Source of the DNA: Anaerococcus vaginimassiliensis
GTDB lineage: Bacteria; Bacillota; Clostridia; Tissierellales; Peptoniphilaceae
Reading direction: 5' to 3'
NCBI RefSeq assembly: GCF_900626155.1
Contig: NZ_LR130844.1
Span: 682,061-746,060, forward strand
Length of the DNA stretch: 64,000 bases
The translations under genes and the position numbers were made by a program. A model generated the notes under the pieces. The model made no database searches and had not been told where the DNA came from. It saw only the letters and a program-made list of their open reading frames with translations. The first letter of the stretch is position 1; every line of letters starts with the position of its first letter. Shown here piece by piece: positions 1-64,000 of this stretch.

Positions 1-279
1 TATTACACAACCCTATCAGGAGTAAACCTAATAGAAGCAGCAGTAAAAGACCTAGTATATGAAAAAGCAGAAGAAAAAAGACCAGACAAAGAATTTATGC
101 TAAGAACCCTAAGCGATTCATGCCTAAAAGATAAAATAAAAGATGAATTCAAAGATATCTACAGCGAAAGGGTAGGTATTAGTCTAAATCCTATGGAAAG
201 TTCTTATGATAATTCACCTAAAAGGTTAGAAGGTGTTAAAAAGAGCATAAGTAGACTTGAAAAAGAAATATACAGTTAA
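1..279 (+). CDS. C-terminal part of an unrecognised protein (truncated by window edge)
   Basis: The frame is open from base 1 to the TAA at 277-279, giving 92 residues of a protein whose start lies outside the window. The piece is charged and Lys/Glu-rich, probably helical, with no membrane segment or cysteine pattern; it ends in a basic helix rich in Lys, Ser, Arg and Glu. I do not recognise the family. The first internal ATG (97) lacks a good ribosome site, so it is unlikely to be a separate small gene. No clear terminator follows. Confidence 0.6.
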   Translation, partial: YYTTLSGVNLIEAAVKDLVYEKAEEKRPDKEFMLRTLSDSCLKDKIKDEFKDIYSERVGISLNPMESSYDNSPKRLEGVKKSISRLEKEIYS

Positions 280-403
280 AATATTTTAAATAAACATCAT
301 TTTTAAAGAAAAGCCTAAAAATTATGGCATCTAGTAAAAAATAGAGTTTAATAGAAAGAGTCGAAAAACTTAGTGGGAATTTGTTTAACTAAATAAGATG
401 TAA

Positions 404-430
404 GGAGATATCGGCAGGTCCGGTATCTCT
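404..430 (+). promoter_or_regulatory. Hairpin in the leader of the MATE gene
   Basis: An 11-bp stem (GGAGATATCGG at 404-414 against CCGGTATCTCT at 420-430, two G-T pairs) closes a five-base loop 28 bases before the MATE start. No long T-run follows, so it is a weak terminator at best. It could be an attenuator, an operator or the 3' end of the upstream transcript. Confidence 0.4.
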
Positions 431-457
431 TATATTGCACAATTTGAAGGAGGTTTT

Positions 458-1828
458 ATGGAAAATATTGAAAGTAATAAAGAAAATATAATGGGTACCA
501 TGCCCGTTGGACAACTTCTTGTTAAGATGAGTATTCCAATGGTAATTTCAATGCTTGTCCAATCAATCTACAACGTTGTGGATTCTATTTTTGTGGCAAG
601 AGTTTCTGAAGAAGCTCTTACGGCAGTATCTCTTGCATTTCCTGTTCAAAATATTATGCTTGCCTTTGCTATTGGTATTTCAGTTGGAGCTAGCGCTCTT
701 TTAAGTAGGTATCTCGGTATGGGAGATAAGAGAAGAGTTGGGTCTGTTGCCATGCACGGAGTTGCCTTATCTTTGATTGCGTATGTAGTATTTGCTCTAT
801 TAGGATTTTTCTTTACAGATTTTTTTGCAAATAGTCAGGCAGCCAGTAGCCAAATTGTAGCATATACCAAAGATTATTTATGGTTAATAACTGTATTTGG
901 GATAGGAGTATTTTTCCAAGTACTAGCTGAGAAACTACTTCAAGCGACATCGCTTACTTTTTATACTATGATTGTTCAAATATCAGGGGCCTTGATTAAT
1001 CTTATCTTAGATCCTATTTTTATATTTGGCCTTTTTGGTTTTCCAAGAATGGAAGTAAAAGGAGCTGCCCTTGCGACTGTTATAGGACAAGTTGGTGGAG
1101 CTATTATTGGTCTTATTTTAAATAAAACTAAAAATACTGACATAGTTGTTGATTTTAAACATTTTAGGTTTCATGGAGATATTTTAAAGCAAATATTCTG
1201 GATTGGTATCCCATCAATAGTTATGAATGCTATATCATCTGTAATTATTTTTATCCTAAACTCTATGCTTAGAGTATTTGGTCAATCAGCCATAGCAGCC
1301 TATGGAGTAATGTTTAAACTTCAATCATTTGCTTTCTTGCCAATTATAGGAATATCAAATGCTATGGTATCAATCATATCCTTTAACTACGGAGCAAGAC
1401 ATGTTTCAAGGATCAAAAGATCAATCAAACTTGCCCTAATATCTGGATTTGCCCTAGTAGGAATTGCTACAATAGCCTTGTGGATTTTACCAAATCAAAT
1501 CTTTGATTTATTTAATGCAACTGAAAATATGAGGAAAATAGGTGTACCTATGATTAGGATAGTATCATTGTCATATATAGTTGCCTCAGTTTCTATAATA
1601 TCCGTCGGCGTTTTCCAAGCTTTGGGTAACTGGAAGTCAGCTATTTTACAATCATTTTTAAGACAGTTTTTTATACTTCTGCCAACATTTTATCTATTAT
1701 CACTAACAGGTAATATTAATTTGGTTTGGTGGTCATTTTTAATATCTGAGGGTCTAAATACAATAATGTGTATTTATTTCTTAAGAAGAGATATAACAAA
1801 TAAAATAGAAGTTCTAGAAGAAAGATAA
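458..1828 (+). CDS. MATE family multidrug/Na+ antiporter
   Basis: 456-residue membrane protein of the MATE family, normal length. It should have about twelve membrane helices in two homologous halves; each half begins with a typical segment (residues near 20-60, SMLVQSIYNVVDSIFV, and 255-300). The family exports cationic drugs or metabolites using a Na+ or H+ gradient; the substrate cannot be read from the sequence. Start ATG follows a strong GGAGG six bases upstream. It stands alone between a leader hairpin and a terminator. Confidence 0.9.
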   Translation: MENIESNKENIMGTMPVGQLLVKMSIPMVISMLVQSIYNVVDSIFVARVSEEALTAVSLAFPVQNIMLAFAIGISVGASALLSRYLGMGDKRRVGSVAMHGVALSLIAYVVFALLGFFFTDFFANSQAASSQIVAYTKDYLWLITVFGIGVFFQVLAEKLLQATSLTFYTMIVQISGALINLILDPIFIFGLFGFPRMEVKGAALATVIGQVGGAIIGLILNKTKNTDIVVDFKHFRFHGDILKQIFWIGIPSIVMNAISSVIIFILNSMLRVFGQSAIAAYGVMFKLQSFAFLPIIGISNAMVSIISFNYGARHVSRIKRSIKLALISGFALVGIATIALWILPNQIFDLFNATENMRKIGVPMIRIVSLSYIVASVSIISVGVFQALGNWKSAILQSFLRQFFILLPTFYLLSLTGNINLVWWSFLISEGLNTIMCIYFLRRDITNKIEVLEER

Positions 1829-1832
1829 GAAG

Positions 1833-1866
1833 ATCCAACTAAGCTTAAGCCTAGTTGGATTTTTTA
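1833..1866 (+). terminator. Rho-independent terminator between convergent genes
   Basis: ATCCAACTA (1833-1841) pairs exactly with TAGTTGGAT (1852-1860) and is followed by a T-run to 1865. It ends the MATE transcript; the minus gene ending at 1864 overlaps its T-run. Confidence 0.85.
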
Positions 1867-2727
1867 GTTGATTCCTACAAAAATATAGTTAATAAATTTA
1901 ATTTTAAAATAAAATAAGATTTGTCCTATAAAAAATGTTATGAGAGAAGCTAGTACAAGGATAATAGCAGTATCTGTAATAACAAAACTATTTAGAGCAA
2001 GATAAACTGATGGGAAGATGTATATATAGACAAAAATCATAAACTTCTCAAAAGTTAACTCTTGAGGGTTTCTAATTTGTTTTAATACCAAATAAATTAT
2101 AGCCAAAAAAGAAACCAAGTATCCATAGCTTAGAGAAAATCTCTTGTTTATATAAATTTCTCCAATTAATAATACTATAGCTAAAATATAAAGAATAGGA
2201 TTTATCTTGTTAGCTGCCCTAACTCTAAGCGCCATAACATATACCGAAAAGTAAAGAAATACATCCTTAAAGCTTACAAGATTAATTAAAAGCTTGCTGT
2301 AATCGTAATAGAAGAAAACACCTAGGCATAAGATTCCTAGTATGCTCGTAAAGGTATTTCCAAATATTCTATTTGATAGAAATTCAATTAGGAAAAATAT
2401 ACCCACAAGCCCTATCAAATCATAGAAGTTTCTTATATTTAGGTATATATCTGTAACTAAGTCCTTATTTATATTTGGAGTAAAGCCGTTTACAATAAAT
2501 AAGTTAATTATAGTAAAGGTTAATAGCGGCAGAAATAAGAGGAGGACTTTTTTAGTATCCATAAAAGAAATCATATAGGCAAGATAAGCTATAAGGTAAG
2601 AATTAATTAGCCTAAAGATGGTATCTGTATTTAATTTTATTAAAGGAGCAAGAATTGGGGTAAAAAAACTAGTAATTAGAAGTATCAGCCCTAAAAAACT
2701 TGCTAGGTGGATATTAATCTTTTTCAT
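1864..2727 (-). CDS. Polytopic membrane protein, unknown function
   Basis: 287 residues, almost entirely hydrophobic, with about nine to ten predicted membrane helices and few charged residues between them. No motif of a known transporter or enzyme is visible. No strong ribosome site precedes the ATG, so initiation may be weak or the transcript nearly leaderless. It is divergent from the gene at 2796 and convergent with the MATE gene. Function not recognised. Confidence 0.6.
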   Translation of the reverse strand: MKKINIHLASFLGLILLITSFFTPILAPLIKLNTDTIFRLINSYLIAYLAYMISFMDTKKVLLLFLPLLTFTIINLFIVNGFTPNINKDLVTDIYLNIRNFYDLIGLVGIFFLIEFLSNRIFGNTFTSILGILCLGVFFYYDYSKLLINLVSFKDVFLYFSVYVMALRVRAANKINPILYILAIVLLIGEIYINKRFSLSYGYLVSFLAIIYLVLKQIRNPQELTFEKFMIFVYIYIFPSVYLALNSFVITDTAIILVLASLITFFIGQILFYFKIKFINYIFVGIN

Positions 2728-2767
2728 ATAACAATAATATCATAAATCGCAAAAAAGTTTAATTAAA

Positions 2768-2776
2768 TGATATAAT
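2768..2776 (+). promoter_or_regulatory. Extended -10 promoter
   Basis: TG-A-TATAAT (2768-2776) is an extended -10 element 19 bases upstream of the next ATG. No good -35 is seen, which is usual for this promoter type. Confidence 0.5.
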
Positions 2777-2795
2777 ACTTATAAGAGAGGTAAGT

Positions 2796-3416
2796 ATGAG
2801 TAAACAAGACAGATCAAACTATGATTTTAGCTACGATATTGATAGAGATAAACAAAGAGAGTTAAAAAGAAAAGAGAGAAGAAGAAAAAAACGTAGGAGA
2901 GAGGCGATAATTCGTCTACTTGCTAGTTTAGCCTTGATTGTGGTAATTATTTTTGCTGTAAGTAAGCTATTTAATTCAAATAAAAAAACTGTAGCAAAGA
3001 TAGAAACAGCAATAAAGACAAATGATAGGGATTATATAGATAAAAATATGGATAGGCTAGGCCTTATCATGGATGCCCTTAGGACTTCTTATTCAGAAGA
3101 TGAAAACGAAGGCAAGGAATTTCTAAGCAATTGTTTTAAAAACCTTAAATTAACTTATATTGAGGAAAAAAAGGTAACTGGTGGCAAGGAAATCACATTA
3201 GAGATAGAAAATATAAACTATGTCGACGTCTATAACAGCCTAGGTGAGGATAAGAGTCACAAAACTTATATGAGTCTTTTAGCTGATGAGAAAAGTCCAA
3301 AGAAAAAAGCTAGAGTTACAATTTTTGTTAGAAATAAAGTTTTCAAGAAAAAAATATATGAGTCCAGACCTTTTGTAAATGCTATCTTGGGAGGAGCATT
3401 AGACTATGCAAACTAA
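2796..3416 (+). CDS. Membrane-anchored hypothetical protein with basic N-tail
   Basis: 206 residues. An N-terminal tail rich in Lys and Arg (residues about 18-42) leads into one membrane helix (about 43-60), then an outward-facing domain of about 140 residues. The positive tail before the helix predicts the tail in the cytoplasm and the domain outside. No known domain recognised. It overlaps the CPBP protease gene by 11 bases, so the two are one operon and may act together at the membrane. Confidence 0.65.
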   Translation: MSKQDRSNYDFSYDIDRDKQRELKRKERRRKKRRREAIIRLLASLALIVVIIFAVSKLFNSNKKTVAKIETAIKTNDRDYIDKNMDRLGLIMDALRTSYSEDENEGKEFLSNCFKNLKLTYIEEKKVTGGKEITLEIENINYVDVYNSLGEDKSHKTYMSLLADEKSPKKKARVTIFVRNKVFKKKIYESRPFVNAILGGALDYAN

Positions 3417-4314
3417 GGTAGACTTTATTGAAAATGAATCAATTAAAGAAACTTATAGGGTGATGAAGGATAGAAATCCTGTAATCTTCACCCTTATTCT
3501 TTTTCTTATAATGCAAGTTGTAGCGGCTCTTGGGATTTCTCTTTTAGGATTATTAGGTAAAAATATTTTAAATATAGAGTTAAAAGGCGACAGCTTAAAT
3601 ATAGCTATTCTAATATCAACTCTTATGGTTAGCCTAGCTACTTATTTTTTTGTAAAAGTCTATCAAAAAAGAACAACTAAGTCCATGGGATTAGCTTCTG
3701 ATAATAAAATAAAGTCCTATTTTTTAGGAATAGGGATAAGTTTTATTATGCTTAGCCTAGCATTTTTCTTGGCTACTTTTTTTGGTGGTTATGACATAAA
3801 GGTAAATACTGAAAATGTAAACCCTCTTGTGTTTGTATTTTTTATATTTGGATGGATGTGTCAGGGTTTTGAGGAAGAATTTATAGTAAGATCTGCTATA
3901 ATGAATTATTTTGCTAGTAGAAGTGGCGTATTTGTTGGACTTGTTGCTAATAGCCTTATTTTTGCAATCCTACATTTAGGCAATTCATCTTTTAATCTTT
4001 TAGCTTTTATCAATTTATTTATAATAGGCTTAGTGTTTTCTATGCTTTTTTATCTCACTGATAATATATATACATCGGCAGGAGCCCACAGCATGTGGAA
4101 CTTCATGCAAGCAAATATAGTTGGGATAAATGTTAGTGGAATTATAAGTTCTAAAAATTCGATATTTAAGTCTAACCCAACTGGATACTCTTTAATCAGC
4201 GGGGGAGCATTTGGGATAGAAGCAAGTATTTTAGTAACTTTTGTTGGACTCATAAGTCTTGTGATTTTATATAAAATAGCTATAAATAAAAACCTTATAA
4301 AAAAATCAAATTAA
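3406..4314 (+). CDS. CPBP family intramembrane metalloprotease
   Basis: 302-residue membrane protein with the CPBP (Abi/Rce1-like) motifs: FEEEFIVR near residue 157 carries the paired glutamates and arginine, FAILHLGN near 190 the first histidine, and AGAHSMWNF near 226 the second histidine and asparagine. In this family these residues sit inside the membrane and bind the catalytic metal. Members process prenylated or other membrane peptides, or serve in bacteriocin self-immunity; the substrate is unknown here. GAGGAG nine bases upstream supports this start, inside the end of the preceding gene. Confidence 0.85.
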   Translation: MQTKVDFIENESIKETYRVMKDRNPVIFTLILFLIMQVVAALGISLLGLLGKNILNIELKGDSLNIAILISTLMVSLATYFFVKVYQKRTTKSMGLASDNKIKSYFLGIGISFIMLSLAFFLATFFGGYDIKVNTENVNPLVFVFFIFGWMCQGFEEEFIVRSAIMNYFASRSGVFVGLVANSLIFAILHLGNSSFNLLAFINLFIIGLVFSMLFYLTDNIYTSAGAHSMWNFMQANIVGINVSGIISSKNSIFKSNPTGYSLISGGAFGIEASILVTFVGLISLVILYKIAINKNLIKKSN

Positions 4315-4337
4315 AAAGACCCTGTGAAGGGTCTTTT
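4314..4337 (+). terminator. Bidirectional terminator between CPBP and pgi
   Basis: AAAAGACCC (4314-4322) pairs with GGGTCTTTT (4329-4337). T-rich sequence follows on both strands, so it can end both convergent transcripts. Confidence 0.85.
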
Positions 4338-4346
4338 GTTTTGCTC

Positions 4347-5618
4347 TTAATAACCAGGTTTTCCTAGAAGTTTAAACATTTGTGCCTTGTATTCTTCAAC
4401 CCCTGGTTGGTTAAATGGATTTACTCCAAACATATATCCAGAAACTCCAACTCCTATTTCAAAGAAATAGAATAGTTTTGCGATTTCTTTTTCATCAACC
4501 TTATCCATTATAATTCTAATGTTTGGAACATTTCCTTTGACGTGGGCTATAGTTGTTCCTTCCATGGCTTGTTTGTTTACAAAGCTCATAGTCTTTCCAG
4601 CAAGATAATTTAGTCCGTCTAGGTTGTCCTTATCTTCTTTGATAGTTAAATCTGATTCTTGGTTTTCAATTTCTATTACAGTTTCAAAGAGATTTCTCTT
4701 TCCTTCTTGGATCATTTGTCCTACTGAGTGAAGGTCTGTTGTGTTGTTTACAGATACAGGGAAGATTCCTTTGCCATCCTTACCTTCACTTTCCGCATAA
4801 AGTTGTTTCCACCATTCTGCTATATATTTTAGTTTAGCTTCGTAATTTACTAAAACTTCTATATCTTTTCCATCTTCTGCTAGCATGTTTCTAATGGCTG
4901 CATATTTTATAGCTGGATTGTCGAAAGATTTTTGAGTATATTCATCCATTCCTTCTTTGAATCCTTCCATAAATTTATCTATATCAAGACCTGCTGCTGC
5001 AAGTGGCAAAAGACCAACTGCAGATATTACGGAAAATCTTCCACCGATATCATCTGGAACTACAAAAGTTTCGTAACCTTCTGCATCGGCAAGCTCTTTT
5101 AAAGCTCCCTTTTGTCTATCAGTTGTAGCAAAAATTCTTTCCTTAGCTTCCTCTTTGCCGTATTTTTCTTCAAGAGCTTCTTTTAAAAACCTAAAAGCAA
5201 TAGCAGGCTCAGTTGTTGTACCAGATTTAGAAATAACATTTAAACTGTAGTCCTTATCTTTTAGATAATCTAAAAGCTCACTTAGGTATTGGCCAGAAAT
5301 TTGGTTTCCAGCATAGATTAGCTTAACTTTTCTCTTAGAGTTAAAATAAGAATCACAAGCTACATCTACTGCCTTGATACCTAGGTAGGATCCACCGATT
5401 CCAATTGAAACAAGAACATCAGAGTTTTCGTTAATCTTTTTGGCTGCTTTTTTAATTCTGTCAAACTCTTCTTTGTCATAATCAACTGGTCTTTCGATCC
5501 AGCCTAGAAAATCATTTCCCTCTCCGCTTTTATTCATGAGGGTATCAAAAGCATCTAGGGCTTTATTCTCATAGCTATCAATTTTGTCTAAGTTTACATT
5601 AGTAAAATCTAATTTCAT
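4347..5618 (-). CDS. pgi: Glucose-6-phosphate isomerase
   Basis: Interconverts glucose 6-phosphate and fructose 6-phosphate in glycolysis. 423 residues, slightly shorter than the roughly 450 common in Firmicutes but with all hallmarks: sugar-phosphate loop [12 protein letters not shown] (about 128-140), the signature [22 protein letters not shown] region (about 188-210), a segment with [11 protein letters not shown] (about 290-301), and the C-terminal QPGVEEYK with the catalytic lysine. GGAGG precedes the ATG. Single-gene unit with its own promoter, convergent with the CPBP gene. Confidence 0.95.
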
Positions 5619-5644
5619 ATTCTCCTCCTATTTTCTATATACAC

Positions 5645-5669
5645 ATTATACCCGTAAAAGCTATTTTAC
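5645..5669 (-). promoter_or_regulatory. pgi promoter -10 with adjacent inverted repeat
   Basis: On the minus strand TATAAT (5650-5645) lies about 30 bases before pgi. Directly upstream, across the spacer, is a perfect inverted repeat GTAAAA-GCTA-TTTTAC (5654-5669) that could bind a repressor. The -35 is not clear. Confidence 0.45.
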
Positions 5670-5801
5670 ATTAGCAAAATAAAAGGCGAAGAGTATGGAA
5701 AATGTAATAAAATTGGGATATTCGTAATTATAAATTGTTAAAATATTCCAACAAAAATTATATAAAAGAAATTACAAAAATAAAATTATGAACAAGTAAG
5801 T

Positions 5802-5882
5802 GAGAATGATTATACTTATCATATTTAGAATGATAAAAACTTTAGAATGATTCTTGACAAATTAAAAAATAAATACTATAAT
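5802..5882 (+). promoter_or_regulatory. Rubrerythrin promoter with Fur/PerR-type boxes
   Basis: TTGACA (5854-5859), a 17-base spacer and TATAAT (5877-5882) form a near-consensus promoter. A perfect dyad AGAAT-G-ATTCT (5844-5854) abuts and overlaps the -35 and resembles a PerR box. Upstream, 5802-5820 matches the 19-bp Fur box at 15 of 19 positions by my count. A third half-site, AGAATGATAA, lies near 5827. Binding here would block RNA polymerase, fitting known peroxide-responsive control of rubrerythrin in clostridia. Confidence 0.75.
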
Positions 5883-5922
5883 ATGAATATCAGATGAAAA
5901 GTGAATGAAAAGGAGATTACAT

Positions 5923-6513
5923 ATGACATTAAAAGGAACAAAAACAGCACAAAACCTTATCACTTCATTTGCAGGTGAAAGCCAAGCAACAATGAGATAT
6001 AGATATGCAGCTAAAGTAGCTGACAAAGAAGGTTACAAACAAATATCTGCTATCTTTGAAGAAACAGCTAGAAACGAAGTTGAACACGCAGCAAGATTCT
6101 ACAAATTCTTAAAAGAAGAATTCAAACTTGATGCTATCGAACTAAACCCAGAATACACAGCATTCCCAGTAGTATTCCACGATACACTAACAAACCTACA
6201 AGGTGCAATCGACGGAGAAAATGAAGAATGTGAACACATGTATCCATCATTTGCAGACGTTGCAGAAGAAGAAGGATTTGATGAAATCGCTAGAGCATTT
6301 AGAAACATCGCTAAGGTTGAAGGTGCTCACAGAGATAGATATCAAAAACTACACGACAATGTAGAAAATGGAAAAGTATTCGAAAAAGACGAAAAAGTTA
6401 TTTGGAAATGCGGAAACTGTGGATTCCTTTACGAAGGAAAAGTAGCTCCAAAGATTTGTCCAGCATGTGCTCACAAACAAGAATGGTTTGAAGTAGCTGC
6501 ATTTAACTATTAA
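5923..6513 (+). CDS. rbr: Rubrerythrin
   Basis: Non-haem iron protein that reduces hydrogen peroxide in anaerobes. 196 residues: an N-terminal ferritin-like four-helix domain (about 1-150) with iron ligands in GES, ETARNEVEHA and KVEGAHRDR, and a C-terminal rubredoxin-like domain (about 155-196) whose CGNCG and CPAC pairs bind one iron. An in-frame ATG at 5905 is rejected because AAGGAG at 5910-5915 sits correctly for the ATG at 5923. Codon choice is strongly biased, as in highly expressed genes. Regulated by the Fur/PerR-like sites just upstream; followed by its own terminator. Confidence 0.95.
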   Translation: MTLKGTKTAQNLITSFAGESQATMRYRYAAKVADKEGYKQISAIFEETARNEVEHAARFYKFLKEEFKLDAIELNPEYTAFPVVFHDTLTNLQGAIDGENEECEHMYPSFADVAEEEGFDEIARAFRNIAKVEGAHRDRYQKLHDNVENGKVFEKDEKVIWKCGNCGFLYEGKVAPKICPACAHKQEWFEVAAFNY

Positions 6514-6526
6514 TATCGATATATCT

Positions 6527-6557
6527 AAGACTCAGGTTTATCCTGGGTCTTATTTTT
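6527..6557 (+). terminator. Terminator of rubrerythrin
   Basis: AAGACTCAGG (6527-6536) pairs with CCTGGGTCTT (6542-6551), one G-T pair, then TATTTTTAT. Confidence 0.85.
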
Positions 6558-6659
6558 ATGAAAGTACTTGCTAAACTAATGCATGACTTTGAAAGTATAG
6601 CACTTTGACTTTGAACCTGTATAATCTTAATAAGTAAAAGAATTATATAAGGAGCTAAA

Positions 6660-7376
6660 ATGAAAGTTATAGTATGCAAAGACTACGATGATATGAGCAA
6701 AAAAGCAGCTGATCTTGTGATTTCAAATATAAAAGAAAAACCACAAATTAAACTAGGACTTGCAACAGGATCATCTCCAATCGGACTTTATAAAAACCTA
6801 ATAAGAGCAAATGAAGATGGGGAAATATCTTTCAAATTTGCAAAATCTGTAAACCTAGACGAATATATTGGTATTGATCCAGCAAATGACCAATCTTACC
6901 AATATTTTATGAATGAAAATCTATTTAACCACGTTTCCTTTGCTGATACAAAACTACCTTACGCACCAGAAAATGACGAAAAGTATGCAGAAGAATACAA
7001 CAAGTATTTAGATGATTTTGGACAAAGGGATATTCAAATCCTAGGTATTGGGGAAAATGGCCACATAGCCTTTAATGAACCAGGCGAAGTTTTAAATAGA
7101 AGAACATCTATTGTAAAACTATCTCAAAGCACAATAGAAGCCAATTCTAGATTTTTTGAAAGTGAAGAAGATGTTCCAAAATACGCAATCTCTATGGGAA
7201 TGAGCGATATTTTCAATGCTAAAACCATAATATTGCTTGCCAATGGAAAGAAAAAACACGATGCTGTAAAAAAACTAATCGAGGGAGATACAATAGATCC
7301 TAAACTTCCAGCAAGTTTCCTTTCACTTCATCCTAATGTATACATCTACGTTGATGAAGAAGCTTATAGAGGATAA
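6660..7376 (+). CDS. nagB: Glucosamine-6-phosphate deaminase
   Basis: Converts glucosamine 6-phosphate to fructose 6-phosphate and ammonia, the last step in amino-sugar breakdown. 238 residues, normal for the short Gram-positive form. Visible motifs: phosphate loop LGLATGSSPIGLY (about 33-45), NLDEYIGIDP (about 66-75) with the catalytic aspartate, and GIGENGHIAFNEPG (about 127-140) with the active-site histidine. AAGGAG lies five bases before the ATG. Single gene with its own terminator; no nagA is adjacent. A TATAAT at 6620-6625 may be its -10, but no properly spaced -35 is seen. Confidence 0.95.
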   Translation: MKVIVCKDYDDMSKKAADLVISNIKEKPQIKLGLATGSSPIGLYKNLIRANEDGEISFKFAKSVNLDEYIGIDPANDQSYQYFMNENLFNHVSFADTKLPYAPENDEKYAEEYNKYLDDFGQRDIQILGIGENGHIAFNEPGEVLNRRTSIVKLSQSTIEANSRFFESEEDVPKYAISMGMSDIFNAKTIILLANGKKKHDAVKKLIEGDTIDPKLPASFLSLHPNVYIYVDEEAYRG

Positions 7377-7390
7377 ATAAAAAATAACTG

Positions 7391-7418
7391 CCAGAGCTAT
7401 TGCTCTGGTATTTTTTTT
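7391..7418 (+). terminator. Terminator of nagB
   Basis: CCAGAGC (7391-7397) pairs with GCTCTGG (7402-7408), followed by a run of T to 7418. Confidence 0.9.
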
Positions 7419-7426
7419 GTTTACAC

Positions 7427-7475
7427 TTGACAAATAAACTTGTCAAATATATAATAATGACAATAATAGTTGTCA
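7427..7475 (+). promoter_or_regulatory. Promoter bracketed by two identical dyad operators
   Basis: TTGACA (7427-7432), 17 bases, TATAAT (7450-7455) is a consensus promoter. A perfect dyad TTGACAA-N6-TTGTCAA (7427-7446) covers the -35, and a second TGACAA-N6-TTGTCA (7458-7475) lies over the likely start of transcription. Their centres are exactly 30 bp apart, about three helical turns. This layout predicts cooperative autorepression by the XRE protein encoded next. Confidence 0.75.
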
Positions 7476-7492
7476 AAAGAAGGGAGGATTTA

Positions 7493-7702
7493 TTGAGATT
7501 AGTTAATAACCTTTCTAGTTTGAGGAAGGAAAAAGGTATGAATCAGACAGAGCTTGGAGAGAAGGTTGGAGTTTCTAGACAGACCATATCTCTAATAGAA
7601 AGGGGAGACTACAACCCATCTATTGTGGTTGCCCTAAGTCTTGCTAGGGTGTTTGAAGTAAAAGTCGAGGATATTTTTAGTTTGGAGGAGATTAATGAAT
7701 AA
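7493..7702 (+). CDS. Small XRE-family HTH repressor
   Basis: 69-residue DNA-binding protein made of one helix-turn-helix: GMNQTELGEKVGVSRQTISLIERG (about 15-38) gives the recognition helix, and the tail ends in FEVKVEDIF, typical of this small family. The TTG at 7493 is chosen because AGGGAGG (7481-7487) ends five bases before it; an upstream ATG at 7457 would lie inside the operator. It overlaps the next gene by 8 bases. Likely represses its own promoter and controls the membrane partner. The inducing signal is unknown. Confidence 0.85.
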   Translation: MRLVNNLSSLRKEKGMNQTELGEKVGVSRQTISLIERGDYNPSIVVALSLARVFEVKVEDIFSLEEINE

Positions 7703-8381
7703 GAAAAAATTTGTAATGTTAATTATAGGAGGACTTCTAGTTGGAGCCTTTTCTGGTTGGATACTTGAAAATGTTAGACTAAGTGATTTAGGAGAAGTTA
7801 TTAAGTTCTTCTTAATAAAAAATGTATATAAGATAGTTCTTACAGTAATAATAATGAGTATTTTGATAGCATTTGGTCTTTATAGGAAATCTAAGGTAGA
7901 AATCGAGAAAGGCCTTCAAGGTGATGATCCGATTACAACAAAATACACCAACTATAGCCTAATGGTTAGAGATATAAGTATTTTTCTAATCTTTGCACTT
8001 TATTCCGTATTGGCTATGTCTATGGGAGTGTATTCCAATGAAGCTTGGATTAATCTAAGAGAGTCTGTAATTTTGATAGGGGCCTTAGTAGCCTATATAA
8101 TTCTTATTTCAGTGATTTTTCAAAAAAACTACGAGCTTATAAAGAAAGTAGAACCAAATAGGAAGGCTGATACTCTTGACTTTAGATTTAATAAGAAGTT
8201 TATTGAAGAATCTGACGAGATGGTCAAAGCCCATTATTACAAAAAAGGTTACAGAGGCTATAGGGCAATAATTCTTACAAATTTAATAATGCTAGTAGTC
8301 CTAGCAGGTCTAGCCCATCATTTAGATGTAGGAATAATCGCACCAATATTTATAGCAATATCTTCAGTTATTGGAATTTAG
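7695..8381 (+). CDS. DUF3169-like membrane protein paired with XRE repressor
   Basis: 228 residues with about six membrane helices: two N-terminal (about 7-25 and 42-62), two central (about 90-112 and 122-142) and two C-terminal (about 186-205 and 208-226). A charged cytoplasmic stretch (about 145-180) separates the halves. Length, layout and the overlapping small XRE gene match the DUF3169 family of Firmicutes, whose function is not known. GGAGGAG four bases upstream supports the start. Family assignment is from memory of the pattern, not from a search. Confidence 0.65.
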   Translation: MNKKKFVMLIIGGLLVGAFSGWILENVRLSDLGEVIKFFLIKNVYKIVLTVIIMSILIAFGLYRKSKVEIEKGLQGDDPITTKYTNYSLMVRDISIFLIFALYSVLAMSMGVYSNEAWINLRESVILIGALVAYIILISVIFQKNYELIKKVEPNRKADTLDFRFNKKFIEESDEMVKAHYYKKGYRGYRAIILTNLIMLVVLAGLAHHLDVGIIAPIFIAISSVIGI

Positions 8382-8401
8382 CAGCAAATAAATAAAAAAA
8401 G

Positions 8402-8436
8402 AAGGCTTCTGTCAATTGCTAACAGGAGCCTTTTAT
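8402..8436 (+). terminator. Terminator of XRE/DUF3169 operon
   Basis: AAGGCTTCTGT (8402-8412) pairs with ACAGGAGCCTT (8422-8432), one G-T pair, followed by TTTATCTT. Confidence 0.85.
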
Positions 8437-8492
8437 CTTACTTACAGGAAATAGACCTTATTATTGAAATTTAAAATACCTAATCTATAAAC

Positions 8493-8880
8493 TTAGAAAT
8501 CATCATCCAAGATATCTTCTAAATCTTCTGAAATATTTTCTTTATTTTCTTCTTTTACGGTAGATTTTAGGAAGGAAGAAATATCCTTATAAGTAAGCTC
8601 GTAAATTCCCACATAGGCTTGTTCGAAATAAAGTTTTTTATCTTCTTCATAGATGGTATTTCTTATGTAGCCGCCTTCTGACATTTTGATACTTACTAGG
8701 ATAAACTCGTCTTTATTAGGAAAATCTGATACGCTTTCTTTCTTTGTCTTCTTGGAATCTTCTAGGGTTTGTAGAAATTTTTCTATATCATCCTTATCAC
8801 TAATCGTACATCTCTCAAGGCCTCTACCATCTACGATATTATAAGGCTAAGGCTTTCTACATCATCTTTCTTAGGAAGAT
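8493..8880 (-). pseudogene. Decayed DUF5301-like gene
   Basis: The only intact piece is 63 residues from an internal ATG (8684) to a stop at 8493, but reading upstream in the same frame gives 40-50 more coherent residues (GLERCTISDKDDIEKFLQ, then KKTKKESVSDFP) up to an in-frame TAG near 8850. A shift of frame there continues upstream with KKDDVESLSLIIS. The joined text has the order typical of DUF5301 secreted proteins: a beta strand, a KTKKESVSDFP-like turn, and a YFEQAYVGIY motif. The N-terminus with any signal peptide is lost in further stops. I infer a gene broken by at least one frameshift; the family call is tentative. Confidence 0.5.
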
Positions 8881-9001
8881 TTGGTCCTTCATTATTAGGT
8901 CTTATCTTCTAATAAAAATACTTTTGTCTTTTTATATTGCATATAGAAAGACCTATAAGTCTTATAAACTAATTAAGCTTACCAGTCTTAGATTAAAAAA
9001 T

Positions 9002-9430
9002 TTAAATTTGAAGATCGAGTATATATCCCTTATTTAAGTCGTAATTTATAATAAAGAGGCTCTTATGATCTTTTTTATCGACATCTTCTTGGTATACATA
9101 GATAGTATTAGGGTCTTTCTCCAGAAGCTCTATTGAATGAAGAATATCGTCATAGTCATCTATTTCTTCCTTACTAGTTTTCATAATTTGCTTAAGGCCT
9201 TTTGATTTTTTGTAATAATCATCATCTATGATCTTTCCTTCAATTATATTCTTGTCATCAATTATAATTTCATAGATATCAAAATAATCATCACCAAAGG
9301 CCCTCTGAGATTTGTATATTTCTTTTGCCTTATAAGATTTATTTTTCTGTGAATTTATCTTGAATATGGAAAATACAGCTACAAAGCCTAGGATTATGAA
9401 TGTCAGTATTTTAAATTTCTTATTTTTCAT
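9002..9430 (-). CDS. Small secreted or membrane-anchored protein, unknown
   Basis: 142 residues. A basic start (MKNKKFK) and one hydrophobic helix (about 8-24) indicate a signal anchor; there is no lipobox cysteine. The rest is acidic and rich in Asp, Lys, Ile and Tyr, with no cysteines, and looks like a small alpha/beta domain outside the cell. Family not recognised. It lies just upstream of the decayed DUF5301-like gene on the same strand, which suggests a small cluster of secreted proteins losing function. Confidence 0.6.
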   Translation of the reverse strand: MKNKKFKILTFIILGFVAVFSIFKINSQKNKSYKAKEIYKSQRAFGDDYFDIYEIIIDDKNIIEGKIIDDDYYKKSKGLKQIMKTSKEEIDDYDDILHSIELLEKDPNTIYVYQEDVDKKDHKSLFIINYDLNKGYILDLQI

Positions 9431-9564
9431 GAGTAACCTTTCTTTTATGTAAAATTTTAATTTAAATTATCTGGGATAAATTGTAAACTTTATCTATTAA
9501 AGGAGCTTATTATTTTTTTTTAAGCTTAATCAAGGATAAAATACTTCATTCTAGGTTTAAAACA

Positions 9565-9582
9565 AGCTCGGTTTCCCGAGCT
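9565..9582 (-). terminator. Terminator of the LytTR/DUF3021 operon
   Basis: AGCTCGG (9565-9571) pairs with CCGAGCT (9576-9582). Read on the minus strand the stem is followed by TGTTTTAAA. Confidence 0.75.
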
Positions 9583-9587
9583 AGTCT

Positions 9588-10022
9588 TTATTTGGATAGT
9601 TTCTTATTTACCTCATCAATAGTTTTTTTGTCATGGAAGTAGTAAATTATCCCGATTATTATATAGATTATTATAAAAACGCCTATTGGATATATAAGGA
9701 TTTTGGATGCTTGAAACCATCTTAAATAGATTCCTGCAAATATAAAGTATGAAATTAAGATTAAGAAGTGAATTATTTGTTTTCTTCCACTATATTTTTC
9801 TCTTAACTTTAATATAATTGAGCTAAGTTCAGGGATTATGCCAAATCCGCCGTAAATTAAAACTTGGATTAGTCTTCCTGTACCTGGATTTACACTAGAA
9901 ATAAATTCGGGATATCCTACAAAATCAAAGCCTAGATATAGGGATGCTATTGCTTCTATTATTCCTCCGATTCCAACGCCTACTAGAAATTGTATTAGTA
10001 AATTTTTAATATTTTTCATCAT
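9588..10022 (-). CDS. DUF3021 family membrane protein
   Basis: 144 residues with four membrane helices (about 8-28, 47-67, 83-100, 108-128). The N-terminal IQFLVGVGIGGIIEAIASLYLG segment and four-helix layout fit DUF3021, a family almost always encoded beside a LytTR regulator, as here (7-base gap). In such pairs the membrane protein is thought to hold or inhibit the regulator. The true role is unknown; a link to cell-envelope sensing is inference. A good GGAG ribosome site precedes it, and a strong terminator follows. Confidence 0.75.
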   Translation of the reverse strand: MMKNIKNLLIQFLVGVGIGGIIEAIASLYLGFDFVGYPEFISSVNPGTGRLIQVLIYGGFGIIPELSSIILKLREKYSGRKQIIHFLILISYFIFAGIYLRWFQASKILIYPIGVFIIIYIIIGIIYYFHDKKTIDEVNKKLSK

Positions 10023-10029
10023 TTTCTCC

Positions 10030-10470
10030 TTATAGACCTAATATTTTCTTAAAATCCTTTAATCTTCTTCTTGAAACATAAGATACTTCATCATTAGTAA
10101 ACTCTATTGCGATTGTTCCAATAAATGACAGATCTAATCTCTTGATGTAATCAATGTTTACAATTTCAGACCTAGATATTCTTATGAATTTTTTCTTATC
10201 AAGTCTTTTTTCAAGTTCAGTTAGGGTAAGCCTTACTTTATAGATTTTATTGTTAGTTTTTACAAAAACATCCCCATCTTGAGCGAAAATTCTTATGATT
10301 TCATCAAAGGATATGATAAAAATTTCCTTATCGTAAAAGGCTACGATTTTGTCTAATAATCTATCGGTTAGCATGTCTCTTATATTTTCGATATCTTTAG
10401 AATATTTTTTGGCATAAATTGTGATCGTATTTTCATCTAAAGATTCATCAATGATGACTTCAACTTTCAT
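10030..10470 (-). CDS. LytTR-domain transcription regulator
   Basis: 146-residue regulator without a receiver domain. Residues about 50-146 form the LytTR DNA-binding domain, seen from DEIIRIFAQDGDVFVKTNNKIYKV, the FIRISRSEIVNIDYIK block and the closing SRRRLKDFKKILG. The N-terminal 45 residues are a short alpha/beta segment common in the DUF3021-linked subgroup. The ATG at 10470 is preferred over a GTG two codons upstream because AGGAGG ends five bases before it. Probably controls its own operon through the direct repeats at 10527-10556. Confidence 0.85.
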   Translation of the reverse strand: MKVEVIIDESLDENTITIYAKKYSKDIENIRDMLTDRLLDKIVAFYDKEIFIISFDEIIRIFAQDGDVFVKTNNKIYKVRLTLTELEKRLDKKKFIRISRSEIVNIDYIKRLDLSFIGTIAIEFTNDEVSYVSRRRLKDFKKILGL

Positions 10471-10526
10471 ACCCACCTCCTACTTATATTATAGACACTT
10501 CTTCGTAGGAAAGCATCAGTTTTTGG

Positions 10527-10556
10527 ATAAGTGGCGGTAATAGAGGTATGAGTGGT
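10527..10556 (-). promoter_or_regulatory. Direct repeats, candidate LytTR binding site
   Basis: On the minus strand ACCACTCAT (10556-10548) and GCCACTTAT (10535-10527) repeat with a 21-bp period, that is two 9-bp boxes with a 12-bp gap on the same face of DNA. This is the spacing known for LytTR sites. A TATAAT-like -10 lies downstream on the minus strand near 10490. The site is 57 bases upstream of the LytTR start. Confidence 0.5.
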
Positions 10557-10568
10557 AATTTTAGGCAC

Positions 10569-10601
10569 AAAAAAAAATCCTACAAGTTAGCTTGTAGGAT
10601 T
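10569..10601 (-). terminator. Terminator of the M29 aminopeptidase gene
   Basis: AATCCTACAAG and CTTGTAGGATT (10576-10586 and 10591-10601) form a perfect 11-bp stem. On the minus strand it is followed by nine or more T. Confidence 0.9.
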
Positions 10602-10606
10602 AGTTT

Positions 10607-11839
10607 TTAGATGGCCCAGTTGCCGTCTTCAAATATTTTAACTTCTTCGTCGTTTTTGTAAGCTGTAATCTCTAGATCATTTGTTCCAACCATGAAGTCT
10701 ACGTGGATTAGGGAATCATTTAGGCCTGCATTTTTGACTTCGCTATCAGCTAGGTCGCTTGCTCCCTTAACTGTGGTTGGATATGCCTTACCTAAGGCAA
10801 AGTGGCAAGATGCATTTTCGTCAAAGAGAGTGTTATAGAAAAGAATGTTAGAGTTTGATATTGGTGAATCATAAGGAACTAGGGCGATTTCTCCTAGGTA
10901 TTTGCTTCCTTCGTCACTTTCTAACATTTTTCTAAGGGTATCTTCTCCTTCTTTGGCAGAGAAATCTACTACCTTGCCGTCTTTGAAGGTAAATTCAAAT
11001 TCATTGATTACAACACCATTGTAAACTAGAGGTTTGCTTGCTACAAGTCTTCCGTCTACTCCGTCATATTGTGGAGAAGTAAAAACCTCTTCTGTTGGCA
11101 TATTTGGGATGAATTCATCGCCTTTGGCATTTTTAGATCCAGCTGACATCCAGATATGATCTTTTGGAAGTTTAACCCAAAGGTCTGTTCCGTTTGATGA
11201 TGTGTAGTGAACCTTGTCAAATTGGTGACTATTTAAGAATTTTGATTTTTCATTTAGAGTCTTGATGTGCTCTTTCCAGTTTTCCTTAGTTTCTTCCCAA
11301 GATTCTGATACTCTTGATACATCAAGGATTGTTTCCCAAAGTTTGTCATAGGCATCATCCTCTTCTAGGTGTGGGAAGACTTTCATTGCCCATTTTCTAG
11401 TAGGTACAGATATAACAAGCCAAGATAGGACGTCATTCATTGTATATTTGACGAACTCTTTTGTTTTCTTGCTATTTTCTTTGATAGCTTCGGACACTTT
11501 TTCACTATCAAGCCCATTTAATAAATCAGGATCTTCTGCATAGATAGAAATTCTGTTGGATTTTTTGTCGGCAATCTGATATTGCATTTTAGCTATCTTC
11601 CAATCAGGAACTTCGTTTAATGTTTCTTGGTCTTGGTATTCGTAAGTTAACCTTGTAATGTCATCATCTTTCCAGTCGATTGCAACATTTCTAGCTCCTT
11701 TTTCATAGGCTGCTTTTGTCATTAGTCTTGCAAGTTCTGGGTTTTCTATAGGAGATGTGATTAATACATCTTCTCCTTTTTGTACATTTACACCAATTTC
11801 TACAGCAAGTTTTGCGAAATTTTCTATTCTTTTATCCAT
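10607..11839 (-). CDS. M29 family aminopeptidase (AmpS/PepS type)
   Basis: 410 residues, the usual length. Cytoplasmic metallo-aminopeptidase that trims N-terminal residues from peptides. The N-terminus (NFAKLAVEIGVNVQKGEDVLI) and later blocks such as GTDLWVKLP, FIPNMPTEEVFTSP (about 240-253), the GEIALVPYDSPIS region (about 316-328) and FHFALGKAYP-like SCHFALGKAYP (about 343-353) are characteristic; conserved Glu, His and Asp in these bind two metals. GGAG lies upstream of the ATG. Stands alone, divergent from pepF, another peptidase. Confidence 0.92.
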   Translation of the reverse strand: MDKRIENFAKLAVEIGVNVQKGEDVLITSPIENPELARLMTKAAYEKGARNVAIDWKDDDITRLTYEYQDQETLNEVPDWKIAKMQYQIADKKSNRISIYAEDPDLLNGLDSEKVSEAIKENSKKTKEFVKYTMNDVLSWLVISVPTRKWAMKVFPHLEEDDAYDKLWETILDVSRVSESWEETKENWKEHIKTLNEKSKFLNSHQFDKVHYTSSNGTDLWVKLPKDHIWMSAGSKNAKGDEFIPNMPTEEVFTSPQYDGVDGRLVASKPLVYNGVVINEFEFTFKDGKVVDFSAKEGEDTLRKMLESDEGSKYLGEIALVPYDSPISNSNILFYNTLFDENASCHFALGKAYPTTVKGASDLADSEVKNAGLNDSLIHVDFMVGTNDLEITAYKNDEEVKIFEDGNWAI

Positions 11840-11976
11840 ATATACTCCTTTTTATTTTCTCCTATTATATTCCTACCCCAAATTCCAAATTATGAACTAA
11901 GATGCTAAGTTTTTTTAATTGGGTAAAATTAATAGTGAATATTATTAATATATGCTTATTTTTAAGAGGAGAAATT

Positions 11977-13776
11977 ATGAAAAAAAGAAGTGAAGTTGAC
12001 CTAAAAGAAACTTGGAAAATAGAGGATATGTATGCAAATGATGAAATCTTTTATAAAGAAATAGAAAATGTTAAGAAAAAAGCATTAGATTTTTCTAATA
12101 ATTATAAAAAGATTGATTCTAAAGAAAAACTCTATAAATCTCTCAAGGAATACTCTGATATTATTGGACTTATGGATGATTTATATACCTTCGCTGGCAT
12201 ATCAATGGAAGTTGATACAACTGATGAGTCTATGGCGAAGAGATATGCCAAACTTTCTGATGAAGGGTCAGATATTTCTGGTATTATTTCTTTCTATGAA
12301 CCTTACCTATCTAGACTTAGCGAGAAATTATTAGAAGAAACTAAAAATGAGCATCCAGAATTTGCTTATTTTATTGAAAATATAGAAAAGAAGAAAGCTC
12401 ACCTTCTCGGTGATGAAACAGAAGCTGTGCTTGCAAAGCTTGCCCCAACACTTGATGCTCCATACAAAAACTACAATGATATGCGTTATGGAGATATGGA
12501 GTTTGATAACTTCACTTATAATGGGGAAGAGATTGTTCTAAACCACAATACCTTTGAGGAATATTTGGAAACAGATCCAAGGACTGACCTTAGAAGAGAA
12601 GCTTTCAAAAGATATCATGATGTTTTAAGAAAATATGAAAATGCAGATGCTTCTGTCTATAATACTCAAATTACTAATGAAAAAAGAGAAGCAGATATTC
12701 GCGGTTATGAGTCAGTTTTTCATTTTCTTCTAGCAAGACAAGATGTTGATTTTGATATTTATGAAAATCAGCTAGATACAATTATGGAAAAACTTGCTCC
12801 ACATATGAGAAAGTACGCCAATATTATCAAAAAACACTACGGTCTTAGCGAAATGACTTATGCTGATTTAAAACTTGGTATAGACCCTAGCTATGAGATT
12901 GAAGTAGATATAGACAAGGCTCGTGACTATATTTTAGATGGACTTTCTCCTTTGGGCGAAGAATATGGATCTTATCTAAAAAAAGCCTTTAGCGATAGGT
13001 GGATTGATTATTCTCAAAATATCGGGAAAAGGACAGGAGCTTTTTGTGCAAGTCCTTACAATTCTCACCCTTATATAATGACAACCTACAATAACTCTAT
13101 GAGCCAAGTTATGACACTTGCCCATGAATTGGGGCACGCTTGCCAAGGAATTTATACAAACGACAACCAAGAGGCACTTGTAGCTGATATGAGTATGTAC
13201 TTTGTAGAATCGCCTTCAACAGCTAATGAAATAACTATGGAAAGGTATTTGTTAAATAGAGCAAATGATAAGAGAGAAAGACTCTGGGTTTTATCAACTA
13301 TGATTGGAAAAACCTACTACCACAATTTTGTAACTCATTTTCTTGAGGCAAGCTTCCAAAGGGATGTCTATAGATGCATAGAAAAGGGAGAAAGTCTCGG
13401 AGCTAATGATTTTAATAGGATTTTTAGAGAAAATTTGGAGAAGTTCTGGGATAATTCTGTAAAACTAAACGATGGAAGTGAACTAACTTGGATGAGGCAA
13501 CCTCATTATTATATGGGACTTTATCCATATACTTATTCTGCAGGTCTTACAATTGGTACTGTTATTTCAGATAAGATTGTAAATGGAAGTGACAGCGATA
13601 GAGAAAAATGGATTGAAGTATTAAAGATGGGCGGATCAAAAGGACCGATAGATCTTGCCAAAGAAGCAGGAGTTGATATGACAAATACCAAGGCTATCGA
13701 AGAAACTATAGACTTTATCGGTTCAATCATAGATGAGATAGATAGCCTGTTAGATGAACTTGGTATGTACAAATAG
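11977..13776 (+). CDS. pepF: Oligoendopeptidase F (M3 family)
   Basis: 599-residue cytoplasmic zinc peptidase that cuts peptides of roughly 7-17 residues. The N-terminal helical part (about 10-190) begins SEVDLKETWKIEDMY as in PepF; the catalytic part holds the HExxH motif in LAHELGHACQG (H383, E384, H387) with the third ligand about 25 residues later (FVESPSTANE). A longer upstream reading exists, but AGAGGAG immediately before the ATG at 11977 fixes the start. Followed after 12 bases by a formate/nitrite-type channel gene, probably co-transcribed. Confidence 0.93.
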   Translation: MKKRSEVDLKETWKIEDMYANDEIFYKEIENVKKKALDFSNNYKKIDSKEKLYKSLKEYSDIIGLMDDLYTFAGISMEVDTTDESMAKRYAKLSDEGSDISGIISFYEPYLSRLSEKLLEETKNEHPEFAYFIENIEKKKAHLLGDETEAVLAKLAPTLDAPYKNYNDMRYGDMEFDNFTYNGEEIVLNHNTFEEYLETDPRTDLRREAFKRYHDVLRKYENADASVYNTQITNEKREADIRGYESVFHFLLARQDVDFDIYENQLDTIMEKLAPHMRKYANIIKKHYGLSEMTYADLKLGIDPSYEIEVDIDKARDYILDGLSPLGEEYGSYLKKAFSDRWIDYSQNIGKRTGAFCASPYNSHPYIMTTYNNSMSQVMTLAHELGHACQGIYTNDNQEALVADMSMYFVESPSTANEITMERYLLNRANDKRERLWVLSTMIGKTYYHNFVTHFLEASFQRDVYRCIEKGESLGANDFNRIFRENLEKFWDNSVKLNDGSELTWMRQPHYYMGLYPYTYSAGLTIGTVISDKIVNGSDSDREKWIEVLKMGGSKGPIDLAKEAGVDMTNTKAIEETIDFIGSIIDEIDSLLDELGMYK

Positions 13777-13788
13777 AAAGAGAGATGA

Positions 13789-14427
13789 ATGAAGTATAAA
13801 GATTTTATCTATGGAATAATGGCGGGAGTTGTAGTTGGCTTTGGTGGAATCATAAAGCTAAGTGTAGCCAACGAAACTCTCGGTGCCTTCCTTTTTGCAG
13901 GTGCACTTTTTATAATACTAAGCTTAGAATATAACCTCTTTACAGGAATGGTTGGCTATTATTTCTATAACGAAAGAATACCTTATATAAAAAGGCTAGC
14001 TGTAATTCTTCTGGGAAATCTCATCGGAACTTTCCTTATAGCTAAGCTAATCTTACTTACAAGATATGGTGAAGGACTTAGAATACTTGCGGAAAAATCT
14101 GTTGCAGTCAAACTTTCTGATAATCTTTTGAGTATGTTTATTTTGGCGATCTTCTGTAATATGTTTGTAGTAAATGCAACTCATCAGTTTAAGTACAATT
14201 CCTTCCAAGTTGGAAAATATCTTGCGATTTTCATATCTATCATGACTTTCGTCTTGTCAGGATTTGAACATTCGATCGCTGATAGTTTCTACTTCTTCTT
14301 GGCAGGGGATATAAGTCCTAGAATTATTACTATCTTTTTGGTAGTTCTTTTTGGAAATATTATAGGAGGCGTTATCATACCAACAGTTGCACTTATATAT
14401 GATGACAGCTTTTATTTGAAAGGTTAG
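13789..14427 (+). CDS. Formate/nitrite transporter family channel (short form)
   Basis: 212 residues with six membrane helices and the family marks: GIMAGVVVGFGG near residue 10, EYNLFTGMVGYY near 47, LGNLIGTFL near 79, GFEHSIADSFYF near 158 with the central-pore histidine, and LFGNIIGGVIIPT near 186. The family forms pentameric channels for formate, nitrite or hydrosulfide. It is shorter than most (250-280), lacking extra tails. Linked to pepF by a 12-base gap. Substrate not determinable; formate is plausible in a fermenter. Confidence 0.8.
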   Translation: MKYKDFIYGIMAGVVVGFGGIIKLSVANETLGAFLFAGALFIILSLEYNLFTGMVGYYFYNERIPYIKRLAVILLGNLIGTFLIAKLILLTRYGEGLRILAEKSVAVKLSDNLLSMFILAIFCNMFVVNATHQFKYNSFQVGKYLAIFISIMTFVLSGFEHSIADSFYFFLAGDISPRIITIFLVVLFGNIIGGVIIPTVALIYDDSFYLKG

Positions 14428-14513
14428 GATTACTTAATATATTTTGCTAGTTTATAATCTTGACAATATTGATTTTTAGAGTATATAGTGGTATAATCAA
14501 ATAAGTTAGGAAT

Positions 14514-14540
14514 AAGGGGGAGTGTTTACTCTCCCTTTGT
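14514..14540 (+). terminator. Terminator downstream of pepF operon
   Basis: AAGGGGGAG (14514-14522) pairs with CTCTCCCTT (14529-14537), one G-T pair, followed by a T-rich tail. A TATAAT at 14492-14497 sits just before it, so a very short transcript or attenuator is also possible. Confidence 0.7.
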
Positions 14541-14665
14541 TTATCTATTTACTTATATTTTACTTAAAAAAATTTAAGATTTAATATATAATAGTAAGAG
14601 AATATATTATTTATAGGAATAAATTTATAGTAATAGAATAGAAATAATAATTAAGGAGAAAAAAT

Positions 14666-16147
14666 ATGGGAAATGTAAGAGTAAGATTTGCACCATCACC
14701 AACAGGTTACTTGCACATTGGAGGACTAAGAACAGCTTTGTTTAACTACCTCTATGCAAGACATACTGGTGGAGATATGCTTTTAAGAATCGAAGATACA
14801 GATAGAACAAGATTTGTAGAAGGAGCTTTGGAAAATCTTCTAAAGGCTTTAAAATGGTCAGGTATCGAGATTGACGAAGGAGTTATGCTTGATGAAAATG
14901 GAGAAGTAACTCAAAAAGGAGATTGCGGTCCATACATCCAATCAGAAAGAGTGGAAAAGGGCATATATGACAAATATATAAACCAACTTATAGAAGAAGG
15001 AAAGGCATACTATTGCTTCTGCTCTCAAGAAAGAATTGACAAGGTTCGTGACCAACAAAGAGCAGACGGTCTTACTCCAAAATATGATGGACTTTGCCGT
15101 TCAATCCCACTTGAAGAAGCTAAAAAGAGAGTTGCAGCTGGTGAACCTCACACAGTTAGACTAAAACTACCTGTAGATCGTGACATAACCTTTAACGATA
15201 GAATCAAAGGAAAAATCACCTTTAACACTGATGACCAAGACGATCAAGTATTAATAAAAAGAGATGGATTCCCAACATATCACTTTGCTGTAGTAGTAGA
15301 TGATCACCTAATGGGAATTACTCATGTAGTTCGTGGAGATGAATGGGTTTCATCAACACCAAAACATGTTTACCTTTATGAGGCATTTGGCTGGGAGGCA
15401 CCAGAATACATCCACCTACCAACCGTACTAAATAAAGATCACAAGAAATATTCAAAGAGAAATGGTGATGGAATGGTAGAAGATTTCATCGAAGAAGGCT
15501 ATATGTCAGAAGGACTTATAAACTTCCTAGCTCTTCTAGGATGGTCACCAGATAGTGAAGAAGAAATATTTACCATGAAACAATTGGCTGAACAATTTGA
15601 TTTCGATAGGGTAAATAAAACAGGAGCTGTTTTTGATAAGAGAAAACTAGACTGGGTAAACGGTCACTATGTAAGAGACTTATCTGTAGAAGAATTAGCA
15701 GAAAAAATCAAACCTTACCTAATAAAGTCAGGCTTAATAGATGAATCTTATCCAGAAGATAAACTAAACTTGCTTGCAGCAACATGGCAATCAGCCATAG
15801 ACAAATTCTCAGATGCACCAGAGCTTGCTAAAAACTATTTCATAAAAGATGAAGATATGATCTGGGATGAAGAAGCTGTTGAAGCAATAAAGACAGAAGA
15901 TGCTAAGAAGCTAATAGATTCTTTCCTAAATCACTTAGAAGAAGTTGACGAAATAGACAGTGAATTTGCATCAACAATCATGAAGAAAATCCAAAAAGAA
16001 ACTGGTATCAAAGGCAAGAACCTATGGTTCCCAGTTAGAGCTGCAGTTACAGGATCAGTTCATGGACCAGAGCTATCAAATGCTTTTGTAATTATGGGCA
16101 AGGAAAAGATTAAAGAAAGACTAAACTACGTAAAGGAAAATTATTAA
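14666..16147 (+). CDS. gltX: Glutamyl-tRNA synthetase
   Basis: Charges tRNA-Glu with glutamate. 493 residues, normal. Class I marks are clear: PSPTGYLHIGGLRTALFNY (about 9-27) contains the HIGH-type motif, and KYSKRNG (about 267-273) is the KMSKS equivalent. A C-terminal helical anticodon-binding domain runs from about 330. Start follows AAGGAG. First gene of a tight operon with cysS (one-base overlap), rlmB, the NYN nuclease and a sigma factor. Whether it also misacylates tRNA-Gln cannot be judged here. Confidence 0.97.
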   Translation: MGNVRVRFAPSPTGYLHIGGLRTALFNYLYARHTGGDMLLRIEDTDRTRFVEGALENLLKALKWSGIEIDEGVMLDENGEVTQKGDCGPYIQSERVEKGIYDKYINQLIEEGKAYYCFCSQERIDKVRDQQRADGLTPKYDGLCRSIPLEEAKKRVAAGEPHTVRLKLPVDRDITFNDRIKGKITFNTDDQDDQVLIKRDGFPTYHFAVVVDDHLMGITHVVRGDEWVSSTPKHVYLYEAFGWEAPEYIHLPTVLNKDHKKYSKRNGDGMVEDFIEEGYMSEGLINFLALLGWSPDSEEEIFTMKQLAEQFDFDRVNKTGAVFDKRKLDWVNGHYVRDLSVEELAEKIKPYLIKSGLIDESYPEDKLNLLAATWQSAIDKFSDAPELAKNYFIKDEDMIWDEEAVEAIKTEDAKKLIDSFLNHLEEVDEIDSEFASTIMKKIQKETGIKGKNLWFPVRAAVTGSVHGPELSNAFVIMGKEKIKERLNYVKENY

Positions 16148-17565
16148 TGAAAATTCATAACACGCTTACTAGACAAAAAGAAGAATTTATTCCTATAAAT
16201 GAAAATGAAATAAAAATGTATGTCTGTGGGCCTACTGTTTATGATTATATGCACATTGGAAATGCTAGACCTTTAGTTGTATTTGATACCTTTAGACGTT
16301 ATATGACCTTAAAAGGCTATGATGTAAAATACGTTGTAAACTTTACAGATGTTGATGATAAGATAATCAACAAATCCATAGCAGAAGGAATAACAACCAA
16401 GGAAGTTACGGATAAATATATAAAAGCCTACATGGAAGATGCCAAAGATCTTAATATAGACGAAGAAAATACCATCCACCCAAGGGCAACCGAGGTTATG
16501 GATGATATAATTGCCTTTGTCAAAGGCTTGGTGGATAAAAATATGGCCTACGAATCAGAAGGAGATGTTTATTTTGATGTCTCAAAGGCAGATGATTATG
16601 GCAAACTTTCAGGTAAAAATATAGAAGACTTGGTTCATGGAGCAAGCAATAGACTAGATACTGCCGATGGATCTAAGAAGAAATCTCCAGTAGATTTTGC
16701 TCTTTGGAAAAAGACCAAAAAAGAAGGCGAAATCAGCTGGTCTTCTCCTTGGGGAGAAGGTAGACCTGGTTGGCATATAGAATGCTCAACTATGAGTAAG
16801 AAAATCCTAGGAGAAACTATAGATATTCACGCAGGTGGAGAGGACTTAGAGTTTCCTCACCATGAAAATGAGATTGCCCAATCAGAAGGGTTAAACGAAA
16901 AGACCTTCGCCAACTACTGGATGCATAACGGCATGATTCAAGTAGATGGAACTAAGATGAGTAAATCCTTGGGAAACTTCTTTACTTTACATGATATAAA
17001 GAAAGAATATGACCTAGGTGTAATTAGATTTTGGCTACTTACAACTAATTACAGACAACCAATTAACTTTACAAGAGAGATTATAGAGCAAGCCAAAGCA
17101 TCTCTAAATAGATTAACTAATGCATATTTTAGGTTAGAAGATTTAATAGCTAAGGCAGAGGAGAAAGCTATTAGTGAAGAAGAGAAAAATCTTTTAGAAA
17201 ACCTAGATAAGTTTAAGGAAAACTTCATCGAAGTTATGGATGATGATTTAAATACAGCGGATGCTATAACAGTCTTATTTGATATGGCTAAGTTTATAAA
17301 TACAAAGCTTTCTGAGACTACTTCCAAAGAAGTTTTAGAAAAAACTTTTGACCTATACAAAGATCTATTTGCTAGTTTGGGACTTGTTGCTAAGAAAAAA
17401 GAGGCTGATGTAGATGTTGAAAGAATAGAAGAGCTTATAGAAAAAAGATCTCTTGCCAAAAAGAATAAGGACTTTGCCACAGCTGATGCGATTAGAGATG
17501 AGCTAACAGCTATGGGTATTACAATAAAAGACACAAGAGAAGGTGTCAAGTGGGAGATTAGCTAA
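16147..17565 (+). CDS. cysS: Cysteinyl-tRNA synthetase
   Basis: 472-residue class I synthetase. Zinc-binding Cys in MYVCGPTVYDYMHIGNARP (about 25-43) together with the HIGH-type motif; WHIECSTMS and the HHENE block (about 206-240) supply the other zinc ligands; KMSKSLGNF (about 267-275) is the second ATP motif. The C-terminal DALR-type helical domain ends with the usual IEELIEKRSLAKKNKDFATADAIR pattern. Its ATG overlaps the gltX stop by one base. In many Firmicutes mrnC (mini-RNase III) follows; here rlmB follows directly. Confidence 0.97.
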   Translation: MKIHNTLTRQKEEFIPINENEIKMYVCGPTVYDYMHIGNARPLVVFDTFRRYMTLKGYDVKYVVNFTDVDDKIINKSIAEGITTKEVTDKYIKAYMEDAKDLNIDEENTIHPRATEVMDDIIAFVKGLVDKNMAYESEGDVYFDVSKADDYGKLSGKNIEDLVHGASNRLDTADGSKKKSPVDFALWKKTKKEGEISWSSPWGEGRPGWHIECSTMSKKILGETIDIHAGGEDLEFPHHENEIAQSEGLNEKTFANYWMHNGMIQVDGTKMSKSLGNFFTLHDIKKEYDLGVIRFWLLTTNYRQPINFTREIIEQAKASLNRLTNAYFRLEDLIAKAEEKAISEEEKNLLENLDKFKENFIEVMDDDLNTADAITVLFDMAKFINTKLSETTSKEVLEKTFDLYKDLFASLGLVAKKKEADVDVERIEELIEKRSLAKKNKDFATADAIRDELTAMGITIKDTREGVKWEIS

Positions 17566-18269
17566 TGGATAAGATATACGGCAGAAAACCTGTTTTAGAT
17601 ACACTTGATACTGATATTAAAATCTATAAGGCCTATATTTTAAAACAAAACTCCAAGCTAGTAAACAAAATTATAGGAAAGCTCGAAGAAAAAAATATTG
17701 AAATATCTTTTGTAGATAAGAGATTTTTTGATAAGATAGATATAAACCACCAAGGTGTGATGATTGAAGTTGAATCTTTTAAGTATGAGAGCTTAGATGA
17801 TCTATCAGATGAAAAAAGACTTATAATCCTAGATCAAATAGAAGATCCTCACAACCTAGGTGCTATAATAAGAAGCGCAGAAAGCTTTGGTTTTGATGGA
17901 GTAGTAATCCCTGAAAGAAGATCAGCATCTGTAACAAGCACAGTTTATAAAACAAGTGCAGGTGCCATAAACAACATCAAAGTCTATAGGGTAAAAAACC
18001 TAACTAGATCTATAAAAGATTTGAAAGATAAAGGATTTTGGATTTATGGTTTGGCAGGAGAGGCGGATTCTTCTATAGATAAGGCAGATTTGACAGGTAA
18101 AGTTGGACTTGTTGTTGGCAATGAAGGATCTGGTATATCTAGACTTGTAAGGGACAATTGTGATATGCTTGTAAATATTCCAATGTTAGGAAGGGTTAAT
18201 AGCTTGAATGCATCAGTAGCAGCAGGAATTTCCATGTATGAGCTATTAAGACAAAATGGCTTTAACTAA
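17565..18269 (+). CDS. rlmB: TrmH-family 23S rRNA (guanosine-2'-O)-methyltransferase
   Basis: 234-residue SPOUT methyltransferase. The N-terminal substrate-binding domain (about 1-75) starts with IYGRKPVLDTL; the C-terminal knotted domain has the three TrmH motifs: LDQIEDPHNLGAIIRSAESFG (about 88-108, with the conserved Asn-Leu-Gly-Ala and Arg), VGLVVGNEGSGISR (about 180-193) and IPMLGRVNSLNASVAAGI (about 205-222). Overlaps cysS by one base and the next gene by 14 bases. Assignment to G2251 modification follows from family and gene order. Confidence 0.92.
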   Translation: MDKIYGRKPVLDTLDTDIKIYKAYILKQNSKLVNKIIGKLEEKNIEISFVDKRFFDKIDINHQGVMIEVESFKYESLDDLSDEKRLIILDQIEDPHNLGAIIRSAESFGFDGVVIPERRSASVTSTVYKTSAGAINNIKVYRVKNLTRSIKDLKDKGFWIYGLAGEADSSIDKADLTGKVGLVVGNEGSGISRLVRDNCDMLVNIPMLGRVNSLNASVAAGISMYELLRQNGFN

Positions 18270-18780
18270 AAGAAACATAACCTTTGTAGATGGATACAAT
18301 GTAATAAACAAATGGCCCAACTTGAAGGATTTATCCAAAGAAAATTTAGCTGATGCAAGAGATCTACTAATAGAAGAGCTTGCAGAATATAAATCTCTAT
18401 CGGGAGAAGAGCTTGTAATAGTATTTGACGCTTACAATCTCGATAGGATAAAAGAAACTATAATCGAAAAATATGGAATGAAAATTGTCTTTACTAAAAG
18501 ATTTCAAACGGCTGATACCTATATAGAAAGACAACTAGCAAAGACAGATAGACATCACAACATCAAGGTAGTAACTGACGATGGTGCTGTTCAAACCCAA
18601 GCCTCAGGTAAAGGGGCAAGCAGGGTTACCGCTCTTGAGCTTAGGAGCGACTTAAACACTATGAGATCGAAGATTAAAAGACAAAGGAAAGAGGACTTCA
18701 ACCAAAACTTCAAAACTTTCCCTATATCTGAGAAGGTAAGTGATATCATAGACAAAATAAAGGAAGATTTGGAAAATTAG
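18256..18780 (+). CDS. NYN-domain endoribonuclease (YacP/Rae1 family)
   Basis: 174 residues. The NYN/PIN-like fold is seen from FVDGYNVINKWPNL (about 9-22), VIVFDAYN (about 55-62), the FTKRFQTADTYIERQLAK region (about 76-93) and VVTDDGAVQ (about 101-109), which supply the acidic metal site. In Bacillus the homologue Rae1 cuts mRNA in the ribosome A site. Overlaps rlmB by 14 bases and sits in the conserved synthetase-rlmB-yacP order. The basic C-terminal helix (about 135-174) may contact RNA. Confidence 0.85.
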   Translation: MALTKRNITFVDGYNVINKWPNLKDLSKENLADARDLLIEELAEYKSLSGEELVIVFDAYNLDRIKETIIEKYGMKIVFTKRFQTADTYIERQLAKTDRHHNIKVVTDDGAVQTQASGKGASRVTALELRSDLNTMRSKIKRQRKEDFNQNFKTFPISEKVSDIIDKIKEDLEN

Positions 18781-18806
18781 GTAAATAAATTCAAATGGGT
18801 GGTAAA

Positions 18807-19826
18807 ATGGATAAAATAAATTTAAAAGATAAACAAACCCTAGAGAAGTTAAAAGAATATCTAAACTCAGAGGACTTGAGTGAAGAGGAAATCTATACAA
18901 TTCTTGAGGGACTATCGCAAGAAGAAAAAGATGAAATAATTGATATCATAACTGACGATGAGGAAGATGAAGAAGACGATGATGAATTTATTGGTAGAAA
19001 TAAAAGTGGAGTCAATACATCTATAACCCCAATTAAACGCAAGGATATGATGAAATTATCAGATCTAACCAATGAACAAATAGTAGAACAATTTCAAATA
19101 GGCAATCAAAATGCTCTAGCAGCTCTTGTAGAAAAAAACCAAGGACTAGTTAGGTCTAGAGCCTCATATTTCTTTAGATCTCATGGAAATGACCTAGACC
19201 TTGAAGATTTGGTTCAATCCGGCATGCTTGGAATGATCCGTGCAGCTGAAAAGTTCGACCTATCCTTAGGATATAAATTTACAACCTATGCCTACAAGTG
19301 GATAGATAAGGCCATAAGAAAGGCAATAAACAAGGAAGGTCATACTATAAGAATACCTGCGGGAAAATATTTGAAATTAAATAAATTAAAACAAATTCTA
19401 AAGGCTAATCCTGAAGCAAGTGATGAAGAACTTTATAGGATTTTGGAAAATGAAGGAATCGATAAAAAACAAGCTGACGATCTTTTCCTAATCAATAGAA
19501 ATCAAGTGAACTCAACATCCTTAAACATCAACCTAGACAGTGAGGATTCGACAGGTGATGAGCTAATGGATATGGTAGGAGATGAATCAACTCCAGTTGA
19601 TATGCTTATTCTTGAAAAAGATATGGAAAACTTCCTATTAAAGGCCTTAGACCAACTAACCGATAGAGAAAAACAAATAATTATATATAGGTATGGTCTA
19701 GATAACGAAAAACCAAAAACCTTGGAAGAAATCGGCAAAATTTATGATTTATCTAGAGAGAGAATTAGGCAAATAGAAAATCAAGCCCTAGGCAAACTAA
19801 AAGAATTCTCAGAAAGAGAAGAGTAA
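18807..19826 (+). CDS. RpoD-like (group 2) sigma-70 factor at the sigH position
   Basis: 339 residues. A short acidic N-terminal segment (about 1-75, with runs of Asp/Glu) precedes full sigma regions: 2.1-2.4 (LVEKNQGLVRSRA to KFTTYAYKWIDKAIRKAI, about 108-175), region 3 (about 180-250) and 4.1-4.2 (LDQLTDREKQIIIYRYG to LSRERIRQIENQALGKL, about 280-335). The intact 2.4-3.0 stretch ending HTIRIPAGK and the RERIRQIE helix are marks of primary-type sigmas, not of SigH. The ATG at 18807 has GGTGG five bases upstream, better than the ATG at 18795. Last gene of the gltX operon. Confidence 0.85.
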   Translation: MDKINLKDKQTLEKLKEYLNSEDLSEEEIYTILEGLSQEEKDEIIDIITDDEEDEEDDDEFIGRNKSGVNTSITPIKRKDMMKLSDLTNEQIVEQFQIGNQNALAALVEKNQGLVRSRASYFFRSHGNDLDLEDLVQSGMLGMIRAAEKFDLSLGYKFTTYAYKWIDKAIRKAINKEGHTIRIPAGKYLKLNKLKQILKANPEASDEELYRILENEGIDKKQADDLFLINRNQVNSTSLNINLDSEDSTGDELMDMVGDESTPVDMLILEKDMENFLLKALDQLTDREKQIIIYRYGLDNEKPKTLEEIGKIYDLSRERIRQIENQALGKLKEFSEREE

Positions 19827-19830
19827 TAAA

Positions 19831-19861
19831 AGTGGTAGATACTTATCTGCCGCTTTTTTTG
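19831..19861 (+). terminator. Terminator of the gltX-to-sigma operon
   Basis: AGTGGTAGATA (19831-19841) pairs with TATCTGCCGCT (19844-19854), two G-T pairs, then eight T. Confidence 0.85.
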
Positions 19862-19997
19862 TTTGGGAAAACCTAAGGAAAGCTTGAATCGCTCTAAGGT
19901 TGTTGGATTTTAAATAATTAATAAAAATACCAAAAACGTTTGCATTTTTTAATAAAAACTAGTAATATAATAATAGATTATAGAAAAGGAGGTACCT

Positions 19998-20264
19998 ATG
20001 TACGAACAAAAAGTAACACTTTCTAATGAAATAGGTTTACATGCTAGACCAGCATCTATCTTTATCAGACAAGCCGTTAAGTTCCCATGTGATATTACAG
20101 TTGTTAAAGCTGGTAGAAGCTACAATGCTAAATCTATCATGTCAGTTCTTAGCATGAGTGCTTCTAAAGGCGATGAGATAGTGATTAAAGCTGATGGCGA
20201 TGGCGAAGAAGATGCAGTCAATTCACTCATTGATTTAGTTGAGAACAAATTAGGAGATTATTAA
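19998..20264 (+). CDS. ptsH: PTS phosphocarrier protein HPr
   Basis: 88-residue HPr. H15 in GLHARPAS is the phosphate carrier fed by enzyme I, and S46 in NAKSIMSVLSM is the regulatory site of HPr kinase, so it can serve both sugar transport and CcpA-type catabolite control. GGAGG lies before the ATG. It stands alone with its own terminator; ptsI is not adjacent, unlike the usual ptsHI pair. Its partners may include the EIIA/EIIB/EIIC set at 39.1-41.6 kb and EIIA-Glc at 46.8 kb. Confidence 0.96.
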   Translation: MYEQKVTLSNEIGLHARPASIFIRQAVKFPCDITVVKAGRSYNAKSIMSVLSMSASKGDEIVIKADGDGEEDAVNSLIDLVENKLGDY

Positions 20265-20285
20265 ATAATTGAATAATTTTTACAT

Positions 20286-20317
20286 AAAACGATCTAAGAA
20301 TTTAGCTCGTTTTTTTG
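20286..20317 (+). terminator. Terminator of ptsH
   Basis: AAAACGATCTAA (20286-20297) pairs with TTAGCTCGTTTT (20302-20313) apart from one mismatch, and a T-run continues to 20316. Confidence 0.8.
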
Positions 20318-20383
20318 TGGTCAATTTTAGACTTAGATATGTTTAAAAGTATTACAAAATAGGGTAAATTGATATGAGGGAAG

Positions 20384-20412
20384 TTTGATAATCCCTAGCA
20401 AAAGAGTATACT
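20384..20412 (+). promoter_or_regulatory. Candidate promoter of the suf operon
   Basis: TTTGAT (20384-20389), 17 bases, TATACT (20407-20412), 42 bases before sufC. TAGGG at 20361 and CCCTA at 20393 form a spaced inverted repeat around the -35. No recognised Fe-S regulator site. Confidence 0.45.
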
Positions 20413-20453
20413 TTAAATAGATTTTTAAAATAATTTACGAAAAAGAGGTAGCT

Positions 20454-21185
20454 ATGACTAATTTATTAAAGATAGAAGATCTTCACGTTTCCGTTGGAGA
20501 TAAGAAGATTTTAGATGGTATAGATTTAGAAGTAAATAAGGGTGAAGTTCACGTAGTTATGGGATCAAATGGATCTGGTAAGTCCACCCTAATGAATACT
20601 ATTATGGCAAATCCTGTCTATGAAGTTACAGATGGAAAGATCTTCTTTGAAGGAGAAGATATTACAGATGAATCAGTAGACAAGAGAGCTAGACGTGGTA
20701 TATTTATGAGTTTCCAACATCCAGACGAAATCCCTGGAGTTAAGCTAAATGATTTTCTAAGAATATCTAAAGAGCAAAAAGATGGCAAGAAACCATCTAT
20801 CCTTGCTTTTAACAAAGAGCTTGGCAAAGAAATGGCTGATCTTAAGCTTTCAGAAGACTATGCAAATAGATATGTCAATGTTGGTTTTTCTGGTGGTGAG
20901 AGAAAGAAATCAGAAATCCTTCAAATGAAGATGCTAAATCCAAAACTTGCCCTCCTAGATGAGACAGACTCAGGTCTTGACGTAGATGCGGTAAGGATTG
21001 TAAGCAAGGGAATAAAGGACTTCTTAACAGAGGATAATGCAGTAATTATCATTACTCACCATAGAGAACTTTTGGCAAATATTAAGGCAGATTATGTTCA
21101 CATCCTAAAAGATGGAAAAATCCAAGAAACTGGTGATGATAGCCTAATGGATAAGATCGAAGAAGAAGGATACGAGTGGGTGTAA
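20454..21185 (+). CDS. sufC: Fe-S assembly ATPase SufC
   Basis: 243-residue ABC-type ATPase that powers the SufBCD scaffold. Walker A GSNGSGKSTLM (about 39-49), signature FSGGERKKSEILQM (about 144-157), Walker B LALLDETDSGLD (about 163-174) and the switch histidine in IITHHRELL (about 200-208) are all present. The GETDSGLD-like DETDSGLD is typical of SufC rather than transport ATPases. First gene of sufCBDSU, the only Fe-S assembly system seen in the window. Confidence 0.96.
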   Translation: MTNLLKIEDLHVSVGDKKILDGIDLEVNKGEVHVVMGSNGSGKSTLMNTIMANPVYEVTDGKIFFEGEDITDESVDKRARRGIFMSFQHPDEIPGVKLNDFLRISKEQKDGKKPSILAFNKELGKEMADLKLSEDYANRYVNVGFSGGERKKSEILQMKMLNPKLALLDETDSGLDVDAVRIVSKGIKDFLTEDNAVIIITHHRELLANIKADYVHILKDGKIQETGDDSLMDKIEEEGYEWV

Positions 21186-21186
21186 T

Positions 21187-22599
21187 ATGAAAGAAATTAA
21201 TATTGAAGATCAACTAAAGGAGCTAGATCGAGGATACTACGACTTCTTTAATGAATTTGAATATGCAGATATAACCGATAAGGGTATAAATGCAGATATT
21301 GTTAATGAGATTTCTGATAAGAAAAATGAGCCTGATTGGATGAGAAGAAGGAGACTAAAATCTCTTGCTTTGTATGAAAAGATAGACAATCCTTCATGGG
21401 GACCAGATTTATCTGAGCTTGATATGAATGATATTACAACTTATGTTAAGCCAAAATCAGACAAGAAATCTAACTGGGAAGCTCTACCAGAAGATATAAG
21501 AGATACCTTTGATAGACTTGGAATCCCTCAAGCAGAACAAGAATCTCTTGCAGGTGTAGGTGCTCAATACGATAGTGAGGAAGTTTATCATTCTATACAA
21601 AAACACCTATCTGATCAAGGGGTTATCTTTATGGATTTCTCTACTGCTGTTAGAGAGCATGAAGATATAGTAAAGGCATATTTCCAAAAGGCAATCCCTC
21701 CAACACTTCACAAGTATGCAGCCCTTCACGGAGCAGTTTGGTCAGGCGGATCTTTAATCTATGTTCCAGAAGGAGTTGAGGTTGATATTCCGCTTCAATC
21801 ATATTATAGGCTAAATGCTCCAGGAGCGGGTCAGTTTGAACACACTATGATTATTGCAGAAGATAATGCCAAGGTTCACTTTATAGAAGGTTGCTCTGCA
21901 CCAAGATATAACGTAGTTAACCTTCACGCAGGTTCTGTAGAGATTTTCGTAGGGAAAAATGCTGAGGTAAGATTTTCTACAATAGAAAACTGGTCAAGAA
22001 ATATGTACAACCTAAACACCAAAAGAGCCATCGTTCAAGAAGGTGGAAAGGTAATTTGGGTATCAGGTTCTTTCGGATCTAAGGTGTCTATGCTTTACCC
22101 AACAAGTGTTCTTGTAGGAGAAGGTGCTAGTGCAGAATACACTGGTATAACATTTGCATCAAACGGTCAATATATAGACAATGGTTGTTCTATGATTCAC
22201 CTTGCCCCAAATACTTACTCAACAGCCTTGACAAAATCAATCACAGCTGGATCTGGTAAGAGCATGACAAGATCTCTTGTTCAAATGAAGAAAAAATCAG
22301 CTGGATCAAGATCAACAGTAGATTGCGAAAACCTAATGATTTCAGAAGAATCTCAATCAGATACAATCCCTGTTCTAGATATTAGAAATGATGATGTAGA
22401 CTGCGGTCACGAGGCAAAAATCGGTTCAATCGACCAAGGTCAAATCTTCTATCTAATGAGTAGGGGTATTCCTGAAGAAGAAGCAAAATCTATGATTGTA
22501 AGAGGATTTGCTGAGCCTATATCTAGAGAACTTCCACTAGAATATGCTGTAGAGATGAATCACCTAATCGATATGGAACTAGAAGGAGCAAACGGCTGA
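21187..22599 (+). CDS. sufB: Fe-S cluster scaffold SufB
   Basis: 470 residues, usual length. Beta-helix scaffold protein on which the new cluster is built with SufC and SufD. Characteristic text: HGAVWSGGSLIYVPEGVEVDIPLQSYYRLN (spread over about 181-210), FIEGCSAPRY (about 232-241), ENWSRNMYNLNTKRA and the C-terminal DCGHEAKIGSIDQGQIFYLMSRGI (about 400-425). Begins one base after the sufC stop and overlaps sufD by one base. Confidence 0.96.
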   Translation: MKEINIEDQLKELDRGYYDFFNEFEYADITDKGINADIVNEISDKKNEPDWMRRRRLKSLALYEKIDNPSWGPDLSELDMNDITTYVKPKSDKKSNWEALPEDIRDTFDRLGIPQAEQESLAGVGAQYDSEEVYHSIQKHLSDQGVIFMDFSTAVREHEDIVKAYFQKAIPPTLHKYAALHGAVWSGGSLIYVPEGVEVDIPLQSYYRLNAPGAGQFEHTMIIAEDNAKVHFIEGCSAPRYNVVNLHAGSVEIFVGKNAEVRFSTIENWSRNMYNLNTKRAIVQEGGKVIWVSGSFGSKVSMLYPTSVLVGEGASAEYTGITFASNGQYIDNGCSMIHLAPNTYSTALTKSITAGSGKSMTRSLVQMKKKSAGSRSTVDCENLMISEESQSDTIPVLDIRNDDVDCGHEAKIGSIDQGQIFYLMSRGIPEEEAKSMIVRGFAEPISRELPLEYAVEMNHLIDMELEGANG

Positions 22600-23657
22600 T
22601 GGCAAGAATTAACGAAATGAGAATGCCTACTTGGGCTACTCTTGGTTTAAATTACCTAAAAGAGGAAAAAGTTGGCATAGAAAATATAGAAAAGAAACCT
22701 TATTTCAAAGAAAAGGCTGCGACAGGTATAAAAGAAGTAGAAGAAACTTTCAAAGGATACAAGATCGGAGTTTCAGATATTTCAAATAAGGAAAATAAAG
22801 ATTACCTTAACTTTGGTCTAGACTTTGAAATCGACGGCAAGAAAGAAACTGAGTTTATTAACTTAGAACTAAATAAAGAAAATAATACCCTAGTATCAAA
22901 TATAGATATCAATAGCAAGAAATCTAGCGAGTCTTCTTTCCTTGTAAGTATCTTTGATGACGGATCAGATAACATCTACCTAAACTCAAGGATTAATGCA
23001 AGACTTGAAGAAGACAGCTTTGTAAAACTTGTTGTAGTAACAAACTTAAATGAAAAAGCAATTAATATCAACTCAATAGCAACCTATCTTAACGATAGGG
23101 CAATCCTTGATGTAACTTACATCGAAGTAGGTGCTGGAAAATCTCTAGTAAATATTACCAATATACTAAAGGGAGAAGAATCTCAAGTAATAGAAAATGG
23201 TGTTTACTTTAAATCTGGTGATGATTTCCTTGACCTATTAGCTACAAACGAACACTTTGGCAACGACACAGATTCATCTTGTATGTTTAACGGTGCCCTA
23301 AAAGATAGGGCAGAAAAGAACTTCAAGGGAATAGTTGACCTAAGAAGAGGATGCAGCAAGGCTGATGGCAAGATTGGAGATTACTCAATGATGCTATCAG
23401 ATGAAGTGATCAACAAATCTGCTCCAGTTCTTCTTAATGAGGAAAAAGAAGTATCAGGTAATCACGCAGCAAGTGTTGGAAGACTTAACAAAGAAATGCT
23501 ATTTTATATAATGAGTAGAGGTTTTAGCAAAAAACAAGCTGAGGCAATGATGCTTGAGGCAAACTTCGCACCTGCTCTTGATAAAATAGAAGATGAAAAC
23601 CTAAGAGCTTCTATCAAAGAAAAAGTTCACCACATGAACACAAGGATAGATTTATGA
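22599..23657 (+). CDS. sufD: Fe-S cluster assembly protein SufD
   Basis: 352-residue partner of SufB. The beta-helix core (about 100-320) is divergent, but the C-terminus is diagnostic: KADGKIGDYSMMLSDEV, NHAASVGRLNKEMLFYIMSRG with the conserved histidine (about 288-311), and SKKQAEAMMLEANFA. The N-terminal MPTWATLGLNYLK resembles the start of other SufD proteins. Overlaps both neighbours, showing translational coupling in sufCBDSU. Confidence 0.92.
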   Translation: MARINEMRMPTWATLGLNYLKEEKVGIENIEKKPYFKEKAATGIKEVEETFKGYKIGVSDISNKENKDYLNFGLDFEIDGKKETEFINLELNKENNTLVSNIDINSKKSSESSFLVSIFDDGSDNIYLNSRINARLEEDSFVKLVVVTNLNEKAININSIATYLNDRAILDVTYIEVGAGKSLVNITNILKGEESQVIENGVYFKSGDDFLDLLATNEHFGNDTDSSCMFNGALKDRAEKNFKGIVDLRRGCSKADGKIGDYSMMLSDEVINKSAPVLLNEEKEVSGNHAASVGRLNKEMLFYIMSRGFSKKQAEAMMLEANFAPALDKIEDENLRASIKEKVHHMNTRIDL

Positions 23658-24874
23658 ATGTAGAAGAAATAAGAGCTGATTTTCCTTACCTAAATAGCGA
23701 AAAGGTAGGCAAGGAAGTCATCTATTTAGATACAGGCGCTACAAGTCAAAAGCCAGAATATGTTATAGATAAAGTAGCAGATTATTATAGGTATTCAAAC
23801 GCCAATCCTCATAGAGGAGCCCACTTTCTAAGTTGGAAGGCAACAGAAGCCTACGAACAAACGAGAGAAGTTGTAAGAAAGTTTATAAATGCTAATAAAG
23901 CGAGTGAGATTGTATTTACAAGATCAACAACAGAGGCAATAAACCTTCTAGCTTACTCATATGGATTAAACAATCTAAATGAAGGCGACGAAATTTTAAT
24001 TAGTATCCTTGACCACCATGCTAACCTCGTTCCATGGCAAATGGTAGCCAAAAAAACTGGAGCAAAATTAGTATATGCTTACCTAAATGATGATTATAGC
24101 TTAGACTATGATGACTTAAAAAGTAAGATTAACGAAAATACTAAGATAGTATCAATCACAGGCGCAAGCAATGTAACAGGTGAGCTAATAGATTCAAAAC
24201 TAATCACCAAGTGGGCCCATGAAGTTGGAGCAATATCTATAGTCGATGGAGCTCAGCTTATCCCACATGTAAAAACTGATGTTTCTGATATAGATTGTGA
24301 TTTCTTAGCTTTTTCAGGTCATAAGATGTTCTCACCTATGGGGATAGGAGTTTTGTATGGTAAATACGAGCTTTTAAAAGACCTTGAACCTTTTAACCTT
24401 GGTGGAGATATGATAGAATATGTTTATGAGCAAGAATCAACCTACCAAGAACCAGCCCTAAGATTTGAAGCTGGAACTCCAAATGTCGGAGGAGTGATAG
24501 GATTAAAGGCTGCTATAGAATATATAGAAAAAATAGGCATGGATGAAATATTTACCTATGAACATGAACTAACTAAATACGCTTATGATTTGATAAAAGA
24601 TATACCAAATATCAAAATCTTTTATCCAGAAAATGGAAGAGCAGGATCTGTAATATCTTTTACCTTTACAGATATCCATCCTCACGATATAGCGACGATA
24701 TTAGATAGCAAGGGAATCGCTGTAAGAAGTGGTCACCACTGTGCTATGCCACTTCACCAATACCTAGGTGTATCAGCAACAGCTAGAGCATCATTTTCTA
24801 TCTACAATACAAAAAAAGAGGCTGAGATTTTTGCCGAAGAATTGAAAAATGTGAGAAAGGTGATGGGCTTATAA
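23654..24874 (+). CDS. sufS: Cysteine desulfurase SufS
   Basis: 406-residue PLP enzyme that takes sulfur from cysteine for Fe-S synthesis. Start IRADFPYLNSE is typical. The PLP lysine is in FSGHKMFSPMGIG (about 219-231), the histidine stacking on PLP in LDHHANLVPW (about 120-129), and the catalytic cysteine in RSGHHCAMPLH (about 359-369), in the short-loop group II form that needs SufU. SufU is encoded next with a one-base overlap. Overlaps sufD by four bases. Confidence 0.96.
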   Translation: MNVEEIRADFPYLNSEKVGKEVIYLDTGATSQKPEYVIDKVADYYRYSNANPHRGAHFLSWKATEAYEQTREVVRKFINANKASEIVFTRSTTEAINLLAYSYGLNNLNEGDEILISILDHHANLVPWQMVAKKTGAKLVYAYLNDDYSLDYDDLKSKINENTKIVSITGASNVTGELIDSKLITKWAHEVGAISIVDGAQLIPHVKTDVSDIDCDFLAFSGHKMFSPMGIGVLYGKYELLKDLEPFNLGGDMIEYVYEQESTYQEPALRFEAGTPNVGGVIGLKAAIEYIEKIGMDEIFTYEHELTKYAYDLIKDIPNIKIFYPENGRAGSVISFTFTDIHPHDIATILDSKGIAVRSGHHCAMPLHQYLGVSATARASFSIYNTKKEAEIFAEELKNVRKVMGL

Positions 24875-25293
24875 TGAATATGGAAGAAATATACAGTCAA
24901 ATAATATTAGATCATTCAAGAAATCAAGCCAACAAACACGACCTAGCTGATGCAGACATCAAAGAGCCAGGCCACAATCCATCTTGCGGAGATGAAATAG
25001 TTCTTCAACTAAAGATGGATGGAGATATAATAAAAGAGGCAGCTTTTACAGGAGATGGCTGTGCCATAAGCCAAGCTGCAACTAGCGTTATGTGTGATAT
25101 CATAGTTGGAAAAACTAAAGAAGAAGCGAAAAAACTTGCTGATATCTATGTTAGAATGATCAAAAGAGAAGAAGTAACAGATGAGGAGTTGGAATTATTG
25201 GAAGATGCAGTAGCCTTCAAGAATATCCAAAACATGCCTCAAAGGGTAAAATGTGCACTTCTATCTTGGAAAACACTAGATCAAACTATTTAA
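24874..25293 (+). CDS. sufU: Sulfur relay protein SufU
   Basis: 139-residue zinc-dependent sulfurtransferase that accepts persulfide from SufS. The ligands are visible: HNPSCGDE (Cys about 38, Asp about 40), GDGCAISQAATS (Cys about 63) and RVKCALLSW (Cys about 127). The insertion between the second and third cysteine, typical of SufU versus IscU, is present. Two start codons lie close together (ATG at 24874 and 24880); the first overlaps the sufS stop and is kept. Confidence 0.95.
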   Translation: MNMEEIYSQIILDHSRNQANKHDLADADIKEPGHNPSCGDEIVLQLKMDGDIIKEAAFTGDGCAISQAATSVMCDIIVGKTKEEAKKLADIYVRMIKREEVTDEELELLEDAVAFKNIQNMPQRVKCALLSWKTLDQTI

Positions 25294-25294
25294 T

Positions 25295-25474
25295 ATGGAT
25301 AAGAAAAATTTCGATAGGCTAGAATTTATAACAAGCTTAGTAACTGCAATCTTGCTTTTTGTTTTAACTTTCCTTCAGTTTAAAAAACAGAGAACTTTTG
25401 CTTGGCTTATCCTACTAGCAGCTATAATGATGGCTGCAAATGCCTATACAAAATACAAAAAATATAAAGATTAA
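25295..25474 (+). CDS. Small two-helix membrane protein at the end of the suf operon
   Basis: 59 residues starting one base after the sufU stop. Two hydrophobic helices (about 11-28 and 34-49) joined by a short basic turn (FKKQR) and ending in a Lys/Tyr-rich tail. No ribosome site is strong, but the spacing suggests coupling to sufU. No known family. The suf terminator follows at once, so it belongs to the suf transcript. Length and composition support a real small gene, but conservation must decide. Confidence 0.55.
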   Translation: MDKKNFDRLEFITSLVTAILLFVLTFLQFKKQRTFAWLILLAAIMMAANAYTKYKKYKD

Positions 25475-25482
25475 TGACTTAG

Positions 25483-25503
25483 CCCCTAGAATCTAGGGGT
25501 TTT
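25483..25503 (+). terminator. Terminator of the suf operon
   Basis: CCCCTAG (25483-25489) pairs with CTAGGGG (25493-25499) and is followed by TTTTATTTG. Confidence 0.85.
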
Positions 25504-25535
25504 ATTTGTTTAGACAGATTGATACCTAAGTATAA

Positions 25536-25564
25536 TTGAAAAATATCATGAATTGTTTTATAAT
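25536..25564 (+). promoter_or_regulatory. Distal promoter of the thiamin operon (P1)
   Basis: TTGAAA (25536-25541), 17 bases, TATAAT (25559-25564). Transcription would begin near 25571, just at the 5' edge of the TPP aptamer. Confidence 0.7.
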
Positions 25565-25569
25565 ATAAG

Positions 25570-25655
25570 CAGCTAGGGGTGCAATTTAGCTGAGAGATGG
25601 AATTTCCATTAACCCTTTAAACTTGTTAGGTTAAAACCTGCGTAAGAAAGCTATG
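25570..25655 (+). promoter_or_regulatory. TPP riboswitch
   Basis: The THI-box sequence is clear: GGGGTGC (25576-25582), CTGAGA (25590-25595), ACCCTTTAAAC (25612-25622) and an AACCTGCGTAAGAAAGCT end (25635-25652). It binds thiamin pyrophosphate. Bases 25615-25624 (CTTTAAACTT) are the exact complement of 25665-25674 (AAGTTTAAAG), which includes the left edge of the following terminator. This gives an antiterminator: without TPP the pair forms and transcription continues; with TPP the aptamer holds its 3' part and the terminator forms. Confidence 0.93.
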
Positions 25656-25671
25656 ATTAAGTGAAAGTTTA

Positions 25672-25699
25672 AAGACCCCTAGATGGGGTCTTATTTTTA
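25672..25699 (+). terminator. TPP-controlled terminator
   Basis: AAGACCCC (25672-25679) pairs with GGGGTCTT (25685-25692), followed by ATTTTTAT. Its left arm overlaps the antiterminator described for the TPP riboswitch. Confidence 0.88.
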
Positions 25700-25702
25700 T
25701 GC

Positions 25703-25730
25703 TTGAAAGGCAATAGATAAACCCTATAAT
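25703..25730 (+). promoter_or_regulatory. Internal promoter between the two riboswitches (P2)
   Basis: TTGAAA (25703-25708), 16 bases, TATAAT (25725-25730). Predicted start near 25737, so this transcript would skip the TPP switch but still carry the element at 25753-25807. Confidence 0.6.
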
Positions 25731-25752
25731 TTAATAAACTTGTGATGATATT

Positions 25753-25807
25753 GGCACTGAAGGGGCATACCACCTCGGGTATGGTTGTCCTTTTTGTGCC
25801 TTTTTTT
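25753..25807 (+). promoter_or_regulatory. Terminator-embedded aptamer, candidate HMP-PP (thiS motif) riboswitch
   Basis: One long interrupted hairpin ends in seven T, 14 bases before thiS. Pairs: GGCAC/GTGCC (25753-25757, 25796-25800), AAGG/CCTT (25760-25763, 25789-25792), then CATACC/GGTATG (25766-25771, 25778-25783), with an asymmetric internal loop of GG against GTTGT. A plain terminator would not need such unpaired purine and pyrimidine blocks. Position before thiS and the compact terminator-embedded form match the published HMP-PP riboswitch class. The class call rests on structure and context, not on a covariance search. Confidence 0.7.
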
Positions 25808-25821
25808 GAGGGGGTGAATAA

Positions 25822-26019
25822 ATGCTTACTATAAATGATAAGAAGGTAGAGTTTGTAGAAAATGAAACTTTGAGAGATTTTCTTATAAGAAATAATTTTG
25901 ACCCGGATTTTTTAGCTTGTGAAGTTGACGAAAAACTTGTAAAGAAAATAGACTTTGAAAAGTTTATTGTAGAAGATGGATCAAAAGTTGAAGTGTTTTC
26001 CTTTGTAGGAGGGGGTTGA
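25822..26019 (+). CDS. thiS: Sulfur carrier protein ThiS
   Basis: 65-residue ubiquitin-like protein ending in FVGGG; the C-terminal Gly-Gly is adenylated by ThiF and then carries sulfur for the thiazole ring. AGGGGG lies upstream of the ATG. First gene of thiSFGHWME, directly behind the two RNA switches. The next gene starts two bases after its stop. Confidence 0.95.
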   Translation: MLTINDKKVEFVENETLRDFLIRNNFDPDFLACEVDEKLVKKIDFEKFIVEDGSKVEVFSFVGGG

Positions 26020-26020
26020 T

Positions 26021-26626
26021 TTGAGAGATAAAATTCTTAAAAGACAAGATTCATATGTAAATGAAATCTTAAAGGACGCCTCTGTATCCATCCTAGGTTG
26101 CGGAGGTCTTGGATCAAATATCGCCATGAGTCTTGCAAGGTGCGGAGTTGGAACTATCTATCTGTATGATTTTGACAAGGTAGAATATTCTAATCTAAAT
26201 AGGCAAAATTACGATCAGGATGATTTGGGAAAGAGTAAAGTACTTCAAACTAAAAAGAAAATTCATGAAACTATTCCTTACACCAAGATTTACGCTAATG
26301 AAGTTTATGTTTCTTTGGATAACCTAGATGAAATAAGTGAAAAGACAGACATTTTCATAGAAGCTTTTGATAAAAAGGAGATGAAAAGCCTAGTTTTTGA
26401 CTATTTTTTAGGGAAAAAAGACAAGAAATTAATTATAGGCTCAGGTCTTTCTGGTCTTGGAGATTTGGAAGATATAAAAATTAAAAAAATAGACAATGTG
26501 ACTATGATTGGAGATTTTACATCGAGTCCAGAATCTGGCTTGTACCTACCTTATGTAGGGGTTATTGCAAGTCTTGAGGCACTTTATGCTGTAAAAATAA
26601 TAAAAGGAGAATATGATGGAAAATAA
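26021..26626 (+). CDS. thiF: ThiS adenylyltransferase ThiF
   Basis: 201-residue E1-like enzyme that activates the ThiS C-terminus with ATP. The nucleotide-binding loop [21 protein letters not shown] (about 24-45) and [16 protein letters not shown] (about 50-65, catalytic Arg) are clear. It is the short form without the C-terminal zinc and cysteine part of MoeB-like proteins, as in clostridial ThiF. Starts with TTG at 26021, with GGAGGGGG five bases upstream inside the end of thiS. Overlaps thiG. Confidence 0.92.
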
Positions 26627-27386
26627 GGATTATTTGATACTTGGAGATAAGAAATTTGAATCAAGATTCATACTTGGTTCGGGTAAATACTCACCAGAAC
26701 TAATTGATGCTGCCATAAAATCAGCAGGATCTCAAATGATTACAGTGGCTCTAAGGAGGGCGAACACCAAAGATGTGGCAAACATTTTAAACTATATACC
26801 AAAAGATGTAACTATTATCCCAAACACATCTGGAGCAAGAAATGCTGATGAAGCCATAAGAATAGCAAGACTAGCTAGAGAAATGGGCTGTGGCAATTTT
26901 GTTAAAATTGAGATCATGAGAGATAGCAAATATCTTCTCCCAGATAATCACGAAACTTTAAAGGCAACTGAAGTTTTAGCAAAAGAAGGCTTTGTAGTCC
27001 TACCTTATATGTATCCAGATTTAAATTATGCAAGAGACTTAAGAGATGCGGGAGCTGCTGCGATTATGCCTCTAGCAAGTCCTATCGGATCTAACAAGGG
27101 TCTAGCTACCAAAGACTTCATCAAAATTATAATAAATGAAATAGATCTTCCTGTAATAGTTGATGCAGGAATTGGAGTTCCAAGTCAAGCAGCCGAGGCA
27201 ATGGAAATGGGAGCAGCTGCTATTATGGCGAATACAGGAATAGCAAGTGCTAGCGATATAAATATAATGGCAAGAGCCTTTAAGCTAGGAATAGAAGGAG
27301 GAAGACTAGCCTACCTTGCAAAGCCAGGTAGAGTTTTAGAATCAGGAGCAGATCCATCTTCTCCATTGAGGGATTTCTTTGACTGA
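26616..27386 (+). CDS. thiG: Thiazole synthase ThiG
   Basis: 256-residue TIM-barrel enzyme that assembles the thiazole phosphate from deoxyxylulose 5-phosphate, dehydroglycine and ThiS-thiocarboxylate. Seen in [12 protein letters not shown] (about 13-24), the substrate-binding lysine region [14 protein letters not shown] (about 96-109), and [32 protein letters not shown] (spread over about 187-218). Two adjacent ATGs occur (26613, 26616); AAGGAG is three and six bases away respectively, favouring the second. Overlaps thiF by 11 bases. Confidence 0.95.
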
Positions 27387-28545
27387 TATGAATATTAAAA
27401 GTGTAAATGATTATTTTCCAGAAATGGATATAATCGACTCAGATATAAAAGATAAGGTTAAGAATTCTTTCGAAGAAGTTAAGGAAATTGAGGTAAGCAG
27501 AGCGGATGTTATCAGCAGTCTAAAGGCATCTGATCTAAATGAGAGAGACCTTTACAATCTTTTAAGTGATACTGGCTTAGAATATTTAGAAGACATGGCA
27601 AGAGTCGCAAAGGATAAGAGGATAAGATATTTTGGTAATAATGTGTGCCTGTTTTCTCCAATTTATATAGCAAATTACTGTGAAAACTCCTGCAGGTATT
27701 GTGGCTTTAGAGCTAAAAGTGATATTAAAAGAGCAAAATTAACATACGATGAAATTGAAGAAGAAATGAAGGCTCTTGCTAAAACAGGCATAGAAGATGT
27801 TTTGATCCTAACAGGAGAATCTAAAAAATTTTCTTCTGTTGAATATATAGCAGAGGCTTGTAGGATTGCCAAGAAATATTTTAAGGTGATAGGTATAGAA
27901 GTTTACCCTGCTAATGTTTCTGATTATGAGATATTAAGAGAAGCTGGGGCTGATTTTGTGACAGTTTTCCAAGAATCTTACAATCCAGAAGTTTACGATT
28001 ATTACCATCCTTATGGGCACAAGAGAAGTTTTCCTTATAGGTTTGACACCCAAGAAAGAGCGTTAAAGGCAGGTTTTAGAGGAGTTGGATTTGGAACGCT
28101 TTTTGGACTTGGAGATCCAATCGAAGAGGCCTTCAAGCTTGCTATGCACGCAAAAGAAATTCAGAAAAAATATCCCCACGCAGAAATTGCTATCTCTCTA
28201 CCGAGGATTAGACCAACTCATGGAGCAGATGATAGTCTAAATTTTAATCTAGTAGATGATAAGAAGTTCTTCCAGATAATGCTTGCCATAAGGATATTTT
28301 TGCCATTTGCATCTATTACTCTTTCCACTAGAGAATCTAAGGACTTTAGAAATCTAGCTGTTCAATATGCAGCAACTAAGATATCTGCATCAGTCGATAC
28401 TTCTATAGGCCACAGGTCTAAGAAAAGTACAGATGAGGGCGACGAGCAATTTGAGATTGATGATTCACGTTCTACTAACGAAACTTGTGATGATTTAAAA
28501 GAAGTTGGCATGACTCCTGTATTTACAGATTACATCGACCTATAG
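27379..28545 (+). CDS. thiH: 2-iminoacetate synthase ThiH (radical SAM)
   Basis: 388 residues. Cleaves tyrosine to dehydroglycine and p-cresol, the oxygen-independent route to the thiazole precursor. The radical SAM cluster cysteines are in [10 protein letters not shown] (about 94-103, CxxxCxxC). The C-terminal part holds [24 protein letters not shown] and a region after SVDTSIGHR typical of ThiH. TTG at 27379 is preferred because GAGGG lies six bases upstream; an ATG at 27388 has none. Overlaps thiG by 8 bases. Confidence 0.94.
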
Positions 28546-28553
28546 GAGAGAAT

Positions 28554-29099
28554 ATGGAGAATAAGAAAAAAATACTGATACTTGTTACATTATCGATGTT
28601 TGTGGCAATCGGAGTTGTGATTTCACCTATCCTAAGATTTGAAGGATTCGCTCCGACAGCTCACTTTGTAAATGTAGTTTGCTCTGTGTTTCTAGGTCCT
28701 TGGTATAGTTTAGCCAATGCAATTATCACAGCTGCAATAAGAATGACCCTCATGGGCATACCTCCACTTGCTATAACGGGTCAAGTTTTTGGAGCTTTTC
28801 TCTCAGGTTTTCTGTATAGAAAAAGCAAGGGGTCAATACTCGCATGTGTAATAGGAGAGGTAGTAGGTACTGGTATCATAGGATCTATAGCATCTTATCC
28901 TGTAATGAAACTTTTGTGGGGAAAGGGAGATATCACTTGGTATTTTTACTTGCCAAGTTTTCTAATAGCGACTCTAATAGGTGGAACTGTTGCCTTTATC
29001 TTTCTAAAGACCTTGCAAAAATCAAAAGTTTTATATAAAATACAAGAAAACTTGGGAGTAAATGTCTATGAAAAATCTAAAGCAAATCCTAAAAGCTAG
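28554..29099 (+). CDS. thiW: ThiW, predicted thiazole transporter (ECF S component)
   Basis: 181-residue membrane protein with about five helices. SPILRFEGFAPTAHFVNVVCSVFLGPWY (about 25-52) and the MTLMGIPPLAITGQVFGAFLSGFLYRK block (about 63-89) are characteristic of ThiW. As a substrate-binding S protein it needs the shared ECF energizing module, which is not in this window. It is known from TPP-riboswitch operons and predicted to bring in hydroxyethylthiazole, which fits the kinase ThiM encoded next with a 38-base overlap. Confidence 0.9.
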   Translation: MENKKKILILVTLSMFVAIGVVISPILRFEGFAPTAHFVNVVCSVFLGPWYSLANAIITAAIRMTLMGIPPLAITGQVFGAFLSGFLYRKSKGSILACVIGEVVGTGIIGSIASYPVMKLLWGKGDITWYFYLPSFLIATLIGGTVAFIFLKTLQKSKVLYKIQENLGVNVYEKSKANPKS

Positions 29100-29889
29100 A
29101 GAAAAATTAAGAGAAGAAAGTCCGCTTATCCATGCCATAACAAACCCTATAGCCATAAATATGCTTGCAAATTCTATTCTTTTTTTGGGGGCAAAGGCAA
29201 TATGTGCAGCCCACCCAGAAGAAGTAAGTGAGATAACAAGTATATCATCATCTCTCAGTGTAAACCTAGGAAATATAACTAGTGAGAGAATGAAAGCCAT
29301 AGAACTTGCCGCATCTACTGCCAACAAGAAAGCTATACCGCTTGCCATAGATATGGTTGGGGTAGGATCTTCCACTTTGCGTTATAATTTCGCAAAGAAA
29401 CTCTTGGATACCAATAGCTTTGATTTGATCAAAGGAAACTCCTCAGAAATAAGGGCCCTTGCCTTGGGTAAATCTCAAGCAAAGGGTATAGATGTAGGAG
29501 AAGCTGACAAAATAGAAAAAGAAAATATAGGAAAAATTGCCGAAGAAGCGAGAGATTTAGCTAAAAAATATAAGTCTACAATCCTAATTACAGGAAAAAC
29601 TGACCTAATTGTAGGCTCTGACTCATATATAATAGTAGATAATGGAGTAGAAAACCTAAGCAAAATCACAGGAACAGGATGTATGCTAACAGGTATTATA
29701 TCAAGCTTTATGGCAGTTGAAGATCCTGTATCAGCAAGTGTTTTAGGACTTCTCATATTAGAAATTGCCGCAGAGATTTCTGATACAGATAGGCTATATA
29801 CTTTTTTTGTGAATCTTATGGATGGGGTTGCAACGATCAAAGATGAGGATATTATAAAAGCGGCAAAAGTAAAGGAGATTATATTTTGA
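29062..29889 (+). CDS. thiM: Hydroxyethylthiazole kinase
   Basis: 275-residue salvage kinase that phosphorylates 4-methyl-5-hydroxyethylthiazole. Family marks: HAITNPIAINMLANSILFLGAKAICA (about 24-49), LDTNSFDLIKGNSSEIRAL (about 115-133) and the ATP/anion-hole motif ITGTGCMLTGIISSF (about 203-217) with the catalytic cysteine. It starts within the 3' end of thiW, in another frame, with GGGAG upstream, implying coupled translation. Together with ThiW it recycles outside thiazole. Confidence 0.95.
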   Translation: MSMKNLKQILKAREKLREESPLIHAITNPIAINMLANSILFLGAKAICAAHPEEVSEITSISSSLSVNLGNITSERMKAIELAASTANKKAIPLAIDMVGVGSSTLRYNFAKKLLDTNSFDLIKGNSSEIRALALGKSQAKGIDVGEADKIEKENIGKIAEEARDLAKKYKSTILITGKTDLIVGSDSYIIVDNGVENLSKITGTGCMLTGIISSFMAVEDPVSASVLGLLILEIAAEISDTDRLYTFFVNLMDGVATIKDEDIIKAAKVKEIIF

Positions 29890-30500
29890 AAAAACTTTAC
29901 CTAGTGACAAACTCTGATAAGCATAGTGAAGAAGAATTTCTCCAAAGGGTAGAAAGTGCTCTAAAAGGAGGAGTCGATATACTACAACTAAGAGAGAAAG
30001 GAAAAACAGATATCGAAATACTGGAGCTTGGGAAAAAAGTAAAAAAACTTTGCGATTCATATAATGTTCCTATGTTAATAGATGACAAGGCTCACCTAGC
30101 GTGGGCACTTGGGGTTGGGCTTCATCTGGGGGCGGACGATATGCCAGTAGCATTAGCTAGAAAACTTCTAGGTGATAAGGCTATAATTGGAGCAACCGCC
30201 AAATCTGTAGACGCAGCGACCCTTGCTCAAAATGAAGGCGCAAATTACTTGGGAGTAGGTGCGATATTTGAAACTAAAACCCATGTCAAGACCAAAATAA
30301 CTAGTGTAGAAACCCTAAAGGAAATAAAGAAAAGTGTGGGTATAGATGTATACGCTATTGGTGGATTAAATATAGACAATGTCGATGTCCTTGAGAACTC
30401 CCATGTAGATGGAATCTGCGTTGTTAGGGCTATAATGGATAGTGATGATGTAGAAAATGACACGAGGAAGTTAAAAGAAAGAATAAATAAAATTTTATAA
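29886..30500 (+). CDS. thiE: Thiamin-phosphate synthase
   Basis: 204-residue TIM-barrel enzyme that joins HMP-PP and thiazole phosphate into thiamin phosphate. Motifs: GVDILQLREKGKTD (about 30-43), LIDDKAHLAWALGVGLHLGADDMP (about 61-84), GATAKSVDAA (about 100-109), YLGVGAIFETKTH (about 118-130) and IYAIGGLN-like DVYAIGGLN (about 154-162). Starts with TTG overlapping the thiM stop, GGAG eight bases upstream. It is the step using the ligand proposed for the second RNA switch. Last gene of the operon. Confidence 0.95.
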   Translation: MKKLYLVTNSDKHSEEEFLQRVESALKGGVDILQLREKGKTDIEILELGKKVKKLCDSYNVPMLIDDKAHLAWALGVGLHLGADDMPVALARKLLGDKAIIGATAKSVDAATLAQNEGANYLGVGAIFETKTHVKTKITSVETLKEIKKSVGIDVYAIGGLNIDNVDVLENSHVDGICVVRAIMDSDDVENDTRKLKERINKIL

Positions 30501-30512
30501 AAAACGAAAACT

Positions 30513-30616
30513 AAGGATTTTGAAAGTTTTATGAGAAATTATATTTGGCTTTAACTTAGGCATTTGAATACTTTTCCTAATTTAAAGAATATAGTTGATA
30601 AAATTTTGAAATCCTT
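30513..30616. repeat. Imperfect palindrome downstream of thiE
   Basis: AAGGATTT at 30513-30520 and AAATCCTT at 30609-30616 are exact complements, and pairing continues inward with interruptions (TTTAACTTAGG at 30550-30560 with CCTAATTTAAA at 30576-30586, one mismatch). The 104-bp fold-back could end or protect the thi transcript. The rest of the gap from 30501 to 30698 holds no gene that I can see. Confidence 0.45.
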
Positions 30617-30698
30617 ATTTATTTAGGAAAACATTATTATTTACAAATATACATTATTCGAATCTTATGATTTGAATGTTTGTTTTTGTAAGAAAAAG

Positions 30699-30727
30699 TT
30701 GACAAAATTTCTTTTATAGGTTATATT
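30699..30727 (+). promoter_or_regulatory. mgl operon promoter
   Basis: TTGACA (30699-30704), 17 bases, TATATT (30722-30727): a near-consensus promoter about 107 bases before the sugar-binding protein. Confidence 0.7.
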
Positions 30728-30739
30728 TGGAGTAGAATA

Positions 30740-30808
30740 GCAGGGGAATATATATCTACCCTTGCCTAGAACGATTTGCACAATAATCATAAATATAAGG
30801 AAATCGTT
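30740..30808 (+). promoter_or_regulatory. Two inverted repeats in the mgl leader
   Basis: GCAGGGG (30740-30746) pairs with CCCTTGC (30759-30765), one G-T pair. AACGATTT (30770-30777) is the exact complement of AAATCGTT (30801-30808). The second pair, 31 bp apart start to start, could be a two-half-site operator, for example for a LacI-type regulator, or an RNA stem. No regulator gene is adjacent. Confidence 0.4.
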
Positions 30809-30834
30809 TGTTACAATATTCAAGGGAGGAAGTT

Positions 30835-31935
30835 ATGAATATTAAAAAAATTACAGGACTTGCACTAGTTATGGCACTTTCTTTAGGCCTTACATCTTGT
30901 GGTGGCAACAACAATGCTGATAACGGCAAAGAAGAAACAAAAACAGAAGATCAAGCTAATGCAACAGAAGGAAAAGAAGAATCTAAAGATGAGAAAAAAT
31001 CTGATGGCAAAGCAAAGAAAATAGCAGTTCTTCTTTACAATGGATCTGATACTTACATAGCATCAGTACGTCAACAACTAGAAAAAATTGACGAAGAAGA
31101 TGATTCTATCGAACTAGTATTCCAAGATGGTCAAAACAACCAAGGAACCCAAACAGACCAACTAAACAATATCATAGCTCAAGGTGTAGATGGCATATTT
31201 ATGAATATAGTTGATATATCTGCAGCTCCAACTGCTATGTCTACTATAAAAGCTAGTGGTATTCCAACAACTTTCTTCAACAGAGATATGACAGAATCTA
31301 TGACAGAAGAAGATTTGAAAGATTTCTTGTTTATAGGAACAGACGCTCCAGAAGCAGGAAAGATGCAAGGGGAAATCCTAAAAGACCTTTGGGAAAAAGG
31401 TGACATGGATAGAAATGGTAACGGAGTTTTGGACTATGTAATGCTTAATGGTGGACTTGATAACCCAGAAGCTCAAGCTAGAACAGAATTTTCTGTTAAG
31501 ACTCTAGAAGAAAATGGAGTTAAAGTAAATGAAGTTGCTTTCCAAGATGCAAAATGGGATACAGACAAGGCAAAAACAGCTATGGATACTTGGCTACAAA
31601 CAAACCAAGACGATATAGATGCAGTTATAGCTAACAACGATGGAATGGCAATAGGTGCTATTTCAGCTCTTCAAGCTGTAGGTATGAATACAGGTTCATC
31701 AAAAGATAACATGGTTGTAGTTGGTGTTGATGCGACAGATCTTGCAGTTGCAGAAATTGACAAAGGAACTATGGCAGGAACAGTTAAACAAGATGCTGAA
31801 GGAATGGCTAAAGCTTTAGTAGACACAATGAAAAACAGACTAGAAAAGGAAGATTTCATTGAAGGAACTGAATACAAACTAGGTGAAGATAAAAAATCAA
31901 TTAGAATTGATTATCAAATTTACACAGGTAAATAA
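30835..31935 (+). CDS. mglB: Galactose/methylgalactoside-type sugar-binding lipoprotein
   Basis: 366 residues. A lipoprotein signal ends in LTSC (Cys about 21), followed by a Gly/Asn/Glu/Lys-rich linker to about residue 60. The mature part is a type I periplasmic-binding fold: KIAVLLYNGSDTYIASVRQQL, GVDGIFMNIVDISAAP, PTTFFNRDM, YVMLNGGLDNPEAQAR, VIANNDGMAIGAISALQ and VVGVDATDLAV, as in MglB for galactose or glucose. GGGAGGAAG precedes the ATG at 30835; an in-frame TTG upstream is rejected. Feeds MglA/MglC encoded next. Confidence 0.88.
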   Translation: MNIKKITGLALVMALSLGLTSCGGNNNADNGKEETKTEDQANATEGKEESKDEKKSDGKAKKIAVLLYNGSDTYIASVRQQLEKIDEEDDSIELVFQDGQNNQGTQTDQLNNIIAQGVDGIFMNIVDISAAPTAMSTIKASGIPTTFFNRDMTESMTEEDLKDFLFIGTDAPEAGKMQGEILKDLWEKGDMDRNGNGVLDYVMLNGGLDNPEAQARTEFSVKTLEENGVKVNEVAFQDAKWDTDKAKTAMDTWLQTNQDDIDAVIANNDGMAIGAISALQAVGMNTGSSKDNMVVVGVDATDLAVAEIDKGTMAGTVKQDAEGMAKALVDTMKNRLEKEDFIEGTEYKLGEDKKSIRIDYQIYTGK

Positions 31936-31945
31936 TAAAAAAACC

Positions 31946-31974
31946 CAGCCTATATAAGTCACTTATATAGGCTG
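31946..31974. promoter_or_regulatory. Perfect 14-bp inverted repeat between mglB and mglA
   Basis: CAGCCTATATAAGT (31946-31959) and ACTTATATAGGCTG (31961-31974) are exact complements around one C. No T-run follows on the plus strand, so it probably stabilises the mglB mRNA end and lowers downstream expression. On the minus strand it is followed by GGGTTTTTTT and would end antisense transcripts. Confidence 0.7.
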
Positions 31975-31995
31975 TAATACTATAAAGAGGAAGTT

Positions 31996-33492
31996 ATGAG
32001 CAATTTATTAGAAATGAGAGGGATTACCAAAACTTTTCCTGGAGTTAAGGCTTTAGATAAGGTCGATTTTACCCTAAAAAAAGGAACGGTTCACGCTTTG
32101 ATGGGCGAAAATGGTGCAGGCAAGTCTACTCTTATGAAGTGCTTGTTTGGAATTTATACTCCTGATAGTGGTGATATTTACATAGATGGAGAAAAAGTTT
32201 CTTATAAAGGAACAAAAGATGCCTTGGATAGTGGAGTGGCAATGGTTCACCAAGAGCTTAACCAAGTATCTATGAGATCAGTTGCAGAAAATATCATGCT
32301 TGGTAGGTTTCCTGTTAAACATGGGCTAGTTGACTCAAGGAAAATGTATAAAGAAACCAAGGATCTTTTTGATAGATTAGGTCTTGATTTTGATCCAAAA
32401 AAAATAATAGGCAAGTACTCAGTTGCAGAAAGACAGCTTATAGAAATTGCCAAGGCAGTATCATACGATGCCAAAATCTTAGTTTTAGATGAGCCTACAA
32501 GCTCGCTTACCGAAAATGAAGTAGATAAATTATTTGAGATTATAAATAAACTAAGAGATGAAGGTGTTGGTATTATCTACATATCTCATAAGATGGAAGA
32601 GATTTTATCTATATCTGATTATGTTACTGTAATGCGTGATGGCCAGTTTATAGCAGAAAATAAAGCGAGTGATTTGACCAAAGATGAGATTATAAGACTC
32701 ATGGTTGGTAGAAAGCTTGACGCAACGACTTTTAATGCGGACAAATACGTAAGAGATGAGATTTTACTTGAAGTTAAAAACTTGACTGGAAAATATAAGC
32801 CATCGGCAAATGACGTAAGCTTTACCCTAAGAAAAGGTGAAGTCCTAGGACTTGCAGGTCTTGTTGGTTCAAGAAGAACAGAGCTTGTCGAAACTATCTT
32901 TGGAATTAGACAAAAACAAAGTGGACAAATAATCCTTCACGGAAAAGAGATTGAAAACAAAAGCCCAAAAGATGCCATTAAAAATGGGTTTGCCTTAGTA
33001 ACCGAGGAAAGAAGAGCAACAGGAATCTATCCTTACGCAGACATTAGATTTAACTCTACTATAGCAAATATCAAAGCCTACGCCAAAAATGGTGTCGTAA
33101 ACGACAAGGCTCTTAGAGAAAATACCGATAGAGTTATAGAATCTATGAAGGTTAAAACACCTAGTCAACATACTAAAATAATGAATCTATCAGGTGGTAA
33201 CCAACAAAAGGTCATCATTGGTAGATGGCTATTGACTGACCCAGAGGTCTTGCTCTTAGATGAACCTACTAGAGGAATAGACGTAGGTGCAAAATACGAG
33301 ATTTACAAACTAATAGAAGAGCTAGCAAGTGCAGGAAAATCTGTAATATTCATATCATCCGAAATGGCAGAGCTACAAATGATCTGCAATAGAATTATGG
33401 TAATGAGTAATGGCAAGCTTGCTGGAATAGAAGATAACGACGAAAACTTGACTCAAGAAAAAATCATGGCCTTACAGGCTAAATATGTATAG
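31996..33492 (+). CDS. mglA: Sugar ABC transporter ATPase (MglA/RbsA type)
   Basis: 498 residues with two fused nucleotide-binding domains. First: Walker A GENGAGKST (about 36-44), signature YSVAERQLIEIAKA, Walker B LVLDEPTSSL. Second: a changed Walker A region LAGLVGSRRTEL (about 291-302), signature LSGGNQQKVIIGRWL and Walker B LLLDEPTRGID. This asymmetry is normal for the carbohydrate uptake (CUT2) group. One gene supplies both halves of the pump with MglC as permease. Confidence 0.93.
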   Translation: MSNLLEMRGITKTFPGVKALDKVDFTLKKGTVHALMGENGAGKSTLMKCLFGIYTPDSGDIYIDGEKVSYKGTKDALDSGVAMVHQELNQVSMRSVAENIMLGRFPVKHGLVDSRKMYKETKDLFDRLGLDFDPKKIIGKYSVAERQLIEIAKAVSYDAKILVLDEPTSSLTENEVDKLFEIINKLRDEGVGIIYISHKMEEILSISDYVTVMRDGQFIAENKASDLTKDEIIRLMVGRKLDATTFNADKYVRDEILLEVKNLTGKYKPSANDVSFTLRKGEVLGLAGLVGSRRTELVETIFGIRQKQSGQIILHGKEIENKSPKDAIKNGFALVTEERRATGIYPYADIRFNSTIANIKAYAKNGVVNDKALRENTDRVIESMKVKTPSQHTKIMNLSGGNQQKVIIGRWLLTDPEVLLLDEPTRGIDVGAKYEIYKLIEELASAGKSVIFISSEMAELQMICNRIMVMSNGKLAGIEDNDENLTQEKIMALQAKYV

Positions 33493-33499
33493 GTGAATT

Positions 33500-34531
33500 A
33501 TGGAAAACACAAATAAGAAGCAATTCAATTTTAAGGAATTCATATTAAACAATGCTCTGATAATTATAATTGCAGCCCTTATTGTGGGAATAATTATAGT
33601 TGATCCGACTTTTATAACAAATCCAAGAAATATAATTAACATTTTGTCTCAAACAGCTACGAGACTTTTCATAGCCCTAGGAACTGGAGGATTATTAATC
33701 CTTGCTGGAACTGACCTTTCAGCTGGTAGAATTGTTGGTTTTACTGCAGCGATAGCAGGTGCTCTTCTTCAATCACCAGACTTTGCTCAAAAATTCTTCC
33801 CTAATATTCAAAAACCATCAATACTTGCAGGTCTATTTGCGGCTGTTGCAATAGGAGCGCTATGTGGAGCTTTCAATGGTTTTGGTGTAGCTTACCTAAA
33901 GCTTCACGCTTTTATTGCGTCACTTGGTGTACAACTTGCTATATTTGGTATCCTCCAATTATTTATAGCAGCGAACCCTTACGGTCCACAACCAATTGGT
34001 GGTTTCGATGAGAAATATGCCAATTTGGTAAGAGGTGGGTTTACTATTCCAGGAACTGAACTTCAATTTCCATATCTTATAATTTATGCTGCGATAGCAT
34101 CAGTTGTGATGTGGTTTATTTGGAATAAAACAGTCTTAGGAAAGAACATGTTTGCTGTCGGTGGAAACCCAGAAGCAGCAGAAGTATCAGGTATAAATGT
34201 AACTAGAACAATAATGATAGTTTTCATCATTTCTGGTATCATGTACGGTCTATCAGGTTTCTTAGAAGGGCCTAGACTTGGTTCTGTAACTACAACTACA
34301 GGAGAGGCCTACGACCTTGACGCTATCGAAGCTTGTCTAATAGGTGGAGTATCATTTTCTGGTGGTATAGGAACAATACCTGGTATAGTTTTAGGATCAA
34401 TTATCCTACAAGTAATAAACTACGGACTCTTATACATAGGACTTAACTCTTATGTACAAATAATAATAAAAGGACTTCTAATAATCTTAACAGTTGCCCT
34501 AGATACAAGAAAGAGAATAGTTAAAAAATAA
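33500..34531 (+). CDS. mglC: Sugar ABC transporter permease (MglC type)
   Basis: 343-residue membrane protein with about eight to ten helices. The long loop text AVGGNPEAAEVSGINVTRT (about 217-235) is the ATPase-contact segment of CUT2 permeases, and LGTGGLLILAGTDLSAGRIVG (about 66-86) is the typical family signature. Begins 8 bases after mglA. The galactose/glucose assignment for the whole set follows from similarity to MglC; ribose-type substrates are less likely. Confidence 0.9.
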   Translation: MENTNKKQFNFKEFILNNALIIIIAALIVGIIIVDPTFITNPRNIINILSQTATRLFIALGTGGLLILAGTDLSAGRIVGFTAAIAGALLQSPDFAQKFFPNIQKPSILAGLFAAVAIGALCGAFNGFGVAYLKLHAFIASLGVQLAIFGILQLFIAANPYGPQPIGGFDEKYANLVRGGFTIPGTELQFPYLIIYAAIASVVMWFIWNKTVLGKNMFAVGGNPEAAEVSGINVTRTIMIVFIISGIMYGLSGFLEGPRLGSVTTTTGEAYDLDAIEACLIGGVSFSGGIGTIPGIVLGSIILQVINYGLLYIGLNSYVQIIIKGLLIILTVALDTRKRIVKK

Positions 34532-34562
34532 GTAAACGATAGGTTAGGTTAAGGAGAAAATG

Positions 34563-35471
34563 ATGAGAGATATTTACCTTGGAGTAGATGGAGGTGGAAC
34601 AAAAACGGCCTTTCTCTTGGATGTAGAAGGAGAAAGGTATGAGTCCAAACAAATAACCATCCATCCCAAACAAATAAGTAAACAACAGTTTTTTGAAATA
34701 ATGAAACTAGGTGTGGGAGAAGTATGTGAGGAAGCTTCAATAAAACCAGAAGAGATTTCCTATACTTTTGTCGCAGCACCAGGTTACGGCCAATATCCAG
34801 ATACAGAGGCCTATATTGACCAAGGAATAAGAGAAGCTATCGGATCAGACAGGTTTACTGTAGCTAATGATTGTGTAAATGGTTGGGCAGGAAGCTTAAA
34901 TGCTAAACCAGGTATAAATCTAGTATTAGGAACAGGACAAATCGGATATGGAGTTGATGAAAAAGGAAACTCAATGAGATCTGGCGGTTGGGGCCCTCTC
35001 TTAGGAGATGAAGCAAGTGGATATTATATAGGACTTAAGATTTTAAACCATTTTACAAAAATGAGTGATGGAAGAGCTACTAAAACTGTCCTATATGACC
35101 TTATCAGGGAAAGATTAAACCTCGATAATGATATGGAAATCATAGACCTTGCTGAGAATATGAAAAGGGATGAAATAGCAGACCTATCAAAAGTATTTAC
35201 CAAAGGACTTGAAGAAAAAGATAGCTATTGTGAAAGTCTCCTAGAAGAAATTGCATATGAGTCAGATCTAGTAATTGATTCTATCATAAAAGGTTTAGAT
35301 TTTGATAATGAAGTAAAAGTATCATACTCAGGTGGAGTATTTAACTTAGGTGATAAGTTGATAAGTAAAATTGAAGAAAAATCGAAAAATCAAATAAAAA
35401 TACTAGAGCCTTACACAAATCCTTCAGAAGGTGCATTGATACTTGCTAAAATGAACAAGGACCTCCAATAA
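34563..35471 (+). CDS. BadF/BadG/BcrA-type ATPase, probable N-acetylglucosamine kinase
   Basis: 302 residues, actin-like ATPase fold. Phosphate-1 loop LGVDGGGTKTAF (about 6-17), N-loop around VANDCVNGWAGS (about 100-111), LVLGTGQIGYGV (about 119-130) and GGWGPLLGDEASGYYIG (about 141-157), all as in GlcNAc kinases. It follows mglC closely, suggesting that the imported sugar or a derivative is phosphorylated here. Two adjacent ATGs occur; AAGGAG is six bases from 34563. Amino-sugar use would connect to nagB at 6.7 kb; this link is inference. Confidence 0.78.
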   Translation: MRDIYLGVDGGGTKTAFLLDVEGERYESKQITIHPKQISKQQFFEIMKLGVGEVCEEASIKPEEISYTFVAAPGYGQYPDTEAYIDQGIREAIGSDRFTVANDCVNGWAGSLNAKPGINLVLGTGQIGYGVDEKGNSMRSGGWGPLLGDEASGYYIGLKILNHFTKMSDGRATKTVLYDLIRERLNLDNDMEIIDLAENMKRDEIADLSKVFTKGLEEKDSYCESLLEEIAYESDLVIDSIIKGLDFDNEVKVSYSGGVFNLGDKLISKIEEKSKNQIKILEPYTNPSEGALILAKMNKDLQ

Positions 35472-35486
35472 TCGGAGGTCCCTTTT
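35459..35486 (+). terminator. Terminator of the mgl operon
   Basis: GGACCTCC (35459-35466) pairs with GGAGGTCC (35474-35481), followed by CTTTTT. Confidence 0.9.
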
Positions 35487-35502
35487 TATGTTTTAAATTA
35501 AA

Positions 35503-35751
35503 TTATAAAAAATCTACTTCACTCTCATTGATAACCTTAGAAGGAACACCGACCCTACCAGCCTTCCTAGCCTCTTCGTAACCTTCTAGCCTATCTCTAA
35601 AATACAAAAATCTCTTTAGGTTTGCCATATTTTCTGTAATATTGTAAAAAGAAATTCCCTCATATTTCTCAGGATTTTTTGTCCTATCTGCCATGATTAA
35701 TGTACAATCTGGGCACTTATCACTTACAAAAATTTCGATTTTTTCACTCAT
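35503..35751 (-). CDS. Glutaredoxin-like protein
   Basis: 82 residues with a thioredoxin-like fold: IEIFVSDKCPDC places the redox pair at C13 and C16, followed by FYNITENMANLKRFLYFRD and a RVGVPSKVI loop that carries the cis-proline. It fits the small CPDC glutaredoxin-like group of Firmicutes, whose substrates are not known. Its start overlaps the folA stop by four bases, so both are made from one transcript; a link to redox or nucleotide supply is possible but unproven. Confidence 0.75.
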   Translation of the reverse strand: MSEKIEIFVSDKCPDCTLIMADRTKNPEKYEGISFYNITENMANLKRFLYFRDRLEGYEEARKAGRVGVPSKVINESEVDFL

Positions 35752-36230
35752 TTAACCCTCCTATATGTCACATATTCAAAAGATACCCCATCTTCGGTGA
35801 AAATATCAGATTTCTCATAGACTTTCCAACTATGATCATCGTCAAAATTATGAAGGAAGGTATCAGCCTCTTTTTCACCATCAATTTTGGTTATTATAGC
35901 CTCATCACAATAGGGAAGAAACATCTCTACAATTTTTTCTCCTCCAATAACAAAAGCTTCTTTGTCACTATATTTAACATAAGAAAGGACATCTTTTGGA
36001 TTAGAAAAAACCAAACCATCATCAATCTTAAAATCCTTATTTCTAGATAAAACCAAGTTTTCCCTAGAAGAAAGACCGCCACCCATAGACTCGTAAGTTT
36101 TTCTTCCCATTATGCAAATGTTATTTATAGTAGTATCTTTAAAATGCTTGAGGTCGGATTTAATATGATAAAGCATCTCCCCATCCTTACCAATCCCCCA
36201 ATTTTTATCAACAGCTAGAATAATTTTCAT
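35748..36230 (-). CDS. folA: Dihydrofolate reductase
   Basis: 160 residues, usual length. Reduces dihydrofolate with NADPH. Motifs: IILAVDKNWGIGKDGEMLYHIKSDLKHFK (spread over about 3-31), with Asp in place of the usual active-site acid position, CIMGRKTYESMG (about 39-50), NLVLSRN (about 57-63), and VIGGEKIVEMFLPYCDEAIITKI (spread over about 93-115). No thyA is adjacent. It is followed by the overlapping glutaredoxin-like gene and preceded by a HAD phosphatase on the same strand with a 9-base gap. Confidence 0.93.
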   Translation of the reverse strand: MKIILAVDKNWGIGKDGEMLYHIKSDLKHFKDTTINNICIMGRKTYESMGGGLSSRENLVLSRNKDFKIDDGLVFSNPKDVLSYVKYSDKEAFVIGGEKIVEMFLPYCDEAIITKIDGEKEADTFLHNFDDDHSWKVYEKSDIFTEDGVSFEYVTYRRVK

Positions 36231-36239
36231 ACCTTCTCC

Positions 36240-37043
36240 TTACAAAACAAATTTCTCTAAATAATAAGCTATACCGTCTTCTTCGTTTGTTAGGGTTATG
36301 AAATCTGATATTTCTTTAATTCCTTCTACTGCATTTCCCATAGCAACACCAACTCCTGCCATTTCTATCATTGATTTATCGTTCATTTCATCTCCGAAGG
36401 CTATAATATTTTCATAAGGGATACTATAGATATCTGCTATTTCATAGAGACTTTTACCTTTGCTTACGCCTTTTGGCATTATTTCATAATACCAAGGGGT
36501 TGACCTTACTTGATGGGTTATGTCTTTGTATTTTTCGTAGATTATCCTTGATGGTTCTTCTATTCTATTAGGGTTTTGTGATAGCAATATATTGTTGGGT
36601 TCAAAGTCTATATCGTCAATTAGATTTTCTCTTAGGACTATTTCTTGATTAGTTTGATCTGCGGTCTCTTTTAGCCAATAGGTGTCCATACTATTTGTAT
36701 ATATTTTTCCATCGTAGTAAATCATTATATCTATGTCAATATTTCTTATAAAATCTAGAAATTCTCTCATAAAGTCAAGACTTAGGGTGTGATTTGCTAT
36801 GATTTTTCTGGATTTAAAGTCAGTTATCCTACCTCCATTAAAGTTTGATAGGAAACCTCCATATTTTTGAAAATCTAATTCTTCTGCTAGAAATGTAGTT
36901 CCGCTATAGTCTCTTCCACTTGCTATCACAAGTTTATGACCAGCTTCTCTTATTTTTTTTAAAACTTCTTTATTTTTATCGCTTATTCTTTTATCATCTG
37001 TTAAAAGTGTACCATCTATGTCAACGGCTATTAGTTTTTCCAT
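36240..37043 (-). CDS. Cof-type HAD phosphatase (copy 1)
   Basis: 267 residues. HAD motif I AVDIDGTLLTDD (Asp8, Asp10), motif II VIASGRDYS, motif III lysine in KGVSKGKSLYEIA, motif IV IAFGDEMNDKSMIEMAGVGVAMGNA. The type IIB cap lies between (about 85-190). Such enzymes remove phosphate from sugar phosphates or flavin precursors. Two close relatives lie at 45.1-46.7 kb; all three share the ISDFITLTNEEDGIAYYLE-like ending. Heads the folA-glutaredoxin transcript. Confidence 0.88.
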   Translation of the reverse strand: MEKLIAVDIDGTLLTDDKRISDKNKEVLKKIREAGHKLVIASGRDYSGTTFLAEELDFQKYGGFLSNFNGGRITDFKSRKIIANHTLSLDFMREFLDFIRNIDIDIMIYYDGKIYTNSMDTYWLKETADQTNQEIVLRENLIDDIDFEPNNILLSQNPNRIEEPSRIIYEKYKDITHQVRSTPWYYEIMPKGVSKGKSLYEIADIYSIPYENIIAFGDEMNDKSMIEMAGVGVAMGNAVEGIKEISDFITLTNEEDGIAYYLEKFVL

Positions 37044-37218
37044 AATATTCCTTTCTATTGTAAGTCGTCTTTATTTTATTATAAGATAAATATATATAAA
37101 CTCCACACAAAGATTTCCTTGTATTAATTTTACTTCTTTACTAGAAGGCATATAAAGCTTTAAATTATGACGAAAACTCCTAACAAAGCAAATTCAATTA
37201 AAAGGGAAAATGTTTGTG

Positions 37219-37246
37219 TTGAGGTTTTTTGTGGATTTTATATAAT
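37219..37246 (+). promoter_or_regulatory. Promoter of the PTS operon
   Basis: TTGAGG (37219-37224), 16 bases, TATAAT (37241-37246), 20 bases before the regulator start. No antiterminator-type (RAT) hairpin is visible in the short leader. Confidence 0.6.
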
Positions 37247-37265
37247 TTAATTGAAAGGTGGAAAG

Positions 37266-39155
37266 ATGATAGAAACTAGAACAAAAGAGATTTTTGATTT
37301 TTTGACAAGTGATTATAAGTTTCATAGTTCAGAGGAAATTGGGAATCATCTTGAATTAAGTTCTAAAACTGTTCAAAAAGAAATACTTATTCTTAATTCC
37401 TATATTAGGGGGAAGGGGGCGATTGTAGAATCTGAGCCTGGAAAAGGATATCAGTTTATAATCAATGATAAGAAAAAATTTAAAAATTTCTTAAAGCATG
37501 ATTGGTTTAGATATGCTTATTTCCATCAAGAAAATCCAAGTAAAGATTTCAGGATAGAAAACATATTAAAATTGCTTTTATTTTCTAATTCATATATCAA
37601 ACAACAAGAGCTTGCAGATATGTTTTATGTTTCCTTGTCTTTGATAAATAAGGATATAAAGAAAGTAAGAAAGCTATTAAAAGATTATAATATCGAGCTT
37701 ATAAGTAAACCATACTATGGGATGAAAATTAAAGGGAATGAGAAGGATATAAGGCTTGCTATTAGAAATGAAATCGGAGAGGATCCTTCGATATTTGGAG
37801 GAGATAACAAAGAATATTTATTTAAACAAATCCAAGCTATAATTAATGATATTGACTTCCCGGATTCATTTTACATGCCTTATGCAAATTTCAAGAATTT
37901 GGTCATCCATATTTATATATCTATACTAAGAATAAAAGAAGGAAAATATATAAATCTACCTGAAGATCTTTCTAAAAGAGCCATATCCAGAGATGAGTTT
38001 GATATTGCAAATAAAGTTGTTGACGAACTTAGCAGAAAGCTTTATATAGAATTTCCCAAGGATGAGATTTTGTATTTGACAATGCATCTTATAAGCAAAA
38101 ACGCAGTTACTAATTATGAAAAGGTATCTCAAGAAATATCCGAGCTTGCCCAGTTAATGATTGATGAGATATACAAAGTAACCAAGTATGATTTTAGATC
38201 TAATATAGACTTATTCTTTGCCCTTTCCTTACACATTGGTCCTCTTATTGAAAGACTACGATATGGGCTAACTATGAAAAATCCGATACTTGAAGATATC
38301 AAGAAAAATCAAATAGCCTTTATGTTAGCAACCATTGCTACAAATCCAATAAGTAAGATTTATAAAAAGAAGGTTTCAGATGATGAGATCGGATATATTG
38401 CCCTACACATAGCAAGTGCTATGGAGAGAAACTTTTTAGAAAAAAGAGATATCTTGGTAGTTTGCGGATCAGGTAATGCATCAGCTCAAATAATGAAAAC
38501 ACAAATAGAAAGAAGATATAAGGAAGAGATCAACAGCATAACTCTAACAGATGTTAGCAAACTAGACCTTTATAATTTAGATAAATTTGATTTCATAGTA
38601 TCTTCCATAGAAATAAAGGGAAAAACTCGAACACCTATTGTCTATGTAGATGTTATATTTAAACAAAAAGATTTTGACTTGATTGAAGATGCTATAAATA
38701 TTGATGGTATGGCTGAAATCAATAATATATTCATCAACTCTATATTTGTTAGAGATATTGATATAAAAGATAGGAGCGAAGCTTTAGACAAATTGTCGGA
38801 AATTGCATCTGAAAAAACAAATCTTTCAAAAGATGAGATAAGAGATCAATACGAAAAAAGAGAGAAGATGGCATTTACCGCTTATGGAAAAGTTGCAATC
38901 CCTCATATTCTCGAACAAGTCGAAGTAGAAAGCTTTGCAATTATTCTAATACCCCAAAAAGCTATCAAATGGAATGATAAAGATGTAAATATTATATATT
39001 CACTATTTGTAAAAAAAGATATAGGAGATATGAATGCCTACTATGAAAAGCTTGGAGATTATCTAAATAATGATGAACTCATTTACGAGTCAATCAAGTC
39101 CAATAACAAAATCGAATTTATGAATATATTTTTAGGAGGAAAGAATAATGAATGA
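37266..39155 (+). CDS. PRD-domain transcription activator with EIIB-like and EIIA-like domains
   Basis: 629 residues, the LicR/MtlR-type layout. Order: HTH (about 1-60), second HTH (about 80-130), PRD1 (about 180-280, His in LVIHIYIS and LYLTMHL), PRD2 (about 285-390, His in ALSLHIGP and YIALHIAS), EIIB-like domain (about 395-480, VVCGSGNASAQ with Cys) and EIIA-like domain (about 490-629, GKVAIPHILE with His). Phosphorylation of these by the PTS tunes activity. AAGGTGG precedes the ATG at 37266. It overlaps the EIIA gene by 8 bases and so heads the operon it should control. Confidence 0.88.
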   Translation: MIETRTKEIFDFLTSDYKFHSSEEIGNHLELSSKTVQKEILILNSYIRGKGAIVESEPGKGYQFIINDKKKFKNFLKHDWFRYAYFHQENPSKDFRIENILKLLLFSNSYIKQQELADMFYVSLSLINKDIKKVRKLLKDYNIELISKPYYGMKIKGNEKDIRLAIRNEIGEDPSIFGGDNKEYLFKQIQAIINDIDFPDSFYMPYANFKNLVIHIYISILRIKEGKYINLPEDLSKRAISRDEFDIANKVVDELSRKLYIEFPKDEILYLTMHLISKNAVTNYEKVSQEISELAQLMIDEIYKVTKYDFRSNIDLFFALSLHIGPLIERLRYGLTMKNPILEDIKKNQIAFMLATIATNPISKIYKKKVSDDEIGYIALHIASAMERNFLEKRDILVVCGSGNASAQIMKTQIERRYKEEINSITLTDVSKLDLYNLDKFDFIVSSIEIKGKTRTPIVYVDVIFKQKDFDLIEDAINIDGMAEINNIFINSIFVRDIDIKDRSEALDKLSEIASEKTNLSKDEIRDQYEKREKMAFTAYGKVAIPHILEQVEVESFAIILIPQKAIKWNDKDVNIIYSLFVKKDIGDMNAYYEKLGDYLNNDELIYESIKSNNKIEFMNIFLGGKNNE

Positions 39156-39477
39156 TGAAAAATTGTATGAGTTAGCCTTTCAAATCATAGTTCACGCTGG
39201 CGAATCGAGAAGCTTATCTAGTGAAGCTATGGATGCCGCAGAAAACTTTGACTTTGACAAGGCAGAAGATCTATTAAAAAAGGCAAACGACGAGTTTCTA
39301 GAATGTCACCAAGTTCAAACAGATCTTTTAACCAAAGAAGCTAACGGTGAAAAATCTGATATAAATATCATCTTAGTCCACTCACAAGACCACCTTACAA
39401 TGGCAACAATGGCAATGGACAATGCCAAAAGATGGATCACATTAAACAAAAAATTACAAAAAATGGAGGAGAAATAA
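39148..39477 (+). CDS. PTS lactose/cellobiose EIIA component
   Basis: 109-residue three-helix protein. FQIIVHAGESRSLSSEAMDAAENFDF (about 8-33) and VHSQDHLTMATMAMDNA (about 73-89) are typical of LacF/CelC; the second holds the phosphorylated histidine and the trimer-centre aspartate. Receives phosphate from HPr and passes it to the EIIB encoded next, one base downstream. Confidence 0.93.
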   Translation: MNDEKLYELAFQIIVHAGESRSLSSEAMDAAENFDFDKAEDLLKKANDEFLECHQVQTDLLTKEANGEKSDINIILVHSQDHLTMATMAMDNAKRWITLNKKLQKMEEK

Positions 39478-39478
39478 T

Positions 39479-39793
39479 ATGAAAAATGTAATGTTGATAT
39501 GTAACGCAGGAATGAGTTCTTCAGTAATGGCAAAAAAGACTACTAAGTTTTTACAAGAAAAGGGTGAAGATATACAAGTAGACGCAACAACAGTGGCATC
39601 TGCTGACAAAGTATTTACATCAGATAAATATGATTTGATACTAGTTAGTCCACAAATAAGAATGAAATTTGATGAATTTAGCAAAAAAGCAGAAAAAAAT
39701 AACAAGAAACTAGCTCAAGTTCCATTCAATGCTTACGCACCAATACCATCAGGTGTAGAAGCTATGGCAAAAATTGTTCTAGAAAACATCTAA
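39479..39793 (+). CDS. PTS cellobiose-type EIIB component
   Basis: 104 residues. LICNAGMSSSVMAKK contains the phosphorylated Cys8 in a P-loop like those of phosphatases. The fold is that of CelB/ChbB type EIIB. Ends one base into the following membrane protein gene. It transfers phosphate to the sugar held by the EIIC at 40290. Confidence 0.93.
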   Translation: MKNVMLICNAGMSSSVMAKKTTKFLQEKGEDIQVDATTVASADKVFTSDKYDLILVSPQIRMKFDEFSKKAEKNNKKLAQVPFNAYAPIPSGVEAMAKIVLENI

Positions 39794-40281
39794 TGGCTAA
39801 AATAAACGATAAGATAGAGAAAAGTTTTAAGATACGAAGGTACACCCTTCTTAGATATCTAAACGCCTTACTTTTCTTTATGTGTTTACACTGGAGTATA
39901 GGATTATTTGTCTATGAAAAATATCTACAATTACTTATCCCAGTAATCATTATGGTTTTAATCCTTGTTACAGTAAAAGACCAATATGCGTCATTTACTG
40001 ATAAGAAAGTAGATATTAGCAGATCTAAAAAAATATACTTTATTATCGTAATCGGACTTTTGCTAGTGGCCTTTGTATCTATTAGTAATTATAAAATATT
40101 TTTCCCATATCTTGGGCAAAGAATGTATTTTTATATCATTTATTTTCTAATGATTGTTATAGCGGTTAGTTTATATATAAAATCCAAGAAGATATATGAA
40201 AATACTGATTCGACATATAAAAAGTATATAGAAGTATTAGATAAAGATTATAGTAAAATCAAAAATTTAAAAAGAAAGTGA
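39793..40281 (+). CDS. Membrane protein of unknown function inside the PTS operon
   Basis: 162 residues with four to five hydrophobic helices (about 20-38, 44-60, 75-92, 98-120 and possibly a fifth) and a basic, Lys-rich cytoplasmic tail. No PTS motif or known domain recognised. It overlaps EIIB by one base and ends 8 bases before EIIC, so it is made with the transporter and may be an accessory subunit or assembly factor. This is a gap in the expected EIIA-EIIB-EIIC order. Confidence 0.65.
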   Translation: MAKINDKIEKSFKIRRYTLLRYLNALLFFMCLHWSIGLFVYEKYLQLLIPVIIMVLILVTVKDQYASFTDKKVDISRSKKIYFIIVIGLLLVAFVSISNYKIFFPYLGQRMYFYIIYFLMIVIAVSLYIKSKKIYENTDSTYKKYIEVLDKDYSKIKNLKRK

Positions 40282-40289
40282 AGGAAATT

Positions 40290-43050
<2,761 letters not shown>

Positions 43051-43071
43051 TTAAATCTTAAAGGAGATTAA

Positions 43072-44238
43072 ATGAAACATACTTTAGGTATTTCAGTATA
43101 TCCAGATATTAGTTCATTAGAAGATATAAAAAAATATATAGAACTTTCATCTAAGTACGGATTCAAAAAGATTTTCTCATCTATGTTTTCTGTAGAAGGC
43201 AGCAAGGAAGAAGTACTAGATTATTTTGAAGAATTGATAGATTTCTCCCATAAACACGGAATGATCGTGGATTTGGATGTAAATCCAGACCTTTTTAAAA
43301 GGCTAGATGCGAGTATAGATGATTTATCAGTTTTTTCTGAAATTGGTGTCGACATACTTAGAATGGACCAAAGTTTTGGTAAAGACAAAGACTTTGAGCT
43401 CATGAACAATAAATATGGAATAGATATTGAATTTAATTCTAATATCAAGGTTGTTGATGGACTAGTTAAAGCTGGCACAAACCCAGAAGATATCCTTGTT
43501 TGTTACAACTTCTATCCTCAAAGATATACAGGATTTGGTTGGGATGTATTTAGGGAAATGTCAGCTGAGTTAAAAAGCTATGGTGATGTCAATATTGGAG
43601 CTTTTGTTAGCTCAAATAATTCCAACACTCATGGAGTTTGGGACTCAAAAGATGGGCTACCAACAGTAGAAAGGCTTAGGTATTTGCCTATAGATACTCA
43701 AGCGAGAATTTTACTTGCCACAGGTCTAATCAATGACATTATCATTGGTAATGCCTACGCTAGTGAAGATGAGTTAAAAAGCTTAAAAGAAGTTTATGAT
43801 AATCATTCATTTGATATTTGTAATGAGGGATTAAAAGAAAGTATCGAAAGTGGAACTTTTACTGTGAATTCATCACAAATAATCCAGCTAAAACCTGAGA
43901 TTTACGAGAAGGTAAGCGATGTAGAAAAGGATATACTCTATAACTTCGCACCTCACATTTCGATTGAGAGAAATAATGAATTTATCTGGAGATCGAGGAT
44001 GTCTAGAATAGAAGATGAAAGAGCTATTGAACCTAGAACTTCAGATAAAAAATACTTTGACCGAGGAGATGTTTTGATAGTTAATGACAACTACAGACAC
44101 TATGCTGGTGAAGTTGAAATAGCCTTAGGAAAAGTTGAAAATGATGGAGAAAGAAACTTAGTAGCTAGAATAAAGGAAGATGAGCTAATGATGCTCGATC
44201 TGATTGATTCTGGTATTTTAGTTAAGTTTATTAAATAA
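43072..44238 (+). CDS. DUF871/MupG-like 6-phospho-glycosidase
   Basis: 388 residues: an N-terminal TIM barrel (about 1-235) starting LGISVYPDISSLEDI, and a C-terminal cyclophilin-like domain (about 265-388). Matches the DUF871 family, of which Staphylococcus MupG cuts MurNAc-6-phosphate-GlcNAc. Family members usually sit in PTS operons. With GH1, PTS and PRD regulator here, cell-wall or host disaccharides are plausible substrates, but no murQ is present. Last gene before a strong terminator. Confidence 0.82.
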   Translation: MKHTLGISVYPDISSLEDIKKYIELSSKYGFKKIFSSMFSVEGSKEEVLDYFEELIDFSHKHGMIVDLDVNPDLFKRLDASIDDLSVFSEIGVDILRMDQSFGKDKDFELMNNKYGIDIEFNSNIKVVDGLVKAGTNPEDILVCYNFYPQRYTGFGWDVFREMSAELKSYGDVNIGAFVSSNNSNTHGVWDSKDGLPTVERLRYLPIDTQARILLATGLINDIIIGNAYASEDELKSLKEVYDNHSFDICNEGLKESIESGTFTVNSSQIIQLKPEIYEKVSDVEKDILYNFAPHISIERNNEFIWRSRMSRIEDERAIEPRTSDKKYFDRGDVLIVNDNYRHYAGEVEIALGKVENDGERNLVARIKEDELMMLDLIDSGILVKFIK

Positions 44239-44245
44239 GTAATCT

Positions 44246-44284
44246 GCCTGCGGGATATAAATATGTATACCGCAGGCTTTTTTA
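44246..44284 (+). terminator. Terminator of the PTS operon
   Basis: GCCTGCGG (44246-44253) pairs exactly with CCGCAGGC (44270-44277), followed by seven T. Confidence 0.92.
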
Positions 44285-44293
44285 GGAGATACT

Positions 44294-44874
44294 ATGAGAA
44301 AATTATACTTAGTTCGTCACGGACAAACTTTATTTAACCTAAGAGGAAAGACTCAAGGTTGGTGCGATTCTCCTCTTACAGAACTGGGCATCAAACAAGC
44401 TGAGATTACAAGATCATTTTTCACAGATAATAATATCAAGATAGAAGAACTTTACTCTTCAACATCTGAAAGAGCGATAGATACTGCAAATATTATATCA
44501 GATCTAGAAGTTAAACCTAGAAAAGGACTTAAGGAATGGAATTTTGGAAAGATGGAAGGGACCTTCAAAAGGTACCAAGACATGAGGGGCAAATAACCCA
44601 TGAAGATTTTTTTGTTCCTTTCGGTGGAGAATCAGATAGACAAGCAGGCGATAGATTTTCATCTGAGATAGACAATATTTTACAAAATACAGATGCTAAG
44701 AATATTTTATGCGTGGCTCATGGTGGAGTTTTGTGGCTATATTACCTTAGAAAAGTTGAAAATAGAAATCCAGAAGATAGCAAGTATTTTGGCAATTGTT
44801 GTGTTTTAGAGTTCGACATTGATGATAATAACAAAGTTACCTTTGCTAATATTTATAATCCAACAGTTGATTAA
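44294..44874 (+). pseudogene. Histidine phosphatase gene with a frameshift in a G-tract
   Basis: First frame: LYLVRHGQTLFN (catalytic His9), YSSTSERAIDTA and GLKEWNFGKMEGTF, running into a stop at 44594. Second frame: QITHEDFFVPFGGES, ILCVAHGGVLWLYY (second His) and the normal C-terminus to 44874. Adding one G to the GGGG at 44586-44589 joins the frames as MRGQITHEDFF with no loss, giving about 193 residues, the usual length of a phosphoglycerate-mutase-like phosphatase. Either a real mutation, slippage-based switching, or a sequencing error in a homopolymer. Confidence 0.85.
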
Positions 44875-44881
44875 AAAGTTT

Positions 44882-45119
44882 CTATTAATAACAAAAACAG
44901 AGCGTAGACAAAATCCAAAAACGCTTACTAAGCTACAGAAATTTAGAAATTCTAAATCTCATAATACTGTAAATCGCAAACTCGCTAATGCTCAAACAGT
45001 GCGATTTACGGGCGTATTATTTCGATTTGAATTTCTTAAAATTTCTTCTGAATGGAACGCTTCCTTTTGGATTTTGTCACTTTGTCAACAGCCTGATTTT
45101 ATTTGTTATTTTCTAATAG
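44882..45119. repeat. Fold-back (long imperfect inverted repeat) element
   Basis: The 249-base gap between converging genes is a nested palindrome centred near 45000. Exact or near-exact arm pairs from outside in: AATAACAAA (44887) with TTTGTTATT (45102); GACAAAATCCAAAA (44907) with TTTTGGATTTTGTC (45065); AGAAATTTAGAAATTC (44937) with GAATTTCTTAAAATTTCT (45029, two extra bases); GTAAATCGCA (44969) with TGCGATTTAC (45000). No protein is encoded. It resembles a miniature inverted-repeat element or a very long bidirectional terminator. Confidence 0.7.
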
Positions 45120-45123
45120 ATTT

Positions 45124-45921
45124 TTATAAAACAAATTTTTCTAGATAATAGGCTATGCCGTCTTCGTCGTTAGATAGAGTTATGAAATCTGCTATTTCTT
45201 TGATTTTTGGGACAGCATTTCCCATAGCGACACCAACGCCTGCCATTTCTAGCATTGATATATCGTTCATTTCATCACCGAAGGCGATAATATCCTTTTG
45301 GTCTATATCAAATATTTCTGCTATTTCTAATAGGCTTTTCCCTTTAGATGGTCCTTTAGGCATTACCTCGTAGAAATATCTGGCTGACTTCATTTGTTCT
45401 GTTTCTTCTCCGAACTTTTCCTTTAATTTTTTGATTGGAGGATCTATTCTATCAGGATCTTGGGCAAAGAGGATTTTATTTGGGCAAAAGTTAACTATAT
45501 CTTCTAAGTTTTCTACCACCTCTAGGTTCATGTTTACATTTTTTGCTTCAGAAACTGCATATTTTCCCTTATATCTTGAATAGATTGTTTCCTCGTAAGG
45601 AAGGATAATTTCAAGGTCTAAATCTTTGGAAAATGCTACGATCTCTCTTGCAAGCTTCATATCCATAGGATGACTTGTCAGTGTTTTATTTTCCTTGCAA
45701 TCTGTGATTGCTCCTCCGTTATAGGTAGAAAGGAGTCCTCCATATTTTTTAAAGTCTAAAATATCTGCCAATTCTCTAGCTCCTGGAGTGGGTCTACCTG
45801 TAACTATTACTACCTTGTGGCCTTCTTTCATAGCTTTTATCAGGGTGGTTCTAGTTTTTTCACTTATTTCTTTTCTACTATTGATGAGAGTCCCATCAAT
45901 ATCTAATCCAATTAATTTCAT
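45124..45921 (-). CDS. Cof-type HAD phosphatase (copy 2)
   Basis: 265 residues with all HAD motifs: GLDIDGTLINSR (Asp8, Asp10), VTGRPTPG, KGPSKGKSLLEIA and IAFGDEMNDISMLEMAGVGVAMGNA. Same cap type and length as copies at 36240 and 45921. Overlaps the upstream copy 3 by one base, so the two form an operon probably arisen by tandem duplication. The end lies at the edge of the fold-back element. Substrate not predictable. Confidence 0.88.
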   Translation of the reverse strand: MKLIGLDIDGTLINSRKEISEKTRTTLIKAMKEGHKVVIVTGRPTPGARELADILDFKKYGGLLSTYNGGAITDCKENKTLTSHPMDMKLAREIVAFSKDLDLEIILPYEETIYSRYKGKYAVSEAKNVNMNLEVVENLEDIVNFCPNKILFAQDPDRIDPPIKKLKEKFGEETEQMKSARYFYEVMPKGPSKGKSLLEIAEIFDIDQKDIIAFGDEMNDISMLEMAGVGVAMGNAVPKIKEIADFITLSNDEDGIAYYLEKFVL

Positions 45922-46730
45922 TATTGTTCCTTTATTATATATTCATTTACAAAGTGGGCGATGCCATCTTCATCGTTAGATTTCGTTACAAAATCTGCTA
46001 TATTCTTTACATATTCTGATGCATTTCCCATGGCTACACCTACACCTGCCATTTTTATCATTTCAATATCATTTATTTCATCACCAAAGGCGTAAGTGTC
46101 CTTATGATCTATTTTATAATAATCAGCTATTTCAAGGATGCTTTTACCCTTGTTTATACCTTTTGGCATTAAATCGAGAAATTGGGGCATGGCGTGAATA
46201 GGATTTATATCATTTACAAATTGTTTTGCCAACTTTTCTTTATTCTTTTCTATTATCTCTGGCTTTCCCGTAAAGAGAATTTTATTTACAGGAAAGTTTA
46301 AATCCTCCCCTAGCTTAGGCTCGATTTCTACGGACATTTTGTTTTTATTTGCTAGAAATTCTAGGCTATAGGTATCTTTCTTTTCTGCAAGAATTTTTCC
46401 ATCGTGATAGATTATTAGATCAAATCCTAGATTTTTCCCGAAGGATATTATTTCCCTAGCTAAGATATAATCAATTGTGTGATTTATTATTGTCTTATTT
46501 TCTCGTGGAGAGTAAACATTGCCACCGTTTGATGAAGAGATAAGACCGCCATATTTTCTAAATTCTAGCAAATCGCCAACGTAGCTTGCTGCATAATAAT
46601 CTCTACCGGTTATGATTACAACCTTGTGACCTATTTTACTAGCTTTTATTAGGGTCTTTTTGGTAAAGTCTGTAAGATTATTTTTGCTTGTTAGAAGGGA
46701 GCCGTCGAGATCTACTGCTATTAGTTTCAA
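45921..46730 (-). CDS. Cof-type HAD phosphatase (copy 3)
   Basis: 269 residues. AVDLDGSLLTSK (Asp7, Asp9), ITGRDYYAASYV, KGINKGKSILEIA and YAFGDEINDIEMIKMAGVGVAMGNA. The Ser for Thr in motif I (DGS) is tolerated in the family. It differs from copy 2 over the cap domain, suggesting a different substrate. GGAG precedes the ATG. First gene of the pair. Confidence 0.88.
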   Translation of the reverse strand: MKLIAVDLDGSLLTSKNNLTDFTKKTLIKASKIGHKVVIITGRDYYAASYVGDLLEFRKYGGLISSSNGGNVYSPRENKTIINHTIDYILAREIISFGKNLGFDLIIYHDGKILAEKKDTYSLEFLANKNKMSVEIEPKLGEDLNFPVNKILFTGKPEIIEKNKEKLAKQFVNDINPIHAMPQFLDLMPKGINKGKSILEIADYYKIDHKDTYAFGDEINDIEMIKMAGVGVAMGNASEYVKNIADFVTKSNDEDGIAHFVNEYIIKEQ

Positions 46731-46748
46731 ATAATTCTCCTTTCCAAT

Positions 46749-46783
46749 AAAAAAAGGGCTGTTGAGGAGTCCCGCAACAGTCC
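46749..46783 (-). terminator. Terminator of EIIA-Glc gene
   Basis: On the minus strand GGACTGTTG and CAACAGCCC (46783-46775 and 46764-46756) pair and are followed by seven T. Confidence 0.88.
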
Positions 46784-46797
46784 TAACAATTATTCTT

Positions 46798-47367
46798 CTA
46801 GCTTAACTTAATTAAATCATCTCCGTGGTTTACTTGACCTAAGTTTAATTTTTCCAATGTTTTGCCATCTGCATTAGTTATTATAACTGGAGATTGAGTT
46901 TCCTTGCCGCTAGCTTTTATTTCGTCGATGTTAAATTCTATTAGAAGATCACCACGTTTTACTTCTGCTTCGTTTGCTACTTTGATTGTAAATGGTTTAC
47001 CTTCTAGCTCAACTGTATCTAGCCCAACGTGGATTAGTAGGTCAGTTCCGTTTTTAGATGTGATTCCTACAGCGTGTCCTGTTTCTGCTAGCATGGAAAT
47101 CTTGCCGTCTACTGGAGCAAACACTTTTCCTTCACTTGGAACTATTACAACACCCTTGCCAACTATTTCTTGGGCAAATACTGGGTCTACACATTCTTTG
47201 ATGTCTTTTACTTCTCCAGTAATTGGTGCAAGGATGATTTCTTCTGCTCCTACTGTTTCTTTTACTTCTTCTTTTACATCTTCTATTTTTTCGTTAGCGT
47301 CGTCTTTTATTTCTTCTCTTTTTTTATCAGAAGAAAATGCTCCTTTTATCTTATCTAAAAATGACAT
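46798..47367 (-). CDS. crr: PTS glucose-type EIIA component
   Basis: 189 residues. The EIIA-Glc domain (about 40-189) is clear from ILAPITGEVKDI, DPVFAQEIVGKGVVIVPSEG and DLLIHVGLDTVEL with the phosphorylated His; a second active-site His is in GHAVGITS. An N-terminal extension of about 40 residues is highly charged and probably an amphipathic helix (FLDKIKGAFSSDK) that could bind the membrane, as in other free EIIA-Glc proteins. No EIIBC is adjacent, so it serves a transporter elsewhere. Divergent from hcp. Confidence 0.9.
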   Translation of the reverse strand: MSFLDKIKGAFSSDKKREEIKDDANEKIEDVKEEVKETVGAEEIILAPITGEVKDIKECVDPVFAQEIVGKGVVIVPSEGKVFAPVDGKISMLAETGHAVGITSKNGTDLLIHVGLDTVELEGKPFTIKVANEAEVKRGDLLIEFNIDEIKASGKETQSPVIITNADGKTLEKLNLGQVNHGDDLIKLS

Positions 47368-47438
47368 ACAAGCCTCCTTTTTGCCTTTATTTATATCATT
47401 ACTTATATTTAATATACTAACTTTTAAAGAAAATTCAC

Positions 47439-47485
47439 TTTCTGTAACATATGTTACAGAAATAGCTATATAATTATTATATAAT
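47439..47485 (+). promoter_or_regulatory. hcp promoter with a perfect CRP/FNR-type palindrome
   Basis: A 24-bp perfect palindrome spans 47439-47462 with core TGTAACATATGTTACA. TATAAT lies at 47480-47485 and there is no -35. With start of transcription near 47492, the palindrome centre (47450.5) falls at -41.5, the standard class II activator position. A Crp/Fnr regulator gene lies two genes downstream (49881). Confidence 0.8.
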
Positions 47486-47529
47486 GGTGATAGTTAGAAG
47501 AAAGATATTAAAATAAAAAGGAGTTACAT

Positions 47530-49149
47530 ATGTTTTGTTTTCAATGTCAAGAAACAGCAAAGAATGAAGGATGTACAGTAAGAGGTGTATGTGGCAAGAA
47601 TGAAGATACTGCTAACATGCAAGACCTATTAGTTTTTGTAACAAAGGGACTCGCTGAAGTTATTAATAATAGTAAAAATGTAGACCCTAAATATTATGAT
47701 AAGGTATCAAACAACCTTTTCGTAACAATTACAAATGCAAACTTCGATACAGATGCAATCCTTGCCATAGTAAAAGAAACTATAGCTATGAAAGATGAGC
47801 TATTAGAAAATATTGATGATAAAGAAAGCTTATCCAAATTTGCCAAATATAGTTCAGATGACGATGAAGAACTAAAGAGAAAAGCTATCGAAGTTGGAGT
47901 TTTAAATATAATAAATGAAGATGAAAGATCTCTAACAGAGCTAGTTATCTACGGTCTAAAGGGAATGGCAGCTTACAACCACCATGCAAATGTCCTAGGA
48001 TATAGAGATAATGAAGTTGACGAGTTTATTTGTAAGGCCCTAGAAGAAACTACAAAAGGTTACACAGATATAAACAAGCTAATAGACCTTGTTATGGAAA
48101 CTGGTAGTCACGGAGTAAAGGCTATGGCCCTTCTTGATAAGGCAAATACAACTAGCTACGGAAACCCAGAAATAACAGAAGTAGATTATTCTGCAGGAGA
48201 TAAACCAGGAATATTAATCTCAGGTCACGATCTTCACGATATGAAAAATTTACTAGAACAAAGTAAAGATAGTGGAGTAGAAATATATACTCACTCAGAA
48301 ATGCTACCTGCAAACTACTATCCAGAATTTAAGAAATACGACCACTTCCACGGCAACTACGGCAATAGCTGGTGGAGCCAAAACGAAGAGTTTGAAAAGT
48401 TCAACGGCCCAATTCTTATGACAACTAACTGTATAGTTCCAATGAAAAAAACTAATACCTACAAGGACAGAATGTTTACAACAGGAAATGCAGGATATCC
48501 AGGAGTAAGTCATATAGAAGCAGATGAAAATGGACACAAGGACTTTACAGAAATAATAGAATTAGCTAAAACTTGCAAGGCTCCAACAAACTTAGAAGAT
48601 ACAAAGGTTGTTGGTGGATTTGCTCACAATCAAGTCCTAGCTTTAGCTGACAAGGTTATAGAAAAAATCAATGCTGGAAACATCAAAAAATTTGTTGTAA
48701 TGGCAGGTTGTGATGGTAGAAGCAAGGAAAGATCATATTACACTGACTTTGCTAAAGCCCTACCAGAAGATTATGTAATCTTAACTGCAGGTTGTGCAAA
48801 ATATAGATACAACAAACTAGGTCTAGGAGATATAAATGGTATTCCAAGAGTATTAGATGCTGGTCAATGTAACGACTCATTCTCTCTTGTTCAAATCGCT
48901 CTTGCCCTAAAAGATGCCTTTGGACTTGATGATATAAATGACCTACCAATAGAATATAACATAGCTTGGTATGAACAAAAAGCAGTTATAGTTTTACTAT
49001 CACTTCTAAGCCTAGGCGTAAAAAATATCCACCTAGGACCAACTCTACCAGCCTTCCTATCACCAACAGTTGTAGACTTCTTAGTTGAGAACTTTGGTAT
49101 AGCAGGAAATACAAGTGTCGAAGAAGATATGGAAATCTTCACTAAATAA
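47530..49149 (+). CDS. hcp: Hybrid-cluster protein (hydroxylamine reductase)
   Basis: 539 residues, usual for the Firmicute form. N-terminal cysteines C3, C6, C15 and C21 ([10 protein letters not shown]... GVCGK) bind the first Fe-S cluster. Hybrid-cluster ligands are in [26 protein letters not shown] and [11 protein letters not shown], with GQCNDS. Known roles are reduction of nitric oxide or hydroxylamine and nitrosative-stress defence. Promoter carries the CRP/FNR palindrome. AAGGAG precedes the ATG. Confidence 0.95.
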
Positions 49150-49253
49150 CAATAAACTCTAAGAGAAATAAACTTATAAAGCTTTAAAACTACTTGTTTA
49201 CATGATTTAAATTTAGTATAATTAAATGCGAATTGACATGTAAAGGAGAAAAT

Positions 49254-49772
49254 ATGAAGGCAAAGAAAATACTAACAAGTGCAATGGCGGTGCTTTTTGC
49301 TTTTAGCTTGATGGCTTGTTCAAATACTGATCAAGAAACCACAGACACAAAAGAAGAAACCAAGGTAGAAGAAAAAGATGCCACAGAATCTAAAGAAGTA
49401 AGCAAAGACGCTAACAAGGAAGAAAAGAAATTCGATAGTCCAATTTATGATGTAGAATATTCTTACCTACCAGAAAACTTTGAAGAAAACTTTAGAGATG
49501 AGAAAAAAGACCTACTAACCATAGAATTTGGTGAAAAGAACAATCCAGCCAAGAAAATTACAGTTCAACTTTCTGACAACAAAGAAAGATTTGACAAGCT
49601 ATTTACTATGCCAGAAGATAGCGAAGATGTAAAAGTAGGCGATAAGGACGGCAAATTCTGGGATGATGGTTCCTTTAGACATCTTGTAGTAGAAAAAGAT
49701 GGATACTCAATCTATGCTAGATCAAGCCTTGACAAGGACGAAACAATTAAGGTTGTAGAAGAAGCAAAATAA
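49254..49772 (+). CDS. Hypothetical lipoprotein
   Basis: 172 residues. Signal peptide with lipobox LMAC (Cys about 22), a Thr/Glu/Lys-rich linker to about 65, and a small acidic domain (about 70-172) that ends in YSIYARSSLDKDE. No known family. AAGGAG eight bases before the ATG at 49254. Lies between hcp and the Crp/Fnr gene with its own terminator; co-regulation with hcp is possible. Confidence 0.7.
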   Translation: MKAKKILTSAMAVLFAFSLMACSNTDQETTDTKEETKVEEKDATESKEVSKDANKEEKKFDSPIYDVEYSYLPENFEENFRDEKKDLLTIEFGEKNNPAKKITVQLSDNKERFDKLFTMPEDSEDVKVGDKDGKFWDDGSFRHLVVEKDGYSIYARSSLDKDETIKVVEEAK

Positions 49773-49784
49773 GATAATGAAATT

Positions 49785-49812
49785 AAGACTTGCGTGAGCG
49801 AGTCTTTTTTTG
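49785..49812 (+). terminator. Terminator of the lipoprotein gene
   Basis: AAGACTTGC (49785-49793) pairs with GCGAGTCTT (49798-49806; one G-T pair), then a run of T. Confidence 0.88.
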
Positions 49813-49880
49813 TACTCATATTTAGGTAAATTAATTCAAATTTCGGGTAATATTTTATTATCATGAGCTAAGGAGAAGAT

Positions 49881-50528
49881 ATGGATCTTAGAAAAATACC
49901 TATATTTAATAATTTATCAGAAGATGAAATAAAAGAAATACAAGATATAGCAACTATAGAAGAGAAAACTTACGAAAAAGGAAGTCACATTTTCAAAAAA
50001 GGAGACATTAAAGAAGACTTTTACTATCTAGTAAAAGGTAGCATCAAGGTATATAAAATCGACCCTGAAGGCAAAAGATATATAATAGCAAGTTTTAACA
50101 AGCCTGTTATTTTTGGAGAAGTGTACTCCTACCTAAAAGAGCCCTTTGACTTTTGGGCGGAGGCAGATAAGGACAGCACAGTTGTAGTAATATCTGATTT
50201 TAGAAATCTACTAGGAAGCCTTAAATCTAGAAGCCTGGGCCTAAACTTTATAGATCTTTTAGCAAGAAAAAGTCTGTCCTTATCTAAAAAGAATCAAATA
50301 AACTCCCAAAGTACGTTAGAACAAAAAATCGCAGCATATGTCTTAGAAAACGAAAAAGACGGAGTAGTGCACCTGAATATATCAAGAGAAGAACTAGCAG
50401 ATTACCTAGCAGTAACAAGACCATCCCTATCTAGGAGCCTGTCAACTATGGCAAAAGAAGGATTAATAGCTATAAAAGATAAACAAATAACTATTGAAAA
50501 TATGGAAGGATTAAAAAGTATTGTCTAG
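49881..50528 (+). CDS. Crp/Fnr family regulator (HcpR-like candidate)
   Basis: 215 residues: cyclic-nucleotide-binding-like sensor (about 10-120, KKGDIKEDFYYLVKGSIKVYKI) and C-terminal winged helix (about 150-210, LNISREELADYLAVTRPSLSRSLSTM). Recognition-helix text TRPSLSRSL is typical. No cysteine set for an FNR-type Fe-S cluster is seen, so an HcpR-type haem or other sensor is more likely. Position near hcp and the palindrome at 47439 suggest it activates hcp. Alternative: catabolite or anaerobic regulator. Confidence 0.85.
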   Translation: MDLRKIPIFNNLSEDEIKEIQDIATIEEKTYEKGSHIFKKGDIKEDFYYLVKGSIKVYKIDPEGKRYIIASFNKPVIFGEVYSYLKEPFDFWAEADKDSTVVVISDFRNLLGSLKSRSLGLNFIDLLARKSLSLSKKNQINSQSTLEQKIAAYVLENEKDGVVHLNISREELADYLAVTRPSLSRSLSTMAKEGLIAIKDKQITIENMEGLKSIV

Positions 50529-50602
50529 GAAAAGATGTTATATTGTTCTAGACAGTCATACAAATCATTATATATCTTTATAAAAAAGATAAGGAATATA
50601 AA

Positions 50603-50626
50603 AGAACCCAAAATAATTTGGGTTCT
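50603..50626 (-). terminator. Terminator of the minus-strand membrane gene cluster
   Basis: AGAACCCAAA (50603-50612) pairs exactly with TTTGGGTTCT (50617-50626). On the minus strand it leads into TTTTATATT. Confidence 0.75.
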
Positions 50627-50632
50627 CATTGC

Positions 50633-51532
50633 TTAAAATCTTGGATTGCTTTGATTATATCCTCTACAAATCTTATTTAGGTTTTTGATTGTTATATTTC
50701 TTGCTACAAACAATCCTAGTCCACATACCCATCCTCCAAGGAGCCACCATAATAGGAAGTTGGTTCCGTTTTCTTGGATGTTGTATCCATACCTTGATCC
50801 ATTAGCAGCTAGCCTATTAGCTAGGGCGTAGTCCCAGTATATAGCATATAGACCACATGTTAAGACAGAAAGTATGATATATTTTAAAAGACCACTTGTA
50901 TTGTCGCCATCTCCATTGCATGCTATGTTAGTATCTTTTGCTGCAGAGTAGACAAAGTAGAATTTATATATACCGAGTGTAATTATATTTAGAACAATAA
51001 ACAATAATAAAGATCTTTTCTCATTTAACATTCCCTTGAAATCTCCTGCTTCTTCAGTATATTTGTAAGCCTCTTGGTCGCTGGCGCTTTTGTTTTCTCC
51101 GATATCCTTGGATACCTTATTGCTGATTTTTTCGAGTTGGTCAATAAAAAGTCCAAATGAAGCCATAATCTCAGACTTTAGGAACTCTTTATTCTTTATT
51201 TTTTCAAAGTATCCATCTTCATATATAACCTCACCTGAAGAAGTAGTGATAAAGTATATAGCTACAGGCACTCCAATAGCTATGAGGACTAAGAAAAGAC
51301 TTAACAATGGTTTGAACTCATAATCGCTAATACTTTTTACTATAAAATCGAAAATTCTTACTAGAACTAAGAAAGCTCCACTGACTACTAATAAGTTAAA
51401 TAAATCTTGCTTATCGCTAGTAGCCCATTTTTTAGATATAGTGAAAAGACTATAGGCTACAAAGGCTATAGATCCTATTGTAAGCACATTAGCCACCAGG
51501 TTAAACATGGTTAAAAATAAAAATCCGAGCAT
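50633..51532 (-). CDS. Membrane protein with DUF4234-like C-terminal region
   Basis: 299 residues. Three to four helices in the N-terminal part (about 5-30, 40-60, 72-95), a charged central stretch (about 100-170), then a C-terminal part with RSLLLFIVLNIITLGIYKFYFVY and LSVLTCGLYAIYWDYALA, the paired TLGIYxFYxxY motif of DUF4234. The function of that family is unknown. Its ATG overlaps the stop of the zinc-ribbon gene, so it is translationally coupled. Confidence 0.65.
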   Translation of the reverse strand: MLGFLFLTMFNLVANVLTIGSIAFVAYSLFTISKKWATSDKQDLFNLLVVSGAFLVLVRIFDFIVKSISDYEFKPLLSLFLVLIAIGVPVAIYFITTSSGEVIYEDGYFEKIKNKEFLKSEIMASFGLFIDQLEKISNKVSKDIGENKSASDQEAYKYTEEAGDFKGMLNEKRSLLLFIVLNIITLGIYKFYFVYSAAKDTNIACNGDGDNTSGLLKYIILSVLTCGLYAIYWDYALANRLAANGSRYGYNIQENGTNFLLWWLLGGWVCGLGLFVARNITIKNLNKICRGYNQSNPRF

Positions 51533-51942
51533 TAGAATATACCTCCTATTGAGTAAAATATCAGCCTAAAAGTATCTATAAGGTAAATAATTGCAAATAT
51601 TGCCATAACTACCATAGCTACTAAAGATATTGATTTTATGAGACTAGAATCATTTGTAGCTCCCTTGGTATTATCGCTAACTCTTGGCTTTACATTCAGA
51701 TTATCCCCTGCATTAAAATCTTTGCTATCTGTATTAGAAGGGTTAGTTTTATCTGTTATGTTTTTTTCATTAGGGGATTTGTTTACTTCTTCTTTTACTT
51801 CCTCTAATTTTTCTAAGACAGGATCTTTTTTCTCTTCATTTCCACTTGCTGTATTTTCATACATATCTGAAACCTTTGCTCCACATTGGGTGCAGAAATT
51901 CGCTCCTAGTTCAAGTTCAGATCCACAATTTTTACATTTCAT
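51532..51942 (-). CDS. Zinc-ribbon membrane protein
   Basis: 136 residues. An N-terminal zinc ribbon CKNCGSELELGANFCTQCG (Cys pairs at about 3/6 and 17/20), a low-complexity Asn/Lys/Asp/Glu linker (about 30-95), and one or two C-terminal membrane helices (about 100-135). Such tethered ribbons are frequent in Firmicutes, with no assigned role. It sits between a DUF2752 and a DUF4234-like gene on the same strand and overlaps the latter by one base. Confidence 0.7.
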   Translation of the reverse strand: MKCKNCGSELELGANFCTQCGAKVSDMYENTASGNEEKKDPVLEKLEEVKEEVNKSPNEKNITDKTNPSNTDSKDFNAGDNLNVKPRVSDNTKGATNDSSLIKSISLVAMVVMAIFAIIYLIDTFRLIFYSIGGIF

Positions 51943-51960
51943 TAGATCACCTCTTTCTTG

Positions 51961-52359
51961 TTACTTGTTTAAGATCTGATAGGCCTGATACAATAAAGAT
52001 TGGTCAGGTCTAAAAACAACGATAGTATTGTTAGGATCCGCCATTCTCCAGATATAGACTATAAAAAACAAGCCTATGATAATTCCAAGGCCAATCTTTT
52101 TGCTCTTGTAAGACACTATATTTGGATATAGATAAGCCATTAGAACAAAGGCTGGTAAAGGAAATAGCGGGTGGTAGTAGAAAGCTCTTCTAGGATTTAA
52201 TCTAAGAAGAGATATCCATGCTCTAGTCATTCCACATCCTGGACAAGATATTCCCGTCAAGGCCTTTATAGGGCAAGTGACACCTAAGAAAAATAGAAAA
52301 CTATAAAATACTATCATAGCTAATATAAATAATGTAAATTCTCTAAACTTTTTTCTCAT
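51961..52359 (-). CDS. DUF2752 family membrane protein
   Basis: 132 residues with three membrane helices. The family signature CPIKALTGISCPGCGMTRAWISLLRLN (about 28-54) with the two Cys-Pro pairs and the GMTRA turn is clear, followed by FYYHPLFPLPAF. Start at 52359 is favoured over 52395 because GGAAG precedes it. Heads a three-gene cluster with zinc-ribbon and DUF4234-like proteins, a common association. Function unknown. Confidence 0.8.
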   Translation of the reverse strand: MRKKFREFTLFILAMIVFYSFLFFLGVTCPIKALTGISCPGCGMTRAWISLLRLNPRRAFYYHPLFPLPAFVLMAYLYPNIVSYKSKKIGLGIIIGLFFIVYIWRMADPNNTIVVFRPDQSLLYQAYQILNK

Positions 52360-52555
52360 ATCGGTTCTTCCTACCAATAAACAAACTATATACATAATAT
52401 TATATCATATTAAAATACTAAACATCAAAAAAACAACAAGCCTTATACCTATCTCAATAAAATGTAATAATAAACACTTATCTTTGCTTTTCATATAAAC
52501 TAATATGGAAAATATTTTTATAGAAATTCATCTAATTATTGATAAATATAGAATA

Positions 52556-52627
52556 TGTTATAATTCCCTAAAGTAAGCCATATAAAAGACTTTATTAGCT
52601 TGCTATTTTTGGGGTTAGAGGTATAAT
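52556..52627 (+). promoter_or_regulatory. Two candidate promoters of the surface protein gene
   Basis: An extended -10 TGTTATAAT (52556-52564) and, further down, TTGCTA (52600-52605), 16 bases, TATAAT (52622-52627). The latter leaves a leader of about 85 AT-rich bases. The gap 52396-52718 shows nothing else besides AT-rich sequence. Confidence 0.5.
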
Positions 52628-52718
52628 TTTTCTATATATTTTAGTTAAATAAATTATTATAAAATTTTATTATTAAACAGTAATTAATTTATTAAAATAA
52701 ATAAAAAAAGGAGTAAAG

Positions 52719-55700
52719 ATGAACAAGAAAAAGAACCTCTTAGCTTTAGCCTTGTCAGTATCATTTGTATTGGGTGCAAATAGTATCTCTTATGCAGAAG
52801 AAGATATTAATCAAATCCCTCAAGCCAAGGAAGAAACCCAGAACTTAGATAAGGCAGTCAATGAACTTGTAGTAGAAGACAAAGAACAGGAAGAAGTGCC
52901 TGCTACAGATAAAGCAGTAGAAAACTTAGAGGAAGAAAAAACTACACCAGTAGATGCTTCTAACAAAGAAAACGAATCTCTCCAAGTGTCTGATGCAGTT
53001 AATCCTGAAAATGTTGGAGCAATAGAAGCTGATTTACCAGCACAAGCTTTAGATACAGCTGACCCTAATGATAGGGTTCAAGAACCAACAGATACAAACT
53101 ATAGCAAGGATGAAAAAGGAATAAAGGACTATAGTGGATCTGAACGTTATAAGGAAACGGATCTTGAGCCGGGAAATACAAATCAAGAATTCGATAAAAC
53201 TGATGCAAAAGTAGAAAAAGATGGTTTTAAATTTGAACTTAGTAACCCATCTGAAACTTCTCCAAGCAAGACTAAATACGGTTACCAAATTACCATAGAC
53301 AAGAAGACTGGCCAAAGAACCTATACTAAGGTTTATGTTACAGATTCCGGTCTTATACCTGTAGATCCAGGCGAAAAACCAATGATGGGTCAAGGAGATA
53401 GATTAACTTCTGAATCTCCTAATGTAACCTACAAACCAGATAAAAACACTATAATAGAGGCTTCTAGATCACAAAGGAATTTGAATTATGGAGCAAGCGA
53501 AGAAACCTTAAAGCACATCAACAACAAGGACAATGACTCTACTTCCTTTGGTTTTAAAGATGATTATTCAAAAGACAACCCAGGAGTTAAGTTTTTTGGT
53601 GGTAGCTTTGCTTTAGGTTACAAGGTTAATCCATGGCCAAATGAAAATGACAGCCTTAAGATAATGAAATTAAATGGAGAGTATAACGAAAAAGTCTTTG
53701 TCCAAGGTCAAGATATTGACACTGGTATTAAGGTAGAAAATATAGATGAAAATGCCAAAGAAAGATTAGTTGGCCAAGTTTACCATCCAGTAACTGGCAA
53801 AGTTGTGCCAGGAGCTAGTGCTTATATTGACGATAATGGCAAGGTACATGTAAAGATGCCAGCAGGCGCTCTAAAATTAGAGGGTGGCAAGTATGTAGTA
53901 AATGAAGATTCTATCTTTGCTAAAGATCCAGATTATAAGGGATTAACCCACTTAGATGTAAAATTCTTTGCCCGCCCAAGAACCAAGGATGAATTTACAA
54001 ATATAGCCAACACACCAGATGAGTTTGGTGAAACAGGAACTTACACAGAAACAGGTGCAGGATCTGCCGACATCAACCATAAGGGAACTAATGTTAAAAT
54101 CGACAAGCAAGGCATAGACCGCTACGACCACTACAATCTTATTGGCGACTTTAGCCTAAACCTTGACGATACTAGATACTATGACCAAGAATTCAAAGAT
54201 GAAGATGGAAATAAAATTGATCCAAATGAATCTACAGGTGTAAATCCTGGGAAAAAAGCCACTATAAGAATTTTAGATCCAAGTACACCTGGTGGAACTC
54301 AAAAAAAGGGATCGGAAATGGATGCTGCATATAAAGCTGGAGAAGCCACAGGAAAACTTAAGGAAGAATACCTTATAGCAGCAAATAAAAAAATCGCAAG
54401 AGAATTAGGAATATCTTACGATGAATTGATGAAGGAAGAAAACAAGGACAAGAGATGGGTTATTGATGGTAAGTCTGACAATATTTCATATTTTGACATA
54501 ACTGCACCAAAAAACGCAAAGCCTGGAGATACCATAGCCCTACCTGTTGTATATACTTATACCAATGGCTCAACCGATACACGTTGGTTCCACTTTGTAG
54601 TACAAGAATCAATATTAAACAAACCAGAGTACGCGGCTCAAGTTAACTTCCCTTCAGAAGAACAGACCTCACTACCAGTGATTACTGAAGATGAAAAGAA
54701 GGAAAGCCCTGCAAGATACTCTATAAAAGATGGTTTTGATTATAAGGACGACCACGGCAATGAATGGACTGTTTCTATTGATGAAAAAACTGGCCAAGTA
54801 ACTGCTCAGCCAAAAAATAGTGGGAACTTTAATGGTGGAGAAAAGCTTTTTGTCCCAGTAGTTGCCCATTATAATGATCCAAAACAACCAGATGAGGACA
54901 TCACCGATGAAACATTTGCTGAATTTATCATCAAGCAAAGAGCCAACATGACTGTTCGCTATAATGCCAAGGCAGGTAAGACAGGTGATGTGCTTTCTTC
55001 TGTTGCTATACTAAACTTGGAAGATGAGTTCAATAGAAAACCTACTAAATTTACCCTTAGTACAAATGCCTATAAAGATGATAATGGAAATATTTGGCAA
55101 GTTTCAATCGACGAAGATACAGGTAGAGTTACAACAACTGTCCCAGATGGGGAAAATATTGACGGTGCTCTTCTAAACGTGCCGGTAATTGCTCATTACT
55201 TTGAAGGCAACACAGAAGTTGGCACAAGAGAAACAGAAGCTCAATTTGTGGCATCTGGCACAAAAAATACTATCATACACAATGAAGAAATCCCATTTGA
55301 AACAGAAGTCGTAGTTGTAGACGACCTAGCAAAAGGCGAGTGGAGATACAAAAAAGTTGACGGTGTTGAGCTTAAAGGTAAAGCTGGAAGTAAAAAAACC
55401 ACCTATACTATAAAAGACTCCAAGGTTGTAGATACTAAAGTAGATGAAACAAAACCAGAAGCCGCTGTAATAGAAGTTGGTGGAAAAGACTTCGAAGGTG
55501 AAGTAGAGCACGTTGAAGAAATACCATTTAAATATCAAGTTAAAGAAGTAGACACACTTAAAAAAGGCGAGTACGAAATTGTAAAACCTGGTAAGGTTGG
55601 AACTAAAACTACAACATGGAAGATTGTAAACTCTGAGGTTAGTGGAGAGCCAACAGTCACAACAGTTGATGCAGAAGATGCAATTATTAATGTTGGTAAG

Positions 55701-58700
55701 GGAACAAATAGCGGTACTCACAAAGTTACAGAAAAAGTTGAAGTGCCATTTGAAACAATAGTAGAATTTGACGACAGCCTAAAACCAGGTGAACAAAAAG
55801 TAACCCAAGAAGGTGAGTTAGGTGAAAAAACTAGGACAAATACCCTTACTATAGAAGATGGCAAGGTGACAAAAACTGAAGAAGGCGCATACACTCAAAC
55901 TAAAGCACCTGTAAATAGAATCATCAAAGTAGGTAGAAACACCGAAGGCAGCCACACTTACGAAGAAAAAATTCCATTTAAATACAATTTCTCTTATGAC
56001 GAAAATCTAAAATCAGGTGAATACGTAATAGATGTTGAAGGAAAAGAAGGAACAAGAAAGACTACTTGGACTATCAAAAACTCTGAAATAGTTGGAGATC
56101 CAAAAGTTGAGACTACTGGTCCAGTAAACGCTGTGATTAGAGTTGGTAAAAAAGACTACACTGGAGAATTTTCTCACAAAGTAACAGAAAAAATTCCATT
56201 TACAGTAAGAGTTATAGAAGATGAAACTCTAGAAGCTGGTAAGAGTGAAGTAGTAACTCAAGGACAAGCAGGTTCAAAAACTACTAAGTACACCCAAGCT
56301 ATTAAAAATGGAGAAGCTGATGGCGAACTAAAATCAGAAGAAACTGCGAGAACTGAGCCTGTAGAACACGTAATAATAGTTGGTAAGAAACCTGCTACAA
56401 ATAGTGTGACAAAAGAAAGCACTGTTCCAGTAGATATTGTTTATAAATACGACCCTAATTTGGATGTTACTGTTGCAAAACAAGGTAAATTTACTCCTGG
56501 AGAAGTAAAGACAGTTGTAACTAATGATTACAATCCAGAAACTGGCAAGATTGAATCTAAAGAAGAAACAGTGGTTAAAAATGCTACTCAAGAAATAATT
56601 GTTGGTACAAAGAAATATACTGGTGAATTTAAAAACGTAATTGAAGAAGAAATTCCATACGAAACTGAAGTTATCTTCGATGATGAACTTAAAACTGGAA
56701 CTATGGTAGTTGATCAAGCTGGTAAACCAGGAAATATCAAAAAAGAATTTATCCAACACTTTGAAAATGGTGAACAAAAATCTACAGAAGAGAAAGAACT
56801 CGAAAGAACAGAACCAGAAAAGAGAATAGTAAGAGTTGGATCTAAGACTGAAGGAACTCACCAACATAAAGAAGAAATTCCATTTGGCTACAAAGTAGTA
56901 TATGACCCTGATATAGAAGCTGGAAAATATGAAGAAGTAACTCCAGGCAGGGTTGGTGAAAGAATAACCACTTGGACAATTAAAAATTCTAAGATAGTTG
57001 GAGAACCAAAAGTTGTAGAAACTAAGCCTGTTGACGCAGTAATTAAAGTAGGAAGCAAGGACTTCACAGGTACTTTTGAAACCAAAAAGACTGACTTTAT
57101 AGAATTTGAAACAGAGTACATTGTAGACAACACTATGGAACCAGGTACAACTGAAGTAATTCAAGAAGGTGAGCATGGTGAAATAGAAACAACAGTTACT
57201 CATACAATAAAAAATGGAGAGGTAACCGAGTCTAAAGATGGTGAACCAAGGACAGTAAAAGCAGCTAAAAATAGAAAAGTGAAAGTAGGCGCTGCAAAAT
57301 CCAACGGAACACATGAATATACCAACAAGATTCCTTATGATGTAGAAGTAAGGGTAAATCCTAACCTTAAAAAGGGCGAATACAAGGTTATCCAAAAAGG
57401 AGAACCAGGAGAAGAAAAATACACCCTTACTATAGTAGATTCTAAGGTGACAAATACTTCTGAAGCATCAATAATAAAAACACCAGTTAAAGAAATTATC
57501 GAAGTAGGTAGCGAGGACTTTACTGGCTCTGTAGAATCTGTGGACAAAGACCCAATTCCATTTGAAACTGAAATCATAGTTGACCCAAGCCTAGCACCAA
57601 ATCAAATCGTAGAAGACCAAAAGGGTGAACTTGGTGAACAAGAAACTAAGATTACAAGAACAATTACAAATGGTGAAGCAGGCGAAGAAGTACGTGGAGA
57701 AACTAAAGTAATAAAAGAACCAGTTACACGAAAGTTAAGAATAGGATCAAAAACTAATGGCCAATACAAGGAAACAGAAACTATTCCATTTGAAGTAGAA
57801 GTTAGAAAAGACCCATCACTTAAAAAAGGTGAGTGGAAATATAACGAGATTAATGGAGTCAAACAAACTGGTGAAAGCGGCCTAAGAGAAAGAACACTAA
57901 CCATTGAAAATTCTCAAATAACAAACACATCAGAATACACAACAGTTAGAGAACCTAAAAAGGCTGTTATTCTTGTAGGTGACGAGGACTTTACAGGTGT
58001 TGTAAAACACACTGAACACTTTGAAATTCCATTTGAAGTTGAAGTTAGATACAACAGTGAACTTCCAGCTGGAACCAGCAAAGAAATTCAAAAAGGTGTC
58101 CAAGGTTCCTATGATATAGAATTTAACCAAAATATTAAAAATGGTGCTCCAGATGGTGAATTGCTTAAAGTTGAATCCAACAGAGTAGATCCTAAAAAGC
58201 ACATCATCGAAGTAGGAACAAAGGTAGAAACTCCTGAAAATAACTACTCCAAGGATGTGGAAGTTGAAATCGAATATGTATACGACGACACAAAAGACAA
58301 GGGAGTAGTAGAAACTGGAGAGTTAACACCTGGTAAGGTAGAAACTAAGGTTATTGATAAATACAACCCAGAAACTGGTAAAATCGAACAAACTACAGAA
58401 GAAGTGGTGACAAAGGCTAAGCAAAAAGTTATTGTAGGTACAAAAGACTTCACAGGTAAGTACGAATACAGCAAGACTTGCCCAATTCCATTTGAAGTAG
58501 AAATCATCGAAGATGACACCTTAGAAAAAGGTAAAAGTGAAGTAAAACAAAAAGGAGTACCAGGTTCTAAGACTACAAAATATGAACAAGACATTAAAAA
58601 TGGTCAGCCAGATGGTGAAGCTAGGAAAATCAGCGAAGAAACAAGTAAAGAACCTGTAAAACACATAGTTCGTGTAGGAACAAAAGCTGCTGAGCCAACA

Positions 58701-60056
58701 GAAGGTGAAACTACTAAGACTATCGAAAGAGAAATTCCTTACGAAACAAGAGTGATCTATGACGAAACCCTTGATGCGGGTAGTCAAGTTATAGAAAAAG
58801 AAGGTAAGCCAGGTAAGGAAGAATTAACCATTACTCAAAAGGTTAAGGATTCTAAGCCAGTTGGTGATCCAACAGAAGAAACAAAAACTATCACTGAGAA
58901 AGAAGATAGGGTAGTAAAAGTCGGTGTAAAACCTGTTGAAAAGATTGTAGAACTTGGTAATGATACCGAATACAGACACAACCCAGACCTAGAAGAAGGC
59001 GAAACAAGGGTAGTAGAAGAAGGTTCTAAGGGATTTGTAAAATACACCACAACCTTCAATAAGGAAACTGGTGATCTTGAAGTAACAGAAGAAAGAACTG
59101 AACCTACAAACAAGGTTGTTGAATATGGTTCTAAGACTGATGGTGAGTTTACCTACGAAAGTGAAAAGGCTTATGATATTATCATTAAAGAAAACCCAGA
59201 CCTTGAAGCTGGAAAGACCAATGTCATCCAAGAAGGAATAGTAGGTAAGACTGAAACTACTGTTAAGATTGAAAACTCTAAAGAAGTTGACAGGACTACT
59301 AAAACAATCACAGAAAAACAAGATAAGATTATAGAAATCGGAACTAAAAACGTATGTGAAATCCCACCAGTAGAACCTGAGGATCCAACCAATCCAGAAG
59401 AACCAGGCGAAGAAGATCCAAAAGATCCAGAAGAACCAGGTGAAGAAGATCCAACCGATCCAGAAATGCCGGGTGAAGAGGATCCAACTGATCCAGAAAA
59501 ACCAGGTGAAGAAGATCCAACCGATCCAGAGGACCCAGAAGATCCAAAAGACCCAGAAGAACCAGGAGAAGAAGATCCGAAAGATCCAGAAAATCCAGAA
59601 GGTGAAGATCCAAAGGATCCAGAAAAACCAGGTGAAGAAGATCCAACCGATCCAGAAAAACCAGGTGAAGAAGATCCAACCGATCCAGAAAAACCAGGTG
59701 AAGAAGGTCCAACTGATCCAGAAAAACCAGGTGAAGAAGATCCAACCGATCCAGAAGAACCAGGAAAAGAAGATCCGAAAGATCAAGAAACTCCAGGAAA
59801 GCCTGAAGATCCAAAGGATCCAAAACCAGCTGATAAAGATCCAAAAGAGTCACAAAAACCTTCTGACAAATCTAACGACGACAAGGTTATAGTACCTAGC
59901 CAACAAGTAAGCAAGGTTGTTAGTAAAGAAGGATCTAAGTCAACCTCTAAAAACAAGAGTCCAAAGACAGGTGTAACAGGTATGTCGAATGTCCTAGGAG
60001 GACTTGCTATATCTGTAGCTGGAATTCTTACAACTAGAAAGAAGAAAGAAGACTAA
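52719..60056 (+). CDS. Giant G5-repeat cell-wall surface protein with SPKTG anchor
   Basis: 2445 residues. Signal peptide about 1-27; acidic unique region about 28-200; a non-repetitive domain (about 200-640) with a likely beta-sandwich; two Rib-like repeats (about 660-855: YKDDHGNEWTVSIDE and YKDDNGNIWQVSIDE); about eighteen G5-type units of about 75 residues (856-2212); an acidic Pro-rich stalk (about 2215-2370); a basic, Ser/Lys-rich wall stretch; and SPKTG (2414-2418), a hydrophobic segment and RKKKED. This is a sortase-anchored adhesin or biofilm protein; G5 units elsewhere bind N-acetylglucosamine or zinc and form long rods. Only two cysteines exist, C1921 and C2213. Confidence 0.9.
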   Translation: MNKKKNLLALALSVSFVLGANSISYAEEDINQIPQAKEETQNLDKAVNELVVEDKEQEEVPATDKAVENLEEEKTTPVDASNKENESLQVSDAVNPENVGAIEADLPAQALDTADPNDRVQEPTDTNYSKDEKGIKDYSGSERYKETDLEPGNTNQEFDKTDAKVEKDGFKFELSNPSETSPSKTKYGYQITIDKKTGQRTYTKVYVTDSGLIPVDPGEKPMMGQGDRLTSESPNVTYKPDKNTIIEASRSQRNLNYGASEETLKHINNKDNDSTSFGFKDDYSKDNPGVKFFGGSFALGYKVNPWPNENDSLKIMKLNGEYNEKVFVQGQDIDTGIKVENIDENAKERLVGQVYHPVTGKVVPGASAYIDDNGKVHVKMPAGALKLEGGKYVVNEDSIFAKDPDYKGLTHLDVKFFARPRTKDEFTNIANTPDEFGETGTYTETGAGSADINHKGTNVKIDKQGIDRYDHYNLIGDFSLNLDDTRYYDQEFKDEDGNKIDPNESTGVNPGKKATIRILDPSTPGGTQKKGSEMDAAYKAGEATGKLKEEYLIAANKKIARELGISYDELMKEENKDKRWVIDGKSDNISYFDITAPKNAKPGDTIALPVVYTYTNGSTDTRWFHFVVQESILNKPEYAAQVNFPSEEQTSLPVITEDEKKESPARYSIKDGFDYKDDHGNEWTVSIDEKTGQVTAQPKNSGNFNGGEKLFVPVVAHYNDPKQPDEDITDETFAEFIIKQRANMTVRYNAKAGKTGDVLSSVAILNLEDEFNRKPTKFTLSTNAYKDDNGNIWQVSIDEDTGRVTTTVPDGENIDGALLNVPVIAHYFEGNTEVGTRETEAQFVASGTKNTIIHNEEIPFETEVVVVDDLAKGEWRYKKVDGVELKGKAGSKKTTYTIKDSKVVDTKVDETKPEAAVIEVGGKDFEGEVEHVEEIPFKYQVKEVDTLKKGEYEIVKPGKVGTKTTTWKIVNSEVSGEPTVTTVDAEDAIINVGKGTNSGTHKVTEKVEVPFETIVEFDDSLKPGEQKVTQEGELGEKTRTNTLTIEDGKVTKTEEGAYTQTKAPVNRIIKVGRNTEGSHTYEEKIPFKYNFSYDENLKSGEYVIDVEGKEGTRKTTWTIKNSEIVGDPKVETTGPVNAVIRVGKKDYTGEFSHKVTEKIPFTVRVIEDETLEAGKSEVVTQGQAGSKTTKYTQAIKNGEADGELKSEETARTEPVEHVIIVGKKPATNSVTKESTVPVDIVYKYDPNLDVTVAKQGKFTPGEVKTVVTNDYNPETGKIESKEETVVKNATQEIIVGTKKYTGEFKNVIEEEIPYETEVIFDDELKTGTMVVDQAGKPGNIKKEFIQHFENGEQKSTEEKELERTEPEKRIVRVGSKTEGTHQHKEEIPFGYKVVYDPDIEAGKYEEVTPGRVGERITTWTIKNSKIVGEPKVVETKPVDAVIKVGSKDFTGTFETKKTDFIEFETEYIVDNTMEPGTTEVIQEGEHGEIETTVTHTIKNGEVTESKDGEPRTVKAAKNRKVKVGAAKSNGTHEYTNKIPYDVEVRVNPNLKKGEYKVIQKGEPGEEKYTLTIVDSKVTNTSEASIIKTPVKEIIEVGSEDFTGSVESVDKDPIPFETEIIVDPSLAPNQIVEDQKGELGEQETKITRTITNGEAGEEVRGETKVIKEPVTRKLRIGSKTNGQYKETETIPFEVEVRKDPSLKKGEWKYNEINGVKQTGESGLRERTLTIENSQITNTSEYTTVREPKKAVILVGDEDFTGVVKHTEHFEIPFEVEVRYNSELPAGTSKEIQKGVQGSYDIEFNQNIKNGAPDGELLKVESNRVDPKKHIIEVGTKVETPENNYSKDVEVEIEYVYDDTKDKGVVETGELTPGKVETKVIDKYNPETGKIEQTTEEVVTKAKQKVIVGTKDFTGKYEYSKTCPIPFEVEIIEDDTLEKGKSEVKQKGVPGSKTTKYEQDIKNGQPDGEARKISEETSKEPVKHIVRVGTKAAEPTEGETTKTIEREIPYETRVIYDETLDAGSQVIEKEGKPGKEELTITQKVKDSKPVGDPTEETKTITEKEDRVVKVGVKPVEKIVELGNDTEYRHNPDLEEGETRVVEEGSKGFVKYTTTFNKETGDLEVTEERTEPTNKVVEYGSKTDGEFTYESEKAYDIIIKENPDLEAGKTNVIQEGIVGKTETTVKIENSKEVDRTTKTITEKQDKIIEIGTKNVCEIPPVEPEDPTNPEEPGEEDPKDPEEPGEEDPTDPEMPGEEDPTDPEKPGEEDPTDPEDPEDPKDPEEPGEEDPKDPENPEGEDPKDPEKPGEEDPTDPEKPGEEDPTDPEKPGEEGPTDPEKPGEEDPTDPEEPGKEDPKDQETPGKPEDPKDPKPADKDPKESQKPSDKSNDDKVIVPSQQVSKVVSKEGSKSTSKNKSPKTGVTGMSNVLGGLAISVAGILTTRKKKED
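55284..59348 (+). repeat. Array of about eighteen G5-like repeats
   Basis: Each unit of about 73-80 residues starts with an IPFETEV-like strand, has a central GEYEVVxxGxxG turn, and ends VGxKDFTG. Units are diverged (no identical long DNA copies), so the array is old. Longer-range similarity is seen, for example units 6 and 14 both contain NPETGKIE, and units 5, 13 and 15 share an IKNG-DGE block, suggesting block duplication. Confidence 0.8.
59389..59790 (+). repeat. 33-bp tandem repeats coding the EDPTDPEKPGE stalk
   Basis: About a dozen copies of an 11-residue unit (EDPTDPEKPGE and variants with KDP, EEPG, NPEG, EMPG). DNA copies are near-identical, so slippage could change stalk length between strains. 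Confidence 0.85.
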
Positions 60057-60083
60057 TAAAAAAGAGACCCTAGGGTCTCTTTT
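60057..60083. terminator. Bidirectional terminator after the surface protein
   Basis: AGAGACCC (60063-60070) pairs with GGGTCTCT (60073-60080), framed by A and T runs on both sides; it can serve both converging genes. Confidence 0.9.
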
Positions 60084-60869
60084 TTATTCATCTATTTTTT
60101 CTTTGATTTTCTTCTCCGCCTTTATCCTCAAGTTAGGGAAGGCTCTAAGGATTCTTCGCTCACTTGATTTTTCAAATATTTCCTTAAGTTTTGCTCTAGC
60201 TTCTTCGTTTCTGTGGTCGATTTCTTTTGCGAGTGGAGTATTTTCAAACTCTTCTTTTCTTTCCTTGGCATCGAAGCTTTTCTCAGCGACTCTTACCCCG
60301 ATTTTATCAGAAAATTCTCTAATCTTTTCAGATGATTCTTCGATTTGTTTGAATTTCTTGTTTATACCCAACAAAGTATTTATAGTTTGAAGAAGGTCAA
60401 CTAAGAGGACGACAGTCATTATTATGTTAAATACCAGTAAAACATTAACAGAAAAATAACTGACAAGCTTTACTATTAGAGGGTGGATTGCTTCGTATAA
60501 GATAAAGGCTAGGGCCGCCCATATTAGGGAAAACTCTAAGCATATGTAGCCACCTATATTAAGAAGCTGGTTTGAATAATCCCACCATTTTTCGTGGAAA
60601 AGTTTTTCTAAGATAAAACCTGTTATTAGTTCAAGAACTGTAGTTATTATAAAAGAAGCAAGTAGGATAATTAATTTATTCTCCCCACCAACCCACGATA
60701 AAAAACTTAAAACAAGGACGGCGCCTGTTCCGTATATTGGGCAATATGGTCCATTTAAAAATCCACTATTTATATATTTACCGCGACTCATAGCCTTGTA
60801 GGATACTTCTAATATCCACCCTACAAATGAGTATATAAAAAAGTAGCTTATAACATGTATTAATTCCAT
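60084..60869 (-). CDS. Putative ABC transporter permease (CmpB/PF06541-like)
   Basis: 261 residues. An N-terminal helix set (about 1-160, five to six helices) with FFIYSFVGWILEVSY, GPYCPIYGTGA and the EKWWDYS pattern, typical of the CmpB family; then a long cytoplasmic coiled-coil-like, Lys/Glu-rich tail (about 180-261). Function of the family is unknown despite the name. Stands alone. GGAGAAAAGT precedes the ATG. Confidence 0.78.
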   Translation of the reverse strand: MELIHVISYFFIYSFVGWILEVSYKAMSRGKYINSGFLNGPYCPIYGTGAVLVLSFLSWVGGENKLIILLASFIITTVLELITGFILEKLFHEKWWDYSNQLLNIGGYICLEFSLIWAALAFILYEAIHPLIVKLVSYFSVNVLLVFNIIMTVVLLVDLLQTINTLLGINKKFKQIEESSEKIREFSDKIGVRVAEKSFDAKERKEEFENTPLAKEIDHRNEEARAKLKEIFEKSSERRILRAFPNLRIKAEKKIKEKIDE

Positions 60870-61101
60870 AACTTTTCTCCTTATCTTTTATATAAATTAT
60901 ACCTAGCTGGTATTTTATTTCCAAGATTTGTCCTATCATTTTATATATTAACTAAGAACTATTTGAAAAATTTCAAAAATAATTTGTAATCTCAAAATTT
61001 CCTAGTATATTAACAAGCAGCTAGTAAATAGCTTAATTTTTATAAACTAAAAAAAGACAGTCGTTTTCACTAAGAAACGCCTAAAAAATCGTGAAAAAGA
61101 C

Positions 61102-61277
61102 TTGATTTTTTAATGTTTATGATGTATTATATATAAGTGCTGTGAAGCGAGATGTTGCTTATGTTCTAGGCCAAAGACATAAGGAAACTTTCGCCAAGCG
61201 AGCTTAGGAATGATCCTAAGTGATTTCCAATATTATTATCAAACGCCCGGATGGGCGTAAAGAAAGAGAGAGGGAAA
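61102..61277 (+). promoter_or_regulatory. S10 operon promoter and structured leader
   Basis: TTGATT (61102-61107), 17 bases, TATTAT (61125-61130). The leader of about 140 bases contains several hairpins, including ACGCCC-GGAT-GGGCGT (61243-61258) just before the rpsJ ribosome site and a CTTAGGA/TCCTAAG pair (61203-61220). It may carry ribosomal-protein autoregulation; which protein binds is not known here. The gap 60870-61101 has no gene and no other feature that I can support. Confidence 0.6.
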
Positions 61278-61586
61278 ATGGCTAATCAAAAGATAAGAAT
61301 TAGACTAAGAGCATATGATCACGAAGTGATTGATAGCTCAGCAGAAAAAATCGTAGAAGCGGTTAAAAGATCCGGAGCTGAAGTAAGTGGACCAATTCCA
61401 TTACCAACAGAGATAGAAAGAGTTACTATCTTAAGAGCGGTTCACAAATACAAAGACTCAAGAGAACAGTTTGAACAAAGAACACACAAGAGATTAATCG
61501 ACATCATAGGACCTAATGCAAAGACATTAGATGCACTTAAGAAATTAAACTTACCTGCAGGTGTTGATATCGAAATTAAGCTATAA
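61278..61586 (+). CDS. rpsJ: Ribosomal protein S10
   Basis: 102 residues, standard. Begins [19 protein letters not shown], with GPIPLPT and the [15 protein letters not shown] block. GAGAGGG precedes the ATG at 61278; the upstream in-frame ATG at 61251 lies in the leader hairpin and is rejected. First gene of the S10 operon. Confidence 0.97.
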
Positions 61587-61600
61587 CTGTAATTAGGATG

Positions 61601-61642
61601 ATTGAAGATAATCTAGTCATTAAGTAATGACAGATCATCAAT
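61601..61642 (+). promoter_or_regulatory. Hairpin between rpsJ and rplC
   Basis: ATTGA/TCAAT (61601, 61638) encloses a perfect GTCATT/AATGAC stem (61616-61621, 61626-61631). No T-run. A CTGTAATTA repeat flanks it (61587 and 61645). Possible translational control of rplC. Confidence 0.4.
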
Positions 61643-61667
61643 CCGCTGTAATTAAGGAGGTACTCAA

Positions 61668-62297
61668 GTGAAGAGTATATTTACAACAAAAGTAGGCATG
61701 ACTCAAGTCATCGACGAAGATGGAGTTATTACTCCTGTTACTGTCCTAAAAGCTGACGAAAACGTAGTTGTACAAGTTAAAACAGTAGAAACAGACGGTT
61801 ACAACGCTATTCAAGTTGGTTACATGGACAAAAAAGAAAAAAATGTTAAAAAACCAGTAAGAGAACACTTCAAAAAAGCAAATGCTGCCACAAAAAGATA
61901 TCTAAAGGAAGTTAACTTTGGAGAAGAAACTCCAGAATTAAACCTTGGTGATGTTATCACAGTTGAACAATTTGAAGCTGGAGATATCGTTGATATCGTA
62001 GCAACAAGCAAGGGTAAAGGAACTCAAGGTGCCATCAAGAGATGGAACTACGGAAGAGGTCCAGCAAGCCACGGTTCTAAATCACACAGAGTTGCAGGTG
62101 CAAGAGCTGCAGGTTCAGATCCAGCAAGAGTTTTCAAAGGTAGAAAAGGTTCAGGAAAGATGGGTAACGAAAGAGTTACTATCCAAAACATTGAAGTCGT
62201 TAAAGTAAATGTTGAAGATAACTACATCTTAGTTAAAGGTGGAGTTCCAGGACCTAAAGGCGGACTTGTTCAAATCAAACAAGCTATAAAAGCCTAA
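61668..62297 (+). CDS. rplC: Ribosomal protein L3
   Basis: 209 residues, usual. Starts with GTG at 61668, eight bases after AAGGAGG. Typical text: FTTKVGMTQVIDEDG, the loop KRWNYGRGPASHGSKSHRVAG (about 125-146) that reaches the peptidyl transferase centre, and GSGKMGNERVT. Confidence 0.97.
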   Translation: MKSIFTTKVGMTQVIDEDGVITPVTVLKADENVVVQVKTVETDGYNAIQVGYMDKKEKNVKKPVREHFKKANAATKRYLKEVNFGEETPELNLGDVITVEQFEAGDIVDIVATSKGKGTQGAIKRWNYGRGPASHGSKSHRVAGARAAGSDPARVFKGRKGSGKMGNERVTIQNIEVVKVNVEDNYILVKGGVPGPKGGLVQIKQAIKA

Positions 62298-62311
62298 TTA
62301 AGGAGGAATAA

Positions 62312-62935
62312 ATGCCTAAAGTAGATATTTTAAACATTAAGGGAGAAAATGTTGGTTCTTTAGAGCTAAACGAAACTCTATTTAATACTGAAATAAGCGA
62401 ACACACAGTTTATGAAGTAGTTAAAAACCAACTAGCAAATAAAAGACAAGGAACACAATCTGCGAAAACTCGTTCAGAGGTTCGTGGTGGTGGACGTAAA
62501 CCATTTAGACAAAAAGGAACAGGACGTGCTCGTCAAGGTTCAATCAGAGCTCCTCACTACACAGGCGGTGGAGTTGTATTTGCACCAAAACCAAGAGATT
62601 ATAGTTACAAAGTTCCAAAGAAACTAAGAAGAAAAGCATTATATTCAGTTCTTACATCAAAGGTTAATGACAATGAACTAATCGTACTTGAAGACTTAAA
62701 CCTAGAAAATGCTAAGACTAAAGAAGCAGTTGCAGTTCTTAATGCAATCGATGCTGGCAAGAAAGCATACATCGTTACAGCTGAAAATGATAGCAATGTA
62801 TATAGATCATTTAGAAATATCGAAGGTGTTGATGTTTCAGCCGCAAGCTTAATAAATGTTTATGACTTAGTAAAACACAACAAGTTAGTAATTACTAAAG
62901 ATGCAGTTGCTAAACTTGAGGAGGTATTTATCTAA
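62312..62935 (+). CDS. rplD: Ribosomal protein L4
   Basis: 207 residues, standard. Conserved loop [26 protein letters not shown] (spread over about 53-78) lines the exit tunnel. In other bacteria L4 also controls its operon. Overlaps rplW by one base. Confidence 0.97.
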
Positions 62936-63228
62936 TGAAATCACCTTACGAAATAATCAAAAGACCAATAATCACAGAAAAAAGCATGGAAATGCTTGAT
63001 GAGAACAAATACACTTTTGAAGTAGACAAGAATGCAAACAAACCAGAAATCAAAGCTGCAGTAGAAGCTATTTTTGACGGAGTTAAAGTTAAAAATGTAA
63101 GAACTATGAACTTTACTGGTAAATCTGTTAGAACAAGATACGGATACGGTAAAAGAGCTGACTGGAAAAAAGCTATCGTTACATTAACAGAAGATAGTGC
63201 AGAAATTGAATACTTCGATGGACTATAA
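62935..63228 (+). CDS. rplW: Ribosomal protein L23
   Basis: 97 residues. [15 protein letters not shown] at the start and [27 protein letters not shown] near the C-terminus. Docking site for trigger factor at the exit tunnel. ATG overlaps the rplD stop. Confidence 0.97.
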
Positions 63229-63239
63229 GGAGGGTTTAA

Positions 63240-64000
63240 ATGGCTATTAGAAAATTAAAACCATCTTCAAACGGTCATAGAAATATGTCTGTTTCAACAT
63301 TCGAAGAAATAACTACAGATAGACCAGAAAAAAGTCTTACAGTTGATCTTAAATCAAAGGGTGGTAGAAATAACACAGGTAGAACAACAGTAAGATTCCG
63401 TGGCGGCGGAGTTAAGAGAAGATATAGAATAATCGACTTTAAAAGAGATAAAGATAATATCCCAGCAAGAGTTAAAACTATAGAATACGATCCAAACAGA
63501 TCAGCAAACATTGCTCTAGTAGCATATGCAGATGGAGAAAAAAGATACATCCTTGCTCCTAAAGGACTAAAAGTAGGCGATGTAATCGAATCAGGATCTG
63601 AAGCTGATATCAAAGCAGGAAACGCTCTTGAACTTAAAGATATTCCGGTAGGTACAACAATCCACAATGTAGAGCTTAAAGCAGGAAGAGGAGCAATCCT
63701 TGTAAGAAGTGCTGGAGTTGGTGCTCAACTTATGGCTAAAGAAGGAAACTTCGCAACACTTAGACTTCCTTCAGGCGAAATGAGAATGGTTCACTTAAAC
63801 TGCAAAGCTACAATAGGAGTTGTAGGAAACTCTGAACACGAACTAATTAGAGTTGGTAAAGCTGGAAAGAGCAGATATATGGGCAAGAGACCTCACGTCA
63901 GAGGATCTGTAATGAACCCTGTTGACCATCCACATGGTGGTGGTGAAGGTAGAACACCAATTGGTAGACCAAGCCCAATGACACCATGGGGTAAAAAAGC
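63240..64000 (+). CDS. rplB: Ribosomal protein L2 (truncated by window edge)
   Basis: First 253 residues; the end lies outside the window. [18 protein letters not shown] at the start, [13 protein letters not shown] (about 58-70), and the conserved [13 protein letters not shown] loop (about 222-234) with the histidine near the peptidyl transferase centre. AAGGAGG lies before the ATG, 11 bases after rplW. Continues the S10 operon. Confidence 0.97.

Follow-up and report, generated by a model that had tools for sequence, protein, structure and literature searches.

A TPP riboswitch, a probable HMP-PP riboswitch and a promoter-like site between them in the leader of an Anaerococcus thiazole operon

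The leader that precedes thiS in Anaerococcus vaginimassiliensis raises the question of how many RNA switches a transcript has to pass before it reaches the thiazole genes, and whether all transcripts pass the same ones. The locus lies in a stretch of 64,000 nucleotides of this genome, referred to here as the window, and a first-pass annotation made from the letters of the window had placed two thiamin-related switches in series in the leader, each behind a promoter of its own. In the leader of 286 bases, a complete TPP switch comes first and an HMP-PP element second, on the same strand and 5' of the first thiazole gene, with a promoter-like site between the two (Table 1). What we show comprises a covariance-model match for the TPP aptamer, evidence on the second element from conservation, covariation and neighbouring genes, and a contrast in promoters between stand-alone and tandem elements; the antitermination steps and the activity of the second promoter, P2, are what we infer.

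The genes 3' of the leader were named with curated models as thiS, thiF, thiG, thiH, thiW, thiM and thiE. On the 5' side stands what we take to be an operon of the sufCBDSU type, ending at 25293, the last gene of which, the sole gene of that operon checked, matches PF01592. Directly 3' of the suf-type operon, at 25295-25474, inspection by eye showed a short open frame, about 59 codons long, with a hydrophobic middle. The same genome encodes ThiC and ThiD of the pyrimidine half of the pathway and ThiT for uptake, each adjoining a TPP match, and the matches at thiD and thiC score below the Rfam cut-off.

Table 1. Features of the thi leader and operon, in positions of the window
Feature	Position	Strand	Evidence
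Terminator-like hairpin between suf-type operon and thi leader	25481-25501
Promoter P1, TTGAAA-17-TATAAT, 5' of TPP riboswitch	25536..25564	+	11/12 consensus
TPP riboswitch aptamer	25565..25665	+	RF00059, 64.7 bits against gathering cut-off of 54.3; full-length model match
Probable antiterminator strand AAGUUUAAAG	25665..25674	+	read from the sequence; presumed function
Intrinsic terminator of TPP riboswitch, stem 25672-25692 and T-rich tail	25672..25699	+	stem also in computed fold
Promoter-like site P2, TTGAAA-16-TATAAT, predicted start near 25737	25703..25730	+	11/12 consensus
HMP-PP element (very likely), compact, terminator-embedded, just 5' of thiS	25740-25807	+
Putative P1 stem of HMP-PP ON state	25740..25761	+	25742-25744 with 25755-25757; 25740-25741 with 25760-25761 possible
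Terminator form of HMP-PP element, stem 25753-25800, U tract 25801-25807	25753..25807	+	R1 89.2 bits (the window's own row belongs to model R1)
Conserved core GGGG-CAUACC-ACCUCG-GGUAUG	25762..25783	+	invariant columns, register, P2-hairpin covariation
thiS	25822..26019	+	TIGR01683, 56.6 bits
thiF (family 2)	26021..26626	+	NF006395 and TIGR02354, above cut-off
thiG	26613..27386	+	PF05690, 331.6 bits
thiH	27379..28545	+	TIGR02351, 455.6 bits
thiW	28554..29099	+	TIGR02359, 133.4 bits
thiM	29062..29889	+	NF006830, 229.9 bits, above its cut-off
thiE	29886..30500	+	TIGR00693, 199.4 bits

The TPP riboswitch with a terminator that had been claimed for the first half of the leader is borne out by the Rfam match and by the terminator-like stem that follows it. 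The strand AAGUUUAAAG exactly complements positions 25615-25624 of the aptamer and shares three bases with the foot of the terminator. The TPP-bound aptamer would allow the terminator to form and transcription to stop, and without TPP the antiterminator would prevail; judged from these pairings, the TPP-dependent antitermination step likely works in the usual way. A P1-like site can also be read 5' of the TPP aptamer in the near relative L006.

Evidence on the second element comes from its relatives. Of 81 genomes searched, 31, the window's own included, gave a ThiS match, and among 30 loci that were read, 22 carry the same core 5' of thiS. Covariance models were built from 20 sequences of thiS loci (R1) and from 59 sequences (R2). 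In the class, 46 genomes out of 391 have a match to R1, representing 28 of 222 genera; in the genus the count is 21 out of 31, and the window's own genome has one element. By R2, the element is present in 32 of 130 genomes of the window's family and in 61 of 206 of the family to which C. luticellarii belongs. Across the 59 distinct aligned sequences, in counts made on model-fitted alignments, which favour the model structure, 94.4% of cells pair compared with 80.9% in shuffles and at most 59.0% in slid controls, and 133 cells are double-changed compared with 34.2 in shuffles, none of 500 shuffles being as high on either measure. The number of pairs showing a double change in these sequences is no better than in shuffles, 176 of 500 of which reach its value. 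An alignment made by MAFFT only was dropped, its 3' arm being misaligned. Because the element recurs 5' of thiS and its stem carries compensating changes, we do not regard it as a product of chance.

The gene context of the element is nearly uniform. The collection of 129 distinct elements derives from the ThiS search (20), the ThiW search (13) and the model searches (96) and is not a random sample; the nearest recognised downstream gene belongs to the thiazole branch in 126 of them (ThiS in 103, ThiW in 16, ThiG in 4, ThiM in 2, ThiF in 1, none in 3). Since ThiS or ThiW itself led to 33 of the loci, the fair figure is that of the elements from model searches, 93 of 96 of which lie 5' of thiazole-branch genes. 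Five of the 46 R1 hits (G337, G306, G227, G155 and G424) fall outside the collected set. Two copies of the element lack the GGGG strand (L194:901-976 and L195:901-975), one with a weak TPP-like match 5' of it, and no open frame longer than 70 codons follows them in the available stretch; both genomes have an intact element as well, and the copies look like tandems in decay.

The core of the element consists of the G strand of a possible pseudoknot, a hairpin designated P2 as in the published motif, and its loop, and the hairpin at 25766-25783 was also flagged by a terminator/hairpin scan. For the segment 25737-25821 the computed folding energy is -27.6 kcal/mol (z -2.78), and 4 of 200 shuffles are equally good. 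For the 34 nt 5' of the core, the folding energy is -1.3 kcal/mol in the window, compared with medians of -3.6 for the 26 tandem and -4.7 for the 96 stand-alone rows, and a value of -1 kcal/mol or lower is reached in 24 and 82 of these rows, respectively. In the thiW-type tandems L059, L072 and L121, CUUUUAUG 5' of the element and GCAUAAAA form a long P1 stem, unlike the short P1 stem of thiS-type elements.

The assignment of this element to a riboswitch class depends on how well it fits the published thiS motif, for which passages of Atilho et al. 2019 (PMC6478431) describe a conserved G24-27, a requirement of G26 and C35 for function, an unpaired loop at 35-39, and U46-49 opposite the G strand, with which they form a series of G-U wobbles in the terminator form. 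All 59 aligned rows have GGGG at 24-27 and C at 35, nine bases after the third G, and the loop at 35-39 and the 3' strand of the P2 hairpin at 40-45 agree with the published register except in L120, which is shifted and has a P2 base missing; the comparison is one with published position numbers. At positions 46-49 the window has GUUG, with two pyrimidines, and there are three or four pyrimidines in 32 of the 59 rows and fewer in 27. The aptamer is embedded in an intrinsic terminator, the stem of which is followed by seven T. As described in passages of Stav et al. 2019 (PMC6429828) and of PMC6478431, the stand-alone thiS motif shares this terminator-embedded layout, the register and the gene context, and differs in that the window's element is preceded by a complete TPP riboswitch.

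A further comparison was provided by thiW loci. A ThiW scan of named genomes gave 28 loci, none of them from C. lundense; C. luticellarii, C. bovifaecis, C. aestuarii and C. cadaveris are represented, as are several Anaerococcus. R1 matches 22 of the 28 loci, and four weak R1 matches with E of 0.14 to 0.86, lying on the opposite strand, were disregarded. By this model the element lies after a TPP riboswitch and 5' of thiW in C. luticellarii, where a small gene stands between element and thiW, in C. bovifaecis and in C. aestuarii, the same arrangement as that of the tested C. lundense thiW leader in the passages of PMC6478431 that describe it.

For the second element, neither the gathering cut-offs of Rfam 15 nor a limit of E up to 10 brought a credible match, any matches being at chance level, and in the scanned relatives Rfam 15 matched TPP riboswitches and one T-box and never the element. 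As the relatives that were scanned likewise have no match, the silence of Rfam is not taken as counter-evidence; the release seems to lack a thiS-motif family, and annotation from it would miss the class. The first-pass annotation had named such a search among its checks of the class, and the result cannot decide it either way, the relatives being equally unmatched. Its proposal that the element fits the HMP-PP class is nevertheless supported by register, covariation and thiazole context, and we conclude that the second element very likely belongs to the HMP-PP (thiS motif) class. HMP-PP is given in passages of PMC6478431 as the ON ligand of the thiS motif, and we infer the same ligand and sign for the element in the window. 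The claim that HMP-PP governs the transcripts of both promoters agrees with the layout; it had been made without a sign, which the published ligand supplies as ON.

Tandems of this kind have been described before. A TPP match lies within 450 nt upstream in 26 of the 129 elements. According to the relevant passages, tandems were described in 2019 as making up about 20% of thiS motifs (PMC6429828) and elsewhere as 30% (PMC6478431), the C. lundense thiW leader was tested as a Boolean NOT-A-AND-B gate (PMC6478431), and a 2022 review gives 131 tandem examples in a table and 28 in its text (PMC9481103). The TPP/HMP-PP tandem is neither rare nor new. The earlier claim of a rare tandem with an internal promoter thus fails for the tandem itself and seems to hold for the internal promoter, which is putative and occurs in one of 26 tandem loci. 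In the passages of PMC6478431, the C. lundense leader resembles that of the window in having TPP before HMP-PP, separate terminators, thiazole-branch genes and a predicted output of NOT TPP AND HMP-PP; the window differs in the promoter-like site between the switches, in a genus of the Anaerococcus type and in thiS as the first gene. The available text of PMC6478431 uses the word promoter four times and never for a site between the switches. That the leader is a tandem, whether or not P2 is active, we hold with high confidence.

The distance between the two switches varies within Anaerococcus. The spacer measures 179 to 324 nt in L007, L008, L009, L018 and L024, in which a repeat-like insert can be seen by eye, and 72 to 101 nt at the other loci of the genus. 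In L008 the insert seems, from the letters, to split the TPP terminator.

The site P2 sets the window apart from other tandems. Promoter-like sites before each switch, as had been proposed, were recovered at equal consensus scores, and the starts predicted earlier at 25571 and 25737 each lie 7 nt past a -10 box. The -10 box of P2 ends 31 nt before the GGGG core; in stand-alone elements the median of this distance is 29.5 nt, with 28 and 32 the commonest values. A sigma-70-type site of at least 10/12 within 95 nt 5' of the core is present in 79 of 96 stand-alone elements compared with 1 of 26 tandems, the single tandem being that of the window (11/12) and the next best tandems reaching 9. Fisher's test on this contrast gives about 8e-14 for rows that are related, 18 of the 26 tandems coming from one genus, and among rows from model searches only the promoter is found in 77 of 91 stand-alone and none of 4 tandem elements. 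The 129 rows divide into the 96 stand-alone and 26 tandem rows, six with a TPP match beyond 450 nt, none of which has a promoter of at least 10, and L058, with less than 450 nt of upstream sequence and a promoter of 10/12.

Several sequences were handled separately in this count. Dropped from it were L175 (40 nt upstream), L194 and L195 (no GGGG core), a minus-strand echo of L121 and seven duplicates; L019 and L022, with elements identical to that of L018 and no promoter in either, were left out, and the named Anaerococcus ThiW loci, most of them from genomes already included, were not added. L193, which has an altered core, no thi gene and no promoter, was kept. An Rfam scan of the 17 stand-alone rows lacking a promoter of at least 10/12 and of L194 and L195 for a missed TPP element found none.

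Whether P2 could have arisen by chance was assessed with shuffled sequences. When the 95 nt 5' of the core were dinucleotide-shuffled 5000 times, a site scoring 11/12 arose in 15 shuffles, and in 6 of 5000 if spacings were held to 23-41 nt; for a 60-nt stretch, 19 shuffles out of 4000 contained such a site. The chance of a site of this grade is therefore 0.1 to 0.5% in the spacer and about 3 to 12% over the 26 tandem loci. Eight sites this good occur on the plus strand of the window and none on the minus strand, in a stretch with far more plus than minus coding; five of the eight, P1 and P2 included, lie between reading frames of at least 100 aa. L010, of the same genus, has a stand-alone HMP-PP element 5' of thiS with no TPP match and with a promoter TTGAAA-18-TATAAT, and therefore both layouts occur within one genus. 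We regard P2 as a probable lineage-specific variant of the known tandem. A precedent of another kind is the adenine / T-box(Tyr) tandem, for which passages of PMC9481103 describe promoters before the first element and between the elements; like the layout proposed for the window it places RNAs in series with a second promoter that escapes the first RNA, and it differs in ligands, genes and organism. In the open-access literature searched, insofar as its text was available, no report of a promoter inside a TPP/HMP-PP tandem was found.

Three other readings of the leader were weighed against a two-switch leader with an active P2. An ordinary tandem transcribed from P1 only, with P2 a site that arose by chance and the published NOT-A-AND-B gate as its logic, is the most serious of these, and we consider it a real if somewhat doubtful possibility. 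The shuffles leave a chance that is small and not nil, 25 of the 26 tandem loci lack a comparable site, as does the near relative L006, and P2, a match to consensus, lies in spacer sequence rich in A and T and has a spacing of 16 and TTGAAA at -35, in a window where three of the eight best sites fall within reading frames. P2 nevertheless scores like the promoters of stand-alone elements, has the same hexamers as P1 and as the stand-alone L010 and L025, and stands at a distance from the core that falls between the two commonest stand-alone spacings. A more radical doubt concerns the second hairpin, which could serve simply as a backup terminator or could respond to some other ligand. The missing Rfam match and the weak P1 stem in the window species would suit such a reading, and other terminator-embedded aptamers exist, for example guanidine-IV (passages of PMC8632094), but a plain terminator is not expected to conserve a loop and a GGGG strand across genera, and the nearly constant thiazole context and the register published for the HMP-PP class make this reading very improbable.

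The remaining reading is compatible with the one we prefer. The window could show an intermediate in which a tandem is drifting toward a stand-alone HMP-PP leader, with P2 already driving much of the expression and the TPP switch becoming redundant. Both end states occur in the genus, and L010 carries the same promoter hexamers without a TPP match; against such a drift, the TPP aptamer of the window scores above the cut-off, and the reading is drawn from one genome of the species. We think it unlikely in this form. On balance we lean toward a two-switch leader with an active P2 whose transcripts carry only the HMP-PP switch.

Under this preferred reading, the leader would join two complete riboswitches in tandem, each acting by transcription termination. 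RNAs begun at P1 would meet the TPP OFF switch and then the HMP-PP ON switch, and as they have to pass both they would reach thiS only at low TPP and high HMP-PP. Transcripts from P2 would start near 25737 and retain 25740-25744, and hence the whole HMP-PP element and nothing of the TPP switch. HMP-PP would allow read-through of both kinds of transcript, so that the output would be HMP-PP AND (P2 OR (P1 AND NOT TPP)), with a baseline set by pyrimidine supply alone and an additional part repressible by TPP. In the same genome the pyrimidine branch would respond to TPP alone and the thiazole branch to TPP together with pyrimidine supply, and P2 would free part of the latter response from TPP.

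The contrast in promoters between stand-alone and tandem elements amounts to a simple rule, open to testing across the HMP-PP riboswitches as a whole. For the broader proposition, that a working P2 makes a two-layer circuit in which thiazole synthesis follows pyrimidine supply even at high TPP, and that the gain of a promoter is generally what turns tandems into stand-alone leaders, we see about even odds. If P2 is active, this Anaerococcus leader would have kept its precursor-sensing layer while being partly released from end-product control, and it would represent a natural intermediate between two known layouts.
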